DNA from: Thioalkalivibrio sulfidiphilus HL-EbGr7
GTDB taxonomy: Bacteria > Pseudomonadota > Gammaproteobacteria > Ectothiorhodospirales > Ectothiorhodospiraceae
Length of the DNA: 64,000 nt
Reading direction: 5' to 3'
NCBI RefSeq assembly: GCF_000021985.1
Contig: NC_011901.1
Location: 1,674,001 to 1,738,000, forward strand
This document shows, in pieces, positions 1 to 64,000 of the stretch. The notes beneath the pieces were generated by a model. That model saw only the letters and a list, made by a program, of their open reading frames with translations, did no database searches and had not been told where the DNA came from. Every line of letters begins with the position of its first letter. Position 1 is the stretch's first letter. The position numbers and the translations under genes are program-made.

Positions 1-582
1 GAGGCCGCGCGCCGGGACGTGCAGCGCCTGCGGGCCCGCGCCGGCGCGATCCTCACGGGCTCGGGCACCGTGCTCGCCGACAATCCGGGTCTGGATGTGC
101 GGCTCTCTGCGCAGGAACTGGGCATCGAGGGGCCTGTACGTCAGCCCCTGCGGGTGGTGCTGGACACACGGCTTGCCTGCACGCCCGAGGCGAAACTGTT
201 CACCACAGGCGGTCCGGCGCTGGTGCTGACAGCCGAGCAGGACACTGCCCGCTACACACAACTTCAGGCGTGCGGCGCCGAGGTGGAGGCCGTGGCCTCC
301 GCCCCCCGCGGACTGGATCTGCACGCGGTCCTGGAACTGTTGGCCCGGCGCGGGATCAATGAGCTTCACGTCGAAGCAGGCCCGATCCTGTGCGGTTCCC
401 TGATGCAGGCGGGCCTGGTGGACGAACTGGTGATCTACATGGCCCCGCACCTGATGGGCAACGATGCCCGGGGCCTGCTGAACCTCGGACTCGAACACAT
501 GGACGAGCGGGTCCCACTCAGGATCGAGGACATCCGCGCCGTGGGCGGAGACTGGCGCATCGTGGCGCGTCCGACGGCATGA
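1..582 (+). CDS. ribD: RibD, riboflavin biosynthesis deaminase/reductase (3' part only)
   Basis: This is the C-terminal reductase domain of the bifunctional pyrimidine deaminase/reductase, which makes the second and third steps of riboflavin synthesis from GTP. The gene enters from the left edge already in frame, so the N-terminal zinc deaminase domain is outside the window. The visible part begins EAARRDVQRLRARAG and then SGTVLADNPGLDVR, which matches the NADPH-binding start of RibD reductase domains (family knowledge). It ends at a TGA at 580-582. It is the first visible gene of a riboflavin cluster on the plus strand. The next gene, ribE, is separated by a 193-base palindromic repeat region. 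Whether an FMN riboswitch precedes the operon cannot be seen. Confidence 0.93.
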   Translation, partial: EAARRDVQRLRARAGAILTGSGTVLADNPGLDVRLSAQELGIEGPVRQPLRVVLDTRLACTPEAKLFTTGGPALVLTAEQDTARYTQLQACGAEVEAVASAPRGLDLHAVLELLARRGINELHVEAGPILCGSLMQAGLVDELVIYMAPHLMGNDARGLLNLGLEHMDERVPLRIEDIRAVGGDWRIVARPTA

Positions 583-587
583 TTCTT

Positions 588-746
588 AAATGGACAGGAT
601 GCACAGGAATAAAAGGACTGAAAAGGACTCGACAGGATTAACATGATTTACAGGATTTTTGGTTCTTTTCATCAAGTAAATCATGTTAATCCTGTCCGAT
701 CCTGATCTTTTTGGGGTCCAAATAATCCTGTTCATCCTGTCCATTG
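588..746. repeat. Large inverted repeat of GACAGGATT words
   Basis: The ribD-ribE gap is almost filled by a nested inverted repeat. The inner arms, 631-650 and 677-696, are perfectly complementary over 20 bases and begin GACAGGATTAAC. The outer arms at about 589-612 and 720-745 are also complementary with a few mismatches and carry the words GGACAGGAT and ATCCTGTCC. A shorter relative lies at 1437-1512 after ribE. The transcript could fold into a long hairpin inside the operon. No transposase is nearby, so it looks like a non-autonomous dispersed repeat. Confidence 0.8.
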
Positions 747-775
747 TTTTCGTTTTGAACACAGAGATCACGAGC

Positions 776-1438
776 ATGTTCACAGGCATCATCCAGGCGG
801 TCGGCGAGGTGGCGGGCATCGAGCCCAGGGGCGGCGACTGCCGGCTGCGCATTCGCACCGGCAAGCTGGACCTCTCCGATGTGCAACTGGGCGACAGCAT
901 CGCCGTGAACGGCGTGTGCCTGACCGCCGTCGAACTGCCTGGGGATGGATTCGTGGCCGATGTCTCCGGGGAGACCCTGTCGCTCACCAGCCTGGGCGCA
1001 CTGGGCAAGGGCAGTGCCGTGAACCTGGAGAAGGCCCTGACGCCCACCACGCGCCTGGGCGGGCACCTGGTGAGCGGTCACGTGGACGGACTGGGCGAGG
1101 TGCTGTCCCTGAAGGACGACGGCCGCTCCGTGCGCTACGAGATCCGCGCCCCGGCAGGCCTCGCACGCTACATCGCGCCCAAGGGCTCCATCTGCATGGA
1201 TGGCGTGAGCCTCACCGTCAACCGGGTGGATGGTGCGGTGTTCTCCGTGAACATCGTGCCCCACACCCAGCAGGAGACCACCATCCGCTTCTACCGGGCC
1301 GGCACCCGGGTGAACCTGGAGGTGGACCTGATCGCCCGCTACCTGGAACGCCTGCTGCTGGGCGAGAAGGCCGCCGAGTCCGGCAGCGGACTGACCGAGG
1401 CCTTCCTGGCGGAACACGGATTTCTTGGAAAGAAATGA
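776..1438 (+). CDS. ribE: Riboflavin synthase alpha subunit
   Basis: Riboflavin synthase dismutates two molecules of 6,7-dimethyl-8-ribityllumazine into riboflavin and the pyrimidinedione. The protein is 220 residues, the usual size. It starts MFTGIIQAVGEV, the near-invariant family N-terminus, which is why the ATG at 776 was chosen over upstream in-frame codons lying in repeat DNA. It is two tandem lumazine-binding barrels: the first holds GDSIAVNGVCLT and the second starts near residue 97 with GGHLVSGHVDG and contains the matching SICMDGVSLTVN. It lies between ribD and the ribB gene and acts after RibH. Some annotations call this gene ribC. The function is essentially certain. Confidence 0.96.
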   Translation: MFTGIIQAVGEVAGIEPRGGDCRLRIRTGKLDLSDVQLGDSIAVNGVCLTAVELPGDGFVADVSGETLSLTSLGALGKGSAVNLEKALTPTTRLGGHLVSGHVDGLGEVLSLKDDGRSVRYEIRAPAGLARYIAPKGSICMDGVSLTVNRVDGAVFSVNIVPHTQQETTIRFYRAGTRVNLEVDLIARYLERLLLGEKAAESGSGLTEAFLAEHGFLGKK

Positions 1439-1512
1439 TCGGACAGGATTTACATGATTAACCGGATGAAATTCTTTTAAAATCATAATAATCCTGTTAA
1501 TCCTGTCTAATT
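1437..1512. repeat. Imperfect palindrome, GACAGGATT family
   Basis: The ribE stop codon is followed at once by GGACAGGATTTACATGATTA, and the complementary arm ATAATCCTGTTAATCCTGTC ends near 1510. This is the same word family as the repeat at 588-746. The ribE stop lies at its left edge, so the element abuts the gene. No gene is visible in it. Confidence 0.7.
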
Positions 1513-1537
1513 TACTTTAATCATTTATCCCACTCGG

Positions 1538-2653
1538 ATGACCATGGCATTCAACACCACAGAAGAGATCATCGACGACCTGCGCCAGGGGCGCATGGTG
1601 GTCATCCTGGACGACGAGGACCGTGAGAACGAGGGCGACCTGCTCATGGTGGCCTCCATGGTGCGCCCGGAGGACGTCAACTTCATGGCCCGGTATGGCC
1701 GAGGGTTGATCTGCCTGACCCTCACCCGGGAGCGCTGCAGGCAGCTCAAGCTGCCTCTGATGGTCACCGACACCAACGACCAGCACGGCACCAACTTCAC
1801 CGTCTCCATCGAGGCGGCAGAAGGGGTGACCACGGGCATCTCCGCCTACGACCGGGCCCACACCATCCGCACCGCCGTGGCGCCCAATGCCCAGCCCACC
1901 GACGTGGTGCAACCCGGACACGTGTTCCCGCTGATGGCCCAGCCGGGCGGCGTGCTGGTGCGCGCCGGCCACACCGAGGCGGGCTGCGACTTCGCCCGTC
2001 TGGCCGGCTTCGAGCCGGCGGCGGTGATCGTGGAGATCCTCAACGAGGACGGCACCATGGCGCGGCGCCCGGATCTGGAGAAGTTCGCCGCCGAGCACAA
2101 TCTCAAGATCGGCACCATCGAGAACCTGATCCGCTACCGCATCGAGAACGAGAAGAGCGTCGAGCAGGTGGCCGAGACCGCCTTCCCCACGGAGTTCGGT
2201 GAGTTCCGCCTGCATGCCTTCGAGGACGTGATCGGCAAGGAACTGCACTTCGCCCTGGTGATGGGCGAGATCCGCGGCGACGAGCCCACCCTGGTACGCG
2301 TGCACGTGGAACACACCCTGTGCGACACGCTCGCCTACAACGGCCCCGACTGTGGCTGGCCCCTGCGTGACGTCCTGTCACGCATCAGTGCCGCCGGCAA
2401 GGGCGTAGCGGTGATCATCCGCAAGCCCGAATCCTCCCGGGACCTGGTGCGCCGCATCCGCCAGATGGCACTCAAGGAACGCCGCCCGGTGGAGCACGGC
2501 GAGGCCGAGCCCGTGGAACTGCGCACCCACGGCATCGGCGCCCAGATCCTCGCGGAACTGGGTGTGCAGAAGATGCGCCTGCTGTCGGCGCCCAAGCGCT
2601 TCCACGGCCTGGGTGGCTTCGGCCTGGAAGTGGTCGAGTACGTGAGCGACTGA
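1538..2653 (+). CDS. ribB: DHBP synthase fused to a degenerate GTP cyclohydrolase II domain (RibBX type)
   Basis: Residues 1 to about 205 are 3,4-dihydroxy-2-butanone-4-phosphate synthase, which converts ribulose 5-phosphate into the four-carbon unit for lumazine. DDEDRENEGDL, the acidic metal-binding loop, and GHTEAGCDFARLAG are present. Residues from about 210 to 371 align with GTP cyclohydrolase II, but the zinc site is lost. The canonical HSEC is HVEH here, and the paired RCDCG is reduced to GPDCG, so two of three zinc cysteines are absent. The second domain is therefore probably not catalytic, as described for RibBX proteins of Proteobacteria. A separate ribA would then be needed elsewhere. 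The start could be the ATG at 1538 or the one at 1544. Length is 371 residues. Confidence 0.93.
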   Translation: MTMAFNTTEEIIDDLRQGRMVVILDDEDRENEGDLLMVASMVRPEDVNFMARYGRGLICLTLTRERCRQLKLPLMVTDTNDQHGTNFTVSIEAAEGVTTGISAYDRAHTIRTAVAPNAQPTDVVQPGHVFPLMAQPGGVLVRAGHTEAGCDFARLAGFEPAAVIVEILNEDGTMARRPDLEKFAAEHNLKIGTIENLIRYRIENEKSVEQVAETAFPTEFGEFRLHAFEDVIGKELHFALVMGEIRGDEPTLVRVHVEHTLCDTLAYNGPDCGWPLRDVLSRISAAGKGVAVIIRKPESSRDLVRRIRQMALKERRPVEHGEAEPVELRTHGIGAQILAELGVQKMRLLSAPKRFHGLGGFGLEVVEYVSD

Positions 2654-2696
2654 CCCCAAAGCGGGTACACTGGGAGAACTGGCTTCGTGGTGTGAC

Positions 2697-2783
2697 GCAA
2701 AGAGCGCAAAGACGCAGAGGACGCAAAGTTTTTGATTTGAAATGATTACACTTTGCGCTCTCTGCGTCTTTGCGCTCTCCGCG
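2697..2783. repeat. Inverted repeat of GCAAAGACGCAGAG words
   Basis: The ribB-ribH gap carries AGAGCGCAAAGACGCAGAG at about 2701-2719. Its near-perfect complement CTCTGCGTCTTTGCGCTCT lies at about 2760-2778, with an A+T-rich centre. Related copies are at 3768-3865 and 36391-36468. It would form a long hairpin in the operon mRNA. No coding sequence is seen in it. Confidence 0.75.
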
Positions 2784-2824
2784 TTTAATTCCAGACCCAA
2801 CCAATCAACCAACCGGATACCGTC

Positions 2825-3304
2825 ATGAATTCGATCAAGACCATTGAAGGCGACTTCACCCAGGCCGCCGGCGGCCGTTACGGCATCGTGCTGGCCCGCT
2901 TCAACAGCTTCATCGTGGAGCGCCTGCTGGAAGGGGCGGTCGACACCCTGCGCCGTCACGGGGTGAAGGACAAGGACATGACCATCGTGCGCGTACCCGG
3001 CGCCTATGAACTGCCCCTGGCCGCCCAGGCCATGGCGAAGTCCGGCAAGCACGACGCCATCATCGCCCTGGGCTGCGTGATCCGCGGCGCCACCCCGCAC
3101 TTCGACTACGTGGCCGGCGAGAGCGCCAAGGGCCTGGCCATGGTCTCCATGGACAGCGGTCTGCCGGTGTCTTTCGGCGTGCTCACCACCGACAGCATCG
3201 AACAGGCCGTGGAGCGCGCCGGCACCAAGGCGGGCAACAAGGGCGTGGACGCCGCCATGGGCGCCCTGGAGATGGTCAGCCTGATGAAGCAGTTGAAGGG
3301 CTGA
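2825..3304 (+). CDS. ribH: 6,7-dimethyl-8-ribityllumazine synthase
   Basis: Lumazine synthase condenses 5-amino-6-ribitylaminouracil with 3,4-dihydroxy-2-butanone 4-phosphate, giving the substrate of riboflavin synthase. The 159-residue length is standard. Family segments are visible: [21 protein letters not shown] near the N-terminus, [15 protein letters not shown], then [14 protein letters not shown] containing the catalytic histidine region, and [22 protein letters not shown] at the pyrimidine-binding end. The family assembles into pentamers or 60-subunit shells in the cytoplasm. It lies three bases before nusB, so the two are surely co-transcribed. Confidence 0.97.
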
Positions 3305-3307
3305 GCC

Positions 3308-3757
3308 TTGACCGGACCCGACAATCGACGCCTGAGCCACGCCCGCCGCCAGTCCCGGCGCGTGGCCATGCAGGCCCTCTACCAGTGGCAGCTCACCGGC
3401 TACCACCCCAAGGACATCCTGTTGCAGTACCGGGAAGACCCGGAGCTGGAGAAGGCCGATGCGGATTACTTCCGGGAACTGCTGCTGGGCGTCACCGAAC
3501 AGGTGGACGAACTGGACGAACTGCTCGCACCCCAGATGGACCGCAGCGTCGCCGAGCTGGACCCGGTGGAACGTGCCATCCTGCGCCTGGCCACCTTCGA
3601 ACTGAAGCAGCGCATCGATATTCCCTACCGGGTGGTCATCAACGAGGCGGTGGAACTGACCAAGAAATTCGGCGCCACCGACGCCCACAAGTTCGTCAAC
3701 GGCGTGCTGGACAAGCTGGGGCGTCAGCTGCGGGCCATGGAAGCCTCGGCTAACTGA
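3308..3757 (+). CDS. nusB: Transcription antitermination factor NusB
   Basis: NusB with NusE (S10) binds boxA RNA in rRNA and phage antitermination complexes. The 149-residue protein has the all-helical NusB pattern: an arginine-rich start (RRQSRRVAMQALYQWQ), a central acidic stretch, and the C-terminal AILRLATFELKQRIDIPYRVVINEAVELTKKFG and FVNGVLDKL segments typical of the family. Translation apparently begins at the TTG at 3308, three bases after the ribH stop, because no ATG lies before the conserved RRQSRR segment. It sits in the usual ribH-nusB-thiL order. Confidence 0.96.
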   Translation: MTGPDNRRLSHARRQSRRVAMQALYQWQLTGYHPKDILLQYREDPELEKADADYFRELLLGVTEQVDELDELLAPQMDRSVAELDPVERAILRLATFELKQRIDIPYRVVINEAVELTKKFGATDAHKFVNGVLDKLGRQLRAMEASAN

Positions 3758-3767
3758 AAGTCAAAAG

Positions 3768-3865
3768 CCGGAACGCAAAGGGCGCGAAGGATGCGCCAAG
3801 AACGCAAAGGATATCGTTATAAAACCCTATGCGACCTTCGCGCATACTCGCGTCCATAGCGGTTC
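3768..3865. repeat. Degenerate palindrome of GCGAAGG/CCTTCGC words
   Basis: The nusB-thiL gap holds AACGCAAAGGGCGCGAAGG followed, about 60 bases on, by the complementary words GCGACCTTCGCGC. The arms match less well than the copy at 2697-2783. No gene is visible in it. Confidence 0.5.
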
Positions 3866-3901
3866 GCTTTTCATTCGGTTTCAGGACGGACAGACCCGCA
3901 C

Positions 3902-4849
3902 GTGCCGGAATTCGATCTCATCCGCAAGTACTTCACCCGACCCGGGACACGCCAGGACGTGATCCTGGGCGTGGGGGATGACGCGGCCCTGCTGCGGGTT
4001 CCGCCGGATCAGGAACTGGTCGTGTGCGTGGACACCCTGGTGTCCGGGGTGCATTTTCCCGCGGATACCCCGGCGCAAGCGGTGGGACACAAGGCACTCG
4101 CGGTGAATCTCAGTGATATCGCGGCCATGGGTGCGACACCCGCCTGGGCCACCCTGGCCCTGACCCTGCCCGAGGCCGACGAGGCCTGGCTGGCCGAGTT
4201 CAGCGAAGGCTTCCTGGGTCTGGCCCGCCGCTATGACGTGGACCTGGTGGGCGGGGACACCACCCAGGGCCCCCTGAGCGTCACGGTCCAGGTGATGGGT
4301 CTCGTGCCCCGTGGCCAGGCCCTGCGCCGGGCCGGCGCGCGGGCGGGGGAGGGCATCTATGTGACCGGCACCCTGGGCGACGCGGCCCTGGGACTCAGAC
4401 AGTGGGCGCATCGGGGCCAGGGAGACGGGAACACGGACTGGCTCGTGGAACGACTCACCCATCCGAGTCCGCGCATCGAGGCGGGACTCGCCCTGCGCGG
4501 TCAGGCCCGCTGCGCCATCGACCTCTCCGACGGCCTGCTGGCGGATCTGGGCCACGTGCTCGAGGCCTCCGGGGTGGGCGCGACACTGCAGTTGTCCGAG
4601 ATGCCCCTGTCCGAGGCCTTTCGTGCACTCTGTGGCGATGCCCCGGACTGGGGCCTGGCACTGGCCGGGGGTGATGACTACGAATTGCTGTTCACCCTGC
4701 CGGAAGGGGTGGCCGGGCTGCTCAGGACCTGCGTGCCCACGCCCTTCAACCGCATCGGGACCATCGACGCCGAACCCGGGCTGCGCCTCCTGGATGACGA
4801 TGGCAGGCCATTCAGCCTTTTGACACCGGGTTACCAGCATTTCACCTGA
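3902..4849 (+). CDS. thiL: Thiamine-monophosphate kinase
   Basis: ThiL phosphorylates thiamine monophosphate to the active cofactor thiamine diphosphate using ATP. The 315-residue protein begins MPEFDLIRKYFTRP from a GTG at 3902 and has the PurM/AIR-synthase-like signatures: VGDDAALLRVP near residue 26, then HKALAVNLSDIAAMGATPAWATLAL, then VGGDTTQGPLSVTVQVMG with the acidic metal-binding residues. The second domain has CAIDLSDGLLADLGHVLEASG and a late GGDDYELLFT. It follows nusB and precedes pgpA, the order found in many gammaproteobacteria. The aspartate motifs look intact, so it should be active. Confidence 0.96.
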   Translation: MPEFDLIRKYFTRPGTRQDVILGVGDDAALLRVPPDQELVVCVDTLVSGVHFPADTPAQAVGHKALAVNLSDIAAMGATPAWATLALTLPEADEAWLAEFSEGFLGLARRYDVDLVGGDTTQGPLSVTVQVMGLVPRGQALRRAGARAGEGIYVTGTLGDAALGLRQWAHRGQGDGNTDWLVERLTHPSPRIEAGLALRGQARCAIDLSDGLLADLGHVLEASGVGATLQLSEMPLSEAFRALCGDAPDWGLALAGGDDYELLFTLPEGVAGLLRTCVPTPFNRIGTIDAEPGLRLLDDDGRPFSLLTPGYQHFT

Positions 4850-4864
4850 GAACGGACCGAAACC

Positions 4865-5359
4865 ATGCCCCGCATTCCGCCACCGCCCGCGCGCACGGTC
4901 TTCAGCGACCCGGTGCATTTCCTCGCCTTCGGTTTCGGCTCCGGGCTCTCACCCTGGGCACCGGGCACCGCCGGCACGGTGGCCGCCATCCCCCTGTTCC
5001 TGCTGCTGCAGCCGCTGCCCCTGTGGGCCTACCTGCTGGCCACGCTGCTGGTGACCCTGGCGGGCTTCTGGCTGTGCGGCCAGAGCGCGCGCAAGCTTGG
5101 GGTGCATGACCACCCCGGCATCGTCTGGGACGAGTTCGCCGGCTTCCTGGTGACCATGATCGCCGCGCCTGCGGGCTGGGTCTGGATACTGATCGGTTTC
5201 GCCCTGTTTCGCCTGTTCGACATCGTCAAGCCCTGGCCCGCCCGCTGGTTCGACCGGCAGATGCACACCGGCGCCGGGATCGTCATGGACGACATCGTGG
5301 CGGGTGTCTACGCCCTGATCGTGCTGCAGCTGATCGCCTGGTGGTGGGGCGGCAATTGA
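4865..5359 (+). CDS. pgpA: Phosphatidylglycerophosphatase A
   Basis: PgpA removes the phosphate from phosphatidylglycerophosphate to give phosphatidylglycerol at the inner membrane. The 164-residue protein has about four hydrophobic segments. It carries the family motifs FGFGSGLSPWAPGTAGT near the N-terminus, then HDHPGIVWDEFAGFLVTM with the acidic active-site residues, and FRLFDIVKPWPARWFDRQ followed by GIVMDDIVAGVYA. The start ATG at 4865 is 15 bases after the thiL stop. Family assignment is firm. Confidence 0.95.
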   Translation: MPRIPPPPARTVFSDPVHFLAFGFGSGLSPWAPGTAGTVAAIPLFLLLQPLPLWAYLLATLLVTLAGFWLCGQSARKLGVHDHPGIVWDEFAGFLVTMIAAPAGWVWILIGFALFRLFDIVKPWPARWFDRQMHTGAGIVMDDIVAGVYALIVLQLIAWWWGGN

Positions 5360-5481
5360 AGTGGGAAGTGAGAATTTGGAATTTGGAGGTACGAATCGAG
5401 CAAGGAGTGCGAAGCTTCCTACTTCCTGACTTTCTACTATTTCTCCCTTGTATCTTGTATCTTGTATCTTGTCTCTCTTCC
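5360..5481. repeat. Purine/pyrimidine-skewed palindrome ending in CTTGTATCTTG repeats
   Basis: The gap between pgpA and the protease gene is lower in GC than its surroundings. It begins with purine-rich GAAGTGGGAAGTGAGAA. It ends with pyrimidine-rich TACTTCCTGACTTTC and a short tandem of the ten-base word TTGTATCTTG at about 5452-5475. The two halves are roughly complementary. The TTGTATCTTG word recurs at 11946-12027 and weakly near 59225. Confidence 0.6.
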
Positions 5482-5494
5482 CTTGTGATCACCC

Positions 5495-6139
5495 GTGGCA
5501 CGCACCCCCTGGATTCTGCTCTGCCTGCTGATGCTCTCTCTGCCCGCCCAGGCGCGGGACGTGGTGGTGCTGGGTATCTTTCCCGACCGCGCCATGCTCG
5601 AAGTGGATGGCAAGCGCCAGGTGATGCGCGTGGGTGAACGCAGCGAAGAGGGCGTTCACCTGCTGTCCACGGACAGCCGGGCCGGGCACGTGGTGCTGGA
5701 CATCAACGGACAGCGGCGTCAGGTGGCCCTGGGCGGACGGGCCGGCGGGAACTTCCAGGCCCGTGAGTCGGCCCGGGCACAGATCTATGCCGACTCCCGT
5801 GGTTCCTATACCACCACAGGCAGCATCAACGGCCGCACCATCACCTTCCTGGTGGACACCGGTGCCACCAGCATCGCCATGAGTTCCAACGAGGCGCAGC
5901 GTCTGGGCATCGACTACACCCGGGGCCAGCTCACCCAGGCGCGCACGGCCTCGGGGACCACGTTCGCCTATGAGGTCACCCTGGACCGGGTGCGCGTGGG
6001 CGAGATCGAGCAGCGCAATGTCCGGGCCATGGTCCTGCCCGGCAACTCCCCCCACATTGCCCTGCTGGGCATGACCTTCCTGAGCCGCGTCGAGATGCGC
6101 AACGAGGGGCAGGCGCTGATCCTGGAACAGCGGTTCTGA
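5495..6139 (+). CDS. Periplasmic retropepsin-like (clan AA) aspartic protease
   Basis: This is a 214-residue secreted protein of the bacterial clan AA (retropepsin-like) protease family. A signal peptide is clear: MARTPWILLCLLMLSLPAQA followed by RDVV. Around residue 120 the active-site segment FLVDTGATSIAMSS appears, with the DTGA triad typical of this single-domain family. Near the C-terminus there is a conserved LLGMTFLSRVEMR stretch. Such proteins have one aspartate motif and would act as dimers (family knowledge). The substrate is unknown. The start is a GTG at 5495, chosen because it places the signal peptide correctly. Transcription probably continues from the pgpA side across the repeat. 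Confidence 0.85.
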   Translation: MARTPWILLCLLMLSLPAQARDVVVLGIFPDRAMLEVDGKRQVMRVGERSEEGVHLLSTDSRAGHVVLDINGQRRQVALGGRAGGNFQARESARAQIYADSRGSYTTTGSINGRTITFLVDTGATSIAMSSNEAQRLGIDYTRGQLTQARTASGTTFAYEVTLDRVRVGEIEQRNVRAMVLPGNSPHIALLGMTFLSRVEMRNEGQALILEQRF

Positions 6140-6151
6140 TCCGGACACCCC

Positions 6152-6264
6152 GTTCGCGGCGAGGTCGCCGCTCCTACACCTTCACTCTGTAGGAGGCCCG
6201 ACCACGGGCCGAACGCCGATGCCAGGGTGGATGTGGCGGTTTGCGACCGGATTGCCGCTCCTGC
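6152..6264. repeat. Cluster of GTAGGAG-type REP elements
   Basis: Three related units stand in this short intergenic stretch. The first, at 6152-6177, reads GCGGCGAGGTCGCCGCTCC in its middle. The second, at 6189-6218, starts GTAGGAGGCCCGACC. A third, ending near 6264, again ends GCCGCTCCTGC. Two of the units recur at 10509-10583 with only a few changes. Each is a small GC-rich palindrome, as in REP or BIME elements. It lies between convergent genes, where it could stop transcription. Confidence 0.75.
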
Positions 6265-6310
6265 ATCCACTCTCCAATCGACAGATCTTCAACAGCTTCC
6301 ATGCGCTCCC

Positions 6311-7294
6311 TCACAGCACCAGGCTGCGGCAGCGCGATGCCTGCACCCCGATCTGTGCCAGGGCCGACAGCCCCGCCCGGACGAAAGTCTCGGAACCTGC
6401 CACGAACGCATCCCGTTGGGGCGCATCCGTGATCTCCGGCAAGGCAGACCGGATGACAGCTTCCACCTGAGCATCAGTCCCGACACGCAAGGCCTGGTAA
6501 CGAAACCCGTCCAGGGCATCGTTCCAGGACCGGCACAGGTTGTCCTCGTAATGGGTCCGTTCCCCGCTGGCCACCCACACCAGGTCCAGGGCCTCGCCGG
6601 TCTCCTGGGCCAGCACATGCTCCACCAGGCTGTGCACCGGGCCGAAGCCCGTATCCATGGCCAGGAAGACCAGCGGGCCGGGATGCTCCTCGCTGAGCAC
6701 GAAGTCACCCTCGGGGCCCTCGATGTCCACGCTCGTTCCCTTGCCCAGCTGATCCAGACAATGCCTGGTGAAGGGATCCTCTCGCGAGGCGTCCAGGTGA
6801 AACACCAGGTTGCGATCATCACAGGGGCAGTTGGCCAGGGGCAGGGTGCCGGATAACCCCCCGCCGAGATCCAGGCGAACGGACTGACCGGCGAGAAAGC
6901 GCAGCCGCTGGGTCCGGGGTGTCTGCAGGCGCAGGATCAGCACATGGGGGTCCGGGTGTTCGATGCCGCGCACCGTGGCGCTGACGCGCTGCAAGGGAAT
7001 CTGCTCGGGGCCCTCGGCCAGCCCGGCCTCCAGCAGCAGGTCGGTGACCGGGGTGACGGAACACATCAGGGTGTAGGCCTGCTGCTTCTCCGCTTCGCTG
7101 AACACGTAGTCGTGGGGCCGGATCTTGCGCACCTCGCCCTCCAGCACCCGGGCGCGGCAATCCCCGCAGTTGCCATTGCTGCAGCCGTAATTGACCGACA
7201 GGCCGGCGCGCAGGGCGGCCTCGAGGATGGTCTCCTCGCCCTCGACGCTGAACGTGTGGTCACCGGGGATGAGACGGACGGTTGCTGCGGTCAT
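6311..7294 (-). CDS. 2Fe-2S ferredoxin-type oxidoreductase (NAD(P)H:acceptor reductase)
   Basis: This 327-residue flavoprotein has an N-terminal plant-type [2Fe-2S] ferredoxin domain (residues 1 to about 95) and a C-terminal FAD/NAD(P)H reductase module. The cluster ligands are visible in YGCSNGNCGDC followed about 35 residues later by YTLMC. The reductase half has RFLAGQSVRLDL (FAD-binding region) and LVFLAMDTGFGPVHSLVEH, in place of the usual GGGTGIAP-type nucleotide loop. Similar proteins are annotated as CDP-6-deoxy-glucoseen reductase-like or phenol/ubiquinone-associated reductases. The electron acceptor cannot be told from sequence. The MDTGFGP loop is slightly unusual. It lies 40 bases after the RND permease on the same strand and may share its transcript. 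Confidence 0.8.
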   Translation of the reverse strand: MTAATVRLIPGDHTFSVEGEETILEAALRAGLSVNYGCSNGNCGDCRARVLEGEVRKIRPHDYVFSEAEKQQAYTLMCSVTPVTDLLLEAGLAEGPEQIPLQRVSATVRGIEHPDPHVLILRLQTPRTQRLRFLAGQSVRLDLGGGLSGTLPLANCPCDDRNLVFHLDASREDPFTRHCLDQLGKGTSVDIEGPEGDFVLSEEHPGPLVFLAMDTGFGPVHSLVEHVLAQETGEALDLVWVASGERTHYEDNLCRSWNDALDGFRYQALRVGTDAQVEAVIRSALPEITDAPQRDAFVAGSETFVRAGLSALAQIGVQASRCRSLVL

Positions 7295-7334
7295 CTGGGA
7301 TCGTGCAAGGGCGTGGATTCAGCACCACAGCATA

Positions 7335-10300
7335 TCATCCAGCCGCGGACACCTCGTTTGAGGAACGGCCCGAGAGCCGATCCGCCAGGCGTTCATGGAC
7401 CGCCAGCAGGGCGGGGATGACCACCAGCACCAGCACCGTGGCCACGCCCAGGCCGAACACGATGGACACCGCCATGGGGATCAGGAACTGGGCCTGCACG
7501 GAACGCTCGAACAGCAGCGGGATGAGACCGGCGATGGTGGTGAAGGAGGTGAGCACCACGGCGCGCAGGCGCTGGCAGGAGGCCTCCACGATGGCCAGCT
7601 CCCGATCCATGCCTTCCTCGCGCAGGGACTGGTAGAAGCTCACCAGGATGATGGAGTTGTTGACCACGATGCCGGTGAGTCCGAACAGACCGAACAGGGA
7701 CAGGATGGTCAGCTCCAGGCCCATGAGCCAGTGGCCCACCAGGGCCCCCAGCAGGCCGAAGGGGATGATGGCCATGACCACCAGGGGCCAGCCGTAGGAG
7801 CCGAACACCCAGGCCAGCACCAGGTAGATCATGGCGAGCGCGAAGATCAGGCCCATGCGCATGTCGCCCAGGGTCTCGGCCTGGTCGGCGGCGCGGCCCT
7901 CGAAGGAATAGGTGACGCCATGGCGCTGGGCAAGATCCGGCAGCACATCGGCGGCCAGCTGCTCGCGGATGCGTGCCGCATTGTTCTGGGTGCGATCCAC
8001 CTCCGAGGAGACCGACACCGCCAGGCGGCCATCCGCGTGGCGCAGGGTCTCGAAGCCCTGCCGGGGCAACAGCTCCGCCACGGTGTCGAGCGGCGCGATG
8101 CCGCCGCCGGGCAGGACCACGGCGAAACGCTCCAGCATGGCCGTGCGATGGCGCTCCGCGTCGGGCAGCACCACGCGCACCTCGATCTCCTCCAGGCCCT
8201 CCTGGTAGATCTGGGCCAGGCGCCCGTCGAAGGCGGCGCGCAGTTGCCGACCGAGGGATTCCGTGGTGAGCCCCAGGGCCAGGCCCTCGGGGCGCAACCG
8301 GTAGATGAGCTGTTCCCGGCCGAAGGGCATGTCGTCCTCCACCGCGAACACGCCCGGGTAGTCGTTCATGGCCTCGGTGAGTTCCAGGGCCGCCTGTTTG
8401 AGCCGGTCCGGATCGGCGCCGGTGAGGCGCACGTCCACGTCCCGTCCCGGCGGGCCGGCCTGACGCTCAGTGATGCTGAACAGTTCGATGCCGGCGGGCA
8501 ACCGAACCCGTTCCTGCCAGGCGCGGATCAGTTCCGTGTTGCGCACCTCCCGCCGGTCAGGAGAGACCAGCTCCACCAGGATGGAGCCGAACTGGTCGCC
8601 GCTGGGGGCCTGGGCGGCGCCGCCCTGTTCCACGCCGCTACCCAGGCGCACCACCACGTTGCGGATCAGTCCGCCACCCAGGGCCTCTTCGGCCTCGAAC
8701 AGCGCCTCCTCCACGTGCTCGATGAAGGCCTCGACCCGCTGTGGCGGCGTGCCCGCCACGAAGTTGGCGGCGGCGTTGACCACCGTGCCCTCCGGGTTGG
8801 GGAAGAAGGTGAAGCCGATGCGCCCGCCGGCCATCAGGCCGAAGGCCAGGATCAACACCGCCACCGCGCCCGAGAGGGTGATGCCCGAGTGGGCCGTGGC
8901 CCACTGGACCATGCGGCGGAAGCTGTGTTCGCGGAAATGCTCGAAGCGCGCGTCGAAGCGGGCCCGGAAGGAACCCTCCCGGGGTGGCCTGATCTTCTCC
9001 ATGCTGTTCTTCAGGTGCGCCGGCAGGATCAGGAAGCTGATCACCAGGGTTGCCAGGATGACGCACACCACCACCAGGGGGATGTCGAACAGGATGTTGC
9101 CGATGATGCCGCCGATGAGCATGAGCGGCAGGAAGGCGGCCACGGTGGTGAGCGAGGCGGAGATCACCGGTGCCAGCATGCGCTTGGCGCCCCGTTCCGC
9201 CGCCTGGGTGGGCGTCATGCCACGCTGGTACTGGGTGTAGGCGTGCTCGCTCACCACGATGGCGTTGTCCACGATGATGCCCAGCGACATGATGAAACCG
9301 AACAGGGAGATCATGTTGATGCTGCCGCCCAGCAGCCACAGCACCAGGAAGGCGGTGGTGAAGGCCACCGGGATACCGATCGCCACGCGTAGGGCGAGCC
9401 GCCCGTTGAGGAACAGGAACAGGATGGCGAGCACCAGCACCAGACCGCCGATGCCGTTCTTCAGCAGCAGCATGATGCGCTCGTAGATCAGCTCCCAGAA
9501 CTGGTCGTAGAGATGCAGCTCAACACCCGGCGGGAGGGTGGGGGTGACCTCTGCGATCCAGTCCATGAGGATCGCGGAGGATTTCAGGGCATCGGCGGTC
9601 TCGGTGCGCTGCAGCTGCATCTCCACCGCCGGTTCGCCCCGATAGTGCACGGACACCTGGTTGTCCCGGGGACGGCGCTCGATGTGCGCCACGTCGCCCA
9701 GGCGGATCAGCCCGCCCTCGGCGTCGGAGCGCAGCGGAAGCCGGGCGAAGGCCAGCTCGTCCCGGCGCTGCTCCAGGCTCCGGATCTGCCGGGCGGTGTC
9801 GTCCCGGCCCACCATGCCGGCGGGCAGGTCCCGGGAGATGCCCGCCACCCTATCGCCGATCTGGTCCAGGCTCATGCCCAGTTCCAGGCTGCGGGCCATG
9901 GGCACCTGGATGGCCATCTCCTCCTCGGGCAAGCCCTTGAAGTCGATGCGCGCGATGCCCCGGTCCAATAGCTGCTGCTCGAAGTCCCGCACCAGGGGGC
10001 GCAGTTCGCGCATGTCCGCGGGTCCGGTGATGAGCATGCGCGCCACGGGCTCGTAGCGGATCACCCGGGTGACCACCGGTTCCTCGGCGGCCTCGGGCAG
10101 GTTGCGCTGCTGGGAGACGATGTCCTTCACCTGGTCCGAGGCCAGGGACATGTCCGTGCCCGACTGGAATTCCAGGGTGATGGAGCCCACGCCCAGGGCG
10201 GCGGTGGAGGTCATGTTGCGCAGCCCGTCCACGGTGCGCAGCTCCTGCTCCAGGGGCGTGATGATGCCGGTCTCCACGTCCTCGGCGCTGGCGCCGGTCC

Positions 10301-10466
10301 AGACCACCCGCACGGTGACGAAATCCAGGGCGAAGTTGGGGAAGAACTGGGTGTTGAGCTTGATCAGCGCCCAGCTGCCCGAGAGCACCATCAGGGCCAC
10401 CAGCAGGTTGGCGGCCACCCGGTGACACAGGAACAGGCGGATCAGGCCGCGATTTCTAGCTGGCAT
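7335..10466 (-). CDS. RND-family efflux pump permease
   Basis: This 1043-residue inner-membrane proton-driven transporter has the AcrB-like plan: a transmembrane segment near residue 20, a large periplasmic loop, a bundle of hydrophobic helices at about 335-540, a second periplasmic loop, and a final bundle at about 855-1020. The transmembrane-4 segment reads SLGIIVDNAIVVSEHAY. It has a single aspartate where drug-type pumps often have two, so the substrate class is uncertain. The final bundle shows LFGLFGLTGIVVNNSIILV. The adaptor gene lies just upstream on the same strand (10602-11849). No outer-membrane channel is encoded with the pair, so a shared TolC-like protein is implied. Confidence 0.9.
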   Translation of the reverse strand: MPARNRGLIRLFLCHRVAANLLVALMVLSGSWALIKLNTQFFPNFALDFVTVRVVWTGASAEDVETGIITPLEQELRTVDGLRNMTSTAALGVGSITLEFQSGTDMSLASDQVKDIVSQQRNLPEAAEEPVVTRVIRYEPVARMLITGPADMRELRPLVRDFEQQLLDRGIARIDFKGLPEEEMAIQVPMARSLELGMSLDQIGDRVAGISRDLPAGMVGRDDTARQIRSLEQRRDELAFARLPLRSDAEGGLIRLGDVAHIERRPRDNQVSVHYRGEPAVEMQLQRTETADALKSSAILMDWIAEVTPTLPPGVELHLYDQFWELIYERIMLLLKNGIGGLVLVLAILFLFLNGRLALRVAIGIPVAFTTAFLVLWLLGGSINMISLFGFIMSLGIIVDNAIVVSEHAYTQYQRGMTPTQAAERGAKRMLAPVISASLTTVAAFLPLMLIGGIIGNILFDIPLVVVCVILATLVISFLILPAHLKNSMEKIRPPREGSFRARFDARFEHFREHSFRRMVQWATAHSGITLSGAVAVLILAFGLMAGGRIGFTFFPNPEGTVVNAAANFVAGTPPQRVEAFIEHVEEALFEAEEALGGGLIRNVVVRLGSGVEQGGAAQAPSGDQFGSILVELVSPDRREVRNTELIRAWQERVRLPAGIELFSITERQAGPPGRDVDVRLTGADPDRLKQAALELTEAMNDYPGVFAVEDDMPFGREQLIYRLRPEGLALGLTTESLGRQLRAAFDGRLAQIYQEGLEEIEVRVVLPDAERHRTAMLERFAVVLPGGGIAPLDTVAELLPRQGFETLRHADGRLAVSVSSEVDRTQNNAARIREQLAADVLPDLAQRHGVTYSFEGRAADQAETLGDMRMGLIFALAMIYLVLAWVFGSYGWPLVVMAIIPFGLLGALVGHWLMGLELTILSLFGLFGLTGIVVNNSIILVSFYQSLREEGMDRELAIVEASCQRLRAVVLTSFTTIAGLIPLLFERSVQAQFLIPMAVSIVFGLGVATVLVLVVIPALLAVHERLADRLSGRSSNEVSAAG

Positions 10467-10508
10467 TGCTCAGTACCTTCTTGCCGTCGACGGGGTTCGG
10501 GGCACACG

Positions 10509-10583
10509 GTAGGAGCGGTGACCCTGCCGCGAACGCGCGGCCAGGATCAACGCCGGCTTTCGGTCCGAGGTCGGGCCTCCTGC
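10509..10583. repeat. GTAGGAG-type REP pair between RND adaptor and permease
   Basis: GTAGGAGCGGTGACCCTGCC begins at 10509 and matches the unit at 6152-6177 read in the other direction. At 10551-10583 the sequence matches the unit at 6189-6218 in reverse, ending GAGGTCGGGCCTCCTGC. The two units stand in the same relative arrangement as in the first cluster, which indicates a conserved two-part element. Confidence 0.75.
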
Positions 10584-10601
10584 ATGGGGTGCCAGGCATC
10601 C

Positions 10602-11849
10602 TCAGTCCCAGTCCGTCTCGACCCGCAGGCCGTCCAATGCATTGGGCAGACGGGTGGTCACCAGCCGGTCGCCGTCACGGATCTCCGGGCTGTACACCAG
10701 CACCCGTTCTCGACCGTTGTCATCGAGCCACTCGCCGCGCCGCTCGACGGTGATGGCGCGCATGCGGCCTTCCTCGATCCGGTAGACCCGGTCGATGCCG
10801 TACAGGGCCTCGAAGGGCAGGGCGACCACATCTGCCGCTTCCGGCAGACGCAGATGCACGGTCAGGAAACGCCCCAGCGGTGCGTGTTCGCCGCCCTCCG
10901 TGATGCGGAACAGGCCTTCCACGCCGGCACCGGTGGCAGGCGCCTCGCCGGCCAGGCGGCTCAGTTCCAGCACCACGTGTTCGCCGTCGATCTCGCCCCG
11001 GGCCGACAGGGGCTCACCGGCATCCAGGCCGCGGCGCACCACCGGCAGATACAGGGCGGGGATGCGGGCGCGAACCTCCAGGGCATCGGCATCGAACAGG
11101 GTCGCCAGCGGATCGCCGATGCGCACCCGGTCACCGGGGGCGACGGCCAGTCGGGACACGCGGCCGGCGAAGGGTGCGCGCACGCGGGTGCGTTCCAGGT
11201 CCAGGCGCGCATCCTCCAGCAGCGCCTCGGCGCGCCGGGCACGGGCCTCCAGCTGGGCCAGCCGGGCCTGGAAATCCTCCAGCGCCAGGCGCCTGGCGTT
11301 GACCGCGAGCGCCTGCTGCTCGTGGGCACGCCGCGCCTCGTCCAGGGCGCTCTGGCTGCCCAGCTTGCGGGCGAACAGGTCCTGGGCCCGTTCCACGTTG
11401 CGCCAGGCGATCTCCAGCAGGGCCTCGTCGTGCTTGAGCGCCTCCCGGTCCCGGGCGTTGCGCAGGCGCTCGGCACTGATCTGGGCGCGGATGTCCGCCA
11501 CGTCCGCCTCCCGCTGGGTCACCAGCAGGCCGATCTCCCGATCGTCCAGGCGCACCAGCACCTGGCCGGCCTCGACCCTGCGACCTTCCTCGCCGGGCGT
11601 CTCCAGCACGTCCGCCTCCACCGCGGCGCGCAGGTTAGCGGTGCGGGGCGTGGTCACGTGGCCGTAGAGGCTCAGGCTGGGCGCCAGGGTGGCGGGCGTG
11701 ACCGTCTCGGTGTTGACCCGCCAGACCCGCTCGCCCACCGCCATGGGCGGGCTCTCGGGCGCCGTGGCACGCAGGATCAGAAAGCCGATCACGCCTGCCG
11801 CCAGGATGAGCAGGGGCAGGATGCGGCGGACAAGGGGGGAGAGGGACAT
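10602..11849 (-). CDS. RND efflux periplasmic adaptor (membrane fusion) protein
   Basis: This 415-residue membrane fusion protein links an inner-membrane RND pump to an outer-membrane channel. A membrane anchor lies near residues 10-27 (RILPLLILAAGVIGFLI). A lipoyl half-motif follows, with VEAGQVLVRLDDREIG near 95-110. A long Arg/Ala/Glu-rich helical hairpin spans about 110-220. The second lipoyl half contains VRAPFAGRVSRLAVAPGDRV near 223-243, and a beta-barrel and membrane-proximal domain end the protein. It is transcribed toward the permease gene 135 bases downstream, across a REP pair. Confidence 0.88.
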   Translation of the reverse strand: MSLSPLVRRILPLLILAAGVIGFLILRATAPESPPMAVGERVWRVNTETVTPATLAPSLSLYGHVTTPRTANLRAAVEADVLETPGEEGRRVEAGQVLVRLDDREIGLLVTQREADVADIRAQISAERLRNARDREALKHDEALLEIAWRNVERAQDLFARKLGSQSALDEARRAHEQQALAVNARRLALEDFQARLAQLEARARRAEALLEDARLDLERTRVRAPFAGRVSRLAVAPGDRVRIGDPLATLFDADALEVRARIPALYLPVVRRGLDAGEPLSARGEIDGEHVVLELSRLAGEAPATGAGVEGLFRITEGGEHAPLGRFLTVHLRLPEAADVVALPFEALYGIDRVYRIEEGRMRAITVERRGEWLDDNGRERVLVYSPEIRDGDRLVTTRLPNALDGLRVETDWD

Positions 11850-11945
11850 GAGGAAATCGCTTCCTTGGGACGTGGACGCCTGGGGATTATCGCAGCTTAG
11901 GAGGCCCCGGTGCTTGTTTCAGTGACGGTGTCACGGAGGAAGCGC

Positions 11946-12027
11946 AGAGACAAGATACAAGATGCAAGAGACAAGTGGAAAAAGGCCTTGGTTCTTGCTT
12001 GTCTCTTGTATCTTTCCTCTTGTCTCT
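11946..12027. repeat. Inverted repeat of CTTGTATCTTG words
   Basis: AGAGACAAGATACAAGATGC at about 11946-11965 is matched by the complementary pyrimidine-rich arm CTTGTCTCTTGTATC and CTTGTCTCT, ending near 12027. It lies between the RND adaptor gene and the end of modC. The same words occur at 5452-5475. No gene is seen here. Confidence 0.7.
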
Positions 12028-12033
12028 AGTGCT

Positions 12034-13104
12034 CTATTCCACAAGTGCCACGGCCTTGATCAATGCATGCACCTGCATCCCCGGCATCAGACCCAGACTG
12101 CGCAGGGAACGCCTCGAGATGCGCGCCAGCAAGGGCTGACCACAGACGTCCAGGCCCAGCAGGACCTCGCCGGGGCGGGTCTCTTCATGGATCTCCCGAA
12201 CCGTGGCGGGCAGGCAGTTGAGCACGCTGATGCCTGCGGGCGGGGTCAGGGCGATGCTCACGTCACGGGCGTGGATACTCAGGCGCACCTGCCTGCCCAC
12301 CGGCAGGTCCTCCCTGAGCAGGGTCAGGCGCGCGCCGTTGATGCCCAGGATGGAGACGTGATCCTCATCGTCGTGATCCAGCACCTCGGCCTCCAGCAGG
12401 GCCACCGCCTCCTCGGCACGGGCCAGCGGCAGGTCGCCCCGGGTGGTCATCTCCCGGATCGGCCCTTCCGCGCGCAGGCGTCCCCCCTCCAGCAGCAGCA
12501 TGTGGTCCGCGAGCCGCATCACCTCGTCGATGGAATGGCTCACATAAAGCACGGGGATGGAGAGTTCGTCGTGCAGCCGCTCCAGGTAGGGCAGGATCTC
12601 CGTCTTGCTGATGGCATCCAGGGCCGCCAGGGGTTCGTCCATGAGCAACACCCGGGGGCTGGTGAGCAGGGCACGGCCCATGGCCACCCGCTGGCGCTGA
12701 CCGCCGGACAGTTCACCGGGGCGACGCGCCAGGAGCGCTTCCAGGCCCAGCAGATCGATCACCTCATCGGGCTGCACCACCCGCTGCCCGGCGGATATGC
12801 GCCGGTAACCGTATTCCAGATTGCCCTGCACGGACAGGTGCGGGAACAGGCGTCCCTCCTGGAACACGTAGCCCACCGGGCGATTGTGGGCGGGCAGAAA
12901 ATGCCGAGCGTCCTGCCAGGTCTCGCCATCCACCACCAGGCGTCCGCGGGCCGAGGGCTCGAGTCCGGCGATACAGCGCAGCAGGGTGGTCTTGCCGCAA
13001 CCGGAGCGGCCGAACAGGGCAGTGACGCCACGCACGGGGATGCGGCTTTCCACGTCCAGGTGGAAGTCCGGTCGCTTGAGGTCGAAGTGCAGGTCGATGC
13101 TCAT
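12034..13104 (-). CDS. modC: Molybdate ABC transporter ATP-binding protein
   Basis: ModC is the ATPase that powers molybdate (and tungstate) import with ModB and ModA. The 356-residue protein has Walker A FGRSGCGKTT near residue 31-40, the signature LSGGQRQRVAMGRAL near 135, Walker B VLLMDEPLAALD near 155, and a switch histidine in YVSHSIDEVMRLAD. After residue 285 comes a Mop/TOBE domain, the oxyanion-sensing extension typical of ModC. It is the last gene of the minus-strand operon modE-modA-modB-modC, with 7 bases separating it from modB. Confidence 0.96.
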   Translation of the reverse strand: MSIDLHFDLKRPDFHLDVESRIPVRGVTALFGRSGCGKTTLLRCIAGLEPSARGRLVVDGETWQDARHFLPAHNRPVGYVFQEGRLFPHLSVQGNLEYGYRRISAGQRVVQPDEVIDLLGLEALLARRPGELSGGQRQRVAMGRALLTSPRVLLMDEPLAALDAISKTEILPYLERLHDELSIPVLYVSHSIDEVMRLADHMLLLEGGRLRAEGPIREMTTRGDLPLARAEEAVALLEAEVLDHDDEDHVSILGINGARLTLLREDLPVGRQVRLSIHARDVSIALTPPAGISVLNCLPATVREIHEETRPGEVLLGLDVCGQPLLARISRRSLRSLGLMPGMQVHALIKAVALVE

Positions 13105-13111
13105 GGACGCC

Positions 13112-13792
13112 TCATGCGCTGGTCAGCCTGAAGCGCCCGTTGATGGCGTAGAGCGCGAACAGCATCAGGAAGGACAGGCCCAGCAGCAGGGCCGAGAGCA
13201 CGTGGGCGGAGGCGTAGTCCACCGCCTCCACGTGATCGTAGATGGCAATGGAGACCACCTGGGTCTCGCCGGGGATGTTGCCGCCGATCATGAGCACCAC
13301 GCCGAACTCCCCCACGGTGTGGGCGAAACCCAGGGTGGTGGCGGTGAGAAAGCCGCGCAGCGACAGGGGAATGACCACGGTGAAGAATCGGTCCCAGGGC
13401 CCGGCGCGCAGGGCGGCGGCGGCCTCCAGCGTCGCATCGCCCACGGCCACGAAGGCGTTCTGCAACGGCTGCACCACGAAAGGCAGGGAGTAGAACACCG
13501 AGCCGATCACCAGGCCGGTGAAGGTGAAGGCGAAGGCGGGTCCGCCCATGGCCTGGATGGGGCCCTGGGCACCCAGCAGCAGGAGCAGGTAGAAGCCCAG
13601 CACCGTGGGCGGCAGCACCAGGGGCAGGGCAACCACGGTCTCGATCACCAGTTTGCCGCGCCAGCGGGTGCGGGCCAGCCACCAGGCCAGGGGCGTGCCC
13701 AGGACCAGAAGCACCAGGGTGGTGATGGCCGCGAGTTTGAGGGTCAGCCACAGGGCTGCGGTGTCCTGGGGACTGATCAGTGTATCCAGCAT
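13112..13792 (-). CDS. modB: Molybdate ABC transporter permease
   Basis: ModB forms the membrane channel of the molybdate importer. The 226-residue protein has about five hydrophobic segments. It carries the ABC-permease EAA loop as EAAAALRAGPWDRFFTVVIPLSLRGFL near residues 125-150, where ModC docks. Conserved features include LVIETVVALPLVLPPTVLGFYLL and FAHTVGEFGVVLMIGGNIPGET near 160-180. It sits between modA and modC and is followed by modC after 7 bases. Assignment rests on family motifs and gene order, both clear. Confidence 0.96.
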   Translation of the reverse strand: MLDTLISPQDTAALWLTLKLAAITTLVLLVLGTPLAWWLARTRWRGKLVIETVVALPLVLPPTVLGFYLLLLLGAQGPIQAMGGPAFAFTFTGLVIGSVFYSLPFVVQPLQNAFVAVGDATLEAAAALRAGPWDRFFTVVIPLSLRGFLTATTLGFAHTVGEFGVVLMIGGNIPGETQVVSIAIYDHVEAVDYASAHVLSALLLGLSFLMLFALYAINGRFRLTSA

Positions 13793-13847
13793 GCTGTTTT
13801 ATGGTTGTGCTTGTGAGCGTGGATGATCGGCGGCGAGGAACCGGTGC

Positions 13848-14606
13848 TTAATGCGTGGGCATACGATACCCATCCGCCTCGATGATTGCTCGTGCCGCAG
13901 GGTCCAGCCTGACCCAGTCCAAGAAGGTCTGCGCCGCATGGGGATCCTGTGCGCTAGACAACCGCACCACTTCCTGAATGATCGGCGCGTAGATGGATGC
14001 ATCCGGGAGCCAGCGCGAGCCCGGTGGATGGCTTCGCTCATGGGTGATCACCTGGGAGAGGGCCACGAAGCCCACTTGCGCATTGCCCGTGGTGATGAAA
14101 TTGAAGGTCTGGCCGATGCTCTGTCCCGTGACCAGGCGACCCCGGCCTGGACTGACCTGGTAATGGGTGAGCACGGATTCTGCCGCCGCGCCATAGGGCG
14201 CGACCCGGGGATTGGCCATGGCGAGGCGCCTGTATCCGTCTCCCTTCAGAAAGGCCACTCCGTCCGCCGGGATCAGGTCCGGGTCAGGACTCCAGAGCAC
14301 CAGGATCCCGTCCGCATAGGCATGTCGGCTGTCTGCCACTGCGTGACCGCTGCCGACCAGGTCTGCGGTGCGCTGGTCATCGGCGGAGAAGAACAGATCG
14401 AAGGGCGCACCCTGCACGATCTGGGCGTAGTGCTTTCCGGACGAGCCACTGATGATGGCCAGGCGCACATCAGACTGCTGAGCGTAGGCCTGCGCCAGGC
14501 GCTCCAGGGTGGCCGTGAAGTTGGCAGCCACGGCAACACGCAATTCGGTGGCCGCCGCGGGGAGGTGCAGCAGCGCCAGGCACAGTATGAAGATCAGACG
14601 TTTCAT
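13848..14606 (-). CDS. modA: Periplasmic molybdate-binding protein
   Basis: ModA captures molybdate or tungstate in the periplasm and delivers it to ModBC. Starting at the ATG at 14606 gives a 252-residue protein with a clean signal peptide, MKRLIFILCLALLHLPAAA. A GTG at 14630 is in frame but lacks a ribosome-binding site, while AGGAAA precedes 14606. After the signal come LRVAVAANFTATLERLA and the oxyanion-binding SGSSGKHYAQIVQGAPFDLFFSAD, with serines that bind the ion in this family. The late segment VGFVALSQV is also typical. It lies between modE and modB in the minus-strand operon. Confidence 0.95.
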   Translation of the reverse strand: MKRLIFILCLALLHLPAAATELRVAVAANFTATLERLAQAYAQQSDVRLAIISGSSGKHYAQIVQGAPFDLFFSADDQRTADLVGSGHAVADSRHAYADGILVLWSPDPDLIPADGVAFLKGDGYRRLAMANPRVAPYGAAAESVLTHYQVSPGRGRLVTGQSIGQTFNFITTGNAQVGFVALSQVITHERSHPPGSRWLPDASIYAPIIQEVVRLSSAQDPHAAQTFLDWVRLDPAARAIIEADGYRMPTH

Positions 14607-14641
14607 GGCATTCAGTTTCCTGGTCAGCACGGACGTTCAGT

Positions 14642-15439
14642 TCACTCACCCACGGCGAGCATGATGTGCGGTGCCTTGATCAGCGCGCAGACACGGCTGC
14701 CGGTGGCCAGCCAGGGCACAGCCAGGGATTCGCTGGTGACCATGGCGGTGAGCACGCGGCCCTCGCCGATGCGCAGCTTCACCTCAGCGTTGACCGCGCC
14801 GTCATGGGTCTCGATCACGGTGCCGCACAGGCGGTTGCGGGCCGTGCATTTCAGCGCCGGATTGTCCTCGGCCAGGATCACACTGGAGGCGTCGAACAGC
14901 ACCTGGACCTCGCCGCCCCGTACAAGCCCCAGGTCGCTGACCGCCTCGTGGGGGACGATGGCTACCACCTCCTGACCGCCACCGATGTCCACGCACACCT
15001 GGTCGTTGACGGCGCCGGCACGAATCGCCGTGATACGCCCGTGGAAATGGTTGGCTGCGGTGGTGCGCATGGACATCTTCCTCATGAATCCGACCACGTC
15101 CCCCAGGTCGGAGAGACGGTCTTCCAGTTGTGCCATGAAACGCCGATAGGCCTCGTCGGCGGCCCGGTAGTGGTCGATGACCCGCTGGCCGAATTCGGTG
15201 ATATCGGTGCCGCCACCACGCCTTCCGCCGGCCTTGCGGGTGACCAGGGGGCGGTCGGCCAGGTTGTTCATGGCCTCCACCGCGTCCCAGGCGGCCTTGT
15301 AGCTCATGCCCATGGAACGGGCGGCGGCGGAGATGGAGCCGGTCTGGCCGATGCGCTCCAGCAGTTCGATCCGCCCGGCACCCAGGAAGCCTTTTTCGCT
15401 GACGTTGAACCAGAAACGTCCATCCACATGGGCCTTCAT
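14642..15439 (-). CDS. modE: Molybdate-responsive transcription regulator ModE
   Basis: ModE represses molybdate uptake genes when molybdate is bound and can activate molybdoenzyme genes. The 265-residue protein has an N-terminal winged helix-turn-helix (residues about 20-110): GAGRIELLERIGQTGSISAAARSMGMSYKAAWDAVEAMNN, then LVTRKAGGRRGGGTDITEFG. Two Mop/TOBE modules follow, at about 125-190 (SMRTTAANHFHGRITAI) and 200-262. The start at 15439 is preceded by AGGAG. It is the first gene of the mod operon. A perfect ModE-type operator at 15487-15510 lies 48 bases upstream of its start codon, which implies autoregulation. Confidence 0.96.
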   Translation of the reverse strand: MKAHVDGRFWFNVSEKGFLGAGRIELLERIGQTGSISAAARSMGMSYKAAWDAVEAMNNLADRPLVTRKAGGRRGGGTDITEFGQRVIDHYRAADEAYRRFMAQLEDRLSDLGDVVGFMRKMSMRTTAANHFHGRITAIRAGAVNDQVCVDIGGGQEVVAIVPHEAVSDLGLVRGGEVQVLFDASSVILAEDNPALKCTARNRLCGTVIETHDGAVNAEVKLRIGEGRVLTAMVTSESLAVPWLATGSRVCALIKAPHIMLAVGE

Positions 15440-15486
15440 GCCAGCTTCTCCTGAAAATCTGCACTGTCAGTCAACGCATCAAGAAG

Positions 15487-15510
15487 CGTTATATTTTTCT
15501 TTATATAACG
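15487..15510 (-). promoter_or_regulatory. ModE operator upstream of modE-modABC
   Basis: The sequence CGTTATAT, eight spacer bases, then ATATAACG is a perfect inverted repeat. It has the same half-sites and spacing as the ModE box of enteric mod operators (established knowledge). On the minus strand a TTGACA hexamer at 15515-15520 adjoins it, and A+T-rich candidate -10 sequence lies within it. Bound ModE would therefore cover the modE promoter. The divergent flavoprotein gene at 15671 might also be affected. Confidence 0.88.
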
Positions 15511-15670
15511 ATGCTGTCAAGCCACCCTCGGCGGGAAGACGGTATAGATGATGGGCTGAGTCCACCCCTTATTCCCGGCGTACCGGAATATCGGGGGCGG
15601 GGCTTTGATTTCCCAAGCCATGGGCGTCCAATGGTATGACCCGCCAACTCGATTCACTGGGAGGACAGAC

Positions 15671-16255
15671 ATGACCAGCCACATCCTGATCATCCAGGGC
15701 CATCCCGATGCCGCAGGGAATCATTATGGTCATGCACTGGCGCAGGCCTACCGGGAAGGCGCACTCGAGGGTGGTCACCCGGTGGAGATCCTGACCGTGG
15801 CGGAGCTGGATTTTCCGATCCTGCGCACCCAGGCCGAGTGGAATCGGGGCGAGCTGACGCCGGACATCCAGAAGGCCCAGGCGGCCATCACCCGGGCGGA
15901 TCACCTGGTGCTCATCTATCCCCTGTGGCTCGGTTCCATGCCGGCGCTCCTCAAGGGCTTCCTGGAACAGACCCTGCGTCCCGGCTTTGCAGTCGGCCAT
16001 CAGGACAAGTCCGGCCTCTACGCCAAGCAACTCAAGGGCAAGAGCGCCCGCATCGTGGTAACCATGGGCATGCCCGCGTTCATCTACCGCTGGTTCTTTC
16101 GTGCCCACAGCCTCAAGAGCCTGGAGCGCAACATCCTGAAGTTTTGCGGCATCAGGCCCATCCGGGAGAGCCTGATCGGCATGGTGGAGGGCAGCGCCGC
16201 GCATCGGGAGAAGTGGCTTGCGAAGATGCGTAAGCTGGGGCGGTCGGGGTTGTGA
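15671..16255 (+). CDS. NAD(P)H-dependent quinone/flavin oxidoreductase (flavodoxin fold)
   Basis: The 194-residue protein belongs to the NAD(P)H dehydrogenase (quinone) family, like KefF, MdaB and NQO1. It begins MTSHILIIQGHPDAAGNHYG, the FMN phosphate-binding loop, after a GGGAGGA ribosome-binding site. The segment DHLVLIYPLWLGSMPALLKGFLEQTLRPGFA near residues 78-108 is the flavin-binding and dimer motif of this family. The late GTPY-type loop is replaced by TMGMPAFIYRWFF. The substrate is unknown. It is divergent from modE and shares its upstream region, so molybdate control is possible but unproven. Confidence 0.85.
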   Translation: MTSHILIIQGHPDAAGNHYGHALAQAYREGALEGGHPVEILTVAELDFPILRTQAEWNRGELTPDIQKAQAAITRADHLVLIYPLWLGSMPALLKGFLEQTLRPGFAVGHQDKSGLYAKQLKGKSARIVVTMGMPAFIYRWFFRAHSLKSLERNILKFCGIRPIRESLIGMVEGSAAHREKWLAKMRKLGRSGL

Positions 16256-16275
16256 TGGTCAAGGGCGTTTTTTTT

Positions 16276-16448
16276 GCCACAGCGGGCACAGAGGTCACAG
16301 TGATAAAGACGATTGGAAATGTCATGGTCGTAGGTCGGGCTTTAGCCCGACGCCGGGGGCTGGATTGGCCAGCGCCGCTGTCGGGCTGAAGCCCGACCTA
16401 CGGATCCACCGGTGTTTTTAACTCTGTGACCTCTGGGCCCTCTGTGGC
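16276..16448. repeat. Nested repeat: REP pair inside a CACAGAG inverted repeat
   Basis: An outer inverted repeat has arms 16276-16300 (GCCACAGCGGGCACAGAGG at its start) and 16424-16448, which match over 25 bases with about two mismatches. Between them, at 16330-16401, are two facing units. The first starts GTAGGTCGGGCTTTAGCCCG and the second ends GGGCTGAAGCCCGACCTAC. Similar unit pairs lie at 51555-51626 and 56746-56850. The arrangement suggests one element landed within another. It separates the flavoprotein gene from dacB. Confidence 0.8.
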
Positions 16449-16459
16449 TAAATAAGACC

Positions 16460-17882
16460 ATGCTCCGCCAGATCCTGCCCCTCATCCTGCTACTGCTCGC
16501 CGGTCTGAACACTGCCAGCGCCCAGAACCTGCTGCCGGCACAGGTCAACCGCGTCATCCAGGCCCATGGCATGGACCCGGCCAGAGTCGCCATCTGGGTA
16601 CAGCCCGTGAATGCCGATAAGCCCTGGCTGGCCCACAACCCGGACACCGCCCTCAACCCCGCCTCGGTGATCAAGCTGGCCACCAGCCTGGCGGCCCTGG
16701 AGGTGCTCGGTCCGGCCTACACCTGGAAGACCCGGGTGCACCTGGGGGGACCGGTGGAGCAGGGGGTGCTCAAGGGGGACCTGTGGCTCATCGGCGGCGG
16801 CGACCCCTTCCTGGTCACCGAGGAATTCTGGAAGCTGCTCGGGGCGCTGCGCCGCCAGGGCATCCGGCGCATCGAGGGGGACCTGGTCTTCGACCTGTCC
16901 TACTTCCGCTTGCCCGATGAGGAGCCGGCCGCCTTCGACGGACAGCCCCACCGGGTCTACAACCAGGGGCCGCACCCGCTGCTGGTGAACTTCAACGCCC
17001 TGCACGTGGAGGTGATGCCGGATCCGGACGGCGACGCGGTGAGCGCCGTGGTGGACCCGCCCATCGCGGGACTGCACATCGACAACCGCCTGCGCCAGCG
17101 TGCCGGACCCTGCGGCGGGTATCGCCTGGGGATCAGCTACCGGGTGCTGGAGGAGCGGACCGGCATCGGCCTGGACGGACGCTTCCCGGGCAGTTGCGGA
17201 CCCCACCGATTCGCCCGCACGGCACTCACGCCCGAGGCCTACGTACACGGGTTGTTCAGGAGTCTCTGGGCCCAGTGGGGCGGGGAGTTCGAGGGCGGCT
17301 GGCGGGTGGATACCTGGAGCGATGTCGAACGCGAACCCACCCTGGTGCATGAATCCCGGCCCCTGGGCGAACTCATCCGGCTGGCCAACAAGCACAGCAA
17401 CAACGTCATGACCCGGCACTTCGAGCTGACCCTGGGCGCCGAGACCTTCGGCATGCCGGCCACCCCGGAGAAGGGCCTGAACGCCATCCTGGACTACCTG
17501 GCCGCCCGGGGCATCGACAGCAAGGGCCTGGTCCTGGACAACGCCGCCGGCCTGTCGCGTCACAACCGCGTCACCGCCCGGCAACTGGCAGGCATCCTGC
17601 GTGCCGGGCGGCAGAGCCCCCTTCATGCCGGAATTCATCTCCTCTCTGGCCCTGGCCGGTCTGGACGGCACCCTGCGCAGCCGCTTCGAGGACGATCCTG
17701 CCGCAGGGCGCATGCACCTCAAAACCGGTTTCCTGGAAGGGGTGTCCAGCATCGCCGGCTACGTGAAGACCGCCACCGGCGAGGACGTGATGGTGGTGGT
17801 GATGGCCAACGGCCCGGGCGTGCAGTGGAGCACGGGCATTGAACTTCAGGATGCGGTGCTGCGCTGGGTGTTTGAGCGCTAG
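16460..17882 (+). pseudogene. dacB: D-alanyl-D-alanine carboxypeptidase/endopeptidase PBP4, frameshifted
   Basis: DacB trims peptidoglycan stem peptides in the periplasm. A signal peptide (MLRQILPLILLLLAGLNTASA) opens the gene. The active-site SxxK is SVIK near residue 69, and the SxN motif is SNN near residue 313. After about residue 385 the reading frame turns to low-quality Arg/Gly-rich sequence. The correct ending, with the KTG box in HLKTGFLEGVSSIAGYV, lies in the next frame (17622-17882). The switch falls at a run of five C at 17617-17621. Removing one C restores RQSPFMPEF and a complete protein of about 473 residues. It is either a recent frameshift mutation or a sequencing error. Confidence 0.88.
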
Positions 17883-17903
17883 CGGCTGCGAGTTTTCTGA
17901 TTC

Positions 17904-18060
17904 GGTCCGCGAATGAACGCGAATCAACGCGAATAAAGATCTTGAAGTGCGAAGGAAAGATGAGGCGTATTTGTCCAACGTTGTGATTGCGATCTTCGCG
18001 CACTTTGCGGTCAGCCCTTTTGTCTTTCCATTTGCGTTGATTCGCGTTCATTCGCGGACC
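17904..18060. repeat. Inverted repeat of CGCGAATGAACGCGAAT words
   Basis: The arms 17904-17934 (GGTCCGCGAATGAACGCGAA at its start) and 18030-18060 are complementary over 31 bases with one mismatch. About 95 bases of lower-GC sequence lie between. The arm itself is a tandem of a ten-base word. It fills the gap between the convergent dacB and ABC-transporter genes and could act as a bidirectional transcription stop. No gene is seen within. Confidence 0.8.
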
Positions 18061-18069
18061 CGCAGTTTT

Positions 18070-18843
18070 TTATCCCTTGGGCAGAAACACCGGCACGCCA
18101 TCCACTTCGCCCTGCACCAAACTCTGGCCATATAGCCGTTCCAGCACCGGCAGCAGCAGCATGTCTTCGGTCGGTCCCCAGCAGGCGCTGCCGTCCGGGT
18201 AGAGCAGCAGGATGTGATCGCAATGGCGCGCCGCCAGGTTGACGTCGTGCAGGCTCAGTGCGGCGGCATGGCCGGCCGCCACCTTCCCCCCCACGATGTT
18301 CAGCAGCGCCACCTGGTGATGCAGGTCCAGGTGACTCACCGGCTCGTCCAGCAGGTAGAGGCGCGGGTCCTGGGTCAGGGCGGTGGCGAAGGCCAGACGC
18401 TGGCGCTCGCCGCCGGAGAGGGTGGAGACCTCCCGATGTTCCAGGTCCGCCAGGTCCACCCGAGCCAGGGCGGCGCGGGCTCGACCCAGATCCCCGGCGG
18501 TCTCCAGTTGCCAGGGACGCAGGAAGGGATGCCGGCCGATCAGGGCGGTCTCCAGCACCGTGGCGGGGAAACCGTCGTGGTGATGCTGGAACACCAGGGC
18601 GAGCCGGCGGGCGATCTCCCGCCGGGACAGTGCCGCCATGGAGCGGCCCTCCAGATGCACGTTGCCTGAGCGCGGCGGGCGCAGACCCGCCAGGGTGTGC
18701 AGCAGGGTGGTCTTGCCGGCGCCGTTGGGTCCGAGGATGCCCCAGCACTGGCCCGGCTCCACGGTGAATGACAGGGGGGAGCCCGGGGCGCGGTCCGGGA
18801 TGTGGATCACCAGCTGTTCCAGCTGCATGAGCGGCTTATCCAT
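18070..18843 (-). CDS. Cobalamin/iron-complex ABC transporter ATP-binding protein
   Basis: This is the ATPase of a BtuFCD/FecBCD-type importer. From the ATG at 18843 it is 257 residues. It has Walker A ILGPNGAGKTTLLH near residue 35-48, signature LSGGERQRLAFA, Walker B LYLLDEPVSHLDLHHQ, and a switch region ALSLHDVNLAARH. The open frame extends further upstream, but that part is Arg/Pro/His-rich shadow of the permease gene and was rejected. The stop of the permease and this start overlap as TGATG, so they are translationally coupled. With the permease and binding protein it forms one operon. The most likely ligand is cobalamin, but siderophores or haem cannot be excluded. Confidence 0.9.
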   Translation of the reverse strand: MDKPLMQLEQLVIHIPDRAPGSPLSFTVEPGQCWGILGPNGAGKTTLLHTLAGLRPPRSGNVHLEGRSMAALSRREIARRLALVFQHHHDGFPATVLETALIGRHPFLRPWQLETAGDLGRARAALARVDLADLEHREVSTLSGGERQRLAFATALTQDPRLYLLDEPVSHLDLHHQVALLNIVGGKVAAGHAAALSLHDVNLAARHCDHILLLYPDGSACWGPTEDMLLLPVLERLYGQSLVQGEVDGVPVFLPKG

Positions 18844-19811
18844 CAGCGGCTCCTGTGCAACAGGTACAGGAACACCGGCACGCCAAGCATTGCGGTGATC
18901 ACGCCCACGGGCAACTGCTGGGGCGCGATCACCGTGCGTGCCAGGGTGTCCGCCAGGGTCAGCAGGATGCCGCCGGCCAGGGCCGCGGCGGGCAGGATGA
19001 TGCGCTGGTCGTTGCCCAGGACCAGGCGCAGCATGTGGGGGACGATCAGGCCCACGAAGCCCACGGTGCCGGCCAGGGTCACGGCGGTGGCGGTGAGCAG
19101 GGCAGCCAGCAGGTAGACGGTCCATTCCAGGGGACGCACCGAGACGCCCAGAGCGGCCGCCTGCAGGCTGCCTCGGGCCAGCACGTTGAGATGCCTGCCC
19201 AGGGGCCAGGCGATGAGCAGCACCAGAACCAAGACCCCCCAGCCCATGACGGGGTTGCGGGCATGGGACAGATCGCCCATCAGCCAGTAGAGCATGCCGG
19301 GCAGTTCCGCACCGGGGCTCACCGCCAGGATGAAACTGATCAGCGCCCCCCAGCCGGCAGCCACCACCACGCCGGTGAGCAGCAGGCGCACCGGAGACCA
19401 GCTGCCCGTGCCATGGGCCAGCCCGAACACCAGCAGGGTGGAGAGCAGGGCGCCGGCAAACGCGGCCCCGGAGACCAGGGCGGTGGCGAGCCCGGCCAGC
19501 ATGGACAGCAAGGCCCCCACGGCGGCACCGCCGGAGATGCCCAGCACGTAGGGATCGGCCAGGGGATTTCGGAGCAGCACCTGCATCAGGGCGCCGGCCA
19601 CCGCCAGCAGGGCACCGGTGGCGAAGGCCGCCAGGGTGCGTGGCAGGCGCAACTCCATCACCAGGGTGCGGTGCAATGGCTCGCCGTCCCCCGTGAACAC
19701 GGCCCAGAGTTCGGCCGCGGACAGGGGCACGCTGCCCAGGGCCAGGGACACGCCCATGGCCAGGAGACCGGCTGCCGCGAGCAGGGCGAGGCTGAGCGGC
19801 AGGCGGCTCAA
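18843..19811 (-). CDS. FecCD/BtuC-family ABC transporter permease
   Basis: The 322-residue inner-membrane permease has about nine to ten hydrophobic segments. It carries the FecCD-family landmarks: LRLPRTLAAFATGALLAVAGALMQVLLRNPLADPYVLGISGGAAVGALL near residues 50-95, and VGFVGLIVPHMLRLVLGNDQRIILPAAALAGG near 250-285, which forms the coupling helix to the ATPase. It overlaps the upstream binding-protein gene by 4 bases (ATGA) and the downstream ATPase gene by one base. This tight packing marks a three-gene import operon, probably for vitamin B12 or a related corrinoid. Confidence 0.92.
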   Translation of the reverse strand: MSRLPLSLALLAAAGLLAMGVSLALGSVPLSAAELWAVFTGDGEPLHRTLVMELRLPRTLAAFATGALLAVAGALMQVLLRNPLADPYVLGISGGAAVGALLSMLAGLATALVSGAAFAGALLSTLLVFGLAHGTGSWSPVRLLLTGVVVAAGWGALISFILAVSPGAELPGMLYWLMGDLSHARNPVMGWGVLVLVLLIAWPLGRHLNVLARGSLQAAALGVSVRPLEWTVYLLAALLTATAVTLAGTVGFVGLIVPHMLRLVLGNDQRIILPAAALAGGILLTLADTLARTVIAPQQLPVGVITAMLGVPVFLYLLHRSR

Positions 19812-20761
19812 GGGCTTACCTCGGATCGGCGGGCACGCGCCTCGTCCAGATGCTGGCAGAGCAGCTCAGCCCCTTCCAGAATGCGCGGGGTGTGACGCTG
19901 GATCAGGGAAGGTGGGATGAAGAACAGGTTCTCCCGCTGCACGGCGGTCAGGCCTTGCCAGCGGCGCCAGTCCTCCAGCCAGCCGTGGTTGTCCTCGCCG
20001 GAGCCACCCGCGACGATCACCTCCGGGTTCGCCGCCAGCACCGCCTCCCGGCTCACCCGGGGCGCCAGCGCCGTCTCGCTGCCAAAGACGTTTACCCCGC
20101 CGCACAAATCGATCACCTCGCCGATGAGATGGGCGTCGTTGATGGTCATGAGCGGCTGGTCCCAGATCTGGTAGAAGAGGCGCACCGGAGGGCGTTCGGC
20201 GTAGCGGGTTTGCAGCGCCTCGACACCGGCGCGCAGGGCTATGGCCTGGTCGCGGCCCGCCGCCTGCCTGTCCGTGACCAGGGACAGGCGCTCCAGGGTC
20301 CGGGCCAGATCCTCGAGCCGGCGCGGTTCATTGCGGTAGACGGGGATGCCCAGCGCCTCCAGGCGCGCCACCTGGCGGGGCGGGTTGCCGCTCTGCCAGG
20401 CCAGCACCAGGTCCGGGCGCAGGGACAGGATACGTTCCAGGTCCAGCTGGCCCGCGCTACCCACCACGGGCAGTTCCGCTGCCGCCTCGGGGTGGTCGCT
20501 GAAGCTCACCGTGCCCACCAGCCGGTCACCGGCACCGATGTGGAACAGGATCTCGGTGAGGTGCGGGGAGAGGCTCACCACCCGCTGCGCCGGCTGTGCC
20601 AGCACCAGTTCGCGGCCGGTATCGTCGCTCACCCGGATCTCCCCAAGGGCCTGCAGGGGCAGGGCGGCCAGGCACAGCAATACCAGCACCCGGGCCAGAC
20701 GCCGCAGCGGCGGGGCAGGGTGTTGGCGGGTATCCAGGCTGGCATGTTGGGTCGGGTTCAC
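19808..20761 (-). CDS. Periplasmic cobalamin-binding protein (BtuF-like)
   Basis: The 317-residue class-III binding protein has an N-terminal signal/hydrophobic segment at about residues 24-41 ([17 protein letters not shown]). Then comes [42 protein letters not shown], the typical start of BtuF/FhuD proteins. [37 protein letters not shown] follows, a strong BtuF-like segment. It binds the ligand in the periplasm and docks on the permease. As first gene of the minus-strand operon it should have the promoter in 20762-20873, shared divergently with gltX. I see no cobalamin riboswitch there. Ligand assignment is by family resemblance. Confidence 0.86.
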
Positions 20762-20873
20762 AGGGGAAGCATCATATCAGTCGCGCACCGCAAGTCGGCG
20801 CGCTGATGAACGGGGGCGGGCCGTTTGGTACCCTATGCGCCTTTCCCATCCAGACATCAATCGAGCATCCTCC

Positions 20874-22286
20874 ATGAAAGTTCGTACCCGCTTCGCGCCC
20901 AGTCCAACCGGCTACCTTCACATCGGTGGCGCCCGTACCGCGCTGTTCTCCTGGCTCTACGCCCGCAAGCACGGCGGTGATTTTATCCTGCGCGTGGAGG
21001 ACACAGATCTTGCCCGTTCCAATGCCGAGTCCGTGAATGCGATCCTGGAGGGTATGAGCTGGCTGGGCCTGGAGTACGACGAGGGCCCCTTCTACCAGAC
21101 CCAGCGCTTCGACCGTTACAAGGAAGTGATTCAGCAGTTGCTGGACGCGGACAAGGCCTACCACTGCTACTGCACCAAGGAAGAACTGGACGCCATGCGC
21201 GAGCAGCAGATGGCCAACAAGGAAAAGCCCCGTTATGACGGCCGCTGCCGCCACCGCACAGAGCCCCGCGAGGGCGTCGAGCCGGTGGTGCGCTTTCGCA
21301 ACCCCACCGAGGGTGCGACGGTGGTGGACGACATGGTGCGCGGCCGGGTGGTGTTCCAGAACAGTGAGCTCGATGACCTGATCATCGCCCGCTCCGACGG
21401 CAGCCCCACCTATAACTTCACCGTGGTGGTGGACGACTGGGACATGCAGATCAGCCACGTGATCCGCGGTGACGACCACCTCAACAACACGCCGAGGCAG
21501 ATCAACATCTTCAAGGCCCTGGGCGTGGAGCCGCCCCGGTATGCCCACCTGCCCATGATCCTCGGCCCCGACGGCGCCAAGCTGTCCAAGCGCCACGGTG
21601 CGGTGAGCGTCATGCAGTACCGGGACGACGGCTTCCTCCCCCAAGCCCTGCTCAACTACCTGGTGCGCCTGGGCTGGTCCCACGGCGACCAGGAAGTGTT
21701 CAGCCTGGATGAACTCATCGAGCTGTTCGACATCGCCAACGTCAACCACTCCGCGTCCGCCATCAACCCGGACAAGCTGCTGTGGCTGAACCAGCACTAC
21801 ATCAAGACCTCCGACCCGGACCACGTGGCCCGGCACCTGTCCTGGCACATGGGCAACCACGGCATCGATCCCTCGCTGCCGCCGCCGCTGCGCGACGTGG
21901 TCGTGGCCCAGTGCGAGCGGGCCAAGACCCTGGTGGAGATGGCCGCCAACAGCGTCTACTTCTACCGGGACTTCGAGGATTACGACGAAAAGGCCGCGAA
22001 AAAGAACCTGGATGCCGAGGCCAAGCCCGTCCTGCAGGCCCTGCGCGCCGCCCTGGACGCCGTGTCCGACTGGCAGCCCGAGGCCATCCACGCCGCCGTG
22101 GAAGGCGTGGCCGAGCGCCTTGAACTCAAGCTCGGCAAGGTGGCCCAGCCCCTGCGGGTGGCGGTCTCCGGTGGCGGCGTCTCGCCACCCATCGACCAGA
22201 CCCTGGCCCTGCTCGGCAGGGAGCGGACCCTGGGCCGGATCGAGCGCGCCATCGACTACATCGAGGCCCGTTCCGGGGGTGCTTGA
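20874..22286 (+). CDS. gltX: Glutamyl-tRNA synthetase
   Basis: GltX charges tRNA-Glu with glutamate. From the ATG at 20874 the protein is 470 residues, the usual bacterial length, and begins [20 protein letters not shown] with the HIGH-type motif HIGG. The class-I KMSKS equivalent is KLSKRHG near residue 240. Between them a cysteine/histidine cluster ([10 protein letters not shown] and GRCRHR) marks the zinc-binding insert of this subfamily. The open frame upstream of 20874 is shadow of the divergent btuF-like gene. Downstream lie tRNA-Ala, a small membrane gene and tRNA-Glu, so enzyme and its substrate tRNA are close neighbours. Confidence 0.97.
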
Positions 22287-22327
22287 CAAGGTAGAAACAG
22301 TCGCGTAAATTGCGCGACTTCCTTGAC

Positions 22328-22403
<76 letters not shown>

Positions 22404-22441
22404 GATTTACATCCCGGCGCCTGACCGAGGAGCGACACAGC

Positions 22442-22633
22442 ATGTATCAACTGGGCCGCTACTCGATCATCGTCGGGATTATTTTAACCGTGATCGCCCT
22501 GGCAGTCGGATTCGGCGCCATGTTCAGAGAGGCGGAAGAATGGGCCAAGTTCTTCCTCTCGGTGATCCCGATCGGATTTCTGCTCACCTTCACCGGACTG
22601 GTCACGGTCCTGCTGACGGGTCCGAGGAGATGA
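22442..22633 (+). CDS. Small two-helix membrane protein between tRNA genes
   Basis: This 63-residue protein starts MYQLGRYSIIVGIILTVIAL at the ATG at 22442, after GAGGAGCGACACAG. Two hydrophobic helices are visible, residues about 8-28 and 41-59, joined by a short charged loop (MFREAEEWAKF). The end is TGPRR, giving a positive cytoplasmic tail. The open frame extends upstream into the tRNA-Ala gene, which is not coding. I do not recognise the family. The ribosome-binding site, coding character and two membrane segments support a real gene. Its placement between two tRNAs implies processing from a shared transcript. Confidence 0.7.
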   Translation: MYQLGRYSIIVGIILTVIALAVGFGAMFREAEEWAKFFLSVIPIGFLLTFTGLVTVLLTGPRR

Positions 22634-22650
22634 CGATTGACGTGTTTCAC

Positions 22651-22726
22651 GTCCCCATCGTCTAGAGGCCTAGGACACCGCCCTTTCACGGCGGCGACCG
22701 GGGTTCGAATCCCCGTGGGGACGCCA
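22651..22726 (+). tRNA. tRNA-Glu (TTC)
   Basis: A 76-base cloverleaf starts GTCCCCATCGTCTAGAGG. It has an anticodon arm CCGCCCTTTCACGGCGG with anticodon TTC, a T arm CCGGGGTTCGAATCCCCG, acceptor strand TGGGGAC, discriminator G and encoded CCA ending at 22726. It starts 17 bases after the small membrane gene and is followed by a terminator at 22763. Confidence 0.97.
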
Positions 22727-22762
22727 TCTGTACCCGGCATGCGGTGAAAGCGCCTGCCAAGG

Positions 22763-22787
22763 AAAACCCGCCTTGTGCGGGTTTTTT
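22763..22787 (+). terminator. Rho-independent terminator after tRNA-Glu
   Basis: AAAACCCGC pairs with GCGGGTTTT across a five-base loop, and the sequence continues with a run of six T at 22782-22787. It is well placed to end the gltX/tRNA transcript. Confidence 0.88.
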
Positions 22788-22940
22788 GTGCCCGGGAGCC
22801 GGTCGGAAACAATGACTACATCACCAACCCAAGCACTTCCTTGCATATCCGATCGGCAGTGATGTGGATTTGTTGCCCGTGTACATATCGCCGGCATTCG
22901 GCTTGACAAGCACAAATCACGTCAGGCCTAATCCGGCGTC

Positions 22941-23342
22941 ATGTACCACCTGTGCGCCCGTTTTCGCCCCTTTACACTTCCTCTGATCGCCATCCTTGTG
23001 GTGGCATTCAGCTGGGCACAGTGGGCGAATCCCCACATGCATGCGGCGGCGGATGCCGAGATGCATCTGCACGTGAGTCTGGCACAGGATCACTTGGATC
23101 ATCACCATGCGGATCATCATGATGGTGCTTCCCACACCCAGGTGGATCTGAGCAAGAACGGTGTACCCGCCAAACAGGCTTCCGTGCCCCATGCGGTCGT
23201 GCTTCCGGCCCTTTTCGCTCTCCTCCTCATACTGGTGCCGGCGGCCTTGGGCCGGGTACCTGTACAGCAGGACGAGCCCGTACACACCCTTTCTCCGCCG
23301 CACTTCACGCCGCCACTGCGCGCCCCACCCGAGACTCTCTGA
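22941..23342 (+). CDS. Histidine-rich membrane protein upstream of metal efflux genes
   Basis: The 133-residue protein has an N-terminal signal or anchor (FTLPLIAILVVAFSWAQW). A central histidine/aspartate-rich stretch follows at about residues 30-66, with HMHAAADAEMHLHV and HLDHHHADHHDGASH. A second hydrophobic helix lies near 85-103 (VVLPALFALLLILVPAALG), before a proline-rich tail. I do not recognise a named family. Position directly before a CzcCBA-type operon and the metal-ligand-rich loop suggest a periplasmic metal-binding or sensing role, similar in concept to CzcI-like proteins. That role is inference. The tail after residue 105 faces the cytoplasm or periplasm depending on whether the first helix is cleaved. 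Confidence 0.7.
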   Translation: MYHLCARFRPFTLPLIAILVVAFSWAQWANPHMHAAADAEMHLHVSLAQDHLDHHHADHHDGASHTQVDLSKNGVPAKQASVPHAVVLPALFALLLILVPAALGRVPVQQDEPVHTLSPPHFTPPLRAPPETL

Positions 23343-23440
23343 ATCCTCGTAACCCGCAGGCCCTGTCCCGGTAGTCACCGGCGGGCCTGCAGACCTGCAC
23401 GATGGATTTGGCCGCCTTTCAGCGGCCAGGGAGAATCACC

Positions 23441-24697
23441 ATGTATCCCAGCCTTGTCAGGCCCCGGACAGTCCTGTTCGGTCTGCTGTTGTTTTCATTT
23501 GCGTTAGTGGCCAACGCCCAGTGGACACTGGAGCGCAGCGTCGAGCGCGCCATCTCGGTATCACCTGAACTGGATGCCGCAGAGGCCCGCGTCGAGGCCC
23601 GGCGTGCCGCCGCCCGACAGGCCGGTGCCTGGCCCAATCCCACCCTGGAACTGAAGGCCGACAACGGCATCGCCCGGGAGCGGGGCGGGGACGCCCATGA
23701 GTTCTCGGAGCTGGCCATCACCCAACCCCTGTCCCTGGGTCTGAGTTCGGCCAGACAGGCAGCAGGTGAGGCCAGGACCCTGGTTGAAACCGAGGCTCTG
23801 CGCGCCGAACACCTGGATCTGGAATATCGCGTCGCTGGTGCCTACCACCGCCTGCAACTGGCCCAGACGTTGCTGGCACAGGCTCGGCAGGCCTCCCGCG
23901 AGGCTGATGATTTTGCCTCCGCGAGTGAACGCCGTGCGGCACAGGGGGATATCTCACGGCGCGAGACCCTGCGTCTTCAGGTCCTTGCATCGGAGGCGCG
24001 TCAGGTCATCGAGGCGACGCAAGGCGAGTGGCAGGAGGCCCGCAGTGCCTTTGCCGCCTTGCTGGATATGAGGCCGGAGCAGGTCGGCGATCTGCCCCCT
24101 CTCACCGAAGTACCGGGCTTGCAGCCTCTGTCACACTGGACGGGTTACCTGGAATCCCACCCGAGTCTGCAAATTCAACAGGCAAACCTGACGGCTACTC
24201 TTGCAGACCGGCGTGTGGCACGCGCCGAGCGTTTGCCGCAACTGGGTGTGCGCGTCTTTGCGGAAAGGGATCTGGTGGACGGTCGTCGCGAATCGGTGAC
24301 CGGCGTCGGTCTTTCCCTGGAGATTCCCTTTTGGGACCGCAGACAGGGACGCCTGGAGGAACTGGCCGCCACCACAACCGAGACCCAGGCCCGCTTGAGA
24401 GGCGAGCACCGGCAGTTGCTCAGCCGTGTCCGGGCACAGCATCAGCGTCTGACTCATCTTGTGGCGCAGGCCCGGCACCAACGCAGCGCCGTACTGGAGC
24501 CCGCGCGGGAAATCCTTGACCTGAGCAGCCAGGGTTACCTGAGTGGCGAGCTTGATCTGCTCGCCCTGATCGAGACCGTGCAGACGGTGCGTCAAGCCGA
24601 AAACCGATACCTGCAACTGCTGGCCGATGCCTGGCAGGAACTGGCCGCACTGCGCGCCAGCGCCGGCCTTTTACTCGTTTCCATCGATTCGGAGTGA
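23441..24697 (+). CDS. TolC-family outer-membrane channel of metal efflux system (CzcC-like)
   Basis: This 418-residue outer-membrane factor starts at the ATG at 23441 after CAGGGAGAATCACC, giving the signal peptide MYPSLVRPRTVLFGLLLFSF and cleavage after ANA. An upstream in-frame ATG at 23402 would bury the signal. The mature protein has two internally similar halves of long coiled-coil helices rich in Ala, Arg, Glu and Gln, with the family landmarks PNPTLELKAD near residue 66 and VGLSLEIPFWDRRQGRLEE near 285. It forms the trimeric channel for the adaptor and pump encoded next. The stop is 4 bases before the adaptor start. Confidence 0.88.
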   Translation: MYPSLVRPRTVLFGLLLFSFALVANAQWTLERSVERAISVSPELDAAEARVEARRAAARQAGAWPNPTLELKADNGIARERGGDAHEFSELAITQPLSLGLSSARQAAGEARTLVETEALRAEHLDLEYRVAGAYHRLQLAQTLLAQARQASREADDFASASERRAAQGDISRRETLRLQVLASEARQVIEATQGEWQEARSAFAALLDMRPEQVGDLPPLTEVPGLQPLSHWTGYLESHPSLQIQQANLTATLADRRVARAERLPQLGVRVFAERDLVDGRRESVTGVGLSLEIPFWDRRQGRLEELAATTTETQARLRGEHRQLLSRVRAQHQRLTHLVAQARHQRSAVLEPAREILDLSSQGYLSGELDLLALIETVQTVRQAENRYLQLLADAWQELAALRASAGLLLVSIDSE

Positions 24698-24701
24698 CGC
24701 C

Positions 24702-26396
24702 ATGACCTCTCTCAATCACTGGGCCCTTGGCCTGTGCCTGCTCGTCTTTTCCGGCCTCCTGCCGGCCGCGGAGGACCTGGAATTCACCCTCTGGCAGGAC
24801 GGCGTTGAGGCCTTCGTGGAATACCCGCCGCTGCGGGTGAGTGAGCCCGCCCGGCTGATCACCCACCTGACCCTGCTGGACGGCAACCACCCTGTGCGCG
24901 AGGGTGAACTGACCCTGATCCTGGAACGCGCCGACGGTTTCGAGCAGTACCTGACGGTGGACGCCCCGGCCCGTACCGGCATCTACCTCCCTGAACTGGT
25001 GCCAGAACGCCCGGGTATCTACACGCTCACCCTGCATCTGGAACATCCCCAGGCGGGGGTTCGGCGCCTGTGGGTGGAGGGCATCCGGGTGGCCGATGAA
25101 AGCGGTCGCGTGCCATCGGATCCGGGACACGGCCACGACCATGGTGATGAGCATGGCCATGAGCACCCAACTGCCGAGCCTCACGGCGATCACGGACATG
25201 AGCACCCCCAGGAATCAGCGGCAGCCCATGGACATGACCATGGGGCCGACGACGCCCATGGACACGATCACCCGCATGAAGATTCCGGCGCTCAAGGCGA
25301 CCACGGGCACGCCCACGATGAGGAGAGCTACATCACCTTCCTCAAGGAGCAGCAGTGGCGCATGGCCTTTTCCGGAGAATTTGTCATCACCCAGGAGATC
25401 GCACCACGCCTGAGCATGCCTGCCGTGGTCGAAGCGGTGCCCGGTCGTCAGGCGGAGGTGGTCGCCCCCATGCGCGGCACCCTGCGCGCGGCCGATGGCA
25501 GTGCCTGGGTGCAACCGGGCATGAAGGTCACTGCCGGCCAGGCGCTGGCGGCGATCACTCCACTGGCCGGGCTCGAGGACATCGCGCAGCTCGAAGCGGA
25601 CCTAAGGGCTGCTGAGGCGCGCCTTGCGCTGGCCAGAAGTGAACTTGAGCGTGTGCGGGTTCTGGTGACGGACGGCGTGGTATCCGAACGCCGTCTACGC
25701 GAGGCACAGGCCGAACATGACACCGCGCTGGGCGCACACGAAGCCGCCGTCACGCGTTTCAGGGGGTCTCGCGGCACCACCCCCGCACGCGGTACGAGCC
25801 TGTCCTTGCGTACGCCGATGGACGGCGTGGTGGTGGCAAGCCATGGGGCCCCTGGTCAGGTGGTAGAGGCCGGTGCGCGTATCGCCCGCGTACTGGACGA
25901 TCGCCGTGTCTGGGTGCGTGTTCACGTCCCCGCCCAGGATCTGGCATTGCTGGAGACACCTCATGATCTGCGTATCCGCCGCCCCGGTGATCGTGCCTGG
26001 ACAACGCCTGTGGAGAGCATTCTCGTGTACCGGGGCCTGGAGCTGGACCAGGGCGCACTGCCTCTGGTGTATGAGGTCGACAACACCACAGACCCGGGTT
26101 CACACCTGAGCGTGGGCCTCCCCTTGATCGCAAGCCTGGCAACCGGTGCCCCGCAGACACGGCTCACCGTGCCGGAGTCGGCGGTCCTGGATGATGACGG
26201 CATGGCCGTGGTGATCGTGCAGCACGGTGGCGAATCCTTCGAGCGTCGTCTCGTGCGACTGGGTACGCGCGCCACCGGGCGCGTCGCCGTCCTGGACGGT
26301 CTGGAGGCTGGCGAGCGGGTGATCGTCGAGGGTGCCTACGCGGTGCTCCTGGCGGGACGCGAGACCGGTGAAATCGGTCACGGCCACGCCCACTGA
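24702..26396 (+). CDS. Metal efflux periplasmic adaptor with histidine-rich insert (CzcB-like)
   Basis: From the ATG at 24702 the adaptor is 564 residues, longer than usual. A signal peptide (MTSLNHWALGLCLLVFSGLL) is followed by an N-terminal beta domain to about residue 135. Then comes a spectacular His/Asp/Glu/Gly-rich segment (about 142-210) with repeats such as HGHDHGDEHGHEH and AHGHDHGADDAHGHDHPHE. The usual membrane-fusion part follows: lipoyl half (VVAPMRGTLRAADG, VTAGQALAAITPL), helical hairpin (about 300-350), second lipoyl half (LRTPMDGVVVASHGAPG) and beta-barrel. It ends HGHAH. The His-rich insert likely captures Zn, Cd, Co, Ni or Cu in the periplasm. It lies between the channel and pump genes. 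Confidence 0.9.
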   Translation: MTSLNHWALGLCLLVFSGLLPAAEDLEFTLWQDGVEAFVEYPPLRVSEPARLITHLTLLDGNHPVREGELTLILERADGFEQYLTVDAPARTGIYLPELVPERPGIYTLTLHLEHPQAGVRRLWVEGIRVADESGRVPSDPGHGHDHGDEHGHEHPTAEPHGDHGHEHPQESAAAHGHDHGADDAHGHDHPHEDSGAQGDHGHAHDEESYITFLKEQQWRMAFSGEFVITQEIAPRLSMPAVVEAVPGRQAEVVAPMRGTLRAADGSAWVQPGMKVTAGQALAAITPLAGLEDIAQLEADLRAAEARLALARSELERVRVLVTDGVVSERRLREAQAEHDTALGAHEAAVTRFRGSRGTTPARGTSLSLRTPMDGVVVASHGAPGQVVEAGARIARVLDDRRVWVRVHVPAQDLALLETPHDLRIRRPGDRAWTTPVESILVYRGLELDQGALPLVYEVDNTTDPGSHLSVGLPLIASLATGAPQTRLTVPESAVLDDDGMAVVIVQHGGESFERRLVRLGTRATGRVAVLDGLEAGERVIVEGAYAVLLAGRETGEIGHGHAH

Positions 26397-26410
26397 CAGG
26401 AGACATCAAC

Positions 26411-29400
26411 ATGTTCGACAGATTGATTGACTGGTCTCTGGCCAACCGCATGCTGGTGGTCCTGCTCGCGATAGCGGCCCTGGGCGCAGGCGTCTGGATG
26501 GCCCGCGAGGCGCCGGTGGACGTGTTCCCCGACCTCACCGCACCCACCGTCACGGTGCTCACCGAGGCCCACGGCCTGGCCGCCGAGGAAGTGGAAAGCC
26601 AGGTCACCTTTGCCATCGAAACAGCGGTCAACGGGGCCGATGGGGTCCGGCGGGTGCGCTCCCAGTCGGTACCGGGATTCTCCATCGTCTGGGTGGAGTT
26701 CGACTGGGGGCGCGACATCTATCAGGCGCGGCAGGTGGTCGCCGAGCGCCTGGGCCAGGTCACCGGACTGCCCGACGGGGTGGAGGCCCCGCAGATGGGG
26801 CCGGTCAGTTCCATCATGGGCGAGATCCTGTACCTGGGACTGCGTGCCCGCGCCCCCGCCGACCTGATGCAGGCCCGCGAGGCGGCCGACTGGCTGATCG
26901 CGCCGCAGTTGCTGGCCGTGCCCGGCGTCGCCCAGGTGGTGAGCCTGGGCGGACAGGTGCGTCAGTACCAGGTGCTGGTGGACCCGGAGCGCATGCGCGC
27001 CAACGGCGTGGACCTGGCCATGATCAACCGGGCCGTGGCCGACGCCAACCGCAATGCCAGCGGTGGCCTGGTGGAACGAGGCGGGCAGGATTACCTGATC
27101 CGTTTTCTCGGTCGCACCACGGACCTGAGCGACATACGTGAGGCCGTTGTGGCCGTGCGCGGTGACGCCATCGTGCGCATACGCCACGTGGCCCAGGTCA
27201 GCATGGGAGCGTCCATCCCGGTGGGCGACGGCGGGGTCAATGGCGAGCCGGGGGTGGTGCTTGCCGTGTCCAAACAACCGGGTGCCGACACCCTGTCGTT
27301 GACCCGGGACATCGGCGAACGTCTCGACGCCCTCGCCAACCAGCTCCCAGAGGGTCTGGAGCTATTCCCCGACCTGTTCCGCCAGGCGGACTTCATCGAG
27401 CTGGCGGTAGACAACGTGGGCAAGGCGCTGCGTGACGGCGCCCTGTTCGTGGTGGTGGTCCTGTACCTGTTCCTGCTCAATTTCCGTACTACCCTGATCT
27501 CCCTGCTGGCCATCCCCCTGTCCCTGGTGGCGGCCCTGCTGGCGCTTACGGCCCTGGGTATCAGCATCAACACCATGACCCTGGGCGGCATGACCATCGC
27601 CATCGGCGCCCTGGTGGACGATGCCATCATCTTCGTGGAGAGCATCTACCGGCGTCTCAAGGAAAACAGTGGGCGTGAACATTCCGAGCCCGCCGGGCGC
27701 GTCATCTATCACGCCTGCGTGGAAGTGCGCCGGCCAGTGGTCTTCTCCACGGTCATCATCATGCTGGTGTTCCTGCCGCTGTTCTTCCTGGGTGGCGTGG
27801 AAGGCCGCCTGCTGCAACCCCTGGGTATCGCCTACCTGGTGGCCATCGCCGCCTCCCTGCTGGTGGCCCTGACCCTGACACCGGTCCTGGCCAGCTATCT
27901 GCTCGCCGGTGCCCGGGATCTGCGCACGCCAACCGAACCGCTGCCGGTCCGCGCCCTGCGCAGTGCCTACCGTCCGATCCTGGCATTCACGATGCGACAT
28001 GCCCCCTGGGTCCTGGGTGCCTCGCTGCTGCTGGCGGTGCTGACCGTGGTGAGTGTCACCCAGCTGGGCCGATCCTTCCTGCCCGAGTTCAACGAGGGCA
28101 GTCTCACCATCGAGATGGTCACACCCCCGGGTACGGCGCTGGCGGAATCGGCGCGCCTGGCCCGTGCGGTGGAACAGGCGGTGCTGGAGCGCCCCGAGGT
28201 GCTCTCCGTGGCACGGCTCACGGGCCGTGCGGAACAGGCCGAACACAGCCAGCCGCCACACATGAGCGAACTGGACCTGCGCCTCGGTCACCTGCCCGAG
28301 GGCAAGGCCGCGTTCCTGGAGGCACTGCGCAACCTGCTGGCCGGGTTTCCGGGGGCCAATTTCAACATCGGCCAGCCCATCTCCCATCGCATCGATCACA
28401 TGCTCTCCGGCGTGCGCGCCAACATCGCCGTCAAGCTGTTCGGGCCGTCCCTGGCGGAACTGCGCCGTCTGGGCAGCGAGATCGAGACAGCGCTGGAGGA
28501 CATCCCGGGACTGGTGGACGTGTCCGCCGAGGCCCAGGCCGAGGTGCCGCAACTGCGCCTGCGCGTGGATCGCGAGGTGATCGGGCGCTATGGACTCGGG
28601 GCAGGGGAGGTGGCCGAACTGGTGGAGGGTGCCTGGCGGGGCAGCGTGGTCTCACAGGTGTTCGAGGGCAACCGGCGCTTCGACCTGGTGGTCCGCTTGC
28701 CGGAGGAGACACGCCGTGATTTCGAGACCCTGGGGCGCATCCCGGTGCTCACCCCCACGGGGCACCACGTCACCCTCGCGGAACTGGTGGTCCCGGCCGT
28801 GGAACGGGGTGCCGGCATGGTCCTGAGGGAGAACGGCGAACGCCGCCTGGTGGTGAGCGCCAACGTGGCCGGGCGCGACCTGCGCGGTGCCGTGGACCAG
28901 GTGCGTGAGACACTGGCCGGGCGTCTCGAACTGCCGTCCGGCTATCGCCTGGAGTTCGGCGGGCAGTTCGAGGCTGAGGCCCAGGCCACCCGCACGCTGC
29001 TCATGGTAGGCACCGCGGTGCTGCTGGCCATGCTCGGCCTGCTGGCCGTGTCGCTGCACTCCCTGCGTCTGGGACTGGTGGTCATGGCCAACGTGCCGCT
29101 CGCCCTGATCGGGGGTGTGGTGGCGGTCTGGCTGATGGGCGGTGTCATGACCGTCGCGGCCCTGGTGGGCTTCATCACCCTGTTCGGCATCGCGGTACGC
29201 AACGGCCTGCTGCTCATGAGCCGCTATGGCGACCTGGCCGCCGAGGGTCTGCCGCTGCGGGAAGTGATCGAGCGGGGCTCCCAGGAGCGCCTGGTACCTA
29301 TCCTCATGACCGCGCTCACCGCGGCCCTGGCACTCATCCCCCTGGCCATGGGTCTGGGCGAGCCGGGCACCGAGATCCAGGCACCCATGGCCTGGGTAAT

Positions 29401-29515
29401 CCTGGGCGGGCTGCTCAGCGCCACCGCACTGAACATGGTGGTGGTGCCGGCGCTCTATCTGATGCTGACCCCGAAGGCGGTACTGGATAAGGCGGTCGAG
29501 TCACAGCAAAGCTAG
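26411..29515 (+). CDS. Heavy-metal RND efflux pump (CzcA/CusA family)
   Basis: This 1034-residue proton-driven pump exports metal cations through the channel and adaptor encoded upstream. It begins MFDRLIDWSLANRMLVVLLA, typical for CzcA/CusA proteins, followed by EAPVDVFPDLTAPTVTVLTEAHGLAAEEVE. The transmembrane-4 region reads GALVDDAIIFVESIYRRLKE, with two aspartates on the proton path. The periplasmic parts include SQSVPGFSIVWVEFDWG and EAQAEVPQLRLRVDRE. Final helices end VVVPALYLMLTPKAVLDKAV. I cannot name the metal: zinc/cadmium/cobalt and copper/silver types are not told apart by what I see. The gene is 14 bases after the adaptor and is last in the operon. Confidence 0.9.
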   Translation: MFDRLIDWSLANRMLVVLLAIAALGAGVWMAREAPVDVFPDLTAPTVTVLTEAHGLAAEEVESQVTFAIETAVNGADGVRRVRSQSVPGFSIVWVEFDWGRDIYQARQVVAERLGQVTGLPDGVEAPQMGPVSSIMGEILYLGLRARAPADLMQAREAADWLIAPQLLAVPGVAQVVSLGGQVRQYQVLVDPERMRANGVDLAMINRAVADANRNASGGLVERGGQDYLIRFLGRTTDLSDIREAVVAVRGDAIVRIRHVAQVSMGASIPVGDGGVNGEPGVVLAVSKQPGADTLSLTRDIGERLDALANQLPEGLELFPDLFRQADFIELAVDNVGKALRDGALFVVVVLYLFLLNFRTTLISLLAIPLSLVAALLALTALGISINTMTLGGMTIAIGALVDDAIIFVESIYRRLKENSGREHSEPAGRVIYHACVEVRRPVVFSTVIIMLVFLPLFFLGGVEGRLLQPLGIAYLVAIAASLLVALTLTPVLASYLLAGARDLRTPTEPLPVRALRSAYRPILAFTMRHAPWVLGASLLLAVLTVVSVTQLGRSFLPEFNEGSLTIEMVTPPGTALAESARLARAVEQAVLERPEVLSVARLTGRAEQAEHSQPPHMSELDLRLGHLPEGKAAFLEALRNLLAGFPGANFNIGQPISHRIDHMLSGVRANIAVKLFGPSLAELRRLGSEIETALEDIPGLVDVSAEAQAEVPQLRLRVDREVIGRYGLGAGEVAELVEGAWRGSVVSQVFEGNRRFDLVVRLPEETRRDFETLGRIPVLTPTGHHVTLAELVVPAVERGAGMVLRENGERRLVVSANVAGRDLRGAVDQVRETLAGRLELPSGYRLEFGGQFEAEAQATRTLLMVGTAVLLAMLGLLAVSLHSLRLGLVVMANVPLALIGGVVAVWLMGGVMTVAALVGFITLFGIAVRNGLLLMSRYGDLAAEGLPLREVIERGSQERLVPILMTALTAALALIPLAMGLGEPGTEIQAPMAWVILGGLLSATALNMVVVPALYLMLTPKAVLDKAVESQQS

Positions 29516-29555
29516 TGCCGTAGTCAGCTTCATCAGAAAAACAGGTCTGTGAATC

Positions 29556-29594
29556 AACCATCTGAACCCTGCTAAACCCATGGTTCAGATGGTT
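29556..29594 (+). terminator. Perfect 13-bp hairpin after the metal efflux operon
   Basis: AACCATCTGAACC at 29556-29568 pairs perfectly with GGTTCAGATGGTT at 29582-29594 across a 13-base loop. It lies 41 bases after the pump stop codon. A short TTTACCT follows rather than a full T run, so it may be a weak terminator or an operator. The surrounding gap (29516-29803) shows nothing else. Confidence 0.55.
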
Positions 29595-29803
29595 TACCTA
29601 ACTTCGCCATGCCTTCCTCGCCTCCCTGCCAGGCTGGTGATGAAAACCCGTGCCCGCAAATTTTTGTGGGCTCCATCACTTATTGCTTGTCCCGTGGTGT
29701 ATTGCGTGACCGTATTTGCATTCGGCACCAGACACGGGGAGTAGGATGTGGCATCGGTCGGCCATTCCGGATTCGGCCGTTCTTGTTCCAGGAGGATAGC
29801 GAT

Positions 29804-30460
29804 ATGGCCATGTTTGATATCGGTAAGCGCGGGTTTGGCGGCAACCAGGAATCCAAGGGCGAGGAGAAGGATTTACTGCGTGATCCTGACGGCTTCAAGG
29901 GCGGGGTTGCACAAGCCCCTGCGGTGGGCATGGCGCGTCACCGGGACGCGGCCATCATCGGCCCTTCGATCCACATCGAAGGCACCCTGCGCGGTGAAGA
30001 GGACCTGATCATCGAAGGTCGCGTCAGCGGTACGGTGAAGCTGCAGGGCCACTGCCTGACCGTGGGTAGTCATGGCCAGATCAGTGCCAATATTTACGCC
30101 CATACCGTGGTCGTGGACGGTACCGTTGAAGGTGACCTGTTCGGTGCAGAACGCGTGGTGATCAAGAAGTCCGCGAACATCACGGGGAACATCACTTCGC
30201 CACGGGTCAGCCTCGAAGAGGGCGCGCGCTTCAAGGGGAGCATCGAGATGGATGCCCAGGCGGTTGAGGCCATCATGGGGGCGCAGAAGTCAAAATCCGC
30301 TTCCAGCCAGACCCCTGAACGTTCCCCTGCCCAGGCCCCTGACAAGGCCCGCAACGAGACAGCAACAACCGCGGGTGCCTCATCATCAGGTACGGGCGAT
30401 ACGGCCGCTGAATCAGGCAAGTCTGCAACCACTGGCAAGGTGAGCGGCAGCGTCGGTTGA
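29804..30460 (+). CDS. Bactofilin (polymer-forming cytoskeletal protein)
   Basis: From the ATG at 29804, preceded by CCAGGAGGATAGCGAT, the protein is 218 residues. After a flexible N-terminus the core (about residues 45-150) shows the repeating hydrophobic-glycine pattern of the bactofilin right-handed beta-helix: IIGPSIHIEGTLRGEEDLIIEG, then VSGTVKLQGHCLTVGSHGQISANIYAHTVVVDGTVEGDLFGAERVVIKKSANITGNITS. The last 60 residues are low-complexity Ser, Ala, Thr, Gly and Pro. Bactofilins polymerise without nucleotides and localise cell-wall or polar proteins. An upstream in-frame extension was rejected because it lacks family similarity and precedes this strong ribosome-binding site. Confidence 0.92.
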   Translation: MAMFDIGKRGFGGNQESKGEEKDLLRDPDGFKGGVAQAPAVGMARHRDAAIIGPSIHIEGTLRGEEDLIIEGRVSGTVKLQGHCLTVGSHGQISANIYAHTVVVDGTVEGDLFGAERVVIKKSANITGNITSPRVSLEEGARFKGSIEMDAQAVEAIMGAQKSKSASSQTPERSPAQAPDKARNETATTAGASSSGTGDTAAESGKSATTGKVSGSVG

Positions 30461-30487
30461 GGCCTGTCAATCGATGACTCGCGTAGC

Positions 30488-31126
30488 ATGTCCCGGGTGA
30501 GCCCAGGCCGCGCAAACACCGCCGGAGATGCCATAAGCAGCCCGGGTCTCGATCAGGATGCCTATCCATGCAAACTGCTTCATCAGGCCCTGCAACCCCT
30601 GATGAAAGGTGAGCGGCGCGTACTCCTGGACCTCGGCGATGCACACGGGCAGACCATTGAGTACTTCACGGGTCTGCCCGTGCGGCTCGCTATTGCCTCG
30701 CTCACCGACGATCTGTTGAAGCTCGATCCCAGGGAAGACGAGGAGACCTTACAGGCGCACATGGAGTCACTGCTGACACCGGAGATGGTCAGCGCTTGTG
30801 ATCTTGTCATGGTCTGGGAGGTGTTGAACTACCTGCAACCCAGGGTCATCACCGCACTCATGTCCCGACTTGCGCAATTGTTGCCTGCCGGTGCCCAGGT
30901 GCATGGTTTCGTGGCCTACAGCATGAAGACCCTGCCACAAACGCCCAGGGTCCTGGTACCGTCTGCGGATGCAGGACTGCAAATACTGGCCGGACAGGGT
31001 CATGGCACTGTCCAACTCAGCGGTTATCCCAGCGGAGAGCTACAGCGGTTCATGCCGGACTTCCATGCCGCGCGTGCCATCCTGCTCGGTGACGGTATGC
31101 AGGAATACCTGTTTGTTCGTCGTTAA
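30488..31126 (+). CDS. Uncharacterised protein, possible degenerate SAM methyltransferase fold
   Basis: This 212-residue protein is not recognised with certainty. Residues about 40-60 read GERRVLLDLGDAHGQTIEYF, which resembles the first strand and loop of a class-I methyltransferase but lacks the GxGxG. Residues about 102-120 read ACDLVMVWEVLNYLQPRVI, like the post-II strand of that fold (often written DLV...LNYL). The C-terminal third is beta-rich and ends MQEYLFVRR. It follows the bactofilin gene by 27 bases on the same strand, so the two are probably co-transcribed. A cofactor-free or regulatory function is possible. The fold assignment is a weak inference. Confidence 0.5.
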   Translation: MSRVSPGRANTAGDAISSPGLDQDAYPCKLLHQALQPLMKGERRVLLDLGDAHGQTIEYFTGLPVRLAIASLTDDLLKLDPREDEETLQAHMESLLTPEMVSACDLVMVWEVLNYLQPRVITALMSRLAQLLPAGAQVHGFVAYSMKTLPQTPRVLVPSADAGLQILAGQGHGTVQLSGYPSGELQRFMPDFHAARAILLGDGMQEYLFVRR

Positions 31127-31192
31127 AATCTGCCCAGCAGGTCGCGGGTCATCCGAACCTCGCTGTCTGGGAGTAAGGATCAGGAACCAGTG

Positions 31193-31669
31193 ATGCCAAG
31201 ATTGCTCCTCACAACGGGTTTGCTGCTGGGTCTCGTGCTCCTGGGTCTGGGTGGCTGCGCCTACATGGGTGTACGCACCGAACCACCGCGCGTTCACCTG
31301 GTCGGTATGCAACTGCAGCAGGCGGAACTCTTTGAGCAGCGCTACCTGCTCAGGCTGCGGATCCAGAACCCCAATGACTTCCCGCTGAACATCCGCGGAC
31401 TGGATTTCCAGGTGCAGGTGAATGGCGAACGTTTCGCCGACGGCGTGTCCAGCCAGACCCTGCAGATCCCGGGCTTTGGGGAGGGCCTGGCGGAGGTGAC
31501 GGTGTCCTCCAGCCTCTGGTCACTGACGCGCCAGTTGCGTGACATGGGGGAGGGCGGCCTTGAGCAGATGGAGTACCGGATCTTCGGGCGCATTGCCCTG
31601 ACGGGGCATGCGCTACCGGTGTCCTTCGAGTCGACGGGGGATCTGGGCCTGTTCAATCCTGCCCGCTGA
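31193..31669 (+). CDS. LEA14-like (WHy domain) lipoprotein
   Basis: The protein of 158 residues (159 from a GTG at 31190) is a small lipoprotein. Residues 1-21 form a signal with lipobox LGLGGC, so the mature protein starts at that cysteine. The rest is a single WHy/LEA14-like domain: LQQAELFEQRYLLRLRIQNPNDFPLNIRGLDFQVQVNGERFADG is the conserved core, and LQIPGFGEGLAEVTV follows. Bacterial members are periplasmic lipoproteins of unknown exact role, linked to stress or desiccation tolerance by their eukaryotic relatives. It lies 66 bases after the preceding gene. Family assignment is fairly safe, function is not. Confidence 0.8.
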   Translation: MPRLLLTTGLLLGLVLLGLGGCAYMGVRTEPPRVHLVGMQLQQAELFEQRYLLRLRIQNPNDFPLNIRGLDFQVQVNGERFADGVSSQTLQIPGFGEGLAEVTVSSSLWSLTRQLRDMGEGGLEQMEYRIFGRIALTGHALPVSFESTGDLGLFNPAR

Positions 31670-31683
31670 GTGGCTGAGCTGCT

Positions 31684-31702
31684 GCCCGGCGGTGAGCCGG
31701 GC
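31684..31702. terminator. GC-rich hairpin between convergent genes
   Basis: GCCCGGC and GCCGGGC form a perfect 7-bp stem around GGTGA. It lies between the convergent lipoprotein and VKOR genes. There is no T run, so termination function is only suggested by position. Confidence 0.35.
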
Positions 31703-31710
31703 CGGAGCCC

Positions 31711-32577
31711 TCACCATTCAAAACCGGAACGCCTGGCCAGTTCCTCCGGTTGCAGCACTTCCTGATAGCGGCGTCCATTGATGACCCAGGTGGGAAAACC
31801 GCTGACCCCTGCATTCACGCATTGCAGCGTCATCGAGGTGTTACGCCCGCCCGGCGCGCATTCCACGTAGGGCAGCCGATCGGAGGCACCGCGGAACAGG
31901 CGGCTTTGCTGCTGGCAGGCCGGACACCAGTAGGCGCCGTAGTACAAAGCGCCGCTGTCCGTCAGATGCTGGGCCAGGGCCTCGAGGCGCGGGTCTTCCC
32001 GGGGGCTGAGCAGGTCGCTGTAGTAGACATGCAGGGTGCCGAGGATCACCGCAGTGACCACCACGCTGTTGAGCAGCCAGGTACCCCATGCCGGGCCGGG
32101 CGCCGAGTCGGGGCGCTTGATGGCTGTCCAGAGAAAGATGGCACTGAGGGTGGCCAGGGAGGCGAGACACCAGGGGCACAAAGCCCCCAGGGACACGAAG
32201 CCGACCACCGTCAGATACAGGCTGATGGCGACACCGACCAGAGACACAAACCAGATCCGCTGCCAGCGCTTGAGCCGTGGCGGCATGCGCGTGGCCATGA
32301 ACAGCAACAGCGCGTAGACGCCAAAGCCCCACAGGGCCACCGGCAGGCCCAGCACCCGGGACCAGCGGCTCTGCTGGATCAGGTCACAGCCCGAACCTTC
32401 GGCGCACAAGGCCGGGCCTGCCCCGAACCAGGCCACCCAGGTGAGGTAAGCGGTGATGAGCAGGCCGATACCCGCCAGGATGGCGACGACACGATCGGCA
32501 GAAAGCGATGCCCTTGGGGCCGGCGTCGTGGAGCCCGTGGCGGGCTTGCGGTGAGCCTTGCGTTTGTTCTTGGCCAT
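31711..32577 (-). CDS. Vitamin K epoxide reductase-thioredoxin fusion protein
   Basis: This 288-residue membrane enzyme combines a VKOR domain with a thioredoxin-like domain, a one-piece disulfide-forming machine like DsbB plus DsbA. About five hydrophobic segments span residues 28-195. The VKOR active site has CAEGSGCDLI on the first periplasmic loop and ALCPWCLASL at the quinone-proximal CxxC. The thioredoxin part (about 205-288) has YYGAYWCPACQQQSRLF with the CPAC active site and a cis-proline segment GFPTWVING. The start ATG at 32577 (MAKNKRKAHRK) is chosen because upstream codons give no homologous sequence. It is divergent from the LapA-like gene. Confidence 0.93.
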   Translation of the reverse strand: MAKNKRKAHRKPATGSTTPAPRASLSADRVVAILAGIGLLITAYLTWVAWFGAGPALCAEGSGCDLIQQSRWSRVLGLPVALWGFGVYALLLFMATRMPPRLKRWQRIWFVSLVGVAISLYLTVVGFVSLGALCPWCLASLATLSAIFLWTAIKRPDSAPGPAWGTWLLNSVVVTAVILGTLHVYYSDLLSPREDPRLEALAQHLTDSGALYYGAYWCPACQQQSRLFRGASDRLPYVECAPGGRNTSMTLQCVNAGVSGFPTWVINGRRYQEVLQPEELARRSGFEW

Positions 32578-32720
32578 GGGTAGGTATCTGCGTCGTGTGC
32601 TTGGGAGCAGCAGACTATCACCGGCTTCAGTGCGCGGGCAATTCACCCGCCAAGGCCTTGCCGCCTCATTTCGGGAGGACTACCTTGAGGATCTGTCTTG
32701 GGCCAGGCCGGGAGCCATCC

Positions 32721-32969
32721 ATGAACATACCTTGGTGGAGAAGACCTCGAATTGCAGTTGCGCTGCTGGCCGTACTCCTGGTGCTGATCCTGATTGTTCA
32801 GAACACGCAAGCCGTGACCACTCGCTTCCTGTTCTTCACCTTGACCATGCCGAATGCGGTTCTCATCGGTCTTGCACTGCTGATCGGGATTGCGGCAGGG
32901 CTCGCGCTCGCACTGGTGTTATCCGCCAAACGCGGTGGTACACAGCATGGCGGCTCCTCGGATCAGTGA
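32721..32969 (+). CDS. LapA-domain (DUF1049) inner-membrane protein
   Basis: This 82-residue protein starts at the ATG at 32721 after GGGAGCC. It has two hydrophobic helices, residues about 10-24 (IAVALLAVLLVLILIVQNTQ) and 36-62. The characteristic segment VQNTQAVTTRFLFFTLTMPNAVLIGLALLIG is the LapA/DUF1049 signature, a family linked to lipopolysaccharide assembly control (LapAB/YciS in enterobacteria). The usual lapB partner is not next to it, so the exact role is uncertain. Directly downstream lies a decayed DUF427 gene. Confidence 0.82.
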   Translation: MNIPWWRRPRIAVALLAVLLVLILIVQNTQAVTTRFLFFTLTMPNAVLIGLALLIGIAAGLALALVLSAKRGGTQHGGSSDQ

Positions 32970-32993
32970 GCGCATCACGGCCAGGGCTTGCAC

Positions 32994-33199
32994 CCGACCA
33001 GGAATGGGTCTGGGACTATCCCCGCCCCCCCGGCACTCGAACCGGTCACGCAGCATCTGCGAATGAATAGGGCGGGCGGTCTACCTGCTACGCGCATGAG
33101 GAACGGGTGAGCGCCCAGGCGGGTGACTATTACGGTGGCTGGATCACGGCCAATGTGGTTGGACCCTTCAAGGGACCTGCCGGCACAGGGGGCTGGTGA
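32994..33199 (+). pseudogene. Remnant of a DUF427-family gene with internal deletion
   Basis: Two family-like pieces are visible in the same reading frame. The first is EWVWDYPRPP near 33000-33030, which matches the N-terminus of DUF427 (NTP_transf_9) proteins. It runs into a stop at 33068-33070. The second follows at once, CYAHEERVSAQAGDYYGGW (about 33083-33139), and continues as ITANVVGPFKGPAGTGGW to the stop at 33197-33199. This matches the conserved C-terminus of the same family. About 100 middle residues are gone. The result is a gene relic, not functional. A seven-C run at about 33024-33030 may mark further decay. Confidence 0.68.
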
Positions 33200-33212
33200 A
33201 TCCAACAGCCTG

Positions 33213-34295
33213 TTAGGGCAGGTGGGGCTGTTCCAGGTAGGCGTGTGATTGCATTTCCCGTAAACGGCTCAAGGTCCGCTGGAATTCGAAGGGCAGCCAC
33301 TTGCCCTGGTAGAGCTGGTCCGCCGATGCCTCTGCAGACACGATCAGCTTGACCTTGCGGTCATAGAACTCGTCCACCAAGGCCATGAAGCGCCGGGCCT
33401 GGTTTTCCATGGACTCGTCCATGACCGGGATGTCCGAGACCAGCACGGTATGGAACATGCGCGCGATCTCCACGTAGTCCAGCTGGCTGCGCGGTCCGTC
33501 GCAGATGTCCGGGAAGCGGAACCACACCACGCCATCGGCCAGGCGCTGCACCGGGATCTGCCGGCCCGCCACCTCCAAGCTGCCGCCGATGCTGCCCGGC
33601 TCCGGGGCCAGGGCTCGGAAGGCCTCGGTGAGGCGTGTGACGGCGGCCTCGTCCAGGGGCGCATGGTAGATCTCCGCCTGCTCCAGGGAGCGCAGACGGT
33701 AGTCCACGGGGCTGTCCAGGTGAAACACCTCCAGGTGCTGCTTGATCAGCTCGATGGCGGGCAGGAACAGGTGCCGGTGCAGACCGTTCTTGTAGAGATC
33801 GTCGGGCGGGGTATTGGAGGTGGTCACCAGGGTCATGCCCTCGGCGAACATGCCCGCCAGCAGGCGGTGCAGCAGCATGGCGTCGGTGATGTCCGAGACG
33901 TAGAACTCGTCCAGGCACATCACCCGGGCCTGGGCCAGGCGTTTGGCCACGATGTCGATGGGGTCGGCTGTCTGCTTGAGGGTCTTCAGCTCACCGTGCA
34001 CCCGCTGCATGAAGCGGTGAAAATGCAGGCGCAGCTTGTTCTCGAAGGGCAGGGCGTCGAAGAAGGTATCCACCAGGTAGGTCTTGCCGCGACCCACGCC
34101 ACCCCAGAGATAGAACCCCCGGACCGGCACCCTGGCACTGCGCCGGCCCAGCAGACGATCCATCAGTCCGGCCCGGGGAGCCGGTGCCATGATCTGGTCC
34201 CGCACGCGCTGCAAACCCTGCATGGCCAGATCCTGGGCGGGATCCGGCTGGACGAGCCTGCGCTCGACATCCTGCAGGTAGCGCTGATAGGGCAT
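33213..34295 (-). CDS. zapE: Cell division ATPase ZapE (AFG1 family)
   Basis: ZapE is a cytoplasmic AAA-type ATPase that acts at the septum and modulates FtsZ (knowledge from enteric bacteria). The 360-residue protein has Walker A YLWGGVGRGKTYLVD near residues 63-77, Walker B VMCLDEFYVSDITDAMLLHRLL near 120, and sensor residues in TLVTTSNTPPDDLYKNGL. The start segment MPYQRYLQDVERRLVQPDPAQ is typical. It ends with a TAA at 33213 and lies convergent to the DUF427 relic. Assignment is firm. Confidence 0.94.
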   Translation of the reverse strand: MPYQRYLQDVERRLVQPDPAQDLAMQGLQRVRDQIMAPAPRAGLMDRLLGRRSARVPVRGFYLWGGVGRGKTYLVDTFFDALPFENKLRLHFHRFMQRVHGELKTLKQTADPIDIVAKRLAQARVMCLDEFYVSDITDAMLLHRLLAGMFAEGMTLVTTSNTPPDDLYKNGLHRHLFLPAIELIKQHLEVFHLDSPVDYRLRSLEQAEIYHAPLDEAAVTRLTEAFRALAPEPGSIGGSLEVAGRQIPVQRLADGVVWFRFPDICDGPRSQLDYVEIARMFHTVLVSDIPVMDESMENQARRFMALVDEFYDRKVKLIVSAEASADQLYQGKWLPFEFQRTLSRLREMQSHAYLEQPHLP

Positions 34296-34491
34296 CTAGA
34301 TGACCTAGAGGGCAATGATGGTGCGTCGCAGCATATCACACTCACCCGCTGACGGGATTCAGCGCAGTTTGACAGCCTATCGGATTGACCATGCTCTCCG
34401 CCCCACCTACAAGTGTGTATAGAGCCACAAGGATCATTGTCACCATGAATGCATCCGGAACGACCGCCTCTCTGTCAGGCCCTGAAAACCG

Positions 34492-35343
34492 ATGAAGCGC
34501 CTGCGCCATGCCATCGTCGGTTACGGCACCCTGGGCAAGGCCTGTGCCCGGGCCGTGCAGGAGGCCTCTGACCTGGAACTGGCAGGGGTGGTGCGGCCCG
34601 AGGGCGGGACAGGACTCCCGCTGGAGGGTCTGCCCGCCGAGACCCCTTGCGTGGACCACGTCAGCGGACTCACACGGGTGGATGCAGCCCTGGTCTGCGT
34701 GCCCAATGACCGGGTCGAGGGTGTGGCCCGGGAGCTGATCCAGCACCGGGTGCCTCTCGTGGAATGCTCCACCCTGGAAGGCAGTACCCGGGATGCGTTC
34801 CTGACCGAACTCGATCGCCAGGCCCAGCAGCACCGGGTGGCGGTTGTGGTCGGGGCCGGCTGGAGCGCCGGGGCCGTGCCCTGGATCGAACGACTGTTCA
34901 CGCTCATGATCCCGAAAGGGGAGACCCGCATCACCCATCGCCCGGGCATCCAGCTGCACCATACGGCGGCGGCCGCGGACATCCCCGGCGTGGTCGGGGC
35001 CCTGTGCACCGAACGCCATGACGACACCGGCCGCCCGCAGCGCTATCTCTACCTGCAGGTGGACAGGCACGCGGACTTCGACGCAGTGCGCGAGACGGTC
35101 CTCTCCGACCCCTTGTTCCTGGCCGAGGAGACCCTGGTCTTCCAGGTGGATGACATCGCCACCCTGGAGGAGGAGGGCCACGGCCTCGTCCTGGAGCGAC
35201 GCGCCACAACGGCCCGCGCCATTCACGACACCCTGCTGTTCGAGGCACGTCTGGACCCGGTCGCCTTCACGGCGCGCATCATGCTGGATGCCGCCCGCCA
35301 GCTTCCCGGCCTGCGTCCCGGCGCACACCGCTGGACACCATGA
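34492..35343 (+). CDS. meso-Diaminopimelate dehydrogenase-like oxidoreductase
   Basis: The 283-residue protein has a Rossmann start, RHAIVGYGTLGKACARAVQE, followed by VDAALVCVPNDRVEGVARE. Residues about 115-160 read VAVVVGAGWSAGAVPWIERLFTLMIPKGETRITHRPGIQLHHT, which resembles the STGWDPG...GPGxSxGHS region of meso-DAP dehydrogenase. The tail VAFTARIMLDAARQLPGLRPGAHRW matches the C-terminal helix and end of that family. It is shorter than the usual 320-330 residues. In the true enzyme the product is tetrahydrodipicolinate. Whether this version acts on DAP or on another amino acid is unknown. It is the first gene of a plus-strand pair with the patatin gene. Confidence 0.62.
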   Translation: MKRLRHAIVGYGTLGKACARAVQEASDLELAGVVRPEGGTGLPLEGLPAETPCVDHVSGLTRVDAALVCVPNDRVEGVARELIQHRVPLVECSTLEGSTRDAFLTELDRQAQQHRVAVVVGAGWSAGAVPWIERLFTLMIPKGETRITHRPGIQLHHTAAAADIPGVVGALCTERHDDTGRPQRYLYLQVDRHADFDAVRETVLSDPLFLAEETLVFQVDDIATLEEEGHGLVLERRATTARAIHDTLLFEARLDPVAFTARIMLDAARQLPGLRPGAHRWTP

Positions 35344-35468
35344 TTCCCATCGCAGCCACTGATCCCCTGCATGCCCACGCCGTGACGCCCGGCACTGTGC
35401 CGCACCGGCACCCGGGCGGTATGCTTGGGCAACCACACACGACTTCCGGCACCGGGATTCTGGTCTCC

Positions 35469-36362
35469 ATGAACGACAAGCACACCAAGGACATCTCCCT
35501 CTCCCTGGGCAGCGGCGGCGCCCGCGGCCTGGCCCACATCGGCGTGATCCGCTGGCTGGAGGAGAATGAGGGCTACAACATCAAGGCCATTGCAGGCTCC
35601 TCCATGGGCGCCCTGATCGGCGGCATCTACGCAGCCGGCAAACTGGACATCTACGAGGAATGGGTCACCGCGCTCAGCAAGCGTGACGTGTTCATGCTGC
35701 TGGACTTTGCCTACAGCTGGTCTGGGCTGTTCAGCGGCGACCGCATCATGAACAAGCTGCGCGACATGCTGGGCGAAGTGGACATCGAGGACCTGTCCAT
35801 CGAGTTCACCGCCGTGGCCACGGACCTGGGCAACCGCCGAGAGGTGTGGCTCAACACCGGCTCCCTCTACGACGCCATCCGCGCCTCGATCGCCATCCCA
35901 ACTGTATTCACCCCGGTGCACCTGGACGGACGCGTCCTGGTGGACGGCGGCGTGGTCAACCCGGTACCCGTGGCGCCCACCCTGAGCACGATCACCGACA
36001 TCAACATCGCCGTGAGCCTGAGCGGCCGGGAAGAGGAAGGGCTGTTTGGAGACGGCGCCGAGATCCAGGCCTCGGACGCACCGAAGACCGCTGTCCAGAA
36101 GGCCATCGCCGACTTCATCGAGGGCATCCAGTCCCGGCTTGGCGTGAAGGAGAAGGAGCCCAGCGTGGGCATGTTCGACGTGCTGTCCGATTCCATCGAG
36201 ATCATGGAGAACAGCATCGCCCGTTTCCGCCTTGCCGCCTACAACCCCGAGCACCTGATCGAGATCCCGGTCAACGCCTGCGGTGTGTTCGATTTCCACC
36301 GGGCGAAAGAGATGATCGAACTGGGCTACGAGCGGGCAGAGCGGGTGCTGGGGAAAATCTGA
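35469..36362 (+). CDS. Patatin-like phospholipase
   Basis: From the ATG at 35469 the protein is 297 residues and cytoplasmic (no signal peptide). It has the patatin glycine-rich loop SLGSGGARGLAHIGVI near residue 12, the nucleophile elbow AGSSMGALIGG (catalytic serine), and the catalytic aspartate in VLVDGGVVNPVPVA near 157-170. The family hydrolyses lipid acyl esters. No ribosome-binding site is obvious near the start, so a start further upstream (for instance near 35421) is possible. The gene is 126 bases downstream of the DAP-dehydrogenase-like gene. Substrate unknown. Confidence 0.88.
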   Translation: MNDKHTKDISLSLGSGGARGLAHIGVIRWLEENEGYNIKAIAGSSMGALIGGIYAAGKLDIYEEWVTALSKRDVFMLLDFAYSWSGLFSGDRIMNKLRDMLGEVDIEDLSIEFTAVATDLGNRREVWLNTGSLYDAIRASIAIPTVFTPVHLDGRVLVDGGVVNPVPVAPTLSTITDINIAVSLSGREEEGLFGDGAEIQASDAPKTAVQKAIADFIEGIQSRLGVKEKEPSVGMFDVLSDSIEIMENSIARFRLAAYNPEHLIEIPVNACGVFDFHRAKEMIELGYERAERVLGKI

Positions 36363-36390
36363 TCAATGGACTGCTGTAACTGACAACCTG

Positions 36391-36468
36391 TTCTCTCGCG
36401 GAGGCGCGGAGACGCAGAGGAAAACTTCGTAACGCTTATCCCTGCGCCCCTGCGCCTTTGCGAGAGAA
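36391..36468. repeat. Inverted repeat, GCAAAGACGCAGAG family
   Basis: TTCTCTCGCGGAGGCGCGGA at 36391 is matched by TGCGCCTTTGCGAGAGAA ending at 36468, with several mismatches. It lies between convergent genes (patatin and TrpB2) and belongs to the word family at 2697-2783. Confidence 0.65.
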
Positions 36469-36479
36469 TCAATCCTGCC

Positions 36480-37841
36480 TTACGCCACCGAAGGCAGCCC
36501 AGCCAGTGCCATGGCGATCTCGGACTCGTCGTATTCCTGATCCACCAGCTTGCCGTCCAGGTAATCGCGATAGGCCTGCATGTCGAAGTGACCATGGCCG
36601 CACAGGTTGAACAGGATCGCGCGGCTCACTCCTTCCTCCTTGCAGCGCAGGGCCTCGTCGATGGCCGCCTTCACGCCGTGGTTGGCCTCGGGCGCCGGGA
36701 TGATGCCTTCCGCCTTGGCGAACAGGATGCCCGCCTCGAAGCACTCGGTCTGCTGATAGGCGCGGGGCCGTACCAGTCCGAGATCTGTGATGTGTGACAC
36801 CAGGGGCGCCATGCCGTGATAGCGCAGGCCACCGGCGTGGAAACCGGGCGGCACATAGGTGGAGCCCAGGGTGTGCATCTTCACCAGCGGGGTGAGATGC
36901 GCGGTGTCGCCGAAGTCGTAGGCGTACTTGCCCCGGGTCAGGGTCGGGCAGGCGGAGGGCTCCACCGCCACCAGGTCGATCTTGCGGCCGCCGCGCAGCT
37001 GCTCGCCCAGGAAGGGGAAGGTGATGCCACCGAAGTTGCTGCCGCCGCCGGTGGGGGCGATGACGATGTCCGGGTAGTCACCGGCCAGGTCGAACTGCTT
37101 CATGGCCTCCAGACCGATCACCGTCTGGTGCAGCAGCACGTGGTTGAGCACGCTGCCCAGGGCGTACTTGGTGTCGTCCCGCTGCACCGCGCGCTCCACC
37201 GCCTCGCTGATGGCGATACCCAGGCTGCCGGTGCTGTCCGGGTGTTCCCTGAGCACGGCCCGGCCCGCCTCGGTCATGTCCGAGGGACTGGCGATGCACT
37301 TGGCGCCGAAGGTCTCCATGAAGGAACGCCGGTAGGGCTTTTGCTGGAAGCTCACCTTGACCATGAAGACCTCGATCTCCAGGCCGAACAGGGAACCCGC
37401 CAGTGCCAGGGACGAGCCCCACTGACCGGCACCGGTCTCGGTGGTGATGCGTTTGACGCCTTCCTGCTTGTTGTAGAAGGCCTGGGCGATGGCGGTGTTG
37501 GGCTTGTGGGAACCGGCAGGACTGACGCCTTCGTACTTGTAATAGATGCGCGCCGGGGTATCGAGCATCTTCTCCAGACGACGGGCGCGGAACAGGGGCG
37601 AGGGCCGCCACTGACGATAGACCTCGCGTACCGGCTCCGGGATCTCGATCTCCCGCTCCTGGCTGACCTCCTGCTGGATCACGGCCATGGGGAAGAGCGG
37701 CGCCAGGTCGTCGGGACCCACCGGCTGGTGTGTGGCGGGATGCAGCACGGGCGGCGGCGGGGAAGGCAGGTCCGCCATGATGTTGTACCAGTGCCTGGGA
37801 ATGTCCTTCTCGTCGAGGACGTATTTGACGGTATCGCTCAT
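36480..37841 (-). CDS. TrpB2-type tryptophan synthase beta chain-like protein
   Basis: This 453-residue PLP enzyme belongs to the TrpB2 branch. It is longer than classical TrpB (about 400) and does not need TrpA. The PLP lysine motif is [19 protein letters not shown] near residue 100. [16 protein letters not shown] (substrate-contact region) follows, then [11 protein letters not shown] as phosphate cup, and the end [21 protein letters not shown] is typical. The ATG at 37841 has a GGAGGAG site 8 to 9 bases upstream, favouring it over an upstream start. It may make tryptophan from indole and serine, or use another acceptor. It is not near other trp genes. Confidence 0.9.
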
Positions 37842-37878
37842 GGGGCTCACTCCTCCTCGTTGGGACTTATTACACACC

Positions 37879-38667
37879 TCACTGCAGATATCGGTTGGTA
37901 ATCTCCGCCACTGTACCGTCGGCGATCAGGGCATCCAGTGCGTCCTGGAGTTGGGCGATGAGCGCCGGGTCGGTGTCCTTGTGGCACGCATAGCCCATAT
38001 ACCCCTCACGCAGCACCAGCGCCGGTTCATAGAGTGCGGGGTCGATACCCTCCTGGACCATCACCCAGTTGGCCACCCGCTCATTGTAGGCGGCGGCATC
38101 GAAGCGTTCGCCCCGCAACATGCGAATCAGGATACGCGCGGAATCGGTGCGCACATAGGTGCCGCTGAAGCCTTCCTCCTGGAGCAACTGATCGCCGATG
38201 TCCTCTCGCACCACGCCGATGCGGTAGGGGGCCAGGGCGGCCACGTCAGCGACCTCCAGTCCGCGATCCCTCGGGGCAATGATGCTGATGCTGGCATCCA
38301 TGATCGGCTCTACAAAAGTGAACAGCTCCCGGCGTGCATCGGTGACCGTGGTGGAGAACAGGCAGGTGCCCGGCTGATCCAGAGCCATGCGATAGCCCCG
38401 GGCCCAAGGCAGGAGCTGGATGTCCGCGACTGTCCTGTTGACGCCCAGGCGTTCCCATATCTTGACCAGGATATCCACCGCCACACCGGTGACCTGGCCA
38501 TCCTGTGCATAGTTATAGGGGGCATACTCCTCGGTAATCCATACCAACTCGTCCAGGCTGCGGGGAGGGGTCTGGGACTGGGCCCCGGCGAGGCCCGAGG
38601 AGAACAGCAGACAGAAAGCGACCCATGTGTTGATCAGACGCGTAACGATTCGCTTGCGGGAGGGCAT
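37879..38667 (-). CDS. Periplasmic solute-binding protein, SBP_bac_3 type
   Basis: The 262-residue secreted protein has a signal segment ([23 protein letters not shown]) and the bacterial family-3 binding fold: [36 protein letters not shown] near residues 40-77, then [21 protein letters not shown] and [15 protein letters not shown], with [17 protein letters not shown] as the end. Such proteins bind amino acids or similar small molecules, sometimes as sensors. No transporter genes are adjacent. The neighbour downstream is TrpB2 and upstream is the PP2C phosphatase, so it may act as a signalling input to that operon. That link is speculative. Confidence 0.85.
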
Positions 38668-38700
38668 GAACGGATTCCCCTTGTGCTCAGACGTGGAGGA

Positions 38701-40266
38701 TTATTTCTGCTTCAGGATGACCAGGGTGAGGTCATCGTAGAGCGTCTGGTTTCCGATGTGACGTTTCACGTCGTTGATGATGGCGTCCTTGATGAATTCC
38801 GCTGACTCGGCACGATGGCTGGCGATCATCTCCATCAGTCGATCCTGTCCATAGAGGCGATGCTGCTCGTCGGCCGCCTCGGTGATGCCATCGGTGTAGA
38901 GCACCACCACATCCCCCTGGTGCAGATCCAGATTGATCTCACCCACGAAATGGGCCATCTCCTCCACCAGGCCGATGGGGAAGCCGAGTTCGTCGGTGTC
39001 CACCACCTCCATGTGTCCGTCATGGCGGGCGATAATGACCGTTTCATGCTGGCCGCTGATACGCAGGTGGCCCGCCACCGCAGGTAGTTCGGCAGCAGTT
39101 GCCATGGTGTAATCCAGCAGGGCAAGGGTCAGGTTCTTGCCGCAGCCCATGCGCTGCACGTTGTTGTAGATGGTGGTGTTGAGTACGTCCATGACGCGCA
39201 CCATGTCCTTCTCACGGCTGGTGAGCAGGGTGCGCACGGCGCTCTGGGTCATGAGCATCACCACGCCACTCTCGAGTCCGTGACCGGTCACGTCACCGAT
39301 ACCGATGCGCACGCCGTCCTCGTGACTGAGGATGTCGTAGTAATCGCCGCCCACCTCCTGAGCCGCCTCCATGTGGGTGGCGATGTCCAGGCCCTCGATG
39401 GCATCCAGCTCCGCCCGTGAGGGCAGCAGGATCTGCTGGATGCGACGGGAGACGTCCAACTCGGCACCCAGGCGCATGTTCTCGTCCCGGGCCCGGTCAC
39501 GCTGTTCCAGACCCTGCTGAAAGGCCTGCATGAGATTGTCCAGGCCGGTCACGATCTGGCCCAGTTCGTCCTTCTCGTGGCGCGGGAAGCTCGGCCGGGG
39601 CCAATGTCCGGGACGGGTAGGATCTATGCGCGTGATGGCGGTATGCAGACCGATCAGGGGGCGGGTGATCATGAAAAAGAAGATCAGTACCACCAGGGCG
39701 GAGATGATCACCGCCTTGGCCAGACCCACCACAAAGATCACCAGACCCCGCTCCACGAAGCGGGCGCCGATCTCGCCGGGGGCGAGCGTCACTTCCAGGG
39801 CGCCCACGCTGGAGGCCGACGCCCCGCCAACGCTGTGACTCAGATTAACGGAGTAACGCGTGATGTCACCGAACAGGCGCTGCACCAGCGCACCCGGTTC
39901 AGCCAGGTCGTGACGCTGACGCTCTGCGATGACGCCTCCGAAATTATCCCGCAGTACCACCTGTTCCATTTCCCGGTGGGCAAACAGACCGTCCACCACC
40001 TGACCCGCCAGTTCATCGTTGAACTGGAAAGCGGCCTCGGCGGCGGAGCCGCTGACCAGTTCCAGACTGCGATGGGTGTGTTCCTGGATCTCGGCGCGCA
40101 TGGACTTCCAGTCGGCGCCCAGTTCCACCATGCCGGCCAGCAGACCCAGCACCGCCACGATGAGCAAGGTCACCGCAGCCTGGCGGAAGGTCAGACTGGC
40201 TGTGAAGGGGATGCCTCGCGTGGCATCAGTGCTCGCGCCGTCCGTCTGCCTCACGCGGGTATCCAT
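38701..40266 (-). CDS. Membrane PP2C-type (SpoIIE/RsbU) serine phosphatase with HAMP
   Basis: The 521-residue protein has a transmembrane helix near residue 30-50, a periplasmic domain to about 175, a second helix (FVVGLAKAVIISALVVLIFFFMI), a HAMP-type linker, and a coiled coil near 245-270 (LEQRDRARDENMRLGAELDVSRRI). The catalytic PP2C domain at the C-terminus carries EVGGDYYDIL, IGIGDVTGHGLESGVVMLM and VVLYTDGITEAAD, the metal-aspartate motifs of RsbU/SpoIIE phosphatases. The usual role is dephosphorylating an STAS anti-anti-sigma protein. Such a protein is encoded 22 bases upstream on the same strand. The operon is therefore a partner-switch module. Confidence 0.9.
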   Translation of the reverse strand: MDTRVRQTDGASTDATRGIPFTASLTFRQAAVTLLIVAVLGLLAGMVELGADWKSMRAEIQEHTHRSLELVSGSAAEAAFQFNDELAGQVVDGLFAHREMEQVVLRDNFGGVIAERQRHDLAEPGALVQRLFGDITRYSVNLSHSVGGASASSVGALEVTLAPGEIGARFVERGLVIFVVGLAKAVIISALVVLIFFFMITRPLIGLHTAITRIDPTRPGHWPRPSFPRHEKDELGQIVTGLDNLMQAFQQGLEQRDRARDENMRLGAELDVSRRIQQILLPSRAELDAIEGLDIATHMEAAQEVGGDYYDILSHEDGVRIGIGDVTGHGLESGVVMLMTQSAVRTLLTSREKDMVRVMDVLNTTIYNNVQRMGCGKNLTLALLDYTMATAAELPAVAGHLRISGQHETVIIARHDGHMEVVDTDELGFPIGLVEEMAHFVGEINLDLHQGDVVVLYTDGITEAADEQHRLYGQDRLMEMIASHRAESAEFIKDAIINDVKRHIGNQTLYDDLTLVILKQK

Positions 40267-40288
40267 GGGATCGATGATATGCGCGGCG

Positions 40289-40648
40289 TCAATCGAAATT
40301 CAGCTCAAGGGCGGGCATCAGTCGCTTCAGGTTGTTGAGCGACTTGCCCTGCCAGGCGATGGCATTGGAACCCTGAATGGCCAGACGGCAATCGTTGCGA
40401 TTACGGGCAGTGATGACAAATTTTGACAGGGTGGCAATCCCGGAACTGTTGAGGAACTCCAGAGCGCTCAGATCGATGATCAGTGCCTCGCGGCCATCCA
40501 GGGCATTCTCCAGCAACTCGGAGATGGGGGCGTACTCCGACAGACCGCCCAGGCGCAGGGCGCCGCTCATGCGCACGGTGTTGCTGGTATCGTCCAGCTC
40601 GATCTTGTAACCCTCACCGGAAAAACAATGCATCAGGTCTTGCTCCAT
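40289..40648 (-). CDS. STAS-like anti-sigma antagonist (slr1659-type)
   Basis: The 119-residue protein has the STAS-like core ALIIDLSALEFLNSSGIATLSKFVI near residues 56-80. A serine pair in NSSG occupies the usual phosphorylation site, followed by a helix-strand pattern ending LKRLMPALELNF. It should be controlled by phosphorylation and by the PP2C phosphatase encoded next. Its start overlaps the stop of the HATPase-like gene by one base (TGATG), so the two are made together. Similar small proteins occur beside HATPase-fold partners as the Synechocystis slr1658/slr1659 pair. Confidence 0.72.
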   Translation of the reverse strand: MEQDLMHCFSGEGYKIELDDTSNTVRMSGALRLGGLSEYAPISELLENALDGREALIIDLSALEFLNSSGIATLSKFVITARNRNDCRLAIQGSNAIAWQGKSLNNLKRLMPALELNFD

Positions 40649-41220
40649 CAGATTTTTATGGTCACCTGGGTGGTGACGCGAAAGCCATGGGATACCAGGG
40701 GCTCGAATCTCCAGGCAAGCTCAGCCCCGTAGTCGTTGATCATGGTCAGGTAGCCGAGTCCCGCGCTGCCCTCCGAGACTGCGCCTTCCTCCAACTGCTG
40801 GATGTAGAGTTCGTTGGGATCCGAGTCGCGCAAGCGCTCCACGAAGGCACGAAAGCTGTCCGCAGCCTCGCTGCCCGTGGCATTACCCTGCTGGAACACG
40901 ATCTCCTCCGGGAACAGACACAACCGCATGGTGATGGGTTCCGGGAGCGATTCATCGTGGAACTTCATGGCATTTTCCAGAAGCTCATTGGCGATGAAGC
41001 TGACCGCCCCGCGGATCTCGCTCTGGCGGGCCCGGGTGGACGGGTCCGTCTCGTCCAGGGGAAAGAAGGTGGTGACGTAATCGCCCAGAAAATCGGCGGA
41101 CAGGCCGTTGTTGCGCCAGCGCTGCTTGAGCGGAAGGGAACCGGGCCAGAACGACAGGTCGAGGGATTCCGTGTTACGGTCGTGCCGGATTTCCCTGATC
41201 TGCCCGTGATCCTGAGTCAT
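40648..41220 (-). CDS. HATPase-fold regulator (slr1658-type switch protein)
   Basis: The 190-residue protein (ATG at 41220 after GGGAGG) has a GHKL-like core. The N-box-like segment FIANELLENAMKFHD lies near residues 80-95, and a late GLGYLTMINDYGAELAW resembles the ATP-lid/G-box region. It lacks a histidine-kinase dimerisation domain. By analogy with RsbW/RsbT and slr1658, it may bind or phosphorylate the STAS protein encoded right after it. Its first 47 bases overlap the end of the diguanylate cyclase gene, so translation is coupled to that upstream gene. I infer the switch role from position and family resemblance. Confidence 0.72.
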   Translation of the reverse strand: MTQDHGQIREIRHDRNTESLDLSFWPGSLPLKQRWRNNGLSADFLGDYVTTFFPLDETDPSTRARQSEIRGAVSFIANELLENAMKFHDESLPEPITMRLCLFPEEIVFQQGNATGSEAADSFRAFVERLRDSDPNELYIQQLEEGAVSEGSAGLGYLTMINDYGAELAWRFEPLVSHGFRVTTQVTIKI

Positions 41221-42091
41221 TGATGTCCTCCCGTGAGTTGTTGTTGTGATCGGCAGCATGGACGATCCGGTCGCGCCCCTGCTGCTTGGCCAGGTAGAGA
41301 CGGCGGTCCACTTCCGCCAGCAGGGTGCTGCGGTCGTCGTGGTCGGGGACCAGCGCGGCGAGGCCGATGCTGAGGGTCAGGCGGCCCTGGGGGGTGTCCT
41401 CATGGCCAAGGTCAAGATTCCGCAACGCATCCTGAATACCCTGGGCCACCCGCAGGGCACCGATTTCATCCGTGTTCGGGAGCAACACCACGAATTCCTC
41501 ACCACCATAACGCGCCACGAGATCGCCTTCACGGTGAAGCAGGTCCTGAAACAGCTCGGCCAGCCGGCAGAGACACTCATCCCCGGCCTGGTGGCCATAG
41601 CGGTCGTTGTAGGGTTTGAAGTGGTCAACGTCACACATGAGCATCGCCAGGGGCTGACCCTGGCGTCGTGCCCGCGACCACTCGCGTTCCATGGCCTCGT
41701 CCAGCATGCGGCGGTTGGCCAGGCCGGTGAGCGGGTCCTGGCGGGCGGAGGTCTCGGATTCGATGTAGCGCTGCAGCCAGTGCAGGTCGATCTGATCGGC
41801 ATGCTCGGTGATGGTCTGCAGCACCACCTCCAGATCCCGGCTCTTCTGGGTAATGGTCGCCACCAGGTCGCGCAGCTGCCTCTCAATGGTCCGGCGTTCG
41901 CGCACCTCGTTCTGCAACTGGCGGTTGGCCGTCTCCAGCTGTTCCTCGATGGCGTCGCCATGCTCCACGGCGGTGGTCAGGGCGATCTCCAGGTCGTCGC
42001 GCTCCTGGCGCAGGCGGCTGACCATCTCATTGAGTTCGGTCAGGGTCTGCTCGATATCGAGGACCTGGATGTAGGGGGTACTGCCGGACAT
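41174..42091 (-). CDS. Diguanylate cyclase (GGDEF domain) with coiled coil
   Basis: The 305-residue protein has no membrane segment. Residues about 10-110 form a long coiled coil (TLTELNEMVSRLRQERDDL, then VRERRTIERQLRDLVATITQ). The GGDEF domain follows, with DPLTGLANRRMLDEAM, MLMCDVDHFKPYNDRYGHQAGDECL and active site ARYGGEEFVVLLPNT. Five residues before GGEEF lies an RxxD inhibitory site (REGD), so product feedback is likely. It should make cyclic di-GMP. It is the first gene of a four-gene minus-strand operon whose other members form a phosphatase/STAS partner switch. That suggests stress or attachment control. Confidence 0.9.
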   Translation of the reverse strand: MSGSTPYIQVLDIEQTLTELNEMVSRLRQERDDLEIALTTAVEHGDAIEEQLETANRQLQNEVRERRTIERQLRDLVATITQKSRDLEVVLQTITEHADQIDLHWLQRYIESETSARQDPLTGLANRRMLDEAMEREWSRARRQGQPLAMLMCDVDHFKPYNDRYGHQAGDECLCRLAELFQDLLHREGDLVARYGGEEFVVLLPNTDEIGALRVAQGIQDALRNLDLGHEDTPQGRLTLSIGLAALVPDHDDRSTLLAEVDRRLYLAKQQGRDRIVHAADHNNNSREDINDSGSRADQGNPARP

Positions 42092-42286
42092 GGGACCGCC
42101 GGGGAACTAACTGAAACCCAGCAGGCGCTCAGCTCCCTGAGGCCAGCGGGTCCGGTGGGGAATAGGTCGGGATCCTTGGGTCATATAAAGGATTGTCCAC
42201 GAGCCACACCCCGCACGCAAGCCGCGGGGGACGCTTGCCCGTCAAAAATCGGTCATACATTGACCATCGTCAGGGTCAAACCAGCC

Positions 42287-43039
42287 TCACATGTCCATCA
42301 ACAACTTGACGATGATCGCCGCGATGATCGCCAGGGTGATGCGCTTGATCCACACAGCCCCGCGAGGCCCCAGGGTCATGTGGGCCGCCAGCCAGGCCCC
42401 GGCCATGCTGCCCACGGCCAGCACCAGGCCGAAGCCCCAGTGCACGTTGCCGGTGGCGACGAAGATGCCCAGGGCAGGGAGCATGTAGATCAGCACCACC
42501 AGCACCTTGAGGATGTTCACCTGCACCAGGTCGATGCGCAGGATGCGGTAGAGCAGGACGATGAACAGGATGCCCACGGCCACCTGGATGAAGCCGCCGT
42601 AGAAGCCGATCACCGCCATGACCAGGATCACCGGCCAGCGCAGATGGCTCTCGTCCAGGTACAGGGTCTCCCGGTGCACCGGCATGGGCAGCAGCATGAG
42701 CACCGAGGAGCCCACCATCACAAGGATCAGGATCCAGCGGAACAGGTCCTCGCCCACCAGGGTGGCCACCCAGGCCCCGACGATGGCCCCCAGCACGGCC
42801 GGCACCGAGAGCTTCAGACCCAGGCGCAGGTGACGGTGCCCGGCGCTGCGGTACTTCCAGGTGGCGGTGATGTTCTGCAGCACGATGCCCACCCGGTTGG
42901 TGCCGTTGGCGGTGGTGCTGTCCAGGCCCATGAACATGAGCACCGGCAGGGTGAGCATGGAGCCGCCTGCGCTCATCACGTTGAGGAAACCCGACAGGGC
43001 CCCTGCCGCGAGCAGCAGCAATGCCTGTTCCAGGCTCAT
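42287..43039 (-). CDS. TauE/SafE-family sulfite or sulfonate exporter
   Basis: The 250-residue membrane protein has about seven to eight hydrophobic segments and the family pattern: QALLLLAAGALSGFLNVMSAGGSMLTLPVLMFMGLDSTTANGTNRVGIVLQN at the N-terminus, with the conserved glycine/asparagine-rich helix. GLKLSVPAVLGAIVGAWVATLVG and VIGFYGGFIQVAVGILFIVLLY follow. Members export sulfite, sulfoacetate or similar anions (family knowledge). One base separates it from the TRAP permease gene upstream on the same strand. An organic sulfur compound imported by TRAP and a sulfur product exported here is a plausible reading. Confidence 0.88.
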   Translation of the reverse strand: MSLEQALLLLAAGALSGFLNVMSAGGSMLTLPVLMFMGLDSTTANGTNRVGIVLQNITATWKYRSAGHRHLRLGLKLSVPAVLGAIVGAWVATLVGEDLFRWILILVMVGSSVLMLLPMPVHRETLYLDESHLRWPVILVMAVIGFYGGFIQVAVGILFIVLLYRILRIDLVQVNILKVLVVLIYMLPALGIFVATGNVHWGFGLVLAVGSMAGAWLAAHMTLGPRGAVWIKRITLAIIAAIIVKLLMDM

Positions 43040-43040
43040 G

Positions 43041-45014
43041 TCAGACCGCGTACCGGCGGTAGCGCCAGACGCCGAACAGGCTCATGGCCAGGGCGGGTGC
43101 GGCGAAGGCCGCGGCGGTGGTGTTGTCGGGATGGAACACGGCGCCGCCGGCGATGCCCGCGAGCACGAGACGAAGCAGGATGTCCGGGCCGCGCGCATAA
43201 CCGAAGCTGCCCTGCAGGGCAAAGCTGATGGCCAGCGTTCCGATCAGCACCAGGACAAAGGCCGGCAGCTGGGCGAGACCCGGCGTCACCACCAGTTCCG
43301 GCCGGGTGAACACGGCACCCATCATGAGCATCAGCGGCATGCAGATCACCATGGCCACCATCATGGTGCGCACGAAGGGCGCTTCCGCGATGCGCGAGGT
43401 GACGGCTGCGGTCACCGAGGTGGGCGGTGACAGTTCACCGAACACCGCCACCATGAAGGCGAAGAAGTGCACCACCCAGGGGTCGACGCCGGCGCGGATC
43501 ATGAACGGCGAGACCACGATGGCGATGATGATGTAGGTGGGCGCCACGGGCAGGCCCATGCCGATGATGTAGCCGAAGCCGAAGCCCACCAGCACCATCA
43601 GCGCCAGATTGATGCCGGCGCCTTCCATGAGCAGGATGCCCACCTTGGTGGGGACACCGGTGATGGTGAAGGTGGCGGTGAGGATGCCCAGGGTGGCCAG
43701 CAGGATGGTCAGCTCCGCCGTGATGCTGGCATAGGATTCGATCATGCGCAGCAGGGGGCGCGTGAACCAGGTGAAGGAATACTTCCGGCCCTTGATGCTG
43801 CGCACGATAAACGCGAGCGCCAGGAAGATGAACAGGTAGCTGAACACCGTCTGGGCCGCGGCCATGGCGGGCCGGCGCTCGACACCCATGAAATAGATCA
43901 GGCCTGCGACGGCGATGAAGTAGGCGGCGATGTTGGCCCAGTCCATGAAATTCATGGGCTCGGCCCTGGGCGATACGGCACGCTTGTAATAGCGTCCCGC
44001 CAGCATCCACACCGCGAAGGCGACCCCAATGTAGAAGATGATGGCCGGTGCAAAACCCCGGGCCACCACCTCGAAGTAGCTGGTGCCCAGGTAATCGGCC
44101 ATGAGGAAGGCGGCGATGCCCATGAGCGGCGGCATGAGCTGCCCACCCAGGGAGGAGGCGGTCTCCACCGCCGCCGCCGTGACCCGGGGAAAGCCGGCCT
44201 TGATGAGCACCGGGATGGTGGCAGTGCCCGTGGTGGCCGCGTTAGCGGCCCCGGAGCCGGAGACCGCAGCCACACCGAAGGAGCCGATCACCGCCGCCTG
44301 GGGCAGCAGGCGAGGGGAGCGCACGGCAATGCGGGTTGAGCCCAACAGGATGGAGTCGATGCAGCCGAAGGCGCGCAGCGCCGCCAGCACCAGGATAAAG
44401 GAACCGATCAGGGTGAGCCCCAGCTGGGGCAGACGCTCGAACACCCCGGTGGACATCTCCACGCTCACCGCGCTGGCCACCCGGTTCCAGGTCATGCCCG
44501 GGTGGTTAAAGAGGCCCGGCACCAGGTAGCCGTAGACCGTGTAGAGGATCAGGAGGATGTTCAACACGAACAGCGCGAAGTAGCGCCTGCGGGTGTACTC
44601 CATCACCAGGGCGGCCACGGCCACGCCCACCGCCAGGTCGTGGGTGTTCCACAGCCCCAGGCGGTAGATGCGGATCTCGTCGAACTCGCGCACCAGGTAG
44701 TGGATGGCATAGAGACAGATCGCGCAATAGACCAGCGCGATGAGAAACGGCGCCACATGGCCCAGCCGCGGGTAGAGATCCCCCCGGCGCAGGTCGTTGA
44801 GGTAGACGATGCAGATGGTGAGCGGCACGCCCACCACCGCCAGCAGGGTAGGGCCACCCGCCCCGGTGACGAAGTACCGGGACAGGTGGAAGAAGAAATA
44901 CGCCCCGACGAGATAGAACAGGACCTCCGCCGCCAGCCGCAACCCGCGTTGCAGGGGTGGCAGATCCGCATACCAGTCCGACAGCCTTGTGACGGCGACG
45001 GAGGTCTCGCTCAT
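43041..45014 (-). CDS. TRAP transporter fused permease (DctQ-DctM type)
   Basis: The 657-residue membrane protein has roughly 16 or more hydrophobic segments. It combines the small (DctQ) and large (DctM) TRAP subunits into one chain, as TAXI-type systems do. SGAANAATTGTATIPVLIKAGFPRVTAAAVETASSLGGQLMPPLMGIAAFLMADYLG (near 255-310) is the characteristic region of the large subunit. GFGFGYIIGMGLPVAPTYIIIAIVVSPFMIRAGVDPWVVHFFAFMVAVFGELSPPTSVTAAV is the matching second half near 480-545. It uses ion gradients to import the ligand handed over by the TAXI binding protein encoded upstream. Confidence 0.92.
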   Translation of the reverse strand: MSETSVAVTRLSDWYADLPPLQRGLRLAAEVLFYLVGAYFFFHLSRYFVTGAGGPTLLAVVGVPLTICIVYLNDLRRGDLYPRLGHVAPFLIALVYCAICLYAIHYLVREFDEIRIYRLGLWNTHDLAVGVAVAALVMEYTRRRYFALFVLNILLILYTVYGYLVPGLFNHPGMTWNRVASAVSVEMSTGVFERLPQLGLTLIGSFILVLAALRAFGCIDSILLGSTRIAVRSPRLLPQAAVIGSFGVAAVSGSGAANAATTGTATIPVLIKAGFPRVTAAAVETASSLGGQLMPPLMGIAAFLMADYLGTSYFEVVARGFAPAIIFYIGVAFAVWMLAGRYYKRAVSPRAEPMNFMDWANIAAYFIAVAGLIYFMGVERRPAMAAAQTVFSYLFIFLALAFIVRSIKGRKYSFTWFTRPLLRMIESYASITAELTILLATLGILTATFTITGVPTKVGILLMEGAGINLALMVLVGFGFGYIIGMGLPVAPTYIIIAIVVSPFMIRAGVDPWVVHFFAFMVAVFGELSPPTSVTAAVTSRIAEAPFVRTMMVAMVICMPLMLMMGAVFTRPELVVTPGLAQLPAFVLVLIGTLAISFALQGSFGYARGPDILLRLVLAGIAGGAVFHPDNTTAAAFAAPALAMSLFGVWRYRRYAV

Positions 45015-45038
45015 GGGGCCGGTTCCGCTGACCGGCCC

Positions 45039-46076
45039 TTAGCGTGAGGCGATGCGATCGTTCCAGGCGTCGTCCCAGGCGCCTTTTTCCCGCAGATAAC
45101 GGGCCAGGCCCGGATGCACCTTCACGGAATCCACCGAGGCGGCCACGCCGCGGCGCTGGATGCCCACCATGTCGGCGGCGATCTGGCGGAAGGCGGAATC
45201 GGACTGGGCCAGTTCTGCCGCGTTGGCCTCGATGGTCATGAGCTTGCGGTAGACGTCCTCCTCGGGGACTTCCAGACCCACGTGGAAGCCGTAGAAGAAG
45301 GGCACCAGCACCACCTTGTCCACGCGGGCGTTGCGGAACACGCTGCCGTCCACTTCCACCACGTCCAGTCCTGCGGCGCGCAGCTTCGCGATCTCAGCCT
45401 CGGAGGGATTGAGTGCGGCCACATCGGTGGCCGTCATGGCCTCGTTCACCCAGGGGGCGGGGTTGGACTCACCGGTGCTGTAGATGATGAAGGCGTCGAT
45501 ATTGCGCTCCGCCAGGGAGGAGGCCGCAAGCCCCAGGTCCAGCTCCACGTAGCGATGACCGACCTCCAGGGTCTCCATGGCCCGCTCCAGCTGGGCGCGC
45601 ACATCCCAGGGGGCGGGGCCGCTGAACACCGGACGGCCACGCAGGTCACCCCAGCCGGAATAGCGCTCGCGGTCCGCGGCACGCACCCCCAGGCCCACCT
45701 CCATGGTGTAGGCCCAGAAGGACTGCACCGGCTCGCGCTGCATCTGCGCCGAAAAGCCGCGGAAACGACCCGAATCGGTGGCCAGCTCGCGGAAGGCGAT
45801 ATCGGCACCGTAGTAGCCGTCGAACTGGTTGGTGGCATAACCGCGCACCGTGGCGAGTGCCCCGGGGGTGGGCAGCACGGTGATGGAGTAATCGGGCATC
45901 TCCCGGTTCAGCATGGCCATCAGCGCCACCTTGGCCCGGTGCCCGGCGGAACCCACGGCCGAGGTGGCCCAGCGGATCTGCTTGACCTGTTGGGCCTCGG
46001 CGGTAGGGATCTGCGAGAGTCCCAGCGGGAAGGCGATGAGCAGACCTGCGATGGCTGCCATCAGGCGGTATTTCAT
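45039..46076 (-). CDS. TAXI-family TRAP solute-binding protein
   Basis: From the ATG at 46076 (after GGAGGAG) the protein is 345 residues with a signal peptide, MKYRLMAAIAGLLIAFPLG, then SQIPTAEA. Residues about 32-60 read QIRWATSAVGSAGHRAKVALMAMLNREMPDYSITVLPTPGALATVRGYATNQFDGYYG, typical of TAXI periplasmic binding proteins for TRAP transporters. An upstream in-frame extension to 46133 lacks a signal and was rejected. It is the first gene of the operon TAXI-TRAP-TauE. Ligands of TAXI systems are mostly unknown. Glutamate-like and other carboxylates or sulfonates are candidates. Confidence 0.9.
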   Translation of the reverse strand: MKYRLMAAIAGLLIAFPLGLSQIPTAEAQQVKQIRWATSAVGSAGHRAKVALMAMLNREMPDYSITVLPTPGALATVRGYATNQFDGYYGADIAFRELATDSGRFRGFSAQMQREPVQSFWAYTMEVGLGVRAADRERYSGWGDLRGRPVFSGPAPWDVRAQLERAMETLEVGHRYVELDLGLAASSLAERNIDAFIIYSTGESNPAPWVNEAMTATDVAALNPSEAEIAKLRAAGLDVVEVDGSVFRNARVDKVVLVPFFYGFHVGLEVPEEDVYRKLMTIEANAAELAQSDSAFRQIAADMVGIQRRGVAASVDSVKVHPGLARYLREKGAWDDAWNDRIASR

Positions 46077-46264
46077 GGTGTCTCTCCTCCGTTGAGGGCC
46101 TCGGCTGGCTGCCTCCTGCACACCTTGGCCCATCGTTTGCTTTTATGTTCCATCAAACAAATTTAGCCCAGTCCTGAAATTTTGCCTGTGGCTGTTTCCG
46201 TGCCCTGAACTCGAACCGGCTCTCCGGGGACAAATGATCTGCCACCCAGAACAGGCACTCCCCC

Positions 46265-47020
46265 ATGGCCAGCCACCAGACCCAAGCCCAGCCCGGTTCC
46301 GTCGACCCGGAAGAAGTCGCCCGCTACACCGCCCTGGCGGAAAAGTGGTGGGACACCACGGGCCCGTTCTGGCCCCTGCACACCCTCAACCGGCTCCGGG
46401 TGGCCTACATCCGGGACCGGCTGTGCGAACGCCTGGACCGGGACCCGGCGTCAGCGCGCCCCCTGGAAGGCCTCAAGGTGCTGGACATCGGCTGTGGCGG
46501 CGGCATCCTCAGCGAATCCATGGCCCGTCTGGGCGCCGATGTCCACGGCATCGATGTCACGCCCCGCAACATCGCCGTTGCTTCCCTGCACGCCCAGGGC
46601 CAGGACCTGCCCCTGCGCTACGAGACAGTCTCCGCCGAGGAACTGGCCGAGCGGGGCGAGCAGTACGACCTGGTGCTGAACATGGAGGTGGTGGAGCACG
46701 TGGCCGACCTGCCGGGTTTCATGGCTGCCTGCAACCGCCTGGTACGCCCCGGCGGTTACGGCTTCATCGCCACCATCAACCGCAATCCGGTCTCATTCCT
46801 GGTGGCCATCCTGGGTGCCGAATACCTCCTGCGCTGGCTGCCCCGGGGCACCCACCAGTGGCGGCGATTCCCGAAGCCGGGGGAACTGGAATCCCTGCTG
46901 GCCGCGGATGGCCTTGAGGTCATCGAGCGCATCGGCGTGCGGGTAACCCCCTTCACCCGGGGCATGTCGCTTACTCGCTACCTGGGGGTGAACTACATGC
47001 TCATGACCCACAGGCCCTGA
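46265..47020 (+). CDS. ubiG: Ubiquinone biosynthesis O-methyltransferase
   Basis: UbiG methylates both hydroxyl groups made during ubiquinone ring modification, using SAM. The 251-residue protein has the family start VDPEEVARYTALAEKWWDTTGPFWPLHTLNRLRVAYI and the SAM motif I VLDIGCGGGILSESMARLGADVHGIDV near residues 73-99. Then come YDLVLNMEVVEHVADLPGFM and the late RYLGVNYMLMTHR. It acts in the cytoplasm at the inner membrane. It is transcribed divergently from the TAXI gene, with the promoter region in 46077-46264. Confidence 0.96.
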   Translation: MASHQTQAQPGSVDPEEVARYTALAEKWWDTTGPFWPLHTLNRLRVAYIRDRLCERLDRDPASARPLEGLKVLDIGCGGGILSESMARLGADVHGIDVTPRNIAVASLHAQGQDLPLRYETVSAEELAERGEQYDLVLNMEVVEHVADLPGFMAACNRLVRPGGYGFIATINRNPVSFLVAILGAEYLLRWLPRGTHQWRRFPKPGELESLLAADGLEVIERIGVRVTPFTRGMSLTRYLGVNYMLMTHRP

Positions 47021-47098
47021 GACCGATGCCCCGCGCGTCCTACCAGACCTGGGTAGCCGGCCCCATGTCAGGACAGACCGAACCGGATCTTTGAATCC

Positions 47099-47260
47099 AT
47101 GCCGGGACACCGCAAACCGCATCTGCCGGAACGCTTCTGTGCCATATGCGGCAGGCCATTCAGCTGGCGACGGCGCTGGGCCCGGTGCTGGGAAGCGGTG
47201 AAGTACTGCTCCGACGCCTGCCGCCGGCGTCGCCACCAGAAAGAGAGAGAAGTGCAGTGA
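47099..47260 (+). CDS. DUF2256 small zinc-finger-like protein
   Basis: A 53-residue protein begins MPGHRKPHLPERFCAICGRP and continues with FSWRRRWARCWEAVKYCSDACRRRR. This is the DUF2256 pattern: CxxC, then W and C, then CSDxCRRR. The two cysteine pairs suggest a small zinc-binding fold, and the tail is strongly basic. The start ATG at 47099 lies 78 bases after ubiG. Homologues are small and uncharacterised, sometimes beside cryptochrome-related genes. The gene is short and easily missed by automatic calling. Confidence 0.85.
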   Translation: MPGHRKPHLPERFCAICGRPFSWRRRWARCWEAVKYCSDACRRRRHQKEREVQ

Positions 47261-47327
47261 TAGGGCGGGCCGTGCCCGCCATGATCCGACGCGACGAAGA
47301 TGAGCAGGCGGCCATGGGCCGCCCTAT
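47260..47327. repeat. Palindrome with ATAGGGCGGGCC/GGGCCGCCCTAT arms
   Basis: ATAGGGCGGGCCGTGCCCGC starts at 47260 and meets the complementary arm ending GGGCCGCCCTAT at 47327, with several mismatches. It lies between the convergent DUF2256 and sohB genes and may act as a bidirectional terminator. Confidence 0.6.
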
Positions 47328-47331
47328 GAAT

Positions 47332-48336
47332 CTAGACGGAATCCCTGTGCAGCGCCCGCTCAATGGCCCCTTCCACCGCCAGGGTGATGCGCCGTGCCAG
47401 TGGTTCGCGCTTCTGGTAATGGACCTCGTAGAGATCCGCCTCCTTTGACAGCCCCATGAGCAGGTCGTCGCTGGTGGCCAGTTCGTCCACCAGGCCGAGC
47501 GGCAAAGCCTGTTCGCCGTACCAGTGTTCGCCGGTGGCGAGCTTGTCCAGATCCAGGGTAGGGCGGTAACGCTTCAGATACCCCTTGAACAACGCGTGGA
47601 TCTCTTCCAGTTCCTGCTTGAACTTCTCACGACCCTCGGGGGTGTTCTCGCCCAGCACGGTCAGGGTGCGCTTGAACTGCCCGGCGGTGTGCATCTCGAT
47701 GTCCACGTCGTGACGCTTGAGCAGACGGTTGACGTTGGGGATCTGTGCCACCACGCCGATGGAGCCGACGATGGCGAACGGGGCGGCGACAATGCGGTTG
47801 GCCACCGCCGCCATGAGGTAGCCGCCGCTCGCGGCCACCCGGTCCACGGCCACAGTCAGATCCACACCTGCCTCCCGCAGCCGCGCCAGTTGTGCCGCAC
47901 CCAGTCCGTAGGGCGCCACCAGGCCGCCGCCGCTCTCGATGCAGGCCACCACCCGATCCTGGCCGGGGCGTGCCTGGGTGAGCACCGCCGAGACCTCCTG
48001 GCGCAGGTTGTCCACGTGGGTGGCGCGGATGTCACCGTGAAAGCGCAGTACGAACACCCGGGGCCGGTTCTCGTCCCGGGCCTTTTCCTCCGCCTTCGAC
48101 TCCTTCTTGAACTGGCGCACCAGTTTCTTGGCCGCGCGTCCTCCGGACATGGCGTGCTTGAGGGTGCGTTCCATGTCCCGGTAGCGGTCATTGAGGCGCT
48201 TGACCGTGAGCTGCTCCCGGGTGCGCTCCCGCCCCCGGGTCGCCAGGGCCACGAGCGTGCCGAACAGCACCAGGGCCGCGAACAGCAGGGTGAGGGTCTT
48301 GGCGAGAAACAGGCCATAGTCCTGAATGAATTCCAT
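47332..48336 (-). CDS. sohB: Inner-membrane serine protease SohB (S49 family)
   Basis: SohB is an S49 signal-peptide-peptidase-like protease anchored in the inner membrane. The 334-residue protein has an N-terminal anchor (LFLAKTLTLLFAALVLFGTLVAL) and a basic, charged linker. The catalytic part has VFVLRFHGDIRATHVDNLRQEVSAVL, then VACIESGGGLVAPYG, then the nucleophile region DRVAASGGYLMAAVANRIVAAPFAIVGSIGVVAQIPN. It continues with HTAGQFKRTLTVLGENTPEGREKF, a stretch typical of SohB. It is convergent with the DUF2256 gene and downstream of an uncharacterised gene on the same strand. Confidence 0.95.
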   Translation of the reverse strand: MEFIQDYGLFLAKTLTLLFAALVLFGTLVALATRGRERTREQLTVKRLNDRYRDMERTLKHAMSGGRAAKKLVRQFKKESKAEEKARDENRPRVFVLRFHGDIRATHVDNLRQEVSAVLTQARPGQDRVVACIESGGGLVAPYGLGAAQLARLREAGVDLTVAVDRVAASGGYLMAAVANRIVAAPFAIVGSIGVVAQIPNVNRLLKRHDVDIEMHTAGQFKRTLTVLGENTPEGREKFKQELEEIHALFKGYLKRYRPTLDLDKLATGEHWYGEQALPLGLVDELATSDDLLMGLSKEADLYEVHYQKREPLARRITLAVEGAIERALHRDSV

Positions 48337-48368
48337 GAGTTTTCCTTATGTCATCGAAATTTCGTGAA

Positions 48369-48431
48369 CAAGTGGCAAGGAAATGCGCTCTGCGTCCTTC
48401 CTTGCCACTAGCCACTTGAGACTTGCCACTG
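48369..48431. repeat. Inverted repeat of CAAGTGGCAAGG words overlapping a gene end
   Basis: CAAGTGGCAAGGAA at 48369-48382 is complementary to TTCCTTGCCACTAGCCACTTG at 48398-48418, and a third GACTTGCCACTG copy follows at 48420-48431. The last few codons and stop of the minus-strand gene 48408-48794 lie inside it, so the repeat has apparently reset the end of that protein. Confidence 0.65.
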
Positions 48432-48794
48432 CTTCTCAAGCCCTTCACGCCACTGGGCCACGAAATCCTCCAGGGTCTCGACGAAGTCCGGATCCTGCTC
48501 CGTGCGGTTGATGGTGGCATGGATCACCACGTGCTCCGGGGCTGGCGGGTTGCCGGTGGTCAGGGTCCAGGACAGGGCATTGGCGCACTGGGGCAGGGTG
48601 AAGCGTACACCGCCGTGTATCGCCTGGCGGCAGACGTCGAATTCTCCCCACACGGTCCACACCCGCCCCCGGTCCGCGTCGTTGACCTCAAGCAGGCGTT
48701 CGATGGAGGGGCAGAGCACCGGCAGTTGCTCAAGCGGGATGGCGCGCAGGGTATCGGGCGTGGCGTGGACCCGGGCGATGGCGAAAAACTCCAT
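48408..48794 (-). CDS. Conserved hypothetical protein
   Basis: This 128-residue cytoplasmic protein is not recognised. It begins MEFFAIARVHATPDTLRAIP and has a mixed alpha/beta pattern with DRGRVWTVWGEFDVCRQAIHGGVRFTLPQCANALSWTLTTG in the middle and PEHVVIHATINRTEQDPDFVETLEDFVAQWREGLEKQW near the end. Two cysteines are at about residues 74 and 89. The final WQVSSG is encoded by the repeat at 48369-48431, so the ancestral end was probably a little earlier or different. It lies upstream of sohB, on the same strand. No function can be suggested beyond possible co-expression with sohB. Confidence 0.65.
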   Translation of the reverse strand: MEFFAIARVHATPDTLRAIPLEQLPVLCPSIERLLEVNDADRGRVWTVWGEFDVCRQAIHGGVRFTLPQCANALSWTLTTGNPPAPEHVVIHATINRTEQDPDFVETLEDFVAQWREGLEKQWQVSSG

Positions 48795-48937
48795 GGGGCA
48801 GTGCTCGTCAGTGGCTGGATGCCGTCAGTATCGGGCCGTGTGACCCGCGATTCAATGCAGGCGGTGTCGTGCAGCGGTCACCTCTTCCGGTACACTTCGG
48901 TGCATTCCGATCAACCCAGACAACAGGATACTGTGGC

Positions 48938-49528
48938 ATGGAAATGAAATGGGTCTTCCTGGTTCTGTTCATCGCGTTGTTGCTGTTCGTCGTGACCGTC
49001 TACAACCGCCTGGTCACGGCCCGCAACCGCTACAAGAACGCCTTCGCCCAGATCGACGTGCAGCTCACCCGGCGCCACGACCTGATCCCCAACCTGGTGG
49101 AGGTGGCCCAGCGCTACATGGCCCATGAGAAGGACACCCTGGAAGCGGTGATCAAGGCCCGCAACCAGGCCGCGAGCATCCTCGAGGAGGTGGCGTCCGA
49201 TCCAGGCAACGTCGCCGCCATGCAGAAACTCTCCGGTGCCGAGCAGGGGTTGTCCGGCGTGCTGGGCCGCCTGTTCGCCCTGTCCGAGAACTACCCGGAT
49301 CTGAAGGCCAACCAGAACATGATGCAGCTCTCCGAGGAGCTCACCAGCACCGAGAACCGGGTGGCCTTCGCCCGCCAGGCCTTCAACGACGCGGTGATGG
49401 ACTACAACGTCACCCGCGAGGTGTTCCCCAACAACCTGATCGCCAACAACTTCGGTTTCCGCGAGGCCGCGCTGCTGGAAGTGGACGCCCCGGAGAAGCG
49501 CGAGGCGGTGCGCGTCGCCTTCAAGTAA
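48938..49528 (+). CDS. LemA family protein
   Basis: The 196-residue protein has one N-terminal membrane helix (WVFLVLFIALLLFVVTVY), after which the family core follows: NRLVTARNRYKNAFAQIDVQLTRRHDLIPNLVEVAQRYMAHEKDTLEAVIKARNQA. It then shows a helical bundle with LSGVLGRLFALSENYPDLKANQNMMQLSEELTSTENRVAFARQAFNDAVMDYN, the LemA signature. The short leader fits the N-out topology known for LemA proteins. It lies 6 bases before the M48 protease gene, a common pairing of LemA with an HtpX-like protease. Confidence 0.93.
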   Translation: MEMKWVFLVLFIALLLFVVTVYNRLVTARNRYKNAFAQIDVQLTRRHDLIPNLVEVAQRYMAHEKDTLEAVIKARNQAASILEEVASDPGNVAAMQKLSGAEQGLSGVLGRLFALSENYPDLKANQNMMQLSEELTSTENRVAFARQAFNDAVMDYNVTREVFPNNLIANNFGFREAALLEVDAPEKREAVRVAFK

Positions 49529-49534
49529 GCCCTC

Positions 49535-51499
49535 ATGAACTTCTTCCAGCACCAGGACCGGGCCCGGCGCCAGAGCCGGCGGCTGGTCCTCCTGTTTGCC
49601 CTGGCGGTGCTCGGCATCGTCCTGCTGGTGAACCTGGTGGCCCTGCTGCTGTTCGGCCGCTTCCAGCGCCCGGACGAGTCCATGTTGAGCGCCGGTTTTC
49701 TGCAGCGTCACCTGGGCGTGATCGTCTGGAGCACGGCCCTGAGCGGCGGCCTCATCGCCCTGGGCAGCCTGTTCCGCATGGTGAACCTGCGCGCCGGTGG
49801 CGGGGTGGTGGCCCGGGAGCTGGGCGGGACCCTGGTGGAACCGGACACCAATGACCCCCTGCGCCGGCGCCTGCGCAACGTGGTGGAGGAGATGGCCATC
49901 GCCTCCGGCGTGCCGGTGCCGGAGATCTACGTGCTGGAACACGAGTCCGGCATCAATGCCTTCGCCGCGGGCTATTCCACCGCCGACGCCGCCGTGGCAG
50001 TCACCCGGGGCACCCTGGAACACCTGGATCGCGACGAGCTGCAAGGGGTCATCGCCCACGAGTTCAGCCATATCCTCAATGGCGACATGCGCCTGAACAT
50101 CCGTCTCATGGGCATCCTGTTCGGCATCCTGGTCATGGCCATGATCGGCCGGCAGCTCATGGCCTCGGTCCGCTACGTCTCCACCCGCCGCTCCAAGGAC
50201 AACAGCGGCGTGGCCGCCATCGTGATCCTGGGGCTTGCCGTGATGCTGGTGGGTTACGTGGGCCTGTTCTTCGCCCGCTGGATCAAGGCCATGGTGTCCC
50301 GGCAGCGGGAATACCTGGCGGACGCCTCGGCGGTGCAGTTCACCCGCCAGTCCGAGGGGATCGCGGGTGCCCTGAAAAAGATCGGTGCTGCCGGGGCCGG
50401 TTCAGTCATCAATGCCAACAGCGAGGAAGTGGCCCACATGCTGTTCGCCAACGGCGCCATGGGGCAGATGTTTGCCACCCATCCGCCCCTGGTGGAACGC
50501 ATCCGTGCCATCGAGCCGGGCTTCGATCCCGAGGAACTCAAAACCATCCGCGCGCAGATGCAGCGCCATGCCCAGGCACGCCGGGCGGCTGCCGAGGAGG
50601 AGGCGGCCCGCGAGGCGGCCGGACAGGGCAGGGCAGCAGGCCCCGGCGGATTGCCCCTGGATGCGGACAGCCTGATCGAGCAGATGGGCCAACCGGGCAT
50701 GGGCCAGGTGCTGGCCGCCGCGCTGCTGGTGGCCGCCATTCCCCGTCCCCTGGAACGGGCCGCCCACTCGCCGGAATGGGCCCCGGAGCTGATCTGCTAC
50801 CTGCTGCTGGACCCCGACGAGGCCATCCGTGAACACCAGCTGCTCATGGTGGCCGAGACCCTGGGCGCGGAAAGCGAGGCCCAGGTGCGCAAGCTGCTGC
50901 ACATGGAACCCCGGGTCGCCCCGGAGCTGCGCATCCCGCTGCTGGAGATCGCCTTCCCGGCGATACGCCGCCGGCCCGAGTCGGAGCGGGAAGACCTGCG
51001 TGGCCTGGTGGAGCGCATGATCCACGCGGACGGCCGTGTGGACGTGTTCGAATATGCCCTGGCCCGTCTGCTCACCCGGCACCTGGACGATGCCGCCCAT
51101 CCCAGCCGTGCCCGGCCCGGCGGCCGGCGGGACCTGTCAGCCCTGCGCGCCCAGGCCATGGACCTGCTGGGCATCGTGGCCGGCCATGGCCATCCGGACA
51201 ACCCGGACCAGGCCCTGGCCGCGCTCAATGCCGGACTGGCCGTGCTCGACTTCGCTTCCGTCCCCCGGATGCCATCCACCGAGACCTGGCCGGATCGCCT
51301 GGACGCCGCCCTGGAACGCCTCGACGAGCTGCAGCCCCAGGCCAAGGAGCAACTGCTGCGCGGGCTGGTGGCCACCATCACCCACCGCGGTCAGACCGTC
51401 ACCGCCGAGGCGGAACTGCTGCGCGCCATCTGCGCGGCCCTGCACATGCCGCTGCCCATCGGTGCGTTTGAGGCCGGAGAGGGTGGAGAGAGTAATTAA
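49535..51499 (+). CDS. M48 family membrane metalloprotease (HtpX-like) with C-terminal extension
   Basis: The 654-residue protein has two N-terminal helices (about residues 18-45 and 55-80), an M48 protease domain and further helices near 190-245. The zinc site is HEFSH in LQGVIAHEFSHILNGDMRLN, and the third ligand glutamate lies in RQREYLADASAVQFTRQ near 262. The last 300 residues are a soluble extension rich in Ala, Leu, Arg and Glu, not found in classical HtpX (about 290 residues). I see no known motif in it. The protease probably degrades damaged membrane proteins. It is co-transcribed with lemA, and the pair is common in proteobacteria. Confidence 0.9.
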   Translation: MNFFQHQDRARRQSRRLVLLFALAVLGIVLLVNLVALLLFGRFQRPDESMLSAGFLQRHLGVIVWSTALSGGLIALGSLFRMVNLRAGGGVVARELGGTLVEPDTNDPLRRRLRNVVEEMAIASGVPVPEIYVLEHESGINAFAAGYSTADAAVAVTRGTLEHLDRDELQGVIAHEFSHILNGDMRLNIRLMGILFGILVMAMIGRQLMASVRYVSTRRSKDNSGVAAIVILGLAVMLVGYVGLFFARWIKAMVSRQREYLADASAVQFTRQSEGIAGALKKIGAAGAGSVINANSEEVAHMLFANGAMGQMFATHPPLVERIRAIEPGFDPEELKTIRAQMQRHAQARRAAAEEEAAREAAGQGRAAGPGGLPLDADSLIEQMGQPGMGQVLAAALLVAAIPRPLERAAHSPEWAPELICYLLLDPDEAIREHQLLMVAETLGAESEAQVRKLLHMEPRVAPELRIPLLEIAFPAIRRRPESEREDLRGLVERMIHADGRVDVFEYALARLLTRHLDDAAHPSRARPGGRRDLSALRAQAMDLLGIVAGHGHPDNPDQALAALNAGLAVLDFASVPRMPSTETWPDRLDAALERLDELQPQAKEQLLRGLVATITHRGQTVTAEAELLRAICAALHMPLPIGAFEAGEGGESN

Positions 51500-51554
51500 T
51501 CCAATCTCTAAGGTATTTATCTCAACTCCACGATAATTAATAAAATAATCTTCT

Positions 51555-51626
51555 GTAGGTCGGGCTTCAGCCCGACACAGCGATGCCTGAGCAGGCCCCG
51601 GCTGTCGGGCTGAAGCCCGACCCACA
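51555..51626. repeat. REP pair, GTCGGGCTTCAGCCCGAC type
   Basis: GTAGGTCGGGCTTCAGCCCG begins at 51555, and the facing unit TGTCGGGCTGAAGCCCGACC ends near 51623. This is the same two-unit element as at 16330-16401 and 56746-56850. It lies between the M48 protease and tetR genes; the rest of that gap (51500-51758) is A+T-richer, with no gene visible. Confidence 0.78.
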
Positions 51627-51758
51627 TGGTTCACGTGGTTCACCATCACCCCCCCTCACTGACTTCACCCACACACCCTAAAACCCTTTGGTTTCAAGGC
51701 TTGTACGTTTTCTGAACCGGATTCATAATCCGACGCCTCATCAGATCCGGCCGTCGCT

Positions 51759-52478
51759 ATGGGTACCCGAGAACGCAAACAACGGGAATTCGCCGAGCGG
51801 GAGGAGCGCTTCCTCGCCGCCGCCGAGGCCTGCATCCGGGAAGAGGGTTTCCTGAACCTGCAGATGGCGCGCATCGCTCGCCTGTGCGACTACGCCACCG
51901 GCACCCTCTACCAGCACTTCAACTCCAAGGAGGACCTCCTGCTGGCCCTGGCCAACCGGGGCAACGAGGCCCATGTGGAGCTGTTCCGTCAGGTCCAGCG
52001 CTGGTCGGCCGGGAGCACCCGGGATCGGATGTTCGCCATCGCCGTGGGGGACTTCGATTTCGCCCAACGCAATCCCGAGCACGTCAAGCTGCTGCAGTAC
52101 GTGCACACCCGGGCCGTCTGGGAGAGCGCCTCCCCCCAGCGCCGTGAACAGGCGCTGGCCTGCACCGGGCCCGTGGGCGAGATCGTCACCGGCATCGTCC
52201 GGGAGGCTCTCGAAGCCGGTGAACTGGAGGCCCGCGGGCTCTCGCCCATGGAACTGGCCTGTGGCCCCTGGAGCGTGTGCGAGGGCATGCAGGCGCTGTC
52301 CCAGGTGCAGGGGCTGTTCGAGGCCCTGCGTATCGAAGACCCGGAACGCCTGCGTTTTCGCCAGGTGGTGAATCATCTCAACGGCATGGGCTGGCAGCCC
52401 CTCTGGGACCCCGCCGACCAGGCGTCCCTGGAACGGCTGGTCAGCCGCATTCGAACCGAGGTCTTCACCGACCTCTGA
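51759..52478 (+). CDS. TetR/AcrR-family transcription regulator
   Basis: The 239-residue regulator has the TetR helix-turn-helix at residues about 15-60: EERFLAAAEACIREEGFLNLQMARIARLCDYATGTLYQHFNSKEDLLLALANR, with the typical YQHFNSKEDLL ending. The C-terminal part is a helical ligand domain. It is upstream of an RND adaptor/permease pair on the same strand (23 bases to the next start). It therefore most likely represses or tunes that pump and its own gene. The ligand is unknown. Confidence 0.9.
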   Translation: MGTRERKQREFAEREERFLAAAEACIREEGFLNLQMARIARLCDYATGTLYQHFNSKEDLLLALANRGNEAHVELFRQVQRWSAGSTRDRMFAIAVGDFDFAQRNPEHVKLLQYVHTRAVWESASPQRREQALACTGPVGEIVTGIVREALEAGELEARGLSPMELACGPWSVCEGMQALSQVQGLFEALRIEDPERLRFRQVVNHLNGMGWQPLWDPADQASLERLVSRIRTEVFTDL

Positions 52479-52501
52479 GCCTGCATCACAAGGACCTCTC
52501 C

Positions 52502-53620
52502 ATGAACAAGCGCATGATCATCATGCTGTTGGGCGTCGGCATCCTGTTCGGCGGCATCTTCGGCTTCAAGGCCTTCGTCAATGCCATGATCGCCGACTTC
52601 TTCGACAACATGCCCATGCCCACGGCCACCATCACCGCGGGCGAGGCCCGGGAGATCCCCTGGACCCGGGAACTGGAGGCGGTCGGCAGCTTCACGGCGG
52701 TGCAGGGGGCCATGCTCACCAGCGAGGTGGGCGGCATCGTGCGCGAGATCCGCTTCCAGAACGGCGCCCGGGTGGAGGCGGGGCAGGTGCTGCTGGTGCT
52801 GGACGACGAGAGCGACCAGGCGCGCCTGCGCAGCCTGGAGGCGGCCCAGCGGCTGGCGGACCTGGAGCTGCAGCGTGCCCGCCGCCTGGCCGCCCAGAAC
52901 AACATCTCCGAGGCGGAACTGACCCGTCGCGAGAGCGAGGCGGAGCAGGCCATCGCCGCGGTCAACGAACAGCGGGCGCGCATCCGCCAGAAGTCTGTGC
53001 GCGCCCCCTTCAGCGGCGATCTGGGCATCCGCCAGGTGAACGTGGGCCAGTTCCTCTCTGCCGGCGACCCGGTGGTCTCGCTGCAGTCCGTGGACCCCAT
53101 CTACCTGGACTTCAGCCTGCCCGAGCGGCGCATCGGCGAGATCCGCCGCGAGCAGACCGTCAACGTGCGCGTGGACGCCCTGGGGCGCGAGGTTCAGGGC
53201 CGCGTCAATGCCATCGAGCCGGCGGTGAGCGCCAGCACCCGCACCCTGCGCGTGCAGGCCACCCTCGACAACAAGGACGGCAGCCTGCGCGCCGGCATGT
53301 TCGGGCGTGTGCGCCTGGAGACCGGCGAGCCCGAGCAGCGCGTGGTGGTGCCCCAGAGCGCCATCAGTTTCAGCCCCTACGGCAATTCCGTGTACGTGAT
53401 CAGCGAGGACGAGGAGGGCCAGCTCATCGTCAACCGGCGCTTCATCCAGACCGCCGAGCGGCGCGGCGACCTGGTGGTGGTCACGGAGGGCCTGTCCCCC
53501 GGGGACCGGGTGGCCACCAGCGGGCTGCTCAAGCTGCGCAACGGAAGCCGGGTCGAGATCAGCGACGACGAACAGGTCCAGCCCCGGGAATCCCTGGCGC
53601 CACGGCCCGACAACGCCTGA
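52502..53620 (+). CDS. RND efflux periplasmic adaptor protein
   Basis: From the ATG at 52502 the adaptor is 372 residues. An N-terminal anchor (RMIIMLLGVGILFGGIFGF) is followed by the first lipoyl half (EVGGIVREIRFQNGARVEAGQVLLVLDDESDQARL near residues 80-113). A short helical hairpin, the second lipoyl half (KSVRAPFSGDLGIRQVNVGQFLSAGDPVVSLQSVDPIYLDF near 165-205) and a beta-barrel complete it. The hairpin is short, so the partner channel may be a TolC-type protein with docking like MdtA or MexE. It sits between tetR and the pump gene (15 bases). Confidence 0.92.
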   Translation: MNKRMIIMLLGVGILFGGIFGFKAFVNAMIADFFDNMPMPTATITAGEAREIPWTRELEAVGSFTAVQGAMLTSEVGGIVREIRFQNGARVEAGQVLLVLDDESDQARLRSLEAAQRLADLELQRARRLAAQNNISEAELTRRESEAEQAIAAVNEQRARIRQKSVRAPFSGDLGIRQVNVGQFLSAGDPVVSLQSVDPIYLDFSLPERRIGEIRREQTVNVRVDALGREVQGRVNAIEPAVSASTRTLRVQATLDNKDGSLRAGMFGRVRLETGEPEQRVVVPQSAISFSPYGNSVYVISEDEEGQLIVNRRFIQTAERRGDLVVVTEGLSPGDRVATSGLLKLRNGSRVEISDDEQVQPRESLAPRPDNA

Positions 53621-53635
53621 CCGGGGGCCCATTCC

Positions 53636-56600
53636 ATGCGCTTCACCGACGTCTTCATCAAGAAGCCCGTGCTGGCCACCGTGGTCAGCCTGTTCATCCT
53701 GCTGCTGGGTATCCGCGCGGGCTTTGATCTCAACGTGCGCCAGTTTCCGGAGATCAAGAACGCGGTGGTCACCGTCACCACCGCCTACATCGGCGCCGAC
53801 GCGGACCTGATCCAGGGCTTCATCACCACGCCCATCGAGCGGGAGATCGCCGCCGCCGAGGGCATCGACTACATCGTCTCCACCAGTGTCGCCGGCGTGA
53901 GCCTGGTGCAGGCCAACCTGCGCCTGGACTACGACCCCAACGAGGCCCTGACCCAGATCGCTGCCCAGGTGAACAAGGTGCGCTCCGACCTGCCCCTGGA
54001 GGCGGAGGAACCGGTGATCGAGCTGTCCGTGGGACAGACCATCGCCGCCATGTACATGAGCTTCTACTCGGAGCTGCTCAGCAACAACCAGATCACCGAT
54101 TACCTGGTGCGTGTGGTGCAGCCCCAGCTCTCCACCATCCCCGGGGTGCAGCGCGCCCAGATCCTCGGCGACCGCACCTTCGCCATGCGCATCTGGCTGG
54201 ACCCGGAACGCATGGCGGCACTCAACGTCACCGGCGCCGACGTGGCCGCGGCCCTGCGCGCCAACAACGTGCTCTCCGCCGTTGGGCGCACCAAGGGCGA
54301 GATGGTGAGCATCGACCTGAAGGCCTCAACCGACCTCTCCAGCGCCGAGGAATTCGAGCAACTGGTGGTGCGCGCCGAAGAGGGTGCCATCGTGCGCATC
54401 GTGGACATCGCCGAGGTGGAGCTGGGCTCGGAGAACTACGACGTCTCGGTGAGCTTCAACGGCCAGTCCGCCACCTTCATCGGCATCGAGGTGGCCCCCG
54501 ACGCCAACGCCCTGGACGTGATCGCCGAGGTGCGCCGGGTGTGGGCCGAGCAGATCGAGCCACAGTTCCCCCAGGGCCTGTCCGGCGACATCGTCTACGA
54601 CTCCACCCTCTACATCCAGAGCGCCATCGACGAGGTGCTGCTGACCATCTTCCTGGCCCTGGTGATCGTGGTGGGCGTGATCTACCTGTTCCTGGGCTCG
54701 GTGCGCAGCGTCATCATCCCGGCCCTGGCGGTGCCCCTGTCCCTGGTGGGCACCCTGTTCCTGATGCTGCTGATGGGCTTCTCCATCAACCTGCTGACCC
54801 TGCTGGCCATGGTGCTGGCCATCGGCATCGTGGTGGACGATGCCATCATCATGGTGGAGAACATCCACCGCCACATCGAGGAGGGCATGGCACCCCTGGA
54901 GGCGGCCATGCGCGGCGCCCGGGAGCTGGCCTGGCCCATCGTGGCCATGTCCACCACCCTGGTGGCGGTGTTCCTGCCCATCGGTTTCGTAGGCGGCATC
55001 ACCGGCACCCTGTTCATCGAGTTCGCCTTCACCCTGGCCGCCTCGGTGATCATCTCGGGCATCGTGGCCCTGACCCTCTCGCCCATGTTGAGCTCGCGTC
55101 TGCTTAAAGCCCATGGCGAAGGCAGCAAGGGCCGCCTGGAGGCCTGGCTGGATGCGCGCTTCGACGGCCTGCGCCGACGCTACCAGCGCCGTCTGCACGG
55201 GGCGCTCGACGACAAGCACGTGGTGCTCAGCTTCGGCCTGATCGTGCTGGTCTCCTGCTACTTCCTGTTCATCACCAGCCCCAGCGAACTGGAGCCCGCC
55301 GAGGACCAGGGCTTCGTGTTCTCCATCGCCGAGGCCGACGCGCCCACCACCCTGGATCACCTGGAGCGCAACACCGCGGTGATGAACCGCTACCTGGACG
55401 AGATCCCGGAGATGCGCAACATCTTCATCGTCAACGGCTTCGGCGGCGCCGGCGTGGGCGCCACCAACACGGCCATCGCCGGTTTCGTGCTCGCCCCCTG
55501 GGACCAGCGGGAGCGCTCCACCCAGCAGGTGCTGGAGCAGGACCTGCAGCCACGCATCGAGCAGATCCCGGGGCTCAACATCTTCGCCCTGGTGCCGCCG
55601 TCCCTGCCGGGCGGTGGCGGCGGCCCGCCGGTTGAATTCGTGATCCGCTCCACCGAGCCCGCCGAGAACCTGCAGGCGGTGGCCCAGGAGGTGGTCGGCC
55701 GCGCCATGCAGAGCGGGCGCTTCATCTTCATCGACGGCGATCTCAAGATCGACAAGCCGCGCACCGAGATCCACATCGATCGGGACAGGGCGGCGCTCAT
55801 GGGCGTGGACATGCAGAGCCTGTCTGCGGATCTCTCCGCGCTGTTTTCCGGCGGGCCGGCGGGACGCTTCTCCCTGGACAACCGTTCCTACCGGGTGATC
55901 CCCCAGCTGGAACGGGTGCAGCGCCTCAACCCGGAACAGATCGAGGACCTCTACACCCGCAACCGGGAGGGCGAACTGGTCCCCCTGGCCACCCTGATCA
56001 CCCTCGAGGACACGGTCCAGCCCCAGCAGCTCAAGCGCTTCCAGCAGTTGAACAGCGTGACCCTCTCAGGTGTGCCGCGCCCCGGCGTGACCCTGGGCGA
56101 GGCCCTGGACCTGCTGGACGGCATCGCCGCCGAGGTGCTGCCGCCGGGCTACAGCGTGGACTACGCCGGCCAGTCCCGGCAGTTCAAGAGCGAAGGCGCC
56201 CAGCTGATCCTGACCTTCTTCTTCGCCCTGGTGGTGATCTACCTGGTGCTGGCCGCACAGTTCGAGTCCTTCCGGGATTCGCTGATCATGATGATGACCG
56301 TGCCCATGTCCATCGCCGGGGCGCTCATCTTCGTGAGCCTGGGCTTCGCCACCCTGAACATCTACACCCAGGTGGGCCTGGTGACCCTGATCGGCCTGAT
56401 CGCCAAACACGGCATCCTGATCGTGGAATTCGCCAACAAGCTCCGGGAAGAGGGGCTGTCCAAGCGTGAGGCGGTGGAGGAGGCGGCCGCCATCCGCCTG
56501 CGGCCCATCCTGATGACCACCGCCGCCACGGTGCTGGCCATGATCCCGCTGCTGATCGCCGCCGGCCCCGGCGCCGGGGCACGCTTCGCCATGGGCCTGG

Positions 56601-56722
56601 TGATCGCCTCCGGCATGACCATCGGCACCCTGTTCACCCTGTTCGTGGTGCCCGCCATGTATGTCTACCTGTCCAGGGATCGGGCGGTGCAGACGGCAGC
56701 CGATGAGGCGGTCAGGGTCTGA
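53636..56722 (+). CDS. RND efflux pump permease (HAE1 type)
   Basis: The 1028-residue inner-membrane pump begins MRFTDVFIKKPVLATVVSLF. It has the standard twelve-helix RND layout with helix 4 as LAIGIVVDDAIIMVENIHRHIEEG. The adjacent aspartates are the proton-relay pair of drug-type pumps. The second-half motif is LIGLIAKHGILIVEFANKLREEG. A PPSLPGGGGGPPVEFVIRST loop is seen near 653-672 in the second periplasmic domain. The substrate is probably a lipophilic drug, solvent or similar compound. Its regulator and adaptor lie just upstream. No outer-membrane channel gene follows. Confidence 0.93.
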   Translation: MRFTDVFIKKPVLATVVSLFILLLGIRAGFDLNVRQFPEIKNAVVTVTTAYIGADADLIQGFITTPIEREIAAAEGIDYIVSTSVAGVSLVQANLRLDYDPNEALTQIAAQVNKVRSDLPLEAEEPVIELSVGQTIAAMYMSFYSELLSNNQITDYLVRVVQPQLSTIPGVQRAQILGDRTFAMRIWLDPERMAALNVTGADVAAALRANNVLSAVGRTKGEMVSIDLKASTDLSSAEEFEQLVVRAEEGAIVRIVDIAEVELGSENYDVSVSFNGQSATFIGIEVAPDANALDVIAEVRRVWAEQIEPQFPQGLSGDIVYDSTLYIQSAIDEVLLTIFLALVIVVGVIYLFLGSVRSVIIPALAVPLSLVGTLFLMLLMGFSINLLTLLAMVLAIGIVVDDAIIMVENIHRHIEEGMAPLEAAMRGARELAWPIVAMSTTLVAVFLPIGFVGGITGTLFIEFAFTLAASVIISGIVALTLSPMLSSRLLKAHGEGSKGRLEAWLDARFDGLRRRYQRRLHGALDDKHVVLSFGLIVLVSCYFLFITSPSELEPAEDQGFVFSIAEADAPTTLDHLERNTAVMNRYLDEIPEMRNIFIVNGFGGAGVGATNTAIAGFVLAPWDQRERSTQQVLEQDLQPRIEQIPGLNIFALVPPSLPGGGGGPPVEFVIRSTEPAENLQAVAQEVVGRAMQSGRFIFIDGDLKIDKPRTEIHIDRDRAALMGVDMQSLSADLSALFSGGPAGRFSLDNRSYRVIPQLERVQRLNPEQIEDLYTRNREGELVPLATLITLEDTVQPQQLKRFQQLNSVTLSGVPRPGVTLGEALDLLDGIAAEVLPPGYSVDYAGQSRQFKSEGAQLILTFFFALVVIYLVLAAQFESFRDSLIMMMTVPMSIAGALIFVSLGFATLNIYTQVGLVTLIGLIAKHGILIVEFANKLREEGLSKREAVEEAAAIRLRPILMTTAATVLAMIPLLIAAGPGAGARFAMGLVIASGMTIGTLFTLFVVPAMYVYLSRDRAVQTAADEAVRV

Positions 56723-56745
56723 GCACGGAGGGCAGGACACCTGGC

Positions 56746-56850
56746 CGTAGGTCGGGCTGTTGGTCGGGCCGTGGTCGGGCCGTAGGTCGGGCTTCAGCCC
56801 GACAGCGGTGCCAGGGGGAACCTGCGCTGTCGGGCTGAAGCCCGACCCAC
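56746..56850. repeat. Expanded REP element, GTCGGGCTTCAGCCCGAC type
   Basis: This copy starts with CGTAGGTCGGGCTGTTGGTC and then repeats the partial word GGTCGGGCCG twice before the full unit GTAGGTCGGGCTTCAGCCCG and the facing unit ending GCTGAAGCCCGACCCAC at 56850. The extra partial copies are not present at 16330 or 51555, which suggests local slippage. The rest of the gap (56851-56999) shows nothing coding. Confidence 0.75.
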
Positions 56851-56999
56851 GCTCAAGCCGGCCCAAGCATGGCGACAGGGCCTCCCGCACTGCACAATCG
56901 ACCTGCTGGCGTCGTTCATCGGCCCGGCGGTCGGCAGACCGGGCCAATCCCTGATAGACTGGCAGTATTCCAATCCCTGAGTCACCGAGTCCCCGCAGC

Positions 57000-58139
57000 A
57001 TGAGTTCCCCTGAATCCCGAAACACCCGTCCGCGCCTGTTGTGGACCACCACCCTGATGTTCAGCCTCACCGCCCTGGTGGCCCTGATCGCCGTGCCCTG
57101 GTACGGGATCGCCCATGGCTACAGCCTGAGCGCCTGGATCGCCTTCGGTGCCTTCATGGTGCTGGGCAGCATGTCCATCACCGCCGGCTACCACCGCCTC
57201 TGGGCCCACCGCAGCTACGAGGCCCACCCGGTGATCCGGGTCGCCCTGGCCCTGTGGGGCGCCATGACCCTGCAGAACAGCATCCTGATCTGGGCCTCCG
57301 GCCACCGCACCCACCACCGCCACGTGGACGACAACGAGCGCGACCCGTACTCCGCTGGCCGCGGCTTCTGGTTCTCCCACATCGGCTGGATGCTGCGCGA
57401 CCACCCCAGCGGCCAGGCGGACTTCAGCAATGCCCCGGACCTGCTGCGCGACCCCATCGTCATGTGGCAGCACAGGTACTACCTGCCCATCGCGCTGGGC
57501 ATGAACCTCATCCCGCCGGTGCTGCTGGGCCTGGTGTTCGGCAACGTCCTGGAGATGCTGCTGCTGGCCGGCTTCCTGCGCCTGGTGCTGGCCCATCACT
57601 TCACCTTCTTCATCAACTCCCTGGCCCATGTGTGGGGCAAGCGCCCCTACACCGAGGAGAACAGCGCCCGGGACAACGGCTTTCTGGCCCTGCTCACCTT
57701 CGGCGAGGGCTACCACAACTACCACCACCTGTTTCAGTACGACTACCGCAACGGCATTCGCTGGTGGCAGTTCGACCCCACCAAGTGGCTGATCGCCACC
57801 CTGAGCTGGTTGGGCCTCGCCAGCAACCTCAAGCGCGCCAGCAACTTCAAGATCTACCAGGCGGTACTGGCCACGGAATTCCGCAGGGCCCGGGAGCAGC
57901 TCGCCAAAGATGACGGCAGCCTGGAGAAGTGGCGCGGCGTGCTGGAGCAGGAATACCAGCACTTCCTGTCGGTGCTGGAGCAGTGGAAGGCCCACAAGGC
58001 GCATCTCTACGAGCAGACCCGCGACAAGATCGCCGCCCACTGGGAACACGCCGCCATGGGCACCCGCATCCGTGAGTTCGAATACCTCCTCAAGATGCAG
58101 CGCAAGCGTCTGGCCCTGCTCAAGGTGCAGTTCTCCTGA
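57000..58139 (+). CDS. Delta-9-type acyl-CoA/fatty acid desaturase
   Basis: The 379-residue membrane-bound di-iron desaturase has four hydrophobic segments and all three histidine boxes: HRLWAHRSYE near residue 64, HRTHHRHVDDNERDPY near 102, and EGYHNYHHLFQYD near 238. This box set is typical of the stearoyl-CoA-type (delta-9) family. It introduces a double bond in acyl chains, using an electron donor not encoded here. The C-terminal 100 residues are a basic helix-rich extension that is not part of the catalytic core. The stop overlaps the apparent start of srkA, so the genes are coupled. Confidence 0.92.
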   Translation: MSSPESRNTRPRLLWTTTLMFSLTALVALIAVPWYGIAHGYSLSAWIAFGAFMVLGSMSITAGYHRLWAHRSYEAHPVIRVALALWGAMTLQNSILIWASGHRTHHRHVDDNERDPYSAGRGFWFSHIGWMLRDHPSGQADFSNAPDLLRDPIVMWQHRYYLPIALGMNLIPPVLLGLVFGNVLEMLLLAGFLRLVLAHHFTFFINSLAHVWGKRPYTEENSARDNGFLALLTFGEGYHNYHHLFQYDYRNGIRWWQFDPTKWLIATLSWLGLASNLKRASNFKIYQAVLATEFRRAREQLAKDDGSLEKWRGVLEQEYQHFLSVLEQWKAHKAHLYEQTRDKIAAHWEHAAMGTRIREFEYLLKMQRKRLALLKVQFS

Positions 58140-59161
58140 ATCGCGATCCGGCACCTCACCGCGCCCCCGGTGAAACACCCGGTGGCGCGCACGCCCCGTT
58201 CCACGACCTCACCCCCGACCGCATCCTCACCCTGCTTGAAGGCGTGGGTGTGCGCTGCGACGGGCGCCTGCTGGCCCTGAACAGCTACGAGAACCGGGTC
58301 TACCAGCTGGGGCTGGAGGAGGGCGGTTTCTGCGTGGTGAAGTTCTACCGGCCCGGACGCTGGTCAGACGCCGCCATCCTCGAGGAACACCGCTTCGTGG
58401 CCCAGCTGGCCGAGCGCGAGGTCCCCGCCGTACCGCCCATGGAGATCCCCGGCCACGGCACCCTGGCGTGCCTGGACGGGCAGCGCTTCGCGGTCTTTCC
58501 CCGCCAGGGCGGGCACGCACCGGAACTGGACGATCCCGACACCCTGAGCCTCATGGGACGCCTCATCGGCCGGATCCACGGGGTAGGCGCCACGGAGAGC
58601 TTCCGCCACCGCCCGCACCTGAACCTGGAGAGCTTCGGGCGTAGCGCCCGGGCCTTCCTCCTGGACAACCACATCATTCCCCCCGAACTGGAGACGGTGT
58701 ACCGGCAGGTGGTGGATCAGGCCCTGGCCGGGGTCGAGCGCTGTTACCAGCGGGCAGGCCATGTGGCCCTGCTGCGCCTGCACGGCGACTGCCACGCCGG
58801 CAACGTGCTGTGGACCGACGGCGGCCCCCATTTCGTGGATTTTGACGACAGCCGCATGGGCCCCGCGATCCAGGATCTGTGGATGCTGCTCTCCGGTGAT
58901 GCCGGGAGCATGGCCGCACAGTGGGAACGCATCCGGGAGGGCTACGAGACCTTCCGGGACTTCGACCCCCGGGAGCTGCACCTGATCGAGGCCCTGCGCA
59001 CCCTGCGCCTGATTCATTACTCTGCCTGGATCGCCCAGCGCTGGGACGACCCGGCCTTTCCCCCTGCATTTCCCTTCTTCGACAGCCCCCGCTACTGGGA
59101 AGACCGCATCCTGGAACTGCGCGAGCAGATCGCCGCGATGGATGAACCGCCCTTGTTGTGA
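58136..59161 (+). CDS. srkA: Stress response kinase A (YihE/SrkA), probable CTG start
   Basis: SrkA is a cytoplasmic serine/threonine kinase of the choline-kinase fold that protects cells under stress. The core begins LALNSYENRVYQLGLEEGGFCVVKFYRPGRWSDAAILEEH and has the catalytic loop RLHGDCHAGNVLW and metal motif HFVDFDDSRMGPAIQDLW. The first conventional start, GTG at 58244, would cut off a conserved stretch (HDLTPDRILTLLEGVGV). The frame is open upstream, with no ATG, GTG or TTG back to the stop at 58073. The only reasonable codon is CTG at 58136, eight bases after an AAGGTG site and overlapping the desaturase stop (CTGA). That gives 341 residues, close to E. coli SrkA (328). Confidence 0.85.
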   Translation: MNRDPAPHRAPGETPGGAHAPFHDLTPDRILTLLEGVGVRCDGRLLALNSYENRVYQLGLEEGGFCVVKFYRPGRWSDAAILEEHRFVAQLAEREVPAVPPMEIPGHGTLACLDGQRFAVFPRQGGHAPELDDPDTLSLMGRLIGRIHGVGATESFRHRPHLNLESFGRSARAFLLDNHIIPPELETVYRQVVDQALAGVERCYQRAGHVALLRLHGDCHAGNVLWTDGGPHFVDFDDSRMGPAIQDLWMLLSGDAGSMAAQWERIREGYETFRDFDPRELHLIEALRTLRLIHYSAWIAQRWDDPAFPPAFPFFDSPRYWEDRILELREQIAAMDEPPLL

Positions 59162-59273
59162 GGCGTGAGGGGTCAGGAGTGAGGATGAAACCCCGCGCCA
59201 GGACGGGAAATGGGCTTCAATCCTTTGTATCTTGTACCTTATGTCGTTTTCCTCCCTGTCCAAGGAGCACCCC

Positions 59274-60056
59274 ATGACCCATGCAATCCGAATCCACGAG
59301 ACCGGCGGCCCCGAGGTCATGCGCTGGGAATCCATCGAGGTGGGTGAACCCGGACCCGGCGAGGTGCGCCTGCGCCAGACCGCCGTGGGCCTGAACTTCA
59401 TCGACGTCTACTTCCGCACCGGACTCTACCCGCTGCCGTCCCTGCCGGGCGGCCTGGGCATGGAGGCCGCGGGCGTGGTGGAGGACGTGGGGGAAGGGGT
59501 GACGACCCTCAAGGAAGGCGACCGGGTGGCCTATGCCACGCCGCCGCCCGGGGCCTATGCCGAGGCCCGCATCATGCCGGCCGCGCGCCTGGTGAAGCTG
59601 CCGGACAACATCGAGGAGCGCACCGCCGCCGCGATGATGCTGCGCGGCATGACGGCCCACTACCTGCTGCGGCGCATCCACCGGGTGGAACCCGGTGACA
59701 CGGTGCTGATCCACGCGGCCGCCGGTGGCGTCGGCCTGATCGCCTGCCAGTGGGCCCGGCGCCTGGGGGCCACGGTGATCGGCACCGTGGGCACCGATGC
59801 CAAGGCGGAGATCGCCCGTGCCCACGGCTGCGACCACCCCATCGTCTACACCCGCGAGGACTTCGTTGCCCGGGTGCGGGAGATCACCGGCGGCAAGGGC
59901 GTGGACGCGGTCTACGACTCCGTGGGCAAGGAGACCTTCATGGGCTCCCTGGACTGCCTGCGCCCCCTGGGCATGATGGTCACCTTCGGTGTAGCGCGTC
60001 GCGCACTTTGCGACGCTGGCCCACATAGTGCGAGACACAGCGTAACGGGCATTTAA
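59274..60056 (+). pseudogene. Quinone oxidoreductase, truncated by prophage insertion
   Basis: This is an NADPH:quinone oxidoreductase of the zinc-free MDR family. From the ATG at 59274 (CAAGGAG ahead) the first 239 codons look normal: MTHAIRIHETGGPEVMRWES, then VGLNFIDVYFRTGLYPLP and the NADPH loop IHAAAGGVGLIACQWARRLGA near residue 145-165. The sequence then reaches MMVTFG, normally followed by about 85 more residues. Here it turns to VARRALCDAGPHSARHSVTG and stops at 60054-60056. The shift lies at about 59990, exactly where the prophage begins. The protein lacks the end of its domain, so it is probably inactive. The missing part should lie beyond the other prophage end. Confidence 0.88.
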
Positions 60057-61186
60057 TCGCTCCGCGAACGCCGCTTAAAGACCGCCTGCGACAGCACCCG
60101 GCGCTTGAGGGTTTCGGTATCGGCATGGTCAGCATGAGCCACCCACGAAGCGACCCTCTGACGCACCTCCTCCAGCCCTATGCCACCCCTCGCGTACTGC
60201 CAGCGCATCGCCTTGAGGTTGCGCTTGATGCGACGCACCGAATCGCGCCTCAGCAGCCGCTTGTGAGCCCAGATGCGGTAGCCGAGGAAGTTGACGCCAC
60301 GCGACGCCGGCAGCACCGAGGCCTTGCTGAACCTCATGCCCATCGAGGCGAGCTTGTCGTCGAACTGGTCGCGGATCGTCAGCGCCTCCTGCTTGGTGCG
60401 CACGAGCACCACCATATCGTCCATGTACCTGGCGTAGCGCTTCAGCCGCAACTCCCGCTTGGCCCACTGGTCGATGCGGTTGCCGACAAGGTTGGCGATC
60501 CACTGGCTCAGCAGGTTGCCGACCGGAATGCCCACCGGGTCAGGATCGGCCGGATCGGCGGTGCTGTCGATGATGGCGTCGATCAACTGCAGCGTTGCCG
60601 GGCAGCTGATCTTGTCGCGCACCACCGCCTTGGCCAGGTCGTGGCGGATGCTGGCGAAATACTTGCTGACGTCCATCTTGACCACCCACACGGCGCCGCC
60701 AGCAGCGGTCATGCCACGCAGCCACTGCTCCACGCGCGTGGCGCCGACATGCGTCCCCTTGCCCGGCCGGCAGGCGTAGGAGTCGTCGATCATGGCGGCG
60801 TCCCAGATCGGGCCGCACAGGGTGCATATGGCGTGCTGGGCAACTCGGTCGCGATAGGGTGCCGCCAGGATCTCCCTCCGTTTCGGCTCATAGACCAGAA
60901 AGCTGCGGTACCGGCCGGGCTGGTAGCTGCCCCACAGCATCTCCATTTGCAACGCACCCAACTCCTCCCACAGATTGGCCTCGAAGGTGGCCACCTCATG
61001 CCGATCCCGCTTGCCGCGCCTCGCCAGGCGGTGCGCTTCCTGCAAGTTATCCCAGTCCACTATCGCCTCGATCAGGCGCTTATGCCGCTTCCCCACACTG
61101 CCTCCATTCGGGTGTTTGAAATGCGACCGGGCGGGGCTTTCGCTTTCGCTACTCACGCCGCCCGGTCTGTCGTATTCGGCCCGCAT
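60053..61186 (-). CDS. DGR reverse transcriptase
   Basis: The 377-residue reverse transcriptase has the group II intron-like fold used in diversity-generating retroelements. Visible motifs include YRSFLVYEPKRREILAAPYRDRVAQHAI (fingers), VVKMDVSKYFASIRHDLAKAVV (first catalytic aspartate), the DGR-diagnostic IPVGNLLSQWIANLVGNRID (GxxxSQ) and catalytic YMDD in KRYARYMDDMVVLV near residue 255. VNFLGYRIWAHKRLL follows. It lacks maturase and endonuclease domains. It copies the template repeat RNA with errors at adenines to diversify the variable repeat. The template repeat lies just upstream (61272-61401). It ends at the prophage junction. Confidence 0.95.
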   Translation of the reverse strand: MRAEYDRPGGVSSESESPARSHFKHPNGGSVGKRHKRLIEAIVDWDNLQEAHRLARRGKRDRHEVATFEANLWEELGALQMEMLWGSYQPGRYRSFLVYEPKRREILAAPYRDRVAQHAICTLCGPIWDAAMIDDSYACRPGKGTHVGATRVEQWLRGMTAAGGAVWVVKMDVSKYFASIRHDLAKAVVRDKISCPATLQLIDAIIDSTADPADPDPVGIPVGNLLSQWIANLVGNRIDQWAKRELRLKRYARYMDDMVVLVRTKQEALTIRDQFDDKLASMGMRFSKASVLPASRGVNFLGYRIWAHKRLLRRDSVRRIKRNLKAMRWQYARGGIGLEEVRQRVASWVAHADHADTETLKRRVLSQAVFKRRSRSD

Positions 61187-61271
61187 GGCGGGACCAGGAT
61201 GGTATGGCTGACCCCCTATCAGGGAATCCAGGTGACGGCGAGGTCATCGCCGCCCTCTCTGTTAACTGGTG

Positions 61272-61401
61272 GTCACAGACACCGCGCAGCCCCGTATTGC
61301 TATTCACATTCCAGGGATTGTTGTTCGCGTTCGCACAACGCGACCCACACCGGACGCCGTTGTCCCATTGACCGCCGGCGATCCACATACGCCAGTGGCG
61401 A
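61272..61401 (-). repeat. DGR template repeat (TR)
   Basis: This 130-bp repeat is the unmutated copy of the variable repeat 61791-61920, 519 bp away in the same orientation. In the coding (minus) strand it reads with AAC/AAT-rich codons (AACGCGAACAACAATCC), as typical TRs do to allow N-site changes. The two copies differ at 8 positions, all adenine in this strand. It lies between the Avd gene and the RT gene, as in other DGRs. A 79-codon open frame over it (61149-61388) is not a gene. Confidence 0.95.
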
Positions 61402-61425
61402 AGCCCACACCACCCTTCAAAGCCG

Positions 61426-61785
61426 CTACTGCAGCCGTTTACGCCAGGCGCCGATCATGGCGCCAATCTCCCGGAGCTGCTGCGCCGCCTCGCCGACCCT
61501 GGCGGGCCGGACCAGCTTGCGCTCGGCCCCATGCCGCAACAGGGAGTGAATGAATCGCAGCTGCTCCTCGATGCGGTAGATCTTGCTTTTCTGGCCGCTG
61601 GCAACCGCCTCAATGATCCGGGCCACCAGGTCCCACAGCGCATCTTCGAGCCGCGCCGCATAGCGGTACCGCTGATGCTTGGGCACCTTGTCGATGGTCG
61701 GCGCCAGGTCAATGATCAGTTTCTCGGCCTTATTGAGTAGGACAAGGCCCCGCTGCCGCGGGGCACCTTCAGGGCTCATGGTCAT
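61426..61785 (-). CDS. DGR accessory protein (Avd-like four-helix protein)
   Basis: The 119-residue protein is basic and all-helical: LVLLNKAEKLIIDLAPTIDKVPKHQRYRYAARLEDALWDLVARIIEAVASGQKSKIYRIEEQLRFIHSLLRHGAERKLVRP. That length, charge and helix pattern match Avd (bAvd) of the bordetella phage DGR and the four-helix-bundle accessory family. It binds nucleic acid and the reverse transcriptase to support template-primed copying. Its start overlaps the stop of the variable-protein gene (ATGA), so the two are translated together. The hairpin at 61747-61764 lies within its first codons. Confidence 0.9.
   Translation of the reverse strand: MTMSPEGAPRQRGLVLLNKAEKLIIDLAPTIDKVPKHQRYRYAARLEDALWDLVARIIEAVASGQKSKIYRIEEQLRFIHSLLRHGAERKLVRPARVGEAAQQLREIGAMIGAWRKRLQ
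61747..61764 (-). promoter_or_regulatory. DGR target-site hairpin with GGCA tetraloop
   Basis: On the coding (minus) strand GCCCCGC and GCGGGGC form a perfect 7-bp stem with loop GGCA, 26 bases beyond the 3' end of the VR. Target-side hairpins or cruciforms with GRNA-type tetraloops near the VR are known to promote mutagenic retrohoming in the bordetella phage DGR. GGCA fits GRNA. It overlaps the start of the Avd gene. Confidence 0.68.
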
Positions 61786-62837
61786 AGGGAGTCACAGACA
61801 CCGCGCAGCCCCGTATTGCAATTCACATACCAGGGACTGTGGATCGCGTGCGCACAACGCGACCCACACCGGACGCCGTTGCCCCATTGACCGCCGGCGA
61901 GCCACATACGCCAGTGGCGATGGTAGATCTCGCCACGGTTGTGCCCAGCATCCTTGCCGTTCTCGACGATGGTGCGGCCATAGTTGTAATCGGCACTGGA
62001 CGTGGAGCCCACGTCGTAGTGGTCCTGCAGCATCTCCCAGACGTTGCCAGCGGCATCGACGACACCGGCACAGCTCACTGCCTTGGCGACGGTACCGGTG
62101 GCTGTGCGGCCGCTGTTGGTGGTGGCGCTCCACGCTGTGTCGTTGTTGCCGTCGTTGCCCTGCGGAGCGCCGTCGGCGTAGACATAGAACTGGTCCAGCG
62201 TCGGCACTCGCTTGCCGGCATTGGCGAGCAGGGTTGGATAGTCGAGATAGCGCGAATAGCCCTCGGTACCGGTCAGTGGCGTGGCGTTGTAGCGCGACAG
62301 CGGCACGGTCTCGGGCCAGGGGGCGCCATCTTCGGACGCCAGGTAGATATCTACCCACCAGCCCGGCATGAACTCCACCATTCCCGATGGGTCACACTTC
62401 GGCCGATGCTTCAGGTCCCAGACGCTGGTCGGCATGACGATCACCGAGGGATCGTAGGCAGCATTGTAGCGCTCGGACAGCGGCCGCCAGCGCCCGTAGT
62501 GGAAGCCACCAATGCGTCGCGACTCGTCCGGCCCGTACCCATCCGGTACCGTGATGTTCTTGCTCGCCACCAGGTGCGCGCGGCCATTGGCCTGTTGCAC
62601 GGCATACAGATAGACGTCATCGCCCAGCGCCAGGTTGTCCAGGCTGCCGTCCTGGTTGGCCGGGGCGGTCGGGTCCCAGTCGATGCGCGGCTGCAGGATA
62701 AACCCCTTGCCGTTGCCGCCGATGTTCAGGATGCCCTCGGGCACGGCCAGGCGCACCTCGTCAGCCGTCCGGATCTTGCCCATCAGCTTGAATTCGCCGG
62801 CCGCCTGGCCCGGTACCGCCAGAATGCTGTCCGCCAT
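61782..62837 (-). CDS. DGR variable protein, C-type lectin (FGE-like) fold
   Basis: The 351-residue protein is the diversified target. Its N-terminal 110 residues (ILAVPGQAAGEFKLMGKIRTADEVRLAVPEG and following) are a phage attachment module. Residues from about 112 have the formylglycine-generating-enzyme/C-type lectin pattern: RRIGGFHYGRW, then MPTSVWDLKHRPKCDPSGM, TLDQFYVYADGAPQGND and AGNVWEMLQDH. The last 43 residues (about MWLAGGQWGNGVRCGSRC to the end) are encoded by the VR and form the variable ligand-binding surface. It is probably displayed at the tip of a phage tail fibre to bind a receptor. The stop overlaps the Avd start (ATGA). Confidence 0.92.
   Translation of the reverse strand: MADSILAVPGQAAGEFKLMGKIRTADEVRLAVPEGILNIGGNGKGFILQPRIDWDPTAPANQDGSLDNLALGDDVYLYAVQQANGRAHLVASKNITVPDGYGPDESRRIGGFHYGRWRPLSERYNAAYDPSVIVMPTSVWDLKHRPKCDPSGMVEFMPGWWVDIYLASEDGAPWPETVPLSRYNATPLTGTEGYSRYLDYPTLLANAGKRVPTLDQFYVYADGAPQGNDGNNDTAWSATTNSGRTATGTVAKAVSCAGVVDAAGNVWEMLQDHYDVGSTSSADYNYGRTIVENGKDAGHNRGEIYHRHWRMWLAGGQWGNGVRCGSRCAHAIHSPWYVNCNTGLRGVCDSL
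61791..61920 (-). repeat. DGR variable repeat (VR)
   Basis: The VR is the last 130 bp of the variable-protein coding sequence before its final codons (TCC CTA TGA). Against the TR it has 8 mismatches: coding-strand A changed to T (3), C (3) and G (2). No other base differs among the other 105 positions. Affected codons give I to L, D to G, N to H, N to I, N to H, N to S, N to Y and S to C. The 3' end (reading GGGGCTGCGCGGTG) is GC-rich and unchanged, as expected for an initiation-of-mutagenic-homing segment. Confidence 0.95.
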
Positions 62838-62839
62838 GA

Positions 62840-63190
62840 TTACTTGCCCTCCAGTTGCGCCAGTGCCGCCTCAACATCCTCGACCTCGAACCCCAGGCGG
62901 ACCAGCCGGGAGCATTCGGTCTCGACCAGCCGGTATTGGGTCCGGGTCGCCTCACCGCTGGCCTCGTCCTCGTCGGTCATCACGCGATACTCGGGCTCCT
63001 CGCCATCCGGCGCCTCGCCTTCATCTAGCACGCGATCCACCTCGTAGGCGAAACGGCCGTCCAATAGCGCCTGCCAATGCCGGCGCAGGTCGGCCACTTC
63101 GTAGGGGCGCAGCTCGCCGGCCAGCGCCGCCTCCTGCAGCAGCATGAAATCAGCCCGCGTCTTGAGCTGGTTGCGCGGAATCCCTCTCAT
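62840..63190 (-). CDS. Small phage protein next to the DGR target (possible tail chaperone)
   Basis: The 116-residue protein is acidic, with many Asp and Glu: VADLRRHWQALLDGRFAYEVDRVLDEGEAPDGEEPEYRVMTDEDEA. The N-terminus is MRGIPRNQLKTRADFMLLQEAALAGELRP. I do not recognise a named family. Its position, between the tail-fibre gene and the DGR variable gene, with 4 bases from the former and 2 bases from the latter, suggests a phage tail assembly chaperone or a fibre-maturation factor, since small acidic chaperones often follow fibre genes. This is inference from place only. Confidence 0.6.
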   Translation of the reverse strand: MRGIPRNQLKTRADFMLLQEAALAGELRPYEVADLRRHWQALLDGRFAYEVDRVLDEGEAPDGEEPEYRVMTDEDEASGEATRTQYRLVETECSRLVRLGFEVEDVEAALAQLEGK

Positions 63191-63194
63191 GTCA

Positions 63195-63812
63195 TCACTC
63201 CTCGGTCATGTCTTCGATACACAGCACGCCGTCCACCACCACGACCCGATAGGGCGTGCCGGTTTGCCGGTCCACTGGATCGATGCGCTCGTCGGTATAG
63301 TCCTGCGCGGCCTCCAGCGCCTCGGCGGCCACCGTCTCGGCGTAGCCGCGCGAGGCCAGTGCCACCGCCGGGTCTACCTCAAGGGTTACCGCCTCGGCGT
63401 TACCCCACTCGGTGATGGAGCGGATCAGCAGATCCTGCGCCGCCCCATCGTCCAGGCTAGGCTTGTAGGTCGGCGGGAAGCGCCCCACGGCGATCAGGTC
63501 GCCCTCGGCATCCTTCACGCCCACCTCGCGGATCATCCAGCCACCCGCATCGGTCGGAATCACCCCCTCGATCACCACCCAGTTAGGGTTCGCGTCATCC
63601 ACCGCCAGATGATTGATCGGCGCCGACCACACCTCATCCACCAGCGCCTCGAGGCCCTCCAGCGCCTCGCGGTCGTACTGCTCGTAGTAACTGTCGCCGC
63701 CCCCGGTGCCGGCATGCACCGTCGCCAGCTCCACGCGCGGCCCACCGGCCTGATAGGCCGCCTGCTTTTGCATCCCGATCGCCGTCAGGACCGTATAGAA
63801 ATCGCCAGCCAT
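63195..63812 (-). CDS. Phage tail-collar fibre protein (DUF3751-like)
   Basis: The 205-residue protein begins MAGDFYTVLTAIGMQKQAAY from the ATG at 63812, preceded by GGAGGGTGTG (a GTG at 63815 is also in frame). It has the tail-collar fibre N-terminal pattern: ALVDEVWSAPINHLAVDDANPNWVVIEGVIPTDAGGWMIREVGVKDAEGDLIAVGRFPPTYKPSLDDGAAQDLLIRSITEWGNAEAVTLEVDPAVALASRGY. Members join the distal baseplate to the fibre shaft of myophages such as Mu and P2 relatives. It is shorter than full fibres, so it may be just the attachment segment, with the DGR protein serving as the receptor-binding tip. Confidence 0.85.
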   Translation of the reverse strand: MAGDFYTVLTAIGMQKQAAYQAGGPRVELATVHAGTGGGDSYYEQYDREALEGLEALVDEVWSAPINHLAVDDANPNWVVIEGVIPTDAGGWMIREVGVKDAEGDLIAVGRFPPTYKPSLDDGAAQDLLIRSITEWGNAEAVTLEVDPAVALASRGYAETVAAEALEAAQDYTDERIDPVDRQTGTPYRVVVVDGVLCIEDMTEE

Positions 63813-63821
63813 CACACCCTC

Positions 63822-64000
63822 CTATCCAGGAAAAACCGTCGTCCAAGCGGCGGCGTGCAGCCCCCAGCCCGAGCGACCCACATGCTGCTGCGCCACCTCG
63901 ACCACCAGCGCCGGGCGCACATCCACCGCCAGCCGCGTCTGCATGCCGGTACCGCTCACCCCCGGGTGAGCCTGCACCACCTGCGTCACCAGCCGCGGCC
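63822..64000 (-). CDS. Phage gene, C-terminal end only (possibly tail protein I)
   Basis: An open frame runs in from the right edge and stops at TAG 63822-63824, 7 bases before the tail-fibre gene GTG. The visible 58 residues include PRLVTQVVQAHPGVSGTGMQ, then ALVVEVAQQHVGRSGWGLHAA and the end WTTVFPG. No family motif is clear. By gene order in Mu/P2-like phages the gene just before a tail-collar fibre is usually baseplate/tail protein I, but the piece is too short to confirm. Confidence 0.55.
   Translation of the reverse strand, partial: PRLVTQVVQAHPGVSGTGMQTRLAVDVRPALVVEVAQQHVGRSGWGLHAAAWTTVFPG

Follow-up and report, generated by a model that had tools for sequence, protein, structure and literature searches.

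A putative ModE operator at the predicted promoter of the modE-modABC genes in Thioalkalivibrio sulfidiphilus HL-EbGr7

Analysis of a 64-kb stretch of the Thioalkalivibrio sulfidiphilus HL-EbGr7 chromosome (hereafter the window) found a perfect inverted repeat, CGTTATAT-TTTTCTTT-ATATAACG, at 15487-15510, which, judged from its letters, position and conservation, is with a probability of roughly 0.88 the operator at which ModE acts on its own operon and through which modE-modABC would be autoregulated in a molybdate-dependent manner. The operator is very probably of the ordinary E. coli type, a kind already known, and the locus would offer a clean case of putative ModE autoregulation in haloalkaliphilic sulfur oxidisers. 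The features on which the analysis relies are listed below.

15487..15510, no strand: putative ModE operator, perfect palindrome CGTTATAT-N8-ATATAACG (genome scan; genus and family conservation)
15515..15520, minus strand: TTGACA, presumed −35 element of the modE promoter, 4 bp ahead of the operator (promoter scan; genus conservation)
15493..15498, minus strand: AAAAAT, possible weak −10 element after a 16-bp spacer, within the operator (promoter scan; inference)
14642..15439, minus strand: modE, putative molybdate-responsive regulator of 265 aa with a winged HTH and two Mop/TOBE domains (profiles; 1b9m)
13848..14606, minus strand: modA, molybdate-binding protein (TIGR01256, 154.5 bits, cut-off 62.5; ATG at 14606)
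13112..13792, minus strand: modB, permease (TIGR02141, 230.9 bits, cut-off 182.6)
12034..13104, minus strand: modC, ATPase (TIGR02142, 446.5 bits, cut-off 285.05)
15671..16255, plus strand: divergent NAD(P)H-dependent-type flavoprotein (Flavodoxin_2) of 194 aa (profiles; a neighbour, unsupported as target)
About 8079-8112 of locus L137, in genus relative G004: probable decayed ModE operator after TTGACA

The palindrome consists of two 8-bp half-sites around 8 bp, with 0 mismatches (letters CGTTATATTTTTCTTTATATAACG), and was indeed as flawless as an earlier note on this DNA had described it. It was the only match at ≤3 mismatches in the window, where shuffled windows averaged 0.01 matches, and also the sole one in the whole genome (3,464,554 bases, one contig), in which the search for further ModE sites at N8 spacing with up to 3 mismatches found no second place for the strict pattern. 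Two genome matches at ≤3 mismatches were obtained with a reversed control pattern; since the control also matches at that tolerance, a 3-mismatch match alone is meaningless, and the weight lies on the zero mismatches, for which approximately 2.5e-5 perfect matches per genome are expected at the window base composition. The earlier claim of a classic ModE spacing agrees with the E. coli-type consensus as quoted in a passage of PMC545781, ATCGNTATATA-N6-TATATANCGAT: the 28-mer at the window site has 2 mismatches in the 20 specified positions, and the core CGNTATAT-N8-ATATANCG, taken as the mark of an E. coli-type operator, is present with 0 mismatches. When this looser core was searched genome-wide, 19 places were found versus 16 for the control, and as the other 18 all carry 3 mismatches, they stand at chance level.

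The position of the palindrome also bore out the earlier note, which had it adjoining a minus-strand TTGACA, included in the note's interval of 15487-15520, and lying in the gap that separates modE-modABC from a divergently oriented flavoprotein gene. The operator is placed at the predicted promoter of the molybdate transport genes, 4 bp past TTGACA and 47 bp before the modE ATG, within a shared intergenic gap of 231 bp in which 160 bp separate the operator end from the flavoprotein ATG. In the promoter scan, TTGACA paired with AAAAAT matched in 10 of 12 letters; TTGACA is conserved in the relatives, and the −10 element is not evidently so. The modE-modABC genes are tightly packed, with the modA ATG 35 bp after modE, and would be co-transcribed; a search of the modE-modA junction revealed neither a promoter-like nor a terminator-like site. 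Nor was a promoter or terminator found at the junction of modC with the following RND adaptor gene, where a longer operon is thus neither proven nor excluded.

The encoded regulator is a ModE homologue lying outside the narrow NF007957 family, the NCBI equivalog of E. coli-type ModE, to which it scored 154.2 bits, under the cut-off of 369. Its N-terminal winged HTH exceeded the cut-off of TIGR00637 (101.7 versus 98.5 bits), two C-terminal Mop/TOBE domains were recognized (TIGR00638, 117.1 bits in 2 stretches; TOBE, 2 stretches), and it aligned with E. coli ModE (1b9m) over residues 12-262 (E 1.3e-31). It is called ModE here by its domains and locus, with molybdate sensing as a putative function. 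Among the named genomes, its closest relative is the ModE of T. denitrificans ALJD (86%), and a passage of PMC3072093 gives T. denitrificans as the closest described species to ‘Thioalkalivibrio sulfidophilus’ HL-EbGr7.

Comparison within the genus and family supports the claim of the earlier note that a ModE operator lies over the modE promoter and would serve autoregulation. In the genus sample of five genomes (G000-G004), modE was found in four, and the perfect palindrome together with TTGACA-N4-CGTTATAT is present in all four; the other matches in G001 and G003 have 3 mismatches, which is the control level. Likewise, the site occurs at ≤3 mismatches in all 17 family loci, the window included, whose modE is full-length, and it begins 42-71 bp ahead of the predicted modE start; this count omits the partial G019 match and matches covering only about residues 15-130. 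Site and modE are thus conserved together, and across both the genus and the family the half-sites and their spacing are conserved while the spacer letters vary. Outside the family the site is often missing: of 36 modE loci in the named collection, 12 have it and 24 lack it, absence meaning at least 4 mismatches at N8 spacing. Among the 24 loci, 18 have another modABC order, one (L053) has the same order, and five have no modABC match; two of the 12 loci with a site (L065 and L068) have modABC oriented divergently from modE, with the site in the gap between the two. Two loci, L059 and L062, show a 3-mismatch match at N10 spacing and were left out of the count. In the class-wide collection, the site was present in 14 of 25 modE loci and absent in 11. 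The loci L086 and L087 show 4 and 8 mismatches, respectively. No two of the ModE proteins used are identical, and other overlap between the collections was retained.

A natural comparison is provided by G004, the genus member in which the modE search gave no match; its stretch, L137, is the one that the analysis covered among the six stretches L137-L142. Its genome keeps a block that matches window 7707-14558 at 91.5% DNA identity and comprises most of the RND gene, the adaptor, modC, modB and most of modA, after which come the flavoprotein (83% protein identity) and dacB (94%), arranged as in the window. Within the 217 bp that separate the aligned blocks lies TTGACA-N4-CGTGACAA-N8-AGATGCCG, which has 6 mismatches in 16 letters and is the best match in this gap at spacings 7-9; 0.3% of 20,000 shuffles equalled it at the fixed position, in a test designed after inspection of the alignment. 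The single match at ≤3 mismatches in G004 is located on another contig and has 3. We read the remnant as an operator that decayed after loss of its regulator, similar to the vestigial ModE sites that part of PMC2700814 reports for Geobacter metallireducens after ModE loss. The likeness to Geobacter ends at the number of sites, since the same source predicts several in G. sulfurreducens versus one clear site here.

The transporter genes behind modE have had a separate history. Protein identities between the window and G001-G003 are 84-85% for modE, 79-81% for the RND adaptor and 87-91% for the RND pump; for modA, modB and modC they are 29-31%, 53-54% and 46-47%, respectively. Conversely, two family loci, L082 (G042) and L083 (G038), resemble the window by 65-69% in modA, 82-83% in modB and 66% in modC, with 56% in modE, and G004 shares the window-type modABC. 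These identities indicate that the transporter genes (12034-14606) were exchanged in place, with modE and the operator ahead of them conserved; the exchange took place in one of two lines, that of G000 and G004 or that of G001-G003.

According to the proposed mechanism, plentiful cytoplasmic molybdate would be bound by ModE, whose dimer would occupy 15487-15510 and block RNA polymerase at the leftward TTGACA promoter, turning down modE-modA-modB-modC; upon molybdate shortage, ModE would come off the site and uptake would be switched on. Repression is proposed as the direction because of the site position and the precedent of Rhodobacter capsulatus, in which, according to passages of PMC6925177, mopA-modABC is repressed by MopA or MopB with molybdate. 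One sentence of PMC2408646 has E. coli ModE upregulating modABCD, and the title of a paper cited there names ModE as the repressor of modABCD; because of this title, repression was kept over the upregulation sentence. Counting against autoregulation are the weak −10 element, a first Mop domain (Mop1) devoid of the usual Arg and Lys, the NF007957 score below its cut-off, and the frequent lack of the site outside the family.

Compared with known systems, the window site resembles the E. coli-type operator in its half-site letters, N8 core spacing, regulator family and molybdate transporter target, and differs in gene arrangement. The transporter cluster of the window opens with modE, so that one site can serve both the regulator and the transporter; E. 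coli has modE and modABC at separate places. The arrangement in R. capsulatus is alike in that a ModE-like regulator gene heads the mopA-modABC operon, described in passages of PMC6925177 as repressed with molybdate at Mo-boxes; these passages also describe two redundant regulators and the further targets anfA and morAB, in contrast to the window genome with its single ModE match and single clear site. For Tv. jannaschii exposed to arsenite, passages of PMC6620896 report upregulation of a molybdate ABC transporter together with soeABC and are silent on the regulator ModE, and part of PMC3589368 deals with an E. coli ModE-based sensor.

The regulator itself shows an unusual sensor. Arg and Lys contact molybdate in the E. 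coli ModE structures. In an alignment of 81 ModE proteins, including those of E. coli and the window, the four genus members (window 14642-15439 and L070-L072) have Ala 129 and Asp 183 at these positions of Mop1, where the other proteins have Arg in 77 of 77 and Lys in 76 of 77; the Arg and Lys of Mop1, a possible hallmark of ModE family members, are therefore lacking in the window ModE. The second domain, Mop2, keeps Arg 201 and Lys 255 in all four, versus Asp and Asn in E. coli Mop2. The genus arrangement is thus the reverse of that in E. coli, with the pair kept in Mop2 and gone from Mop1, and molybdate sensing by Mop2 is predicted on this basis. We give about even odds to the fuller picture for the Thioalkalivibrio clade, namely an ordinary operator, a ModE that reads molybdate with Mop2, and one clear operator in the window genome. 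The replacement of Arg and Lys in Mop1 in all four members could also mean that the operator is genuine and that its ModE has ceased to respond to molybdate or responds to a different oxyanion; this is very unlikely, as the pair is retained in Mop2 and modE still stands ahead of modABC in each of the four. Among the ModE papers listed, no title or abstract opening dealt with this locus or with reversed Mop domains. Through the reversal, one could study how DNA binding depends on where in the sensor molybdate sits.

The earlier note had further suggested that ModE might control the divergent flavoprotein gene, a proposal that the comparison leaves unsupported. Control of both divergent units from one site, with ModE repressing or activating the flavoprotein and molybdate thereby tuning a flavin-dependent reductase, would fit the shared gap and the 160-bp distance given above, as well as the statement in a passage of PMC2408646 that ModE can activate in E. 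coli (moa). Nevertheless, the perfect site occurs in G001, G002 and G003, in each of which modE stands divergent to dacB and the stretch examined contains no flavoprotein gene, and G004 keeps both flavoprotein-dacB and modABC with the site reduced to its 6-mismatch vestige. Among 55 modE loci, with an upstream reach that varies by locus, the flavoprotein adjoins modE in the window only. A search for flavoprotein homologues in 46 genomes returned 28 matches, spread over 20 of them; one per genome was read (20, window included) and 8 weaker second copies were left out. For the 19 homologues outside the window (25-83% identity), no site in the 500 bp upstream came below 6 mismatches. Six mismatches were reached by the G004 vestige and by two distant homologues, L133 and L136, and since the latter also do so, a 6-mismatch match means little without a fixed position. 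As a further, weak piece of evidence, 15400-15700 gave no sigma-70-like promoter on the plus strand in the promoter scan. The gene neighbourhood and the missing homologue sites indicate that site and flavoprotein occur independently and leave the flavoprotein unsupported as a conserved ModE target; dual control is hence very unlikely, and the gene is most probably a bystander.

That the palindrome is an RNA element, such as a Moco riboswitch or a terminator, or arose by chance is exceedingly improbable. A terminator-like call on the plus strand (15473-15490) does overlap it, one such call having been found versus 0.3 expected in shuffles (sd 0.7); against this stand the conserved half-sites and spacing around a variable spacer, the very low chance expectation, and an Rfam search in which two tRNAs were the window's only matches at gathering score, by which a Moco riboswitch or other RNA family was rejected.

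Several minor observations were made at the loci compared. In G026 (L077), further ModE sites (9400-9423, 9618-9641 and 11851-11874) flank a TonB-dependent receptor gene (9697-11787), in the gap towards modC and just past the receptor gene, which makes the receptor a candidate for outer-membrane uptake under ModE; G018 has ModE sites at a spacing similar to that in G026. The letters CGTTATATTTCAGTTTGCATATCG are common to six genomes (G009, G011, G017, G021, G025 and G028). In many family members, L023-L031 among them, the ModE match spans only about residues 15-130. Finally, dacB, which follows the flavoprotein on the plus strand of the window (16460-17882), shows an apparent frameshift near residues 384-390 with its C-terminal part in another frame, its open frames being 495-498 aa in four genus relatives; around dacB in the genus, imperfect repeats like cacagaggtcacagag and ctctgtgacctctgtggct were seen at 16256-16455 and in the intergenic gaps of L070-L072.
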